Of a stretch of DNA of 25,695 nucleotides, positions 1 through 25,695 are shown one piece after another. Below the pieces are notes generated by a model, which made no database searches, was not told the origin of the DNA, and was given only the letters and a program-made list of their open reading frames with translations. Origin of the DNA: an uncultured Archangium sp. (lineage in GTDB: Bacteria > Myxococcota > Myxococcia > Myxococcales > Myxococcaceae). Position 1 is the first letter of the stretch. Each line of letters opens with the position of its first letter. Location of the stretch: positions 1 through 25,695 of the forward strand of contig CAMLFP010000029.1 of the NCBI GenBank assembly GCA_946479335.1, in the 5' to 3' direction. A program made the translations under genes and the position numbers.

Positions 1-2
1 GC

Positions 3-161
3 TTCATCTCGCTGGTCGACGCGGCGACGCTGCAGGTGGTCGACTCCGGCATCTGCCTCGGGCACCCGCCCGCCGACGAGGAGCTGACACTGGAGAGCCT
101 GCCTTCCGTGATTCGCGAAGCCATCGATACCGACGCGCTGGTGATTCTGCGCCATGCGTGA
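3..161 (+). CDS. 3' end of a gene with an E2-like Cys motif (partial)
   Basis: The window opens inside this gene; 52 residues and a TGA stop are visible. The fragment contains Asp-Ser-Gly-Ile-Cys-Leu-Gly (Cys at visible residue 18), followed by a Pro-rich turn, acidic residues and an amphipathic stretch. This resembles the active-site Cys region of E2 ubiquitin-conjugating enzymes, where 'G-x-I-C-L' precedes the post-catalytic helices, and of the E2-like proteins of prokaryotic Ubl operons. The stop overlaps the start of the JAB gene by 8 bp, so the two are very probably co-transcribed and translationally coupled. The E2 reading is an inference from a short motif plus context; the N-terminal fold is outside the window. 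It could instead be an unrelated protein of the same operon. Confidence 0.5.
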   Translation, partial: FISLVDAATLQVVDSGICLGHPPADEELTLESLPSVIREAIDTDALVILRHA

Positions 162-498
162 GGTCTGCTTTCTCATCGCAGGCGACGTGGTGGTGTGGAG
201 CGACGAAGGCGACTCCGCCATCGCCCTGCCCGACAAACGCGAACGCTGGGAGGCCATCTGGAAGCACCGCGCGGAGCTCACGGAGATCGCCCACTCGCAC
301 CCCGTCGGCCCGCTGGCGTTCTCGCACGAAGACTTGACCACCATGGAGGCGCTCGACTCCGCGCTGGGCAAGGCGCTGCGCTACTCCGTCGTCGCGCCGA
401 CCGGCGTCATCGCCCGCGTGGGAACCGCTGAAGAACACGTGACGCCCGAGCCGGCGTGGGCCGCGCGCCTCCGCGTTTCGTCAGGGATGCACCCGTAG
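154..498 (+). CDS. JAB/JAMM-family metalloprotease
   Basis: A 114-aa protein carrying an exact JAMM zinc motif, H-x-H-x7-S-x-x-D: His47, His49, Ser57, Asp60. This is the metal site of Mov34/MPN/PAD-1 isopeptidases such as Rpn11 and its bacterial relatives. The usual upstream catalytic Glu cannot be placed with certainty; Glu32/Glu33 are near the expected distance. At about 114 aa it is a minimal single-domain JAB protein. In prokaryotic Ubl operons such proteins process the Ubl C terminus or remove it from targets. The ATG at 154 overlaps the upstream stop by 8 bp and is followed by the Ubl and E1-like genes, which fits that role. The family call is firm; the exact substrate is inferred. Confidence 0.85.
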   Translation: MREVCFLIAGDVVVWSDEGDSAIALPDKRERWEAIWKHRAELTEIAHSHPVGPLAFSHEDLTTMEALDSALGKALRYSVVAPTGVIARVGTAEEHVTPEPAWAARLRVSSGMHP

Positions 499-516
499 CG
501 CTGTCTAGAGTCCGCG

Positions 517-524
517 AAGGGAGG
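517..524 (+). promoter_or_regulatory. Strong Shine-Dalgarno site of the Ubl gene
   Basis: AAGGGAGG lies 5 nt before the ATG at 530, a near-consensus site. The genes on either side show weaker sites, so the small Ubl may be translated at a higher level than its partner enzymes, as expected for a consumable modifier. Confidence 0.6.
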
Positions 525-529
525 CACGC

Positions 530-760
530 ATGACCATCTTGAACATCACCTACAACGGCCTGTCGGCGGACTACCCGGTCGAGCTCGACTCGCACCTCAA
601 CGACGCGGACCTGCGCCGCATCGCGGTGGAGGTCGTGCGCTCCGGCGGCGTGCCCGGCCTGCAGATCGCCAACCTGCGCGACGACGCGTTCACGAACTAC
701 GTCGTCGACCGCTTCAACGAGCGCATCTACCTGCGCCCGAAGGTGCCGTTCGGGAGCTGA
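530..760 (+). CDS. Small ubiquitin-like (beta-grasp) protein, putative
   Basis: A 76-aa protein, the same length as ubiquitin. It opens with a beta-hairpin-like pattern (Thr-Ile-Leu-Asn-Ile-Thr-Tyr, then Ala-Asp-Tyr-Pro-Val-Glu-Leu), continues into a helix-forming stretch (about residues 24-38) and ends in two short beta-like segments (Tyr-Val-Val-Asp-Arg-Phe and Ile-Tyr-Leu-Arg-Pro). This order is compatible with a beta-grasp fold. The C terminus is Val-Pro-Phe-Gly-Ser, not the usual diglycine; removal of the last Ser would expose a Gly. It lies between the JAB and E1-like genes, and its stop is 3 nt before the E1 start. The Ubl role rests mainly on size and operon position. It also resembles in size and placement the protein C of PRTRC systems. 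Confidence 0.65.
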   Translation: MTILNITYNGLSADYPVELDSHLNDADLRRIAVEVVRSGGVPGLQIANLRDDAFTNYVVDRFNERIYLRPKVPFGS

Positions 761-763
761 AAA

Positions 764-1336
764 ATGCGTGTCATCTTCTGCGGCGTTGGGGCGCTGGGCT
801 CCACCGCCGCTGTCTTCTGCCGAAACCTCGACGCCGAGCTGACGTTCATCGACTTCGACCGCGTCGAGTCGAAGAACCTCCTCGCGCAGGCGTACGTGAA
901 GCAGTCGCTCGGCAAGAACAAGGCCGAGGCGCTCAAGCTGCAGCTCTCGAACTTCTACGGCAAGAAGAGCGACGCGTTCGGCGTGAAGCTCACCGCCGAG
1001 AACATCGACGCGCTGTGCGGCGGCGCCGACCTGCTCGTCGACTGCTTCGACAACCTGAAGAGCCGCGCGCTGCTCTCTGACTTCGCGCGCAAGACGAACA
1101 AGGCGCTGGTGCACGCGGCCATCTCCGGCGACGGCACCTTCGGCCTCATCCGGTGGGACGAGCGCTTCACGCCCGACGCTGAAGACACCGAGGGCCAGGC
1201 GACCTGCGAAGGCGGCGAGCACCTGCCCGTCATCGGCGCGCTCGGCACGGCGCTGGCCGGCATCATCCGCGACTACGTGAAGAGCTCCGTGAAGCGCGAC
1301 GTGATGGTGACCCTCAACGCGCTGACTCCCACGTAG
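764..1336 (+). CDS. E1-like/ThiF-family adenylyltransferase
   Basis: A 190-aa Rossmann-type protein of the ThiF/MoeB/E1 superfamily, which adenylates the C terminus of a ubiquitin-like partner. The nucleotide-binding loop Gly-Val-Gly-Ala-Leu-Gly (residues 7-12) is at the very N terminus. It is followed by Phe-Ile-Asp-Phe-Asp-Arg-Val-Glu-x-x-Asn (28-38), the acidic/Asn signature of the family, and Asp-Cys-Phe-Asp-Asn (93-97). Cys148, just before a Gly-rich helix (Val-Ile-Gly-Ala-Leu-Gly), matches the position of the catalytic or crossover Cys of ThiF/E1 proteins. It is shorter than the usual 240-270 aa, and no paired CxxC zinc motifs are visible. It starts 3 nt after the Ubl stop and is the last gene of the run. 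Confidence 0.88.
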   Translation: MRVIFCGVGALGSTAAVFCRNLDAELTFIDFDRVESKNLLAQAYVKQSLGKNKAEALKLQLSNFYGKKSDAFGVKLTAENIDALCGGADLLVDCFDNLKSRALLSDFARKTNKALVHAAISGDGTFGLIRWDERFTPDAEDTEGQATCEGGEHLPVIGALGTALAGIIRDYVKSSVKRDVMVTLNALTPT

Positions 1337-1339
1337 AGC

Positions 1340-2224
1340 TCAGCCCAGCAGCTGCCACCACAGCGGCACGGTCAGCAGCGAGAGCGGCACGCCGAGGGCG
1401 ATGAACGCCGCGGCGAGGCCGGGCTCGAGGTCGTAGTCAGACGCCACGACGCCGGCGGTCACCATCGGCGCCATCGCGGCCTGCGAGACGACGATGCGCT
1501 CGGTCTCCCCGATGCCGCCGCGCCACAGGTACAGAATCGCGCACACCATCGCGGGCGCCGCAACGAGCTTCCACGAGAGGCCGGTCAGCAACCGCACGCC
1601 GTTACCCTTCAGGGCGCGCATGTCCAACGACCAGCCGACGCTCGCCAGCGCCAGCGGGCTCAACATCGCGGCGAGCCGGTCCAACACGCCTTCGAAGGCC
1701 GGAGGAAACGTCACCGGCTTGAGCACCACCGCCAGCACCAGCGCCCACAGCGCCGGCCGGGTGACGAGCCCGCGCAGCACCTTGCCCACCGAGACGCGCG
1801 CGCCCGACACCGCCGCCGCGAAGGGGATGCCCAGCACGAAGAGCGCGACGAAGGCGCCGAGTTGGTCGGCCACGGTGGCGACGCCCAGCACCTGCTTGCC
1901 GCCCAGCGCCTCCAGCAACGGGAGCCCGACGAAGGCGGTGTTGCACAGCCCCGCGCACAGCGCGACGCACGCCCACGCCTTCGAGCGCGAGGTGAACCAC
2001 ACCACCGCCGCGGGCACGAAGAACACCAGCCACAGCAACGCGGCTTCGGCGACGGCCACGCCATCCAGCGGGGCGTCGTGAATGGCCCGCAGCACCAGCG
2101 CCGGCAGCGAGACGAACATCACCCACGCGTTGATGGCGCGGTGGCTGTCTTCGGGCAACGCGCGCGTCCTCCGCGCCAGCACGCCCACGAAGAAGCAGAG
2201 AATCAGCAGCAGCAGGTTGGTCAC
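1340..2224 (-). CDS. AEC-family (auxin efflux carrier-type) permease
   Basis: A 294-aa, very hydrophobic protein with about ten predicted membrane segments spread along its length. It has features of the AEC family (bile acid/auxin/malonate-type permeases): an N-terminal hydrophobic helix followed by Arg-rich loop, Pro-Glu-Asp, Ala-Ile-Asn-x-Trp-Val, an Asn-Thr-Ala-Phe-Val-Gly-Leu-Pro motif in the middle (about residues 95-102), and Met-Ala-Pro-Met-Val-Thr-Ala near the C terminus. The family moves organic anions out of or into the cytoplasm; the substrate cannot be read from sequence. It is convergent with the E1-like gene, only 3 bp apart, and divergent from the small secreted protein at 2255. 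Length is slightly under the typical 310 aa. Confidence 0.85.
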   Translation of the reverse strand: MTNLLLLILCFFVGVLARRTRALPEDSHRAINAWVMFVSLPALVLRAIHDAPLDGVAVAEAALLWLVFFVPAAVVWFTSRSKAWACVALCAGLCNTAFVGLPLLEALGGKQVLGVATVADQLGAFVALFVLGIPFAAAVSGARVSVGKVLRGLVTRPALWALVLAVVLKPVTFPPAFEGVLDRLAAMLSPLALASVGWSLDMRALKGNGVRLLTGLSWKLVAAPAMVCAILYLWRGGIGETERIVVSQAAMAPMVTAGVVASDYDLEPGLAAAFIALGVPLSLLTVPLWWQLLG

Positions 2225-2254
2225 GGCGGCACGAGGCGCACTACAACATCGCCC

Positions 2255-2500
2255 ATGCTCATGCTCGCGCTCTCACTGCTGCTGGCCACCGAGCCGCCCG
2301 ACGCAGGCGCCGATGAGCCGGTGCCGTGCAAGACGTGGCGTGACTGCAGCTACGACGATTCGCGGCCCGCCCACCCGGCCTCGTCAAAGAAGGTGAAGCG
2401 GAAAATTCAGCGCAAGGTGCGCCCGTGCATCGACAGCGAGACCGATGCCGTGTGCGACGACGCGACGAAGACCTGCCGCGTCGTGCACTGGAAGTGCTGA
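2255..2500 (+). CDS. Small Cys-rich secreted protein
   Basis: An 81-aa protein starting at ATG 2255 (a second ATG lies 6 nt on). The first about 12 residues are Leu-rich and look like a short signal peptide. The mature part has six Cys (25, 31, 58, 67, 74 and the last residue, 81) and a central Lys/Arg-rich stretch (residues 45-55), so a disulfide-stabilised extracytoplasmic peptide is plausible. The Cys-x5-Cys and Cys-x6-Cys spacings recall small secreted Cys-rich proteins common in myxobacteria. It is divergent from the AEC permease with only 30 bp between them, and its stop is 1 bp from that of the convergent 59-aa gene. No function is recognised. Confidence 0.65.
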   Translation: MLMLALSLLLATEPPDAGADEPVPCKTWRDCSYDDSRPAHPASSKKVKRKIQRKVRPCIDSETDAVCDDATKTCRVVHWKC

Positions 2501-2501
2501 C

Positions 2502-2681
2502 TTACTCTTCGACGACCGGCTGCGGCCCGGGGACGATGTGCGCGATGTCGGGGTCGACACCGTCGGCAGCGGGGCCACGCGCGTCCTTCTCTGCCTTCCG
2601 CTGCGCCGCCTTCTCCTTCTTCTCCTTCTTGTGCTCCTTGCGGGCGAGTTCCTTCTGACGCTTCGAGGCTCCGTTGAACAT
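2502..2681 (-). CDS. 59-aa Lys/Glu-rich small protein
   Basis: A short gene encoding 59 residues: Met-Phe-Asn-Gly at the start, a highly charged helix dominated by Lys, Glu, Arg and Ala (about 7-35), then an acidic, Pro-rich tail with Asp-Pro-Asp-Ile-Ala and Pro-Gly-Pro-Gln-Pro. An AAGGAGT Shine-Dalgarno sequence (complement of 2687-2693) sits 5 nt before the ATG, which supports real translation. It lies 28 bp downstream of ribonuclease D on the same strand and may be co-transcribed. The basic charged helix could bind nucleic acid or act as a coiled coil, but this is a guess. No family with known function is recognised. Confidence 0.7.
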   Translation of the reverse strand: MFNGASKRQKELARKEHKKEKKEKAAQRKAEKDARGPAADGVDPDIAHIVPGPQPVVEE

Positions 2682-2709
2682 GCGCGACTCCTTCGTAAAG
2701 GTGAGCGGC

Positions 2710-3852
2710 TTACGCTGACAACAACCCCATTAACACGTCACCGTAGAGAGCCAACCGCTTCTGACCAAAATACGGTACGCGCTCCAGCGCTTCCGGAGAG
2801 GCTGGCGCGGTGCTCGCCAGCTCTTCGACCAGGGCGTTCGACAGCACGACTGAAGGCGTCACCTTGCGCTCCAGCGCCGTCTTCTTGCGCCACTCGAGGA
2901 GCGCCTCTTCGCGCTTCTTCTTCTTCGGGTCGCGGTCGCGCTTCTCTTCCGACGGCTTCAGCTCGCCCGACGCGACGGCGGCGGTGACGCGCGCGATGAC
3001 GGAGAGGATCTCCTCGCCGTGCTCCCGCGCCACCTGCCCGCGCACGCCCGCCAGCTTCACCATCGTCTTCACGTCAGACGGGAACTTCGTCGACAGCTCG
3101 CCCAGCGCCATGTTCGACAGCACGCGGCCGGTGGGCACGTCTTCCTTCTCGGCCCACTGGAGGCGCAGCCGGTGCAGCTCCTTCGCGATGTGCGTGGCGG
3201 CGGTGAACTGCTCGCGCGAGAGCCCGGTGCGCGGCAGCTTCGGCGTGAAGTCGGCGGCGTCGGGGCGCGCCGCGGCGTCGTCGCACATGCGCTGGCAGTC
3301 GAGCAGCACCTCTTCCAACACGCCGGCGGTCTGACACGCCTCGCGCACCCAGCGGCCCACATCGCACAGGTAGCGCACGTCGTCGGCGATGTACTCGCGC
3401 AGCTCCGGCGGCAGCGGGCGCTTCGAGAAGTCGGCCTGCTGGTGCTCTTTCTTGAGCGTCTGGCCCAGCTTCTCCTTCACCAGGTCGGCGAGGCCCACCT
3501 TCGGCCAGCCCAGCAGCGTCGCCGCGCGGTGCGTGTCGAAGAGGCCTTTGACGCGCACGCCTTCTTCCGCGAGGTACTGGAGGTCGCCGCCCGCGGCGTG
3601 GAAGAACTTGGTCACCGAGTCGTCGGCGAACATCGCCTCGAGCGAGCGCGGCGAGACGCCCGGCTGCAGCGTGTCGAGCAGGAAGATGTCGGCGTCGGTG
3701 CCGAGCTGCACGAAGCACAGCTTCGCGCGGAAGTGGTGCATCGAATCGGCTTCGACGTCGACGGCGACCTCCCGCGCGGGGGTCAGCGCCGAGGCGACCT
3801 GGGGCAACTGCGATGAGTCACCGACATCAACGACACGCTCGGGAAAAGACAC
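2710..3852 (-). CDS. rnd: Ribonuclease D (DEDDy 3'-5' exoribonuclease)
   Basis: A 380-aa protein matching the RNase D layout: an N-terminal DEDDy exonuclease domain followed by HRDC-type helical domains. Exo I is Asp32-Val-Glu34; exo II is His-Ala-Ala-Gly-Gly-Asp90-Leu; exo III is Tyr154-x3-Asp158-Val. These residues bind the two catalytic metals. Residues about 210-290 form the first HRDC-like domain; a Lys/Arg-rich linker (about 302-315) leads to a second near the C terminus. The enzyme trims 3' ends of tRNA precursors and other structured RNAs in the cytoplasm. It is divergent from ttcA across 48 bp, so two RNA-metabolism genes share this intergenic region. Length is close to that of E. 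coli RNase D (375 aa). Confidence 0.92.
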   Translation of the reverse strand: MSFPERVVDVGDSSQLPQVASALTPAREVAVDVEADSMHHFRAKLCFVQLGTDADIFLLDTLQPGVSPRSLEAMFADDSVTKFFHAAGGDLQYLAEEGVRVKGLFDTHRAATLLGWPKVGLADLVKEKLGQTLKKEHQQADFSKRPLPPELREYIADDVRYLCDVGRWVREACQTAGVLEEVLLDCQRMCDDAAARPDAADFTPKLPRTGLSREQFTAATHIAKELHRLRLQWAEKEDVPTGRVLSNMALGELSTKFPSDVKTMVKLAGVRGQVAREHGEEILSVIARVTAAVASGELKPSEEKRDRDPKKKKREEALLEWRKKTALERKVTPSVVLSNALVEELASTAPASPEALERVPYFGQKRLALYGDVLMGLLSA

Positions 3853-3900
3853 GCCTTCGCCACTAGCAAGAAGCGGCGTTGTGAGCTACGGCGCGCGCGC

Positions 3901-4719
3901 GTGGAAGAGCTGAACCGCCTCGAAAAATCGCTGCTCCAGCACGTCGGCAAGGCGGTGGCCGACTTCTCGCTGATCCAGGAAGGCGACCGCATCATGGTGG
4001 CCATCTCCGGTGGGAAAGACTCGTACACCATGCTGCACCTGCTGCGCCGGCTGCAGCAGCGCGCGCCGGTGAAGTTCGAGCTCATCGCGGTGAACCTCGA
4101 CCAGGGCCACCCGGGCTTCCCCGCGCAGATGCTGGAGGCGTGGCTCCAGAAGAACGAGTACCCCTACCGGCTGCTGAAGGAAGACACCTACAGCATCGTG
4201 TTGGACAAGCTGAAGCCGGGGCAGACGCAGTGCAGCCTCTGCTCGCGCCTGCGCCGCGGCATCCTCTACACGGCGGCGGTCGACATGGGCTGCACCAAGA
4301 TCGCGCTCGGGCACCACCGCGACGACCTCATCCACACCTTCCTGCTGAACCAGTTCTTCGCGGGCACCACCGCGACGATGCCGCCCATCCTCAAGAGCAA
4401 CGACGGCCGCAACACCGTGATCCGCCCGCTGGCGTACGCGCCTGAAGCCGACATCGCGCGCTTCGCGGAGCTGATGAAGTTCCCCATCATCCCCTGCGAC
4501 CTGTGTGGCTCGCAGGAGAACCTCCAGCGCAAGCGCGTGAAGCGGCTCGTCGACGAGCTTGGCAAGGAGATCCCCATGTTGCGCAGCTCGCTGCTGTCAG
4601 CCATGGGCAACCTGCACACTTCTCACCTGCTCGACCAGAAGCTGTGGAAGCTCCCGGTCGAGGGAGACGAGAAGCTGGTGCCGTTGAAGACGAAGACGGA
4701 GACCCCCGATGCCGCTTGA
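3901..4719 (+). CDS. ttcA: tRNA 2-thiocytidine(32) synthetase
   Basis: A 272-aa ATP-dependent enzyme that thiolates C32 of certain tRNAs. The PP-loop Ser-Gly-Gly-Lys-Asp-Ser is at 36-41. Two CxxC pairs, Cys111/Cys114 and Cys199/Cys202, match the Cys residues that hold the iron-sulfur cluster in TtcA. Gly-His-His-Arg-Asp-Asp (137-142) is also typical of the family. The start is a GTG at 3901; no in-frame ATG precedes the PP-loop at a sensible distance. The 3' end overlaps the TerB-domain gene by 11 bp, so the two are probably translated from one message. Length is close to the roughly 310 aa of E. coli TtcA, with a shorter C terminus. Confidence 0.92.
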   Translation: MEELNRLEKSLLQHVGKAVADFSLIQEGDRIMVAISGGKDSYTMLHLLRRLQQRAPVKFELIAVNLDQGHPGFPAQMLEAWLQKNEYPYRLLKEDTYSIVLDKLKPGQTQCSLCSRLRRGILYTAAVDMGCTKIALGHHRDDLIHTFLLNQFFAGTTATMPPILKSNDGRNTVIRPLAYAPEADIARFAELMKFPIIPCDLCGSQENLQRKRVKRLVDELGKEIPMLRSSLLSAMGNLHTSHLLDQKLWKLPVEGDEKLVPLKTKTETPDAA

Positions 4720-5530
4720 ACTGCTGAAGCAGGCCCGCCGAGATCGCAACACCGCGCTCATCGACGTGATGGTGTTGGCCGCGTCGGCAGACGGCGACGT
4801 CACCAAGGTCGAGCTGAAGAACCTGCTGGCCCGCGTCATCGAGCGCCCGGAGTTCGAGGGCGTCAACGCGGCGGAGATTTCGGGCCTGGTGGAGACCTCG
4901 GCGCGGCGCCTCGGGCACGCGCGCGGGCTGGAAGACGTGCTCAAGGTGCTGAAACAGAGACTCCCCGGCCACCGCAACCGCCTGCTGGCCTTCGGGCTCG
5001 CGACCTCGGTGGCGATGGCCGACCGCAAGACCACCAGGGACGAGCTGACGCTGCTCAAGAGCTTCCAGCAGGCGTTCGCGCTGAGCGAAGCCGACGTGGC
5101 GAAGGTGTTCGACGCCGTGGAGCGCGGCGCGCCGCTGGCGGAGGTGCTGGGCGAGCCGCTGGAGCAGCTCTACGCCGAGGTGATGGTGCTGGTGTCGGCG
5201 GCCGACGGTGAAGTCTCCCGCGCCGAGGCTGACGCGATTCTCGAGAACCTGGCGGCCAACCCGGTGTTCCGCGAGACGTCGGCCGACCTCGCGCGCGGCT
5301 ACCTGCGCGACGCGCTGGAGAACCTGCGCACCTGGGGCCTGCCCGCGCGGCTGACGGCGCTGGCGCAGGGCCTCTCGACGAAGAAGCAGCGCGCGCGCGC
5401 CTGGGCGCTGGCCACGCGCGTGGCGCACGCCCACCCGCCGGCGCCCGCCACGCTGCGCACGCTGGAGCTGCTCCAGGCCACCTTCGGCCTCAACGACGAA
5501 GAGGCCGCACGCCTCGCGATGGAGAGCTGA
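4709..5530 (+). CDS. Tandem TerB-like domain protein
   Basis: A 273-aa, all-helical cytoplasmic protein. Two repeats of a TerB-like (tellurite-resistance B) pattern can be seen. Domain 1 begins near residue 17 with Ala-Asp-Gly-Asp-Val-x3-Glu (27-35) and has a second acidic motif, Ala-Asp-x5-Asp-Glu (104-112). Domain 2 begins near 152 with Ala-Asp-Gly-Glu-Val-x3-Glu (165-173). These acidic clusters are the presumed metal-binding sites of the family. The biochemical role of stand-alone TerB domains is poorly known; they are linked to metal sensing and stress. The gene overlaps ttcA by 11 bp and is followed after 1 bp by the PhnD-like gene, which suggests an operon of three. Confidence 0.75.
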   Translation: MPLELLKQARRDRNTALIDVMVLAASADGDVTKVELKNLLARVIERPEFEGVNAAEISGLVETSARRLGHARGLEDVLKVLKQRLPGHRNRLLAFGLATSVAMADRKTTRDELTLLKSFQQAFALSEADVAKVFDAVERGAPLAEVLGEPLEQLYAEVMVLVSAADGEVSRAEADAILENLAANPVFRETSADLARGYLRDALENLRTWGLPARLTALAQGLSTKKQRARAWALATRVAHAHPPAPATLRTLELLQATFGLNDEEAARLAMES

Positions 5531-5531
5531 C

Positions 5532-6338
5532 GTGTCGCGCGCTGAACGCACCGTCGTCCGCTTTGCGTTGCCGTCGACGCTCGGGCCCATCGCCCGGGAG
5601 CTGGCCTCGCAGCTGCAGACGCACCTCGCGTCAGCGCTGGGTCGCGAGACCGAGGTGGTGGTGGGCGCGACGTACGAGCAGCTCGCCCGCGAGCTGTTGT
5701 CAGGCAAGGCCGACGCGGCGTGGGCGCCGCCCTTCGTGTGCGCGCGCATCGAGGCGATGGGCGTGCGGGTGCTGGTGCGGGGCGTGCGGCAGGGCGTCTC
5801 GACGTACCGCGCGGCGCTGCTGACGCGGGCGAACGAGGCGCTGACGCTCAAGGACCTCCAGGGCAAGACCGCCGCGTGGACCGACCGCGACTCCGTGGGC
5901 GGCTACCTGCTGCCGATGGCGTGGCTCAAGGAGCAGGGGGTCGACGCGGGCAAGACCTTCGCCGCGCAGAACTTCTACGCCACCTACCGGCACGCGCTCG
6001 AGGCGGTGGCCGAGGGCAAGGCCGACGTCACCTCCATCTTCGCGTCGAGCGCGAAGAGCGGGCAGCCCGACAGCCTCGGCATCGAGGAGGTCTGGGCCGG
6101 CAAGGCGAGCGAGTTCCGCGTGCTGGGCTTCACCGACGAGGCGCCGAACGACGGCGTGGCGGTGTCGATGAACGCGCCTCCGCAGGTGGTGCTCGACCTC
6201 GAGAAGTCGTTGCTCTCGCTGCACCAGACCGAGGCCGGCCGCGCGCTGCTGAAGGACTGCTTCCACGCCGACCGGTTCGAGCTCGCGCCGCGCATGGGCT
6301 ACCGCGCGCTGTACCGCGTGGCGCTCGCCAGCCTCTGA
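5532..6338 (+). CDS. PhnD/SsuA-type periplasmic-binding-fold protein lacking a signal peptide
   Basis: A 268-aa protein, GTG start at 5532, one base after the TerB-domain stop. It has the type-2 periplasmic-binding fold seen in PhnD-like phosphonate/phosphite binders: an N-terminal Phe-Ala-Leu-Pro strand, Gly-Lys-Ala-Asp-Ala-Ala-Trp-Ala-Pro-Pro (about 57-66), Gly-Lys-Thr-Ala-Ala-Trp-Thr-Asp-Arg-Asp-Ser-Val-Gly-Gly-Tyr (111-125), and Gly-Lys-Ala-Asp-Val-Thr (160-165). No signal peptide or lipobox is present, and no ABC permease or ATPase lies nearby. A transport role is therefore unlikely; an intracellular ligand sensor or an enzyme of the same fold fits better. The ligand is unknown. Confidence 0.75.
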   Translation: MSRAERTVVRFALPSTLGPIARELASQLQTHLASALGRETEVVVGATYEQLARELLSGKADAAWAPPFVCARIEAMGVRVLVRGVRQGVSTYRAALLTRANEALTLKDLQGKTAAWTDRDSVGGYLLPMAWLKEQGVDAGKTFAAQNFYATYRHALEAVAEGKADVTSIFASSAKSGQPDSLGIEEVWAGKASEFRVLGFTDEAPNDGVAVSMNAPPQVVLDLEKSLLSLHQTEAGRALLKDCFHADRFELAPRMGYRALYRVALASL

Positions 6339-6342
6339 CAAC

Positions 6343-6543
6343 TCAGCGCTTGCCGACCGACGCGCGGAGCTGCGCAACGAGGGCTTCGAGCTGCGCCTCG
6401 GTCGCGTTCGGCCCGAGGTTCTTGAGCGCCACCTCGCGCATGGCGGCCTCGTCGCCCCGGGCGGCGCGCAGCGCGAGCGCGAACATGTCACGCAGCTGAC
6501 CGATGGCCTCCACGGCCTCGGGGGTCGGAGTCTTCTTCGCCAT
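6343..6543 (-). CDS. Small helical protein of unknown function
   Basis: A 66-aa protein starting at the ATG at 6543. An upstream in-frame ATG at 6639 would add 32 residues rich in Trp, Pro and Arg that look like intergenic translation, so the internal start is chosen. The protein is mostly helix-forming, with Ala/Leu/Glu-rich segments (about 9-30 and 47-63) and a basic end (Val-Gly-Lys-Arg). No clear Shine-Dalgarno site is visible. It is convergent with the PhnD-like gene, 4 bp apart, and lies 114 bp downstream of the M28 peptidase on the same strand. No family is recognised. Confidence 0.55.
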   Translation of the reverse strand: MAKKTPTPEAVEAIGQLRDMFALALRAARGDEAAMREVALKNLGPNATEAQLEALVAQLRASVGKR

Positions 6544-6657
6544 GGGCGACAGCTCGCCCGATTCTGCGCGCGTTGAGAACCCCCAACCAGGGCATGGCGT
6601 CACCCGCCAGCGCCAGGGCTCGCGCGTCACGGAGATCATGCGTGCTTCAATCGTCTT

Positions 6658-7869
6658 TCAGCCCGCCGTCAGGCGCTTGAGCAGCCGCTCGATGAAGTCG
6701 AGGCTGGCGTTGAGCTGCGCCTCATCGATGTTGGCCCAGGTGTCCGTCGGGTAGTGGTACTCGCGCGGCGCGCCGATGTGCTCGTCGATGCAGGTGAGGC
6801 CCGCCGCGTTCCACCCGCGCAGCTGGAAGGGCAGCGCGTCGGTCGCCCCGGTGGGGATGATGAACTGCGGCACCGTGAGCGGCCCTTCGGCGCTGACCGC
6901 GTCGAGGTCGGCCTTGATGCGCGGCGGCACCGGCACGCGCCACAGCTCGCCCTCTTCGACGTAGCGCAGCGTGCCGTTCGACAGCGTGTCGACCACCACG
7001 ATGGTGGTCTCGTCCTTCTTCCACTCGCCTGACTTGTCCAACTGCTCCGCGAGCCGAATCGCGCCGCCCGTGCCCGCCTCTTCGGCGCCGGTGAAGACCA
7101 CCACCAGCTCGACGCCCTCGGGCAGCCTGCCCGCGAAGCGGTGCGCGAGCTCCACGCTGCTGCTGCAGCCCGAGAGGTTGTCGCACGCGCCGGGCACCAC
7201 CGTGTTGCGCGCCACCACGTCGACGTTGGCGGCGAAGGTGATGAACGCGGGGAGCGTGAGCGCCCAGTAGAGCCACAGCGGCGCGCTCCAGAACTGCCCG
7301 AGCGCCAGCGCGTCGAGGAGCGCCAGCGCCGCCACCGTCAGCGTCGCGAGGCCCAGCTGCTTCTTGAACCAGAGGAACGGCCTGGGCGGCTCCTTCGTCG
7401 CGAGGCGGATGAGCGCCGGGTGGAAGATGAGGCCGGTGAACGCGGCGTCGGCGTGCGCCATCAACACCACGCGCTTCTTGAAGGGGCCCTTCGCGGGCAG
7501 CGTGGCGACGAGGTTCTGCGAGGAGATCTGCGGGAGCAGCAACCCACGCAGCGGCCCCACCAGGCGCAGCGACTCCAGCGTGTACGAGACGGCGGCGAAG
7601 GCGTGGAGCGCCAGCGCGGCGGCCAGCGACCACTGCGCGACGACCGTGCCCAGCACCCCGAGCCCGAAGGTGAGCATCAGCGCGAGGTACAGGTGCTGCC
7701 CGAAGCGGAACGGCCGCCAGCTGAGGTTGAAGCCGAGCGTCTCCAGCTCCGCGCCCAGCTTCTCCTGCACCGCCTTCTCGAGCGGCGTGCCGGTGAGCCG
7801 GCGTGGCCCGAGCTCCTCCAACTGGCGGACTCGGTCCAACGGCTTCGGGCGGGTGTTGAGCGCGTTCAT
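6658..7869 (-). CDS. M28-family zinc aminopeptidase with membrane segments
   Basis: A 403-aa protein with the di-zinc ligand set of peptidase family M28: His139-x-Asp141, Asp230 (Gly-Ala-Cys-Asp-Asn), Glu263/Glu264 (Thr-Gly-Ala-Glu-Glu), Asp294 and His372 (Tyr-His-Tyr-Pro-Thr-Asp). The family releases N-terminal amino acids from peptides. Two hydrophobic blocks, about 59-97 and 172-215, look like membrane helices. The first precedes the catalytic core; the second sits between the first zinc ligands and Asp230, which is not usual for soluble M28 enzymes. It is therefore probably membrane-embedded. Upstream on its strand is the 332-bp gene-poor stretch 7870-8201. Confidence 0.82.
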   Translation of the reverse strand: MNALNTRPKPLDRVRQLEELGPRRLTGTPLEKAVQEKLGAELETLGFNLSWRPFRFGQHLYLALMLTFGLGVLGTVVAQWSLAAALALHAFAAVSYTLESLRLVGPLRGLLLPQISSQNLVATLPAKGPFKKRVVLMAHADAAFTGLIFHPALIRLATKEPPRPFLWFKKQLGLATLTVAALALLDALALGQFWSAPLWLYWALTLPAFITFAANVDVVARNTVVPGACDNLSGCSSSVELAHRFAGRLPEGVELVVVFTGAEEAGTGGAIRLAEQLDKSGEWKKDETTIVVVDTLSNGTLRYVEEGELWRVPVPPRIKADLDAVSAEGPLTVPQFIIPTGATDALPFQLRGWNAAGLTCIDEHIGAPREYHYPTDTWANIDEAQLNASLDFIERLLKRLTAG

Positions 7870-8201
7870 CGCCCGGCCTCATGCCACAGCCGAACGCGGG
7901 AAGAACGTCGCCGCACGAAAACCCGAGGCGGCATTCGGCGACGCGCGACCTCTGCTCCGCCCGGCACGATGGCGCCGCGGCGAGATCGCCCGACCTCCAA
8001 GCGCAGCCGCGCGATCCGCCGGAGGGGCGCATCGAAGACGGTCCCACCGCTTGAATTCGTTGATGTCAGCGCCCGGCCCACCGTCGAACACCGAGCCCGC
8101 GTCGCTCGCGCTGCCCGCGTCTTCTGCGCCCGCGCCGCCACGCGGTCGCGCGGTCGCGCGCAACCTCGACCAACCAGCCACGATGGGCGCCGCACGCGCG
8201 C
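7870..8201. other. Gene-poor stretch with a copied fragment of the hydrolase linker
   Basis: No convincing gene is seen in these 332 bases. Minus-strand reading frames stay open but give Arg/Ala-rich protein without a recognisable start or family. The middle part repeats DNA from the Asp/Ala/Gly-rich linker of the hydrolase at 8202-9395 (see the repeat entry). The promoter of the M28 peptidase gene may lie near 7870-7950, but no clear -35/-10 pair can be picked. Confidence 0.6.
8065..8140 (-). repeat. Displaced copy of the hydrolase linker sequence
   Basis: Bases 8065-8089 match 8397-8421 over 25 nt, and 8102-8124 match 8473-8495 over 23 nt, both exact by eye. On the minus strand the fragment reads as an Asp/Ala/Gly linker of the same type (Glu-Asp-Ala-Gly-Ser-Ala-Ser-Asp-Ala-Gly, then Ser-Val-Phe-Asp-Gly-Gly). 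It lies beyond the stop of the hydrolase and is joined to unrelated sequence on both sides, so it looks like a recombination or slippage remnant. Confidence 0.7.
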
Positions 8202-9395
8202 TTACGACGCGACGCCCCGCGCACTGCGCCGTCTCAGCAGCAGCACCGTCAGCGACAGCGCCGCGGCCCACGCACCGGCCGAACCACACCCGCACCCGGC
8301 GGGCGGAGGCGCTCCCACGTCGGTGCCGCCATCGGCAAGGCTCCCCGCGTCGACCTGCGGCGCGCCGGCGTCAGCGTCGGGTGGCGCGCCCGCATCGTCA
8401 GCGCCCGGCCCACCGTCGAACGCCGCGCCCGCGTCGTCCGCGCCCGCGCCCCCGTCGGTCACCGCGCCCGCATCGCTCGCGCTGCCCGCGTCTTCAGGGC
8501 CCGCGCCGCCATCGAACACACTGCCCGCGTCGTCGACGCTCCCGGCGTCGGGCATGGCGCCGCAGCCGCCGAGCTGGAGGTCGACGTTGGCGACGACTCC
8601 GGCCGTCGCGTCGGCCTGCGCGGTGGCCTCGAGGCACGGCATCGTCACGCCGTTCAAGAAACGGTCGAAGAACGCCAGGCCGTAGTTCCTGAACAGCGCC
8701 TGTCGCGCCTGCTGCGTCGAGCCGCCACACGCCGCGGTGCAGGTGGTGCTCAGCGGGTCTTGCGGCTCACAGTGCGTGGCGCCGACGACCTTCAGCTTCC
8801 CCTTCAGGCCGGTGAGGTCGTCGAACCAGGGCAGCGAGTTGTTGGACGAGTTGCAGGTCGACGACTCCGCCGCGAGGAACAGCGTGGGCGCGGTGACGCT
8901 TGAGGTCGCCGCGGCGCCCAGCCCGTTGTTGTCGACCGCGTCGAAGAGCAGCAGCGCATCCACCGCGTGCCGCGACGCCGCCAGGAACGCCGAGAGCCCG
9001 CCCGCGCTGTGCCCCGCGAGGCCGACCCGCGCGGGGTCGATGGTGCTGACGCCGCGCTCCTGCTCCATCGCCGCCCAGAGGATATCGGCGTTGCGCGAGT
9101 GGTCTGTCGCGCCGCACTGCAGCGCCAGCAGCAGCGGGAACTGCGGCACCACCACCACCACGCCCTTCGCCGCCAGCGCGCGCGCAAACACCTCGTGGTT
9201 GTCCTTGCTGTTCTGGAACCCGTGCCCGATGCCCACCAACCCGAAGGGGCCCGCGCCCGAGGGGCGGTACACGTCGACGTCGTAGCTGGCCGGCGTCGAC
9301 CCCGTGCAGTTGGGGAACGCCAGCGTGACCGTGGTCTTCGAGACCTGCGCCAGCGCGCACGTCGCAGAGAGGCTCAACAGGAGGAAGAGTCGCAT
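8202..9395 (-). CDS. Secreted alpha/beta hydrolase with MYXO-CTERM anchor
   Basis: A 397-aa protein. Residues 1-16 are a signal peptide (hydrophobic, ending Ala-Leu-Ala-Gln). Residues about 20-275 form an alpha/beta hydrolase domain with nucleophile elbow Gly-His-Ser130-Ala-Gly-Gly, an oxyanion-region Gly-His-Gly-Phe (57-60), candidate acid Asp152 and candidate His208. The layout resembles chlorophyllase/PETase-like and dienelactone-hydrolase-like esterases. Residues about 281-362 are a low-complexity Asp-Ala-Gly repeat linker. The end (about 367-397) is a MYXO-CTERM tail: Gly-Cys-Gly-Cys-Gly, one hydrophobic helix and Arg-Arg-Arg, used by myxobacteria to sort proteins to the cell surface. 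AAGGGGAG lies about 7 nt before the ATG. The substrate is unknown. Confidence 0.85.
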   Translation of the reverse strand: MRLFLLLSLSATCALAQVSKTTVTLAFPNCTGSTPASYDVDVYRPSGAGPFGLVGIGHGFQNSKDNHEVFARALAAKGVVVVVPQFPLLLALQCGATDHSRNADILWAAMEQERGVSTIDPARVGLAGHSAGGLSAFLAASRHAVDALLLFDAVDNNGLGAAATSSVTAPTLFLAAESSTCNSSNNSLPWFDDLTGLKGKLKVVGATHCEPQDPLSTTCTAACGGSTQQARQALFRNYGLAFFDRFLNGVTMPCLEATAQADATAGVVANVDLQLGGCGAMPDAGSVDDAGSVFDGGAGPEDAGSASDAGAVTDGGAGADDAGAAFDGGPGADDAGAPPDADAGAPQVDAGSLADGGTDVGAPPPAGCGCGSAGAWAAALSLTVLLLRRRSARGVAS

Positions 9396-9455
9396 GAGGT
9401 GCTCCCCTTAGCCCTGTGACGGGGAAACTGTTTCAGCTCGCCCCGCCGGCGCGGC

Positions 9456-10622
9456 TCACTTGCCGTCGAGCTTCGGGGCGTACTCCGGCACCGTCTCGCG
9501 CAGCCGTTGCCACAGCGCCTTCGCGCCCGCCTCGTCACCCTTCGCCTTGAGGCGGTCGCCCAGCGCGTCGATGGCCTCGGGAGACGACGACGCCACCCGC
9601 CACACGTTGTCGGCCATCGGCTGGCGGTTGAGCTTCACCATGGTCCACGCCATGCCGGCGCGCAGCCGCGCGTTCTCGGGTTGGTACGGCATCACCTGCT
9701 TGTACGCGTCGAGCGCGGTCTGGAACTCGCCCTTCGCCAGCGCGTCTTCGGCGCTCTCGATGAGCTTCACGAAGTTGGCCTCCATGTCGGGCGTGCGCGG
9801 CGCGTTCTGGAAGGCCTCCATGACCTCCTTCGAGAGCACCGGCGGCTGCCCGCCCTGACGCGCGGGCGCTGGCGCGAGCGCGGCCACCGCCTCGGCCGTC
9901 ACGCCCACCTTCGTCAGCCCGCCCTTCTCGAGGGCCTCCTCGGTGCGCTTGAGGAGCCGCTTCGCGTTGGTCGCCTTCGAGAAGTCGGGCGTGTCCTTCA
10001 GCAGGCGCTCGAACTCGGCCTTCACCTTCTTGAGCACCTCCACGTCGTCGCCCTGCGTGTCGAGCCACACCGCGGCGCGCGCGTAGCGGGCGTCGGCGTC
10101 GCCCTCGGAGAGCTGGAGCACGTCTTCATACGCGGCGAGCGCCCCCTTGACGTCGCGCGAGAGGAAGCGCGCGTTGCCCAGCAGCACCTCCGCTTCACGC
10201 ACCGGCGCGAGCGCGACGTCGAGGCACGCGACGGCGTCGGGCGTCTTCTTCGCCGCGGCCAGCTTCTTCGCGGCCTCGGTGGCCTCGACGAGCGTCACGC
10301 CGGTCTTCACGTCGCAGCTGCTGGGCCGCGTGTCGGGGAGCGCCCGGCCGCCCAGCGCCTTCTTCTGCGCGAGGTACAGCGCGCGCGGCGCGTCGGCCTT
10401 CGCCAGCGCCTGCGCGTAGAAGAGCTGCGCGTCGGCGTAGCGGCCCGCGCCGAAATACAGGCGCGCCAGCGAGGCGGCGATCTCGAAGGGCTTGTCCTTC
10501 TCCTTGAGGCCCGGCGTGGCATCGAGGCGGCCGATGAGGTCTTCGGCCGAAGGCGCGTTCTTCCCGTCATTCGACGGGGGCGGGGGCGGCATCTGGGCCA
10601 GCAGCAGCAGGAGCGTCAGCAC
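9456..10622 (-). CDS. Exported TPR-repeat protein
   Basis: A 388-aa protein with a GTG start at 10622; an in-frame stop lies just upstream. The first nine residues are Leu-rich and act as a short signal sequence, followed by a run of five Pro. The rest is helical, with at least four TPR-like helix pairs: about 45-78, 145-190, 285-320 and 340-380. Ala-Leu-x-Ala-Tyr and Tyr-Ala-x-Ala signatures recur. TPR arrays mediate protein-protein contacts; a periplasmic or envelope scaffold role is inferred. It is divergent from the kinase gene across 96 bp and precedes the hydrolase by 60 bp on the same strand. No specific family is recognised. Confidence 0.75.
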   Translation of the reverse strand: MLTLLLLLAQMPPPPPSNDGKNAPSAEDLIGRLDATPGLKEKDKPFEIAASLARLYFGAGRYADAQLFYAQALAKADAPRALYLAQKKALGGRALPDTRPSSCDVKTGVTLVEATEAAKKLAAAKKTPDAVACLDVALAPVREAEVLLGNARFLSRDVKGALAAYEDVLQLSEGDADARYARAAVWLDTQGDDVEVLKKVKAEFERLLKDTPDFSKATNAKRLLKRTEEALEKGGLTKVGVTAEAVAALAPAPARQGGQPPVLSKEVMEAFQNAPRTPDMEANFVKLIESAEDALAKGEFQTALDAYKQVMPYQPENARLRAGMAWTMVKLNRQPMADNVWRVASSSPEAIDALGDRLKAKGDEAGAKALWQRLRETVPEYAPKLDGK

Positions 10623-10718
10623 ACCCGCCGCCTAGCACGCACCCGCGACCGCCTGTCGGCTCATCATGTGAAGTAGCCGCAGCTGAGCCGCGGAGATGGC
10701 CTAGAACCCCTCCTCGGA

Positions 10719-12512
10719 GTGAAGCCCATCGACCCGCCAGACGACGCGACGGCCGAAGGTCGCACGCTGATTTCGGACAAGAGTCCCAGCGACGCCCTGG
10801 TGAGCCTCCCGCTCCCGCGCGGCACGGTGAGCGTCACCCCCGAGGCGACAGCCGACTTCCAGTTGGCGGAGACGCTCGGCGAGGGCGGCATGGGCCAGGT
10901 GGTCAGCGCCACGCAGCGCGCGCTGCAGCGGCCGGTGGCGCTCAAGTTCTCGCGCGACGAGGCGGGCCGGCAGGCGTTGCTGCGCGAGGCCATCGCTACC
11001 GGCCGGTTGGAGCACCCCAACATCGTGCCGGTGCACCTGCTGGCGACCAACGACGACGGCGCGCCCTTCTTCGCGATGAAGCGCGTCGAGGGCACGCCGT
11101 GGAGCTCCGTCATCACCACGCGGCCGCTGGTGGAGAACCTCGAGGTGCTGCGGCACGTGTGCGACGCGCTGGCCTTCGCGCACGACCGCCACATCGTGCA
11201 CCGCGACGTGAAGCCCTCGAACGTGATGCTGGGCCGCTTCGGTGAGGTGTACCTCGTCGACTGGGCGCTGGCGGTGTCTCTCCGGCCCGACGCGGTGCTG
11301 CCGATGCCCGCCGCCGACAGCCTCGCCGGCACGCCCGCGTACATGGCGCCGGAGATGGTCATCGACCCCGCGGCCATCGACACGCGCACCGACGTCTACC
11401 TGCTGGGCGCGGTGCTGTACGAGGTGCTGACGGGCCGCGTGCCCCATCGCGCGCCTACGCCCGAAGAGGCCATCAACGCCGCTGCGCGCGGTGACGCGCC
11501 GATGTTCAACGCGTCGGTGCCCGAGGAGCTGGCGCTCATCTGCCGGCGCGCGATGGCGAAGATGAAGGGCGACCGCTTCGCCGGCGTCATCGAGTTCAAG
11601 CAGGCGCTCACCGACTCCCTCCGGCATCAGGAGGCGAGCGCGCTGTACCAGACCGCGTCGCGCCAGCTGGTCGAGCTCGAGGCACGGCTGGCGAGCGACG
11701 GTGGCTCCGACGCGGTGCACACCCTCTTCTCCGAGTGCCGCTTCACCTTCGAGCAGGTGCGCCGGCTGTGGCCGGAGTTCGAGGGCGCGAAGACGCGCCT
11801 GCGGCAGACGCTGCTGGCGATGGCGCGCGCGGAGCTGCGTCGCGACCGCCTCGCCGCCGCGCGGCTGCTCCTCTCGCAGCTGGAAGCACCCGCGCCCGCG
11901 GAGCTGCTCGCGCAGCTGGAGCTCGCCGAGGCCGAGGAGCGCGACCGCGAACATCGCCTCCACGCGCTGGAGCGCGAGGCGAAAGAGACGTCAGTCGATG
12001 CGGCCAGCAGCGAGAAGGCGCGGTACTCGCGCGGCCTCGGCGTCAGCCTGTTCCTGGTCGGCGCCGCGCTGCAGACCATCGAGACGCTGAGGCCCGGCAC
12101 GCTCCAGACGTGGATGGGCGTGCCCTACGCGCTGGTGCTGTTGCTCAACACGAGCGCCTACTTCGCGGTGTTGAAGCGCGCGCCCGACTTCAACCTCCGG
12201 CAGCGGCGCATCGTGACGGCGCTGATCGTCAACGCCGCGGCGGGCACGCTGATGTGGCTGGTGGCGTGGGGCGATGGCCTCACGCTGCTCACCGCGCTGC
12301 GGTGCTACCTCGTCATCAACGCCGTCACCTGGGCCATCCCCGGGGTCATCGACGAGCCGCGCGCGCTGTGGGTCTCCGGCGCCGTCTCGCTCGCGCTCGG
12401 CGCGTCGTACCTCGTGCCGTCGCTCACCATCCTCTTCGGCGGGCTCTTCGGCGGCATCGGGTTGCTGATCCTCGGGGCGCTGCTGGCGCGGGTCTCCTCG
12501 ACGGCGCGCTGA
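10719..12512 (+). CDS. Hanks-type Ser/Thr protein kinase with a six-helix membrane domain
   Basis: A 597-aa protein, GTG start at 10719. Residues about 46-305 are a PknB-like kinase domain: Gly-Glu-Gly-Gly-Met-Gly (54-59), ATP-binding Lys76, Glu90, catalytic His161-Arg-Asp163 with Lys-Pro-Ser-Asn168, and Ala-Pro-Glu (210-212). The Mg-binding 'DFG' is Asp181-Trp-Ala, so the Gly is lost while the Asp is kept. Residues 310-430 are helical and charged, probably a coiled-coil linker. From about 436 to the end there are six hydrophobic segments, an unusual multi-pass C-terminal membrane domain that could sense a membrane signal. Such kinases are numerous in myxobacteria. It shares a 96-bp divergent region with the TPR gene. 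Confidence 0.9.
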   Translation: MKPIDPPDDATAEGRTLISDKSPSDALVSLPLPRGTVSVTPEATADFQLAETLGEGGMGQVVSATQRALQRPVALKFSRDEAGRQALLREAIATGRLEHPNIVPVHLLATNDDGAPFFAMKRVEGTPWSSVITTRPLVENLEVLRHVCDALAFAHDRHIVHRDVKPSNVMLGRFGEVYLVDWALAVSLRPDAVLPMPAADSLAGTPAYMAPEMVIDPAAIDTRTDVYLLGAVLYEVLTGRVPHRAPTPEEAINAAARGDAPMFNASVPEELALICRRAMAKMKGDRFAGVIEFKQALTDSLRHQEASALYQTASRQLVELEARLASDGGSDAVHTLFSECRFTFEQVRRLWPEFEGAKTRLRQTLLAMARAELRRDRLAAARLLLSQLEAPAPAELLAQLELAEAEERDREHRLHALEREAKETSVDAASSEKARYSRGLGVSLFLVGAALQTIETLRPGTLQTWMGVPYALVLLLNTSAYFAVLKRAPDFNLRQRRIVTALIVNAAAGTLMWLVAWGDGLTLLTALRCYLVINAVTWAIPGVIDEPRALWVSGAVSLALGASYLVPSLTILFGGLFGGIGLLILGALLARVSSTAR

Positions 12513-12557
12513 CGCTTTCGTGGCACAGCCACGGCGCGACGCGTTACAGAGGCGGCG

Positions 12558-13058
12558 ATGCTCGCCAGCTACCTGTTTCGCGCGTCGCTGACCTCGGCCG
12601 GCGCGCTGCTCACCCGCCCGAAAGAAGACTTCCTCAACACGCTCACGATGCCGCTCTCGGCGTGGCCCGACGACCTCGACTGGAACGGCCACGTCAACAA
12701 CGGCCGCGTGCTGACGCTGATGGACCAGGGGCGCCTCGACCACGTCATCCGCACCGGGCTGCTGGGCATCATGCTGCGCGCGCGCACCCGGCCCATCGTG
12801 GCGAAGGCCGAAATCTCCTTTCGCCGGGAGATCTTCGCGTTCAAGCGCTCGACGCTGCGCACGCGCCTCGACGCGTGGGACGAGCGCCGCGTGTACTACG
12901 TGCACCAGGTCGTCCGCCGCGACGAGGTGTGCGCCGAGGCCCGGCTGGCCATCGCGCTGCGCGCCGGGGGCAAGACCATCTCCGCGCAGCAGATGTTCGA
13001 GCGCGCCGGCGCGGAGTTCACCGACGCCTTCCGCGCCGCGAAGCTCGCTACTTCGTGA
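12558..13058 (+). CDS. Hot-dog-fold acyl-CoA thioesterase
   Basis: A 166-aa protein of the 4-hydroxybenzoyl-CoA thioesterase/THEM6-like hot-dog superfamily. The signature Asp-x-Asp-Trp-Asn-Gly-His-Val-Asn-Asn (about 39-48) leads into the central helix, where catalytic residues of this superfamily sit. Strand-rich segments follow (Phe-Arg-Arg-Glu-Ile; Val-Tyr-Tyr-Val-His). It would cleave acyl-CoA thioesters in the cytoplasm; chain specificity cannot be read. It lies 45 bp after the kinase stop and overlaps the convergent putative lipoprotein gene by 11 bp at its 3' end. Confidence 0.78.
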   Translation: MLASYLFRASLTSAGALLTRPKEDFLNTLTMPLSAWPDDLDWNGHVNNGRVLTLMDQGRLDHVIRTGLLGIMLRARTRPIVAKAEISFRREIFAFKRSTLRTRLDAWDERRVYYVHQVVRRDEVCAEARLAIALRAGGKTISAQQMFERAGAEFTDAFRAAKLATS

Positions 13059-14040
13059 GGTAGAGCTCGTTCTCTGCCTGCGGCGCGAGTGACCAGTTGG
13101 GCTCGGGCTGGAGCAGCAACAGCTTCTCGCCCTTCGGCCCACGGCCCGCGCCGGTGATGAAGAGCTTCCGGTCTCGCAGGTCGCCGTCGATGACCAGCAC
13201 GTCGTGCTCCACGCGCCAGCGGCCGGTGTCTTTCTCGGTGCCGAACTTCATCGCGCCCACCACGCCGGAGCCGCCGGAGAACTGGTAGCTGAACGTGTGG
13301 TCGTGTTCGAAGGTGTACTCGATGGCGCGCGCCACGGCGGTCATCGAGGTGCCGCCGGTCAGGGTGTTCACCCACTGCGCGGTGCTGGTGTCGCCCATCA
13401 CGAAGTGACCGATGAGCTCTTCGTCATCGAGCAGCGGGACGCCCGTCGGGCTGCCGTGGAGGTGATTGAAGAGCTCTTCGACGGGCACGTGTGACTTGCC
13501 CCACGAATAGTTGATGAGCATCGCCGCCCCCATGCTGGTCTCGGCGATGTCCTGCGTGATGACCAACGGCACGAACTCGTCGTCGGCCTCCACCAGGTAG
13601 ATGGAGATGTAGCGCCCGCTGTCGCTCTGGTTCACCCAGACGCGCGTGCGCATGAAGTGCGCGCGGGCGCCGTTCTGCGTGAAGCGGCGCTGCGGCAGCG
13701 GCGGGCCGAACTGCGCGTACTCGGGCTTGCTGGTGACCAGCTCGCGCCACAACTGCGTCAGCATCGCCTGCGGGTCGCCGCGCGGCACCGCGTTCAGGCG
13801 CGTCACCTTCAGCGTGCGCGTCTGCGTGTCGTCGACCACCACGTGCTCCCAGACGCCGTTGCCCTTGTCGGTGAAGCCGGGTGGCAGCGTCATCGAGAAG
13901 CCCTGCCCGCTGACGCCGCCGGGCACTGCGGCGGTGCCCTTCGCGTCATCACCGAGCAGCAGCCCCCCGCCGCAGCACAGGCATGAGCACGCGAGGAGAC
14001 CGCCCACCACGGCCAGCGCAATCTTCACCCCCTTCGTCAT
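13048..14040 (-). CDS. Putative lipoprotein or membrane-anchored protein of unknown function
   Basis: A 330-aa protein. The N terminus has two Lys, a hydrophobic stretch and Leu-Leu-Ala-Cys18, a good lipobox; further Cys and Gly follow, so a plain membrane anchor is also possible. The remainder is a soluble alpha/beta protein with no recognised motif; it contains many Trp and Tyr and a long Asp/Glu/His-containing middle part. It starts 13 bp after the folK stop on the same strand and is probably the last gene of the lysine/folate run. Its 3' end overlaps the thioesterase gene by 11 bp in convergent orientation. No function is proposed. Confidence 0.75.
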   Translation of the reverse strand: MTKGVKIALAVVGGLLACSCLCCGGGLLLGDDAKGTAAVPGGVSGQGFSMTLPPGFTDKGNGVWEHVVVDDTQTRTLKVTRLNAVPRGDPQAMLTQLWRELVTSKPEYAQFGPPLPQRRFTQNGARAHFMRTRVWVNQSDSGRYISIYLVEADDEFVPLVITQDIAETSMGAAMLINYSWGKSHVPVEELFNHLHGSPTGVPLLDDEELIGHFVMGDTSTAQWVNTLTGGTSMTAVARAIEYTFEHDHTFSYQFSGGSGVVGAMKFGTEKDTGRWRVEHDVLVIDGDLRDRKLFITGAGRGPKGEKLLLLQPEPNWSLAPQAENELYLTK

Positions 14041-14053
14041 GCGCCTGAGTGTG

Positions 14054-14461
14054 TCAGAGACGAACGCCGAAGTAGCGCAGCGGGCGCTTCACGAAATCGC
14101 GCTGGTGCGCGCGCGGGTGCGGCACCGTGAGCTCCGGCGTGGAGAGCGTCTGCGCACCGAAGAGGATGAGGTCGAGGTCGATGATGCGCGGCGCCCAGCG
14201 CGTGGTCGTCACCCGGCCCATGACGCGCTCGATGCGCTTCAAGTGATGAAAGAGCGCCACCGCGCGCAGCGGCGTCGTCAGCTCGACGACGGTGTTCAAG
14301 TACGGCGGCTGCGGCGCGGGGTTCTCGGGCGGCAGCAGCGCGGGCGTCTCGATGACGAGCCCCTCACGCAGTTCGCCGAGCAGCCGCAGCCGCCGCGTCG
14401 CCTCGTGGAGGTTCAGCAGGCGGTGCCCGAGATTCGTGCCGAGCGCGACGTACGCCCGCAC
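14054..14461 (-). CDS. folK: 2-amino-4-hydroxy-6-hydroxymethyldihydropteridine pyrophosphokinase (HPPK)
   Basis: A 135-aa protein that transfers pyrophosphate from ATP to the pterin precursor in folate synthesis. Family marks are Val-Ala-Leu-Gly-Thr-Asn-Leu-Gly (5-12), Tyr-Leu-Asn-Thr-Val-Val-Glu (54-60), and Arg-Trp-Ala-Pro-Arg-x2-Asp95-x-Asp97, the two Asp that bind magnesium. The start is taken as GTG at 14461 because conserved sequence begins at residue 4. The upstream bases are a hairpin repeat (14467-14490) that contains the only Shine-Dalgarno-like bases. An in-frame extension through the repeat stays open but would give repeat-encoded protein. It follows the FAH-family gene by 62 bp. 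Confidence 0.9.
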   Translation of the reverse strand: MRAYVALGTNLGHRLLNLHEATRRLRLLGELREGLVIETPALLPPENPAPQPPYLNTVVELTTPLRAVALFHHLKRIERVMGRVTTTRWAPRIIDLDLILFGAQTLSTPELTVPHPRAHQRDFVKRPLRYFGVRL

Positions 14462-14463
14462 GG

Positions 14464-14503
14464 CCCCCCTCTCCCGTTCACGGGAGAGGGCTGGGGTGAG
14501 GGC
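14464..14503. repeat. Hairpin intergenic repeat ('LTPALSRERE' type), single copy
   Basis: A 10-bp perfect stem (14467-14476 with 14481-14490) and 4-base loop are followed by CTGGGGTGAGGGC. On the minus strand it would translate as Leu-Thr-Pro-Ala-Leu-Ser-Arg-Glu-Arg, the well-known signature of a widespread intergenic repeat in GC-rich bacteria. The same unit appears twice at 23222-23325. It lies directly before the folK GTG and covers its likely ribosome-binding site. Confidence 0.8.
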
Positions 14504-14523
14504 CGCGCTCGTCGCCGACGACT

Positions 14524-15279
14524 TCAAACGACGGGGTTCCGCAACGTGCCGACATTCTCGATCTCCACCTCGACGAGGTCTCCCGCGCGAATCGGCCCGA
14601 CGCCCGACGGCGTGCCGGTGCTGACGAGGTCTCCGGGGAGCAACGTCATGATGTGCGAGATGAAGCTCACCAGCTTCGCCGGCGCGTGCACCATGTCGCT
14701 GGTGCGGCCGTCCTGCTTCGTGACGCCGTTCACGCGACACACCACGCGGAGGTCGGCGGGCGACACGCCGGTCACCATCTCCGGGCCGCAGCACGCGAAG
14801 GTGTCGTAGCTCTTGCCGCGCGTGTGCTGCACCTCGCGCTTCTGGATGTCGCGCGCGGTGACGTCGTTGAAGCAGGTCAGCGCGAAGATGGCGGCGGCGG
14901 CCTCGGCCTCACTCGCGCGCGTCAGCTTCTTGCCGATGACCAGCCCCAGCTCCGACTCGTGGTGCACCTCCTGGCTCGCGGGAGGAATCTGGATGGCCGC
15001 GCCGTGCGCGTTGAGCGCGGTCGACGGCTTCATGAAGATGAGCGGCTCCACGGGAATGGGCTTGCCCATCTCCGCGGCGTGCTTCGCGTAGTTCTGGCCG
15101 ATGGCGACCACCTTCGACGCGTCGGTCACCGGCAGGTACACCGCGCTCTTCACCGCGATCCGCTCTCCGGGCGCCAGCGCGTCACCGTTCCACGGCGCTG
15201 ACTGCAGCAGCACGTAGTCTTCCCCGTCGCGGCGCGCGTACCGGGGCACTCCGTCGACCAACAGGCGCGCGAACCTCAT
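14524..15279 (-). CDS. Fumarylacetoacetate hydrolase (FAH)-family enzyme
   Basis: A 251-aa protein starting at ATG 15279, which overlaps the dapB stop by 4 bp. An upstream in-frame ATG lies inside dapB and is not preferred. The FAH fold is shown by Gly-Gln-Asn-Tyr-x2-His (61-67), Phe-Met-Lys-Pro-Ser (82-86), the metal ligands Glu108-x-Glu110 and Asp139 (Phe-Asn-Asp-Val-Thr-Ala-Arg-Asp), and Lys156. Members of this size hydrolyse or decarboxylate beta-diketo or oxo acids (acylpyruvases, oxaloacetate decarboxylases, hydroxyhepta-diene-dioate isomerases). The substrate is not known. The position between dapB and folK hints at handling an oxo acid in amino-acid metabolism, but this is inference. 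Confidence 0.85.
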   Translation of the reverse strand: MRFARLLVDGVPRYARRDGEDYVLLQSAPWNGDALAPGERIAVKSAVYLPVTDASKVVAIGQNYAKHAAEMGKPIPVEPLIFMKPSTALNAHGAAIQIPPASQEVHHESELGLVIGKKLTRASEAEAAAAIFALTCFNDVTARDIQKREVQHTRGKSYDTFACCGPEMVTGVSPADLRVVCRVNGVTKQDGRTSDMVHAPAKLVSFISHIMTLLPGDLVSTGTPSGVGPIRAGDLVEVEIENVGTLRNPVV

Positions 15280-16082
15280 GTGCCCGCCAGGACATGCGTC
15301 ATGTCGTAGAGGCCGGGCTTCTGCGCCACGGCCCACTTCGCCGCCCGCAGCGCGCCGCGCCCGAATTGTTCGCGGCTGGTCGCGCGGTGCGTGAGCTCCA
15401 CGCGCTCGCCGTCGCCGAAGAAGAACACGGTGTGCTCGCCGACGACGTCACCGCCGCGCAGCGTCTGCACGCCGATCTCCTTGCGCGGCCGCGCGCCGAT
15501 GTTGCCCACGCGCGAGGTGCAGATGTCGTCGGAGTCGCGGCCCAGCGACTTCGCGAGTTCCTCCGCCAGCCGCATCGCGGTGCCCGAGGGCGCGTCCTTC
15601 TTCATGCGGTGGTGCGTCTCCATCACCTCGACGTCGAAGTCTTCACCGAGCCGCCGCGCAAGCTGCGCCGCCACCTCGATGACCAGGTTCACGCCGACGC
15701 TCATGTTCGGCGCCATCACGAGGGGGATTCTCTTCGCCGCCTCGGCCATCTGCTGCTTCGCCTCTGCGGAGAACCCGGTGCTGCCCACCACCAACGCCAC
15801 GCCGGCTTCGGCGCACGCGCGCGCATGCGCGACCGACGCTTCGGGCGTCGTGAAGTCGATGACCACGTTCGCGCGCGAGAGCGTGGGCTCGAGCGAGTCC
15901 ATCGTCGAGACCTCGAGCGGCGCCAGCTTCGCCGCCAGCCCCACGTCGAGCGAGATGGCCGCGCTGCCCGGCTTGTCGGTGCCGCCGTGCAACACGAACT
16001 CCGGGTTGTCGCGCACCAGCCGCACCAGCAGCGAGCCCATGCGCCCGGAGACGCCGGTGATGACGGTTCGAATCGGCGTCAC
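15276..16082 (-). CDS. dapB: 4-hydroxy-tetrahydrodipicolinate reductase
   Basis: A 268-aa enzyme of the diaminopimelate/lysine pathway. The NAD(P)-binding Gly10-Val-Ser-Gly-Arg-Met-Gly16 is at the N terminus; Gly-Ser-Thr-Gly (100-103) and Ala-Pro-Asn-Met-Ser-Val-Gly-Val-Asn follow. The active-site Glu-x-His157-His158 and Lys162-Asp-Ala-Pro-Ser-Gly-Thr-Ala are intact. The GTG start at 16082 overlaps the dapA stop by 4 bp (GTGA), and its own stop overlaps the FAH-family start by 4 bp (ATGA), so translation is probably coupled. Length is normal for the family. Confidence 0.96.
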   Translation of the reverse strand: MTPIRTVITGVSGRMGSLLVRLVRDNPEFVLHGGTDKPGSAAISLDVGLAAKLAPLEVSTMDSLEPTLSRANVVIDFTTPEASVAHARACAEAGVALVVGSTGFSAEAKQQMAEAAKRIPLVMAPNMSVGVNLVIEVAAQLARRLGEDFDVEVMETHHRMKKDAPSGTAMRLAEELAKSLGRDSDDICTSRVGNIGARPRKEIGVQTLRGGDVVGEHTVFFFGDGERVELTHRATSREQFGRGALRAAKWAVAQKPGLYDMTHVLAGT

Positions 16083-16960
16083 TTGACGAGCCCCAGCTTG
16101 ACCAGCTCTTCCTTCAGCTTCGCCGCGTTGCCGGCCGTCATCTCGAGGAGCGGCGGGCGGATTTCGGTGCCGAACAGGCCCATCTGGTGCAGCGCCATCT
16201 TCACGGGGATGGGGTTCGACTCGATGAACAGCATCCGGTGCAGCGGCTGCAGCTTGAGCTGCAGGTCGCGCGCGCCCTTGATGTCGCCGGCCAGCGCCTT
16301 GCTGCACAGCTCCGCCATCAGCTTCGGCGCGACGTTCGACGACACCGAGATGACGCCCTTGCCGCCGGAGAAGATGAACGGCGCCACCACGAAGTCGTCG
16401 CCCGAGAGCAACGTGATGCGGTCGCCGACCTGCTCGAACACGTCAAGGGTGCGCAGGATGTTCCCCGTCGCTTCCTTGAGCGCGATGACCTCCTTCACGT
16501 CGAGGAGCTTCTTCACCGTGTCGGGCAGCAGGTCGACGCCGGTGCGGCCGGGCACGTTGTACGCAATCACCGGGTAGCCGGGGTGCGCCTGCGCCACGAG
16601 CCGGTAGTGCTCCACCAGCCCCTGCTGCGTGGGCTTGTTGTAGTACGGAGTGACGACCAGCACGCCATCGGCGCCCGCGTCGCGCGCCACCTTCGTGCCC
16701 TCAATCGTCTCCGCGGTGGAGTTGCTGCCCGAGCCCGCGAACACCTTCGCGCGGCCCTGGTTGGCCTTGATGCACACCTCGATGACGCGCTTCTTCTCGG
16801 CGGCGCTCAGCGTGACGGCCTCGCCGGTGGTCCCGATGGGGATCAGCACCGACGTGCCGTTGGTCACCTGGTACTCCACCAGCTTCTCGTACGCGGCCTC
16901 GTCGAACTTCCCGTCTTTGAACGGGGTGGCCAGCGCGGTCATCGAACCTTGCAACGTCAT
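16079..16960 (-). CDS. dapA: 4-hydroxy-tetrahydrodipicolinate synthase
   Basis: A 293-aa TIM-barrel aldolase that condenses pyruvate with aspartate semialdehyde, the first committed step to diaminopimelate and lysine. The Schiff-base Lys162 lies in Ala-Leu-Lys-Glu-Ala-Thr-Gly; Tyr134 (Ala-Tyr-Asn-Val-Pro-Gly-Arg-Thr) and Gly43-Thr-Thr-Gly-Glu47 complete the active site. The length is typical. The ATG at 16960 overlaps the lysA stop by 4 bp (ATGA), and the stop overlaps the dapB start. Whether lysine feedback inhibits it cannot be decided from this reading. Confidence 0.97.
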   Translation of the reverse strand: MTLQGSMTALATPFKDGKFDEAAYEKLVEYQVTNGTSVLIPIGTTGEAVTLSAAEKKRVIEVCIKANQGRAKVFAGSGSNSTAETIEGTKVARDAGADGVLVVTPYYNKPTQQGLVEHYRLVAQAHPGYPVIAYNVPGRTGVDLLPDTVKKLLDVKEVIALKEATGNILRTLDVFEQVGDRITLLSGDDFVVAPFIFSGGKGVISVSSNVAPKLMAELCSKALAGDIKGARDLQLKLQPLHRMLFIESNPIPVKMALHQMGLFGTEIRPPLLEMTAGNAAKLKEELVKLGLVK

Positions 16961-18198
16961 GGGGTCTCTCCTTGCCAGAGTGCTTCGAGTGCTTCGCGCT
17001 GACGCACGACGCGGTAACGGTTTCCCTCGACCAACACCTCCGCCGGGCGCTGGCGCGAGTTGTAGGTGCTTGCCATCGACATGCCATACGCCCCGGCCGA
17101 CTTGATGGCGAGGAGGTCACCCGCCTTCAGCGGCGCGAAGCCGCGCGCGCGGCCCAGCACGTCGGTCGACTCGCAGACCGGGCCGACCACCTCCACCGTG
17201 GTCTTGCGACCGCGGCGCGGCTGCACCGCCACGATGTCGTGGTGCGCTTCGTACAACGCGGGCCGCAGCAGGTCGTTCATGCCCGCGTCGACGATGACGA
17301 AGTGCCTGGTCGGCGTGCGCTTGTTGAAGAGCACGCGCGTCAGCAGCACGCCGGCGTTCGCCACCAGCACGCGCCCGGGCTCCAGCACCAGCGTGGCGCC
17401 GGTGCCCTTCGCGGCGTCGATGATGGTGCGCGCGTAGGTGTCGACGCTGGGCGGGTTCTCGGTGGTGTACGTGACGCCCAGCCCGCCGCCGACGTCGAGG
17501 TGCGTGAGCTTGAAGCCCTGCGCCTTCAGCTCCGAGTACAGCCCGCCGACCCGCAAGATGGCCTCGCGCATCGGCCGCGCGTCGGTGAGCTGGCTGCCGA
17601 TGTGACAGTCGACGCCGCGCGCCTCCACGCCCTGCATGCGGCGGCTCTTCTTGTAGAGCGCGACGGCTTCTTCGAAGGGCACGCCGAACTTCGAGGTCTT
17701 GAGGCCCGTGGCGATGTAGCGGTGGGTCTTCGCGTCGACGTCGGGGTTCACGCGGAGCGCGAAGGGCGCGCGCTGCTTCAAGCGCGTCCCCACCTTGTTC
17801 AGCAACTCCAGCTCCTCCGCGCTCTCGACGTTGAACATCAAGATGCCCGCGCGCAGCGCCGCTTCGAGTTCGTCTTCGCGCTTGCCCACGCCGGAGAACA
17901 CGACCTTGCGCGCGTCGCCGCCCGCGGCCTGCACGCGCCCCAGCTCGCCCACCGACACGATGTCGAAGCCGGCGCCCTGCTTCGCGAACAGACTCAGCAC
18001 CGCGAGTGTGGAGTTCGCCTTCACCGAGTAGCAGACCAGCGTGGGCGTCGCGGCGAAGGCGCGCTGCACGACGTCGAGGTGCCGGGTCAGCGTCGCCGCC
18101 GAATACACGTACGTCGGGGAGCCGACCTCTTGCGCGATGCGCGCCAGCGGCACGTCTTCGCACCACAGCGCGCCGCGCTTCTCATGGAAGTGATTCAC
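16957..18198 (-). CDS. lysA: Diaminopimelate decarboxylase
   Basis: A 413-aa PLP enzyme of fold type III that makes L-lysine from meso-diaminopimelate. PLP-binding Lys60 sits in Tyr-Ser-Val-Lys-Ala-Asn; His199 (Cys-His-Ile-Gly-Ser-Gln), Gly-Gly-Gly (237-239), Glu-Pro-Gly-Arg (273-276) and catalytic Cys342 in Gly-Pro-Val-Cys-Glu-Ser-x-Asp are intact. The C-terminal Gly-Ala-Tyr-Gly-Met-Ser motif is also present. The start overlaps the stop of the lptM-like gene by 4 bp and the stop overlaps the dapA start, so it is the second gene of a tightly coupled run. Confidence 0.97.
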   Translation of the reverse strand: MNHFHEKRGALWCEDVPLARIAQEVGSPTYVYSAATLTRHLDVVQRAFAATPTLVCYSVKANSTLAVLSLFAKQGAGFDIVSVGELGRVQAAGGDARKVVFSGVGKREDELEAALRAGILMFNVESAEELELLNKVGTRLKQRAPFALRVNPDVDAKTHRYIATGLKTSKFGVPFEEAVALYKKSRRMQGVEARGVDCHIGSQLTDARPMREAILRVGGLYSELKAQGFKLTHLDVGGGLGVTYTTENPPSVDTYARTIIDAAKGTGATLVLEPGRVLVANAGVLLTRVLFNKRTPTRHFVIVDAGMNDLLRPALYEAHHDIVAVQPRRGRKTTVEVVGPVCESTDVLGRARGFAPLKAGDLLAIKSAGAYGMSMASTYNSRQRPAEVLVEGNRYRVVRQREALEALWQGETP

Positions 18199-18341
18199 TT
18201 GCCCGTCTCCGTATTACCGGTCGCGCAGCACCCCGCGTCGGGTGCATCGTCAGGCAGGTACGTCACCTTCGGCGGGCGCGGGTTGCCCTTGATGCCGCAC
18301 GCGGTGCCGGCCAACAGCGAGACGACGAGGAGGAAACGCAC
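18195..18341 (-). CDS. LptM-like small lipoprotein
   Basis: A 48-aa protein with GTG start at 18341, preceded by AAAGGGAG about 6 nt upstream (minus strand), which fixes the start. Residues 1-14 are a hydrophobic export signal ending Ala-Gly-Thr-Ala-Cys15. The mature N terminus Cys-Gly-x-Lys-Gly-x4-Pro-Pro matches the Cys-Gly-Gln-Lys-Gly-Pro pattern of LptM (YifL) lipoproteins, which assist oxidative maturation of the LPS transporter LptDE. The lipobox is weak at -3 (Gly). LptM genes often neighbour lysA or dapF, as here, where the stop overlaps the lysA start by 4 bp. Two adjacent Cys near the C terminus are unusual. Role is inferred from motif and position. Confidence 0.7.
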   Translation of the reverse strand: MRFLLVVSLLAGTACGIKGNPRPPKVTYLPDDAPDAGCCATGNTETGK

Positions 18342-18369
18342 GGCGCTCCCTTTGCCCGCGCGCGCGCGC

Positions 18370-19515
18370 TCACGCAAGCGAGCCGATGTTCTCCAGTCCC
18401 AGCGCGGTGATGTCCTTGGTGAGCGCGAAGGTCTCCTTGCCGGGAGTCACCACGTAGAGGTGCCTGAGCTTCAGATCTTCGAGCGCGATGCGCATCGACG
18501 GCGTCACTTTCGGCGCCAGCGTGCGCTTGAACTCGAACCCCAGCCGCTGCCCTTTCCGAAACGCCAGGAGATCGAGCTCTGCCTGTCCGTGCGTCCCCCA
18601 GAAAAAGCACTCGTTCGCGGCCAGCGACAGGCTTCGAATCACGGTCTCCAGCGCAAAGCCCTCCCACGAGGCGCCGATCGCGGGGTGCGACTGCAGCGCG
18701 GCCCGCGTGGGGACCGCCAGCAGCGAGTGGAGAACGCCGGTGTCGCGAAAATAGAGCTTCGGCGCGCGCACCTGACGCTTGCTGATGTTCTCGAACCAAG
18801 GCTGCAGCAGCCTCACCATGAACGTCGACGCGAGAATGTCGGTGTAGTGCGCGACGGTCTTGTTGGTTGCGCCGAACGCGCGCGCCAGTTCCGCGTAGTT
18901 CAGCGTCTGCCCGTTCACGTGCGCCAACATCATCCAGAAGCGGCGAAGCGCGGTGGCCGGCACGCGAAGACCAAACGAGGGGATGTCGCGCTCGAGGAAC
19001 GTGGAGATGTAGCTCTCCAGCCACCTGGAGGCCGACTCGTCGCTGCGCGCCAGCCACGCGGGAGGAAAGCCGCCGCGCCACCACAACCTGTCGAGCTCGC
19101 CCGTCTCCTCGAACGAGAAGGGGGTGAGCTCCATCACCCCCGTGCGCCCAGCGAGCGATTCGGAGGTCTGCCGCAGCAGGTCGCCCGAGGCGCTCCCGAG
19201 GAGCAGGAACTTCCGCGACTTCGGCCCGTAGTCGATCAAGTAGCGGAGCGACGGGAACAACTCGGGGCGCCGCTGCACTTCGTCGATGACCACCAACCCC
19301 GAGAGGTCCTTGAGCGCGAGCTCCGGGTCAGAGAGGCGCTGGAGATCGACTGCGCGCTCGAGATCAAAGAAGGTCACCGGCATTCGCGCCGGCATCCCCC
19401 GTGCGTAAACATGCGCGCGCGTGGTCTTCCCGCATTGTCTCGGGCCGACCAGCGTCACCGCCGGGTGAACGCGGAATTGCTGCTTCAGTTCCTTGAGAGC
19501 GCGCGGGCGATCCAT
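18370..19515 (-). CDS. AAA+ ATPase with C-terminal DUF4143 domain
   Basis: A 381-aa protein. The N-terminal ATPase has Walker A Gly-Pro-Arg-Gln-Cys-Gly-Lys-Thr-Thr (24-32), Walker B Leu-Val-Val-Ile-Asp-Glu (74-79) and a sensor-like Leu-Leu-Gly-Ser-Ala-Ser (105-110). The C-terminal DUF4143 region ends with a PD-(D/E)xK-like pattern, Ala-Glu-Leu-Asp-Leu-Leu ... Phe-Glu-Phe-Lys. Such proteins are widespread, patchily distributed and of unclear function. The ATG at 19515 lies 1 nt from a 37-bp palindrome. By eye its codon use is less GC-biased than the flanking genes, and it sits between a channel gene and the lysine run, which suggests acquisition by transfer. The lptM-like start is 28 bp downstream. 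Confidence 0.88.
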   Translation of the reverse strand: MDRPRALKELKQQFRVHPAVTLVGPRQCGKTTRAHVYARGMPARMPVTFFDLERAVDLQRLSDPELALKDLSGLVVIDEVQRRPELFPSLRYLIDYGPKSRKFLLLGSASGDLLRQTSESLAGRTGVMELTPFSFEETGELDRLWWRGGFPPAWLARSDESASRWLESYISTFLERDIPSFGLRVPATALRRFWMMLAHVNGQTLNYAELARAFGATNKTVAHYTDILASTFMVRLLQPWFENISKRQVRAPKLYFRDTGVLHSLLAVPTRAALQSHPAIGASWEGFALETVIRSLSLAANECFFWGTHGQAELDLLAFRKGQRLGFEFKRTLAPKVTPSMRIALEDLKLRHLYVVTPGKETFALTKDITALGLENIGSLA

Positions 19516-19516
19516 A

Positions 19517-19553
19517 CCTTGAAGTCTGGGAGTCTATCTCCCAGATTTCAAGG
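19517..19553. promoter_or_regulatory. 37-bp near-perfect palindrome at the AAA/DUF4143 start
   Basis: Two 16-bp arms (19517-19532 and 19538-19553) are inverted copies with one mismatch, around a 5-base loop TCTAT. It fills the gap between the channel stop (19557) and the ATPase ATG (19515). No T-run follows on the minus strand, so it is not a standard intrinsic terminator. It may be a protein operator, a start-codon-occluding RNA hairpin, or both. Confidence 0.75.
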
Positions 19554-19556
19554 TGC

Positions 19557-21437
19557 TCAGAACTTGATGCCGAACACGCCGCGGATGGCCTGCGGGTTGT
19601 CGAGGGTGATCTTGGTGCCGCCCAGCTGCGTGCTCTGCCCCTGCACGTACGGGTCGGTGCGCTTCATGAAGCCGGGGAGCGGGAAGAGCACGCCGTACTG
19701 CAGCTGCGCGTAGAAGCCGTCTTCGGTCTCGTAGCGCACGCCGCCGTTGAGCTCGACGCCGAGGTCGGGCGTGGAGTCGGTGTACAGCGCGCCCGGCACC
19801 GAGGTGAGGAAGATGGCGCGCGCGTACAGCGCCGACGCGAAGACCTCGAGGCCCTGGGTGATGCGGTACTTGCCCTTGAGCTTGAAATAGATGCTGTCCG
19901 TCACTCCGCCCAGCAGCTCGCGGAAGAGGATCATGTCGGTCTGGAAGTCGCGGTTGAACCGGAAGTTGTTGATGGTGCGGTCGCTGCAGCCCGCGGCGTC
20001 GCACTTGTACTGGGGCCCGTCGATGTCGCCCAACACCGTGTAGTCGCGGCCGCCGCCGTTGCGGCGCGGGTAGTTGCCGAAGCCCGGCGCCTTGTCACCC
20101 GACGCGAAGCCGATCTCCCCGCCCACCTCGAGGTCGCCGTTGAAGGCCTTGCCCTCGCCCTGCAGCACCGCGCCGAACTGCCACACGTCGAGGCGCTGAT
20201 CCTTCCCGTCGCCGTTGGCCAGCAGCTGCCGCCCGTTGACGGAGCCCAGCACCGCCGCGAACTCCGCCTCGATGCGGAACTCCTTGCGCTCAATCTTCGC
20301 CCACAGGTCGGGGATGAAGAGGTCGGAGCGCCGCAGCACCATGTCGTAGTTCGAGCTCGCCACGCCCAAGCCCACGCCGTCGGCGACGCTGTTGTTGAAC
20401 GGCTGCGAGAGCGTGTTCACCGAGTCGAAGCGCTGGTTGCGGTAGCTGAAGTGCAGGCCGTAGTTGAACACCGTCTGGCCGGTGGCGATCTTCTGGCGGC
20501 GCTCCTGCTCGGTGTCGCGGCGCTGAATCGCGATGATGTAGCTGGTCACGTTGTCGCGGTTCGAGAGGTCGAACGGCTGCCCGCCCTCCTGCGTGCGCGG
20601 CGAGATGAGGCCCGTCACGTCGAGGTCGATCATCGGGGTGATGAAGAAGCCCGCGAACGGCTCCACGGTGAAGCTCACGCGGTCGACGGTGTCGCCGTAG
20701 TTGTTATCGATGGCGTTGCCGTCGTTGTAGAGCATGCCGAGGCCCCAGTGCGTGCCCATGCGGCCGAAGCGCAGAATGCCGATGGGCGTGCTGACCTCGC
20801 CCCACACGCGCTTGAAGGCCACCGAGTCTTGCAGCGAGTTCACGCCCGAGCGCTGCGTGGTCTGGCTCATCGAGAACAGCGAGAACTGGTTGCGGTCGTA
20901 CCAGTAGCCGTTGGAGCCGGCGCCGCCGTTGCGCGAGTACGCATAGTCCGGCGTGCTGCCCCAGACGAGGTTGTCGAGCGCGTCGATCTGCGCGCGGATG
21001 CGCACCTCTTCGGACACGTTGATGGTCGGCTCGAGGCGGAAGCGCATGTTCACGCCGGCCTGCGTGCGGTCGGCGGCGCTCACCGGCGAGCGCGGGAACA
21101 TCGAGTAACCCGACGGGTCTTGCCCGCGGCCCATGTCGAACTTGTTGAACAGGTCGGGGCGCACGCGGAGGTAGCCGTCGAAGGTGACCAGCTCCAGCTT
21201 GCGCTTCTCGTCGACCCAGTCTTCCTGCCAGCCCTGCGCCACCGAGGAGGTCGCCAGCTGCGCGCGCATCTCGTCGCGGAGGTCCTTCACTTCACGCCGC
21301 GCCGCCTCCAGCCGCGCCTCGAAGTCGCGCTTGAGCGCCTCGACATCGGTGGGCGACGACTCGGTGACGCCGGCGTCGGCCTGGGCGAAGGCGAGGGTTG
21401 AGGCCAGCACGAGGGCGGGCAGCAGCGCGCGTTGCAT
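19557..21437 (-). CDS. Outer-membrane channel (beta-barrel) protein
   Basis: A 626-aa exported protein starting at ATG 21437; the open frame extends further upstream, but that part lacks protein character. Residues 1-19 are a signal peptide ending Ala-Phe-Ala. A coiled-coil-like stretch follows (about 32-65), then a long barrel-like region with many alternating hydrophobic/polar strands, aromatic residues and Asn/Gly/Asp loops, and a C-terminal Phe (Gly-Ile-Lys-Phe), the typical barrel end signal. The layout resembles the outer-membrane channel family TIGR04565 seen in myxobacteria and relatives, a tentative match. Solute is unknown. It is divergent from the radical SAM gene across 110 bp. 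Confidence 0.8.
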   Translation of the reverse strand: MQRALLPALVLASTLAFAQADAGVTESSPTDVEALKRDFEARLEAARREVKDLRDEMRAQLATSSVAQGWQEDWVDEKRKLELVTFDGYLRVRPDLFNKFDMGRGQDPSGYSMFPRSPVSAADRTQAGVNMRFRLEPTINVSEEVRIRAQIDALDNLVWGSTPDYAYSRNGGAGSNGYWYDRNQFSLFSMSQTTQRSGVNSLQDSVAFKRVWGEVSTPIGILRFGRMGTHWGLGMLYNDGNAIDNNYGDTVDRVSFTVEPFAGFFITPMIDLDVTGLISPRTQEGGQPFDLSNRDNVTSYIIAIQRRDTEQERRQKIATGQTVFNYGLHFSYRNQRFDSVNTLSQPFNNSVADGVGLGVASSNYDMVLRRSDLFIPDLWAKIERKEFRIEAEFAAVLGSVNGRQLLANGDGKDQRLDVWQFGAVLQGEGKAFNGDLEVGGEIGFASGDKAPGFGNYPRRNGGGRDYTVLGDIDGPQYKCDAAGCSDRTINNFRFNRDFQTDMILFRELLGGVTDSIYFKLKGKYRITQGLEVFASALYARAIFLTSVPGALYTDSTPDLGVELNGGVRYETEDGFYAQLQYGVLFPLPGFMKRTDPYVQGQSTQLGGTKITLDNPQAIRGVFGIKF

Positions 21438-21547
21438 GAGCAGCGTTCTCCGGGAAAGGCGGATCAAAGCGTCGGTGCGTGTAGTCGAAAGCCCCGGCGA
21501 TGGGTGCGCTTTCTTACGGCGAAAGTCCGGTGGTAATTGCGTGCGCC

Positions 21548-23221
21548 ATGCCGCTGTCTCCCGTTCTGTTGCTCGGCGCCGGTTCCGGCGAGGCCACCTG
21601 CGGCATCCTCTACCTCGCGTCGTACCTGCGCCGCGGCGGCATCGAAGCGTACGTGCGCCTGTGGGACGGCGACGACGACGCGGCCGCGGTCGAGAAATCA
21701 ATCGAGCAACTGGTGACGCGCGTGAAGCCGAAGCTCATCGGGCTGAGCTTGAAATGGTTCCACCACGCGGCGCGGTTGCTGACGGTGGCGAACACCATTC
21801 GGCGCGTCGCGCCCGAGGTGCACATCACCGTCGGCGGGAACTCCGCGTCGTTCTGGTGGAAGGAGCTGCTCGCGTACGACTGCTTCGACTCGGTGATTCT
21901 GGGTGACGGCGAGGTGCCGCTGCTGGCGCTCGCGCGCGGCGTGAAGTCGCCGCCCAACGTGGCGACGCGGCAGCACTCCACGACCAAGACATACATCCAG
22001 GGCGCGAAGAGCAGCGAGGTGCACTACTCGCACTTCAAGGAGCTCTTCTTGAGCGAGGTCGACCTCGCGAACTTCTCCGGCTGGGTCGCGCCGGGCAAGG
22101 GCTGCACCGAGAACTGTCTGTACTGCAGCGGCACCCGCGGCATGCAGAAGGCGACCTTCGGGCGCGCGAAGCCGTTTCTGCGGCCCGAGGCGCAGGTGCA
22201 GCGCGACCACGAGGAGATCGCCGCGCACACCTGGCAGCTCCGCTACGACTTCGCGGGGAGCACCGCCGCGTTCCTCGAGCGCACGTGGGGCGACCTCGAT
22301 TTCTCGCGGCACTCGGTGACGTATTTCTTGTGGGGGGTCCCGCCGCCGGAGCTCGCCTCCACGCTCTCGGCGCGCTTCGAGAAGATCTACATGGTGTTGG
22401 ACATCGGCTGCTTCTCGCAGGCGCAGCGCCTCGACACCATCGAGCGCGGACTGCTCAAGCCCTGCCCCACCGACGACGAGTTGATGCAGGTCATCGAGCG
22501 GTGCCAACAGCACTCCAACATCGAGCTGGAGGTCTCCGGCATCGCGGGCTTGCCGTATTCGTCGCTGGAGCGATTGAAGGAAGAACGCGAGCTGGTGGAG
22601 CGCGTGCTGAGCCTGGGCTGCTCGGTGGGGTACCAGCGCCTGCAGGCGCAACCCGGCGCGCTGGTGACGGAGCACCCCGACCGCTTCGGCATGCGCACGC
22701 AGGCGCGCACGTTCGACGAGTTCCTCACGTACTTCGAGGAGGTCGACCCGACGACCGTGACCGTGCCGATGATCACCTATGTGGATCAGCAGCTCGAAGA
22801 CGCCGTGCAGGGCACGTCAGACGACGTCGACGCGATGGTCTTCGAGGCCGCGGAGGCGCGAGCGCACGTCTCAGTTCAATACAATACAAAGCTGGTCGAC
22901 GCGTCGGCCTCGCGGCGTTTGTACAAACTTGGCGACTGGCTGGGGTCGCACCGCGTACCGGCGAAGCACGCGAAGACCGAGGTGGTCACCGTGCGCTCGT
23001 CGACGGGGAACGGGCTGACGCTCGCGCCGGAGCTGAACGCGAAGCACTTCGCTGATCCGCTGATCCAGCAAGGCGAAGAAGCCGCCGCGCTGCTGGCGAC
23101 GTTGAACGTGTTTCAGAAGCCGCTCACCGTCGATGCAGCGCTGAAGAAGCTCCCCGCGCGGCTGCGCTCGATGGAGTCCATCGAGTACCTCGCGCACGGG
23201 AAATTCCTGCAACCCGCGTAA
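21548..23221 (+). CDS. B12-binding-domain radical SAM enzyme
   Basis: A 557-aa protein; ATG 21548 is chosen because conserved sequence starts right after it, though an upstream in-frame ATG (21500) and GTG exist. Residues about 1-130 form a Rossmann-like cobalamin-binding-type domain (Gly-Ile-Leu-Tyr-Leu-Ala-Ser-Tyr-Leu-Arg; Val-Gly-Gly-Asn; Leu-Gly-Asp-Gly-Glu). The usual Asp-x-His-x2-Gly cobalamin motif is not seen. The radical SAM cluster motif Cys186-x3-Cys190-x2-Cys193 follows, and the barrel runs to about 420. Class B radical SAM enzymes of this layout act as methylases or in ring formation and natural-product tailoring. No precursor or pathway genes lie nearby, so the substrate is unknown. 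Confidence 0.88.
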   Translation: MPLSPVLLLGAGSGEATCGILYLASYLRRGGIEAYVRLWDGDDDAAAVEKSIEQLVTRVKPKLIGLSLKWFHHAARLLTVANTIRRVAPEVHITVGGNSASFWWKELLAYDCFDSVILGDGEVPLLALARGVKSPPNVATRQHSTTKTYIQGAKSSEVHYSHFKELFLSEVDLANFSGWVAPGKGCTENCLYCSGTRGMQKATFGRAKPFLRPEAQVQRDHEEIAAHTWQLRYDFAGSTAAFLERTWGDLDFSRHSVTYFLWGVPPPELASTLSARFEKIYMVLDIGCFSQAQRLDTIERGLLKPCPTDDELMQVIERCQQHSNIELEVSGIAGLPYSSLERLKEERELVERVLSLGCSVGYQRLQAQPGALVTEHPDRFGMRTQARTFDEFLTYFEEVDPTTVTVPMITYVDQQLEDAVQGTSDDVDAMVFEAAEARAHVSVQYNTKLVDASASRRLYKLGDWLGSHRVPAKHAKTEVVTVRSSTGNGLTLAPELNAKHFADPLIQQGEEAAALLATLNVFQKPLTVDAALKKLPARLRSMESIEYLAHGKFLQPA

Positions 23222-23325
23222 CCGCCTCTCCCACTCCTGGGAGAGGGTTGAGTGAGGGCCGTGCGGCGACTGATCCGCCCCTCACCCCTCGCTTCGCGAG
23301 ACCCTCTCCCCACGGGAGAGGGAAT
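23222..23325. repeat. Compound inverted intergenic repeat (two hairpin units)
   Basis: Two copies of the hairpin unit also seen at 14464-14503, placed head to head. Unit 1 has a 9-bp stem (23225-23233 with 23238-23246) followed by GTTGAGTGAGGGC. Unit 2 begins CCCCTCACCCCTC, has a small stem (23288-23292 with 23296-23300), then a 9-bp stem (23302-23310 with 23314-23322). It lies between the convergent ends of the radical SAM and epimerase genes and could work as a bidirectional terminator. Confidence 0.8.
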
Positions 23326-23329
23326 TTCC

Positions 23330-23746
23330 TCACTTCTTCGGGCCTTCGCGCAATTCAGTCAGCACGCCGTGCGCGCCCTTGGGGTGGATGAACGCGACCT
23401 TCGCGCCGCCGGCGCCCGGCTTCGGCACTTCATCGAGGAGCTGCGCGCCCTTGTTCTTCAGCTCCGCCAGCGTGCCGACGATGTCATCGACCTCGACGCA
23501 GATGTGATGGAGCCCCTCGCCACGCTTCTCGAGGAACTTCGCGACGCCGGTGCCGCCTTCGGTCGGGCAGATGAGCTCGATGCGGCCCATGCCGTGCCCG
23601 AAGATGGCGGTGCGCACCTTCTCGGTCGCGACCTCCTCGAGCTCCGGCGGCGCGAAGCCCAGCACCTCCACGTAGAACTTCACCGTGGCGTCGAGGTCCT
23701 TCACGGCGATGGCGACGTGGTCGAGGCCCTTGGCTTTTCCGTTCAT
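23330..23746 (-). CDS. mce: Methylmalonyl-CoA epimerase
   Basis: A 138-aa vicinal-oxygen-chelate (glyoxalase-fold) protein that interconverts the 2R and 2S forms of methylmalonyl-CoA. It opens Gly-Leu-Asp-His10-Val-Ala-Ile-Ala-Val, has Arg-Ile-Glu57-Leu, Gly-Leu-His-His81-Ile-Cys-Val-Glu-Val-Asp, and Gly-Val-Leu-Thr-Glu131-Leu; these match the four metal positions of the family. ATG 23746 overlaps the mutM stop by 4 bp (ATGA). An upstream in-frame ATG at 23842 would lie inside mutM and is not preferred. No methylmalonyl-CoA mutase gene is in the window. Glyoxalase-fold relatives cannot be fully excluded, but the length and motifs favour the epimerase. Confidence 0.88.
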   Translation of the reverse strand: MNGKAKGLDHVAIAVKDLDATVKFYVEVLGFAPPELEEVATEKVRTAIFGHGMGRIELICPTEGGTGVAKFLEKRGEGLHHICVEVDDIVGTLAELKNKGAQLLDEVPKPGAGGAKVAFIHPKGAHGVLTELREGPKK

Positions 23747-24570
23747 TTCGAAGCTCCCTTTTTCGGCTGGCAGTGCGGGCAGAAGTGCGTGGTGCGCCCG
23801 CCTTGCGTGAATGATTGCACCTTCGTCTTGCAGCGGCGGCACGGAGTCCCCGCGCGGCCGTAGATGAGAAACGGGTTCTTCGCGCCGGGTTCCTCGACGT
23901 ACTCAATCTCATCGCCGTCGCCCTCGTGCTTGAGCGCGAAGTCGATGGTCTCGCGGATGCCCTTCGCCAGCGCGCTCCATTCTTTCGGCGTCAGCGACGG
24001 CGGCGTGCGCGAGGGGTGCAGCTTCGCGCGGAAGAGCGCTTCGGCCGCGTGGATGTTGCCAAGGCCCGCGATGCGCTCCTGGTCCATCAGCGCCACCTTC
24101 AGCGGCTGCTTCGACGAGCCGATGGCCTCGCGAAGTTGCTCCACCGAGAGCCCGTCGACGAGCGGGTCGATGCCCAGCTTGGCCACCGACTTGCGCGCGG
24201 GGATCTCCGACGCCGGCAGCGCGTCGAGCTGCCCGAACATGCGCGGGTCTTGAAAGTGGATGACGTCGCCGGAGTTCAAGATGAAGCGCGCGCGGCTCCA
24301 CTTCACCTCGTCGCCGGGAGCGCGCTTCAGGAACTTCCCCGTCATGCCGAGGTGCGCGATGAGCCCCAGCCCGTCGCCGAAGCCCAGCATCAGGTACTTG
24401 CCCCGGCGCGTGGCGGACTTCAGCGGCCCTTTCAGCGACTGAAAAATCCCCACGTCGGAGTCGCGGAAGGTGCGCAGCTTGAAGTCACCTTCGGTGCGCT
24501 GCAGCTTCTTCCCGTCGAACCAGCGGACCAGCGAGCGGCGGGCGAACTCCACTTCGGGCAACTCAGGCAT
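23743..24570 (-). CDS. mutM: Formamidopyrimidine-DNA glycosylase
   Basis: A 275-aa Fpg/Nei-family base-excision repair enzyme that removes 8-oxoguanine and ring-opened purines and cuts the abasic site. It begins Pro2-Glu3-Leu-Pro-Glu6-Val, with the catalytic N-terminal Pro and Glu. Lys58 (Arg-Arg-Gly-Lys-Tyr-Leu) contacts DNA; Gly169-Leu-Gly-Asn-Ile (helix-two-turn-helix) is present. The C-terminal zinc finger has Cys244-x2-Cys247 and Cys264-x2-Cys267 with Arg259-Thr-Thr between. The tail is Lys-rich. It overlaps the epimerase start by 4 bp and is divergent from the antitoxin gene across 68 bp. Confidence 0.94.
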   Translation of the reverse strand: MPELPEVEFARRSLVRWFDGKKLQRTEGDFKLRTFRDSDVGIFQSLKGPLKSATRRGKYLMLGFGDGLGLIAHLGMTGKFLKRAPGDEVKWSRARFILNSGDVIHFQDPRMFGQLDALPASEIPARKSVAKLGIDPLVDGLSVEQLREAIGSSKQPLKVALMDQERIAGLGNIHAAEALFRAKLHPSRTPPSLTPKEWSALAKGIRETIDFALKHEGDGDEIEYVEEPGAKNPFLIYGRAGTPCRRCKTKVQSFTQGGRTTHFCPHCQPKKGASK

Positions 24571-24599
24571 GCGCAGTCTGTAAAACGGGGAGCACCCGG

Positions 24600-24628
24600 T
24601 TTCCAGTGTGAATCTTGTACGTTATTCT
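24600..24628 (+). promoter_or_regulatory. Possible promoter of the toxin-antitoxin pair
   Basis: TTTCCA (24600-24605) and TATTCT (24623-24628) are spaced by 17 bases, each matching the sigma-70 consensus at four of six positions. The predicted start of transcription would be only a few bases before the ATG at 24639, so the message would have a very short leader; no good Shine-Dalgarno site is seen. This local stretch is AT-richer than its surroundings. Confidence 0.3.
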
Positions 24629-24638
24629 GCTCGGCATC

Positions 24639-24932
24639 ATGGCCATCCAGACCTCCGACATCGTCTCGCTGAGCGACGCGCGCACCCGGTTCTCAGAGCT
24701 CGCAGAGGAGGTGCGCAAGGGCGCGGAGAAGGTCATCACCCGCAATGGGCGCGGGTACGTGGCGCTGATCGACGCCGCGAAGCTCGACTACTACCACCGG
24801 CTCGAGAGCCAACTCGAGTTCCGCGACACGCTGCTCAACATCGAGCGCGGGCTCGATGACGTCGACGCCGGCCGCACGTTCGACGCGAAGGACTACTTCA
24901 AGAAGCTCAAGAAGCGGCTGGCGAAGAAGTGA
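24639..24932 (+). CDS. Phd/YefM-type antitoxin
   Basis: A 97-aa protein, ATG at 24639 (an upstream ATG at 24615 in the likely promoter is not preferred). The N-terminal half has the Phd/YefM pattern: Ser-Leu-Ser-Asp-Ala-Arg-x-Arg-Phe-Ser-Glu-Leu, then Val-Ile-Thr-Arg-Asn-Gly-Arg-Gly-Tyr-Val-Ala-Leu-Ile, the DNA-binding dimer fold. The C-terminal half is charged and Lys-rich, as expected for the toxin-wrapping tail. It would neutralise the downstream toxin and repress its own promoter. The stop overlaps the toxin GTG start (GTGA), the usual order antitoxin then toxin. Confidence 0.88.
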   Translation: MAIQTSDIVSLSDARTRFSELAEEVRKGAEKVITRNGRGYVALIDAAKLDYYHRLESQLEFRDTLLNIERGLDDVDAGRTFDAKDYFKKLKKRLAKK

Positions 24933-25282
24933 GCTTCCCGGTTCGCGCCACGCGGAACTTCGACGCCAACGTGCGTGACATCGAGCGCTACCTCGAGCGC
25001 CACGGGAGCATCGCTCCGCTGCTGCGTTTCAGCGAAGACATGGACTCACGCGTCACACCGCTCCTCGAGGACACTCCGGGCATCGGCGCGCTGTTTCGCG
25101 AACATGATTCACTCGCACCCGATGATCGATTCGTCCTCGAGAGAATCGTTCACCGGCTCAAGGCACGCGAACTCCGGCAGATCGTCAGCGAACAGTTCGT
25201 CGTGCTGTACCTCGTCGCCCCGCGCTCCGTTCACCTGCTCGCCGTGAGAGATCAACGGCAGGCCGCGTTTCGTCTCGGCTAA
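24929..25282 (+). CDS. RelE/ParE-superfamily toxin
   Basis: A 117-aa protein with GTG start at 24929 overlapping the antitoxin stop by 4 bp. The C-terminal half shows the RelE/ParE strand pattern: Phe-Val-Val-Leu-Tyr-Leu-Val, Ser-Val-His-Leu-Leu-Ala-Val-Arg, then Arg-Gln-Ala-Ala-Phe. The N-terminal half is helical. RelE-type members cut mRNA on the ribosome while ParE-type members block gyrase; which applies here cannot be told from sequence alone. At 117 aa it is slightly longer than the usual 90-100. Pairing with a Phd/YefM antitoxin makes this a type II toxin-antitoxin module. Confidence 0.8.
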   Translation: MSFPVRATRNFDANVRDIERYLERHGSIAPLLRFSEDMDSRVTPLLEDTPGIGALFREHDSLAPDDRFVLERIVHRLKARELRQIVSEQFVVLYLVAPRSVHLLAVRDQRQAAFRLG

Positions 25283-25299
25283 GAGGGTCGCGTTTGAAG

Positions 25300-25695
25300 A
25301 TGAAGCTCGCTGTCATCACCCTCGCCGTGCTGCTCGTCGCGTTCCTCATCGCGTACTGGCAGCGCCATGAAATCTACCGGCGGCTGGCGGGGCTCCCGGA
25401 GTTCACCGTCGCCGACTTCACCGAAGAGACGGTGATGGTGCCGATGCGCGACGGCGTGAAGCTGTCGACGGCCATCTTCCGCCCCGCGGGCGTCGAGAAG
25501 GCGCCCACCATCTTCGTGCGCAACCCGTACAAGATGCTGCGCAACCTCGAACGCCTGCAGTGCGGCGCGCTCGCCCGCCTCGGCTACGCCTGCGTGGTGC
25601 AAGACGTGCGCGGCATGATGGACAGCGAAGGCGACTGGTACCCCATCATCCACGAGCGCGACGACGGCCTCGACGCGATGAAGTGGTTGGTCGCG
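25300..25695 (+). CDS. CocE/NonD-family (S15-like) hydrolase, N-terminal part
   Basis: The first 132 residues of a gene cut by the window end. An N-terminal hydrophobic helix (about 3-21) is a signal anchor. Then come Val-Pro-Met-Arg-Asp-Gly-Val-Lys-Leu-Ser-Thr (about 49-59), Phe-Val-Arg-Asn-Pro-Tyr (73-78), Val-Val-Gln-Asp-Val-Arg-Gly (99-105) and Glu-Arg-Asp-Asp-Gly-x-Asp-Ala-x3-Trp, all typical of the X-Pro dipeptidyl-peptidase/CocE alpha/beta hydrolase family. The catalytic Ser lies beyond the edge. A TTG at 25294, 6 nt after AGAGGG, is an alternative start that is better spaced than the ATG. It follows the toxin by 17 bp. Confidence 0.82.
   Translation, partial: MKLAVITLAVLLVAFLIAYWQRHEIYRRLAGLPEFTVADFTEETVMVPMRDGVKLSTAIFRPAGVEKAPTIFVRNPYKMLRNLERLQCGALARLGYACVVQDVRGMMDSEGDWYPIIHERDDGLDAMKWLVA

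Follow-up and report, generated by a model that had tools for sequence, protein, structure and literature searches.

Which larger system do the four short genes crowded at the left edge of this DNA belong to? The stretch analysed here (the window, 25,695 nucleotides from an uncultured Archangium sp.) begins with four forward-strand frames within positions 1-1336, read in the first-pass annotation as a compact ubiquitin-like conjugation set, and their coordinates agree with the spacing it reported, an overlap of 8 bp (154-161) followed by gaps of 31 bp (499-529) and 3 bp (761-763). The first frame (3-161, translated as FISLVDAATLQVVDSGICLGHPP...LRHA*) is truncated by the window edge and corresponds to the end of a protein here termed X, comprising its putative C-terminal E2/RWD-like domain, with 62.7% identity to the C-terminus of X from locus L042 and a Cys codon (54-56, in 'SGICL') that is kept in relatives. 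It overlaps the gene of a 114-aa JAB/JAMM metalloprotease (154-498; 22.3 bits against Pfam Prok-JAB, below the cut-off of 25), which carries the exact JAMM motif that had been claimed, HSHPVGPLAFSHED at 292-333 (HSHP-x6-S-x2-D); the pattern HxHP-x6-S-x2-D recurs in 16 of 16 JAB proteins, window included, and a related motif in all 7 divergent or viral JABs found. The frame at 530-760 does encode 76 aa, the candidate ubiquitin-like protein (Ubl), and, as noted earlier, has no diglycine, its end being a single Gly in RPKVPFG (734-754), with Gly75 as the presumed mature terminus and Ser76 as the tail. The last frame (764-1336) encodes a short E1, a ThiF/MoeB-like adenylating enzyme of 190 aa that clears the Pfam ThiF cut-off (74.9 versus 28.1 bits), is related to MoeB (1jw9, E 6.9e-10) and contains GVGALG, DCFDN and Cys148 in ATCEGGEHL (1205-1207), a candidate thioester Cys invariant in relatives. 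No convincing family was obtained for the truncated frame or the Ubl in Pfam, NCBIfam and PADLOC scans, Pfam returning none for either. Within the window, Rfam gave no match at threshold, and ARAGORN gave a single match that lacks a full anticodon.

Relatives supply the members that, as first proposed, the left edge hides, namely the rest of X (~312 aa when complete) and, 5' of it, a Ro60-like vWA protein of ~588 aa, so that the full order mapped in relatives is Ro60-like-X-JAB-Ubl-E1. We think it probable that positions 3-1336 are the 3' end of this conserved five-gene cassette; the window holds the X tail, JAB, Ubl and E1, and no Ro60-like gene, Y-RNA-like element or tRNA. The set is not a product of chance: protein searches returned 1917 relatives for the E1 (E ≤ 0.001) and 1162 for the Ubl (E ≤ 1). 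When one genome per GTDB species was scanned, 62 loci emerged, nearly all titled Myxococcota; the titles outside that phylum, as recorded, are Virgisporangium (twice, L056 and L059), 'Comamonas' (L058) and a 'Terriglobia' MAG (L052), and another MAG, L062, gave one weak match (33%). With the viral locus L063 added, the five genes are contiguous in 13 of 63 loci. Counting the window, the Ubl and E1 genes are both complete in 61 places; in 60 of these the Ubl gene lies immediately 5' of E1, at a gap of -13 to 73 bp, and in L015 alone the two are 5.6 kb apart.

Linkage of the remaining genes is looser. The VWA-X-JAB part, where present in the stretch, lies 2.8-6.7 kb from Ubl-E1 in five loci (L006, L045, L058, L110, L123), X-JAB occupies a separate genome site in Hyalangium versicolor (L002) and a Myxococcaceae MAG (L003), and L106 has the Ro60-like protein and a piece of X and no more in 20 kb. 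Whole-genome searches found the Ro60-like gene once in 21 of 22 genomes with Ubl-E1; the L041 genome has JAB-Ubl-E1 and no Ro60-like or X match, and a group of MAGs (L112-L117, L119) has Ro60-like-X-JAB with neither RNA feature nearby. In a draw of 187 genomes from the phylum of L042's genome, 4, L042's included, contained the Ro60-like gene and 12 a Pfam TROVE gene. Beyond the cassette, flanking genes recur in at most 14 of 61 loci (some being antisense frames, among 45 ORF clusters listed), and the window's own neighbours (an RNase D-like protein, a TtcA-like PP-loop protein and a transporter) had no match among the cassette loci compared. A plasmid-borne origin was rejected, since neither the Ubl (at E ≤ 1e-5) nor the Ro60-like protein (at E ≤ 1e-20) matched any plasmid.

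An AF2 model of the ~588-aa protein (pLDDT 79, pTM 0.48) joins HEAT-like helical repeats to a vWA domain with a MIDAS (DKSGSM in alignments A3 and A5), the architecture of Ro60, an RNA-binding protein known from humans. When this model was searched against PDB folds, Ro60 occupied the top five places over 558-619 columns, nearly the whole length, at TM-scores of 0.35-0.42, and residues 18-563 align to Ro60 (VIA). The proteins of L042, L002 and L056 do not match Pfam TROVE (PF05731) even at E ≤ 1. Whole-length hhalign against TROVE reached 93.8% probability, and the N-terminal half alone scored 22.4, with 1 of 20 shuffles reaching 23.9. Assignment to TROVE by profile was rejected, because the split test placed the signal in the vWA half; the likeness to Ro60 therefore rests on the fold search. 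On its predicted structure the protein is Ro60-like, a term we use rather than TROVE family member because PF05731 gives no match and the N-terminal half has no profile signal.

The gene is accompanied by an RNA element. Elements of 76-160 nt lie 5' of the Ro60-like gene and follow the scheme GCGCCCG-n3-GACGAGGCC-CTACACGC ... GGCCTCGTC-ACT-CGGGCGC, often with a T-rich stretch after them. The inner order, T-arm, acceptor-like hairpin, D-arm and anticodon-like arm, is that of a circularly permuted tRNA; this order matches the Rfam YrlA consensus (RF02553), and the outer stem encloses the arms as it does there. Across 12 sequences, two-sided changes occur in 18 of 33 pairs and 95.7% of cells pair (anticodon-like arm excluded from the count; coordinates of the L102 element and of the second L042 element in alignment A6 placed by hand), values reached by no shuffle, with slid controls at 35-48%. 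Of 36 non-redundant upstream regions, 23 gave a covariance-model match no more than 600 nt from the Ro60-like gene, 12 of these having been used in training and 11 being independent, and the other 13 regions had no clear Y-RNA match; the L056 and L059 matches run into the start of the ORF as originally drawn. Minimal forms that lack the tRNA domain occur in L028, L081, L042 (2268-2351), L056 and L059, the L057 element encloses an unpermuted tRNA, and L104 and L107 have a normal-order tRNA with an insert in the variable region, which in L107, with GGCCTACACGCA, amounts to the permuted topology. Genome searches gave at least one match in 12 of 12 genomes and more than one in at least 11, with up to 150 candidates scored per genome and with weak matches inside arrays possibly being tRNAs. 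Such weak matches inside tRNA arrays most probably stem from adjacent tRNA genes rather than from Y RNAs. In Hyalangium, a match of 91.8 bits lies 94 nt 5' of the separate X gene on the same strand. Rfam YrlA itself matched in L051 (33.4 bits, E 0.002) and L104 (22.4 bits), neither reaching the gathering score of 69. The sub-threshold Rfam match in L051, being independent, supports kinship of the element with YrlA Y RNA. YrlA has a tRNA-like domain and, in passages of PMC7790460, has been proposed as a possible competitive inhibitor of a tRNA nuclease.

Genuine tRNA genes also gather at these loci. ARAGORN returned 207 tRNA matches in 23 of the 63 loci (687,243 bases), 29 of them in viral L063, and 206 of the 207 lie on the cassette strand. 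The match at L059 4826, inside the X gene, is probably false and is included in the 207. Arrays of 19-25 tRNAs start 0.4-1.3 kb 3' of E1 in L002, L003, L007, L040 and L044; in L108, 14 tRNAs follow E1 and 3 precede the Ro60-like gene, and L109 extends the L005 array by 14. The Hyalangium versicolor genome (13.6 Mb) has 68 tRNA matches, of which 18 fall in a 2-kb block next to the cassette on contig C5; at its density of ~5 tRNAs per Mb, 3-4 would be expected in the scanned bases, a comparison to be read as an effect size and not as a test, related species being non-independent.

The same association is found in viruses. An IMG/VR search that used the Ro60-like alignment returned 8 loci, or 5 after merging of those with equal scores or contig sizes, and HMMs of the bacterial cassette found X, JAB, Ubl and E1 after the Ro60-like frame in all 5 (L158 was outside the scan). 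The contigs with the whole cassette reach 417 kb, and the cassettes are nested in same-strand arrays of 20 (L155), 10 (L156), 15 (L157), 34 (L160) and 31 (L161) tRNAs. Strong matches to the RNA element, with the same closing stem, are not directly 5' of the Ro60-like gene in these viruses, lying 3.7 kb 5' of the frame in L160 (73 bits) and after E1 in L156 (66 bits). In the GenBank virus Rctr197k (KX853510), which its record assigns to Caudoviricetes, each of the five genes has a match, and 41 annotated tRNAs surround them on one strand. Viral contig L063 has the Ubl alone, inside a 29-tRNA array, with no Ro60-like or ThiF match; this record may be a fragment. A terminase search was positive for one of six contigs, that of L063, and the viral nature of the others therefore rests on the IMG/VR classification.

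tRNA genes are common integration sites, and the tRNA linkage could be an integration-site effect, with cassettes and phages inserting close to tRNA clusters and the RNA association having no functional meaning; the 40 of 63 loci without a tRNA in the scanned stretch would fit this. We hold that explanation to be very unlikely, given that the viral cassettes, and even the lone viral Ubl, are nested within the contigs' own arrays, that the tRNAs agree in strand almost without exception, that the Hyalangium array is additional to the rest of that genome's tRNAs and that the Ro60-like gene has a tRNA-mimic RNA of its own.

Carriage by the viral contigs and by Rctr197k also bears on an anti-phage role, in which phage proteins would be tagged as in Bil or CBASS. 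The cassette has the same kinds of enzyme (E1, E2-like, JAB and Ubl), its E1 resembles Cap2 E1 domains, and cGAS/Cap2 is an established case of conjugation via one C-terminal Gly (passages of PMC10097602), which makes type II CBASS, with its E1, E2-like protein and JAB (Cap2/Cap3), a precedent. We nevertheless consider anti-phage conjugation quite improbable, because viruses themselves carry the cassette, PADLOC recognised the E1 through generic E1-E2 models only and matched none of the other four proteins (X, Ubl, JAB, Ro60-like), and the link to RNA genes would be left unexplained. Type II CBASS was rejected as an identity for the cassette, whose E1 is not fused to X but encoded apart from it beside a dedicated Ubl, and PADLOC found no CD-NTase among the cassette proteins scanned. 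In the Bil system (BilA-D), Ubl, E2, E1 and DUB/JAB are likewise separate genes, whereas the cassette has a short E1, an X with OB-like domains, a Ro60-like protein and RNAs, in another gene order. The first-pass interpretation is supported in part. PRTRC, one of the operon types it named, was rejected, its ThiF profile (TIGR03736) having scored 28.9 against a cut-off of 144.75 bits. A housekeeping ThiF/MoeB was rejected as well (best NCBIfam equivalog 74.2 versus 159 bits, in genes that travel with JAB, X and the Ro60-like gene).

The residues on which catalysis would depend are widely kept. TCxxGx(H/N)L surrounds Cys148 in 60 of 60 E1s, window included, and in 6 of 7 divergent or viral ones, and the protein has the ThiF domain, GxGxxG, Asp and Cys of the E1 superfamily. 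It may be an atypical E1, because it carries NLLAQ where MoeB has NLQRQ, so that the Arg is missing, and it has no CxxC pair. An RP[KR][VT]xFG end closes all 62 full Ubls, those of the window and viral L063 included (tails of 0-16 aa), and the motif, written -RPKxPFG overall, recurs in 7 further divergent or viral Ubls aligned. Atg8/LC3-type Ubls have a Phe-Gly end with a removable tail, to which the cassette's Phe-Gly plus tail is similar in a comparison of the C-terminal ends; the single C-terminal Gly of that type is described in passages of PMC10097602. Against the PDB, the Ubl profile gave chance-like matches only, and its hhalign score against ThiS (15.4, versus at most 12.0 in 30 shuffles) covers only 21 columns and was set aside for that reason, with one wrong frame (L167) in the ThiS set.

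All 14 bacterial X proteins have the 'GICL' Cys, as do 7 of the 8 frames that are divergent or viral; the remaining one, L106, stops upstream of the Cys-bearing domain. Full-length L042 X is predicted to fold into two OB-like barrels, helices and an E2/RWD-like domain with the conserved Cys. The E2-type Cys proposed for the truncated gene is therefore conserved, and the accompanying fold appears as weak RWD/E2 matches in the structure search, the C-terminal profile having returned chance-like PDB matches only; an E2/RWD-like fold is weakly suggested. Candidate catalytic residues (the E1 Cys and DCxDN, JAMM, the X Cys and the Ubl Gly) persist in relatives down to 33-44% identity, which makes it extremely unlikely that E1, Ubl and X are kept as a non-catalytic scaffold around a Ro60 particle, for all that the atypical E1 (NLLAQ, no CxxC) and the weak E2 fold of X would suit one.

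The most serious rival is a sulfur carrier of the Urm1/TtuB kind, in which the E1 would make a Ubl thiocarboxylate for thiolation of tRNAs, perhaps those of the array or the Y-RNA mimic, and conjugation would be secondary. The closest PDB relatives of the E1 are ThiF, MoeB and Uba4, and the cassette is linked to tRNAs. X of L056 also has a sub-threshold match (E 0.005, 17 bits, cut-off 21) to Asn_synthase, which we take to be a PP-loop-type family. Urm1 itself acts in tRNA thiolation, according to passages of PMC7911844 and PMC12645042. Yet no thiolase or rhodanese match occurs among the cassette proteins scanned, the conserved Cys of X falls in the E2-like domain, the Ubl ends in a single Gly rather than GG, and all 8 host genomes searched have their own ThiS/MoaD-type genes apart from the cassette; we regard a sulfur carrier as unlikely.

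Gene content and order, the Ro60-like architecture, the covarying RNA, tRNA linkage with its strand bias, conserved residues and viral presence are computed results. The reading that we find the likelier one is that the conserved module is a Ubl-conjugation cascade acting on a Ro60-like/Y-RNA particle and the tRNAs associated with it, for which the array would be a reserve. Conjugation is proposed because of the conserved residues and the single-Gly precedent of Cap2/cGAS; each enzymatic step, the target and the physiology of the cassette, whether tRNA quality control or conflict with a tRNA nuclease, we infer. JAB would trim the Ubl tail after ...RPKVPFG and expose a single C-terminal Gly, which the E1 would adenylate before loading the Ubl onto Cys148. 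The Ubl would then pass to the 'GICL' Cys of X, and X, held on RNA by its OB-like domains, would attach it either to the Ro60-like protein itself or to another component, protein or RNA, of the Ro60/Y-RNA/tRNA particle, an attachment that JAB could reverse. Tagging may govern what the particle does with tRNAs that are damaged or foreign, for which the array would supply replacements. More tentatively, phages and myxobacteria may share a Ro60-like ring, a permuted-tRNA Y RNA, a Ubl cascade and spare tRNAs, the tRNA-mimic RNA steering the tagging. The looser gene linkage does not alter our estimate, because the unlinked X-JAB copy has a Y RNA of its own.

The Rsr-YrlBA-RtcBA operon of Salmonella RNA repair, as described in passages of PMC7790460, similarly sets a Ro60-like gene beside a Y RNA with a tRNA-like domain. 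In contrast, the cassette adds X-JAB-Ubl-E1 and tRNA arrays, has no RtcB or RtcA among the neighbour clusters listed, and combines a protein without a Pfam TROVE match with an RNA below the Rfam YrlA threshold. Array units of the Anabaena trn operon, Mycobacterium and large phages resemble the arrays here in providing extra, near-complete tRNA sets, as far as the accessible accounts go; translational stress induces the Anabaena operon, according to passages of PMC10272220, a text that mentions neither ubiquitin nor Ro60. Among jumbo phages, parts of one survey (PMC7824862) describe ROT/TROVE proteins with a tRNA-like partner, the two mentions of ubiquitin in that text being unrelated and JAB absent from it, and a jumbo phage of Vibrio has a Ro60-related protein according to parts of PMC7765460; the 2006 survey of prokaryotic Ubls (PMC1779556) mentions neither vWA, TROVE nor Myxococc. 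In the literature searched, no paper was found to link Ubl conjugation with either Ro60/Y RNA or tRNA arrays, and prior notice in the RNA-repair literature is possible. What appears to be new is a bacterial Ubl-conjugation set joined to an RNA module. In Myxococcus xanthus a single 19-kb contig (L019/L110) carries the RNA element together with all five genes, and the cassette is therefore testable in a laboratory species. If the proposal is true, a set of protein partners would be known for the tRNA arrays that large phages and myxobacteria carry, a Ro60 relative may be modified in a prokaryotic setting, and ubiquitin-like systems would have a possible further route to act on RNA-protein particles.

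Further copies of the Y-RNA-like element, a noncoding RNA that mostly lies upstream of the Ro60-like gene and often encloses a circularly permuted tRNA-like domain, were found distant from that gene in the genomes of loci L002, L005, L007 and L044 (G005, G192, G194 and G214), for example at G192:C1:506 kb and on G194:C808, with one distant copy in G005 located upstream of a separate X-JAB pair. Thus, a single Ro60-like protein may serve several RNAs. In the Virgisporangium locus (L056), the long N-terminal extension of the Ro60-like open reading frame (2564-2690) overlaps the Y-RNA element at 2569-2659, so that the true start is probably downstream of the one drawn. No Y-RNA match was detected upstream of the Ro60-like gene in the metagenome-assembled genomes L089-L092, L094, L095, L097 and L098. 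Several of these carry a GAAAGTCATGG-type motif immediately 5' of the gene, and some a short inverted repeat directly ahead of it.

Divergent Ro60-like genes are adjoined by tRNA-like genes with variable-region inserts of ~60 nt in L104 (276-943) and L107 (4563-4698). In L107, the inserted stretch includes GGCCTACACGCA, a sequence shared with the Y-RNA element, and this suggests that the topology is permuted. Upstream of the classical Ro60 genes of L064 and L065, assigned to the Pfam family TROVE, open frames resemble translated tRNA sequence, as judged by eye, suggesting that classical Ro60 is likewise accompanied by tRNAs or tRNA-like RNAs; L064 was matched by R1, the covariance model of the Y-RNA-like element, at 44.7 bits.

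Relatives of the Ubl and of the E1 occur in viral records. Viral contig L063 encodes a lone Ubl ending in -PFGC (8001-8204) within an array of 29 tRNAs, and neither Ro60-like nor ThiF matches were found on this record; the lone Ubl is possibly a decoy or a hijacker of a host E1. A relative of E1 (39.7% over 71% of the query) is encoded in a 595-kb uncultured phage record (LR756511.1, 280793-281194).

In the window, the cassette is followed by genes for an exonuclease with an HRDC domain (2710-3852), which we read as RNase D-like, and a PP-loop protein (3901-4719), which we read as resembling TtcA. Matches to these proteins were sought in the other loci and none were found. If both readings are true, the two window proteins would act on tRNA.
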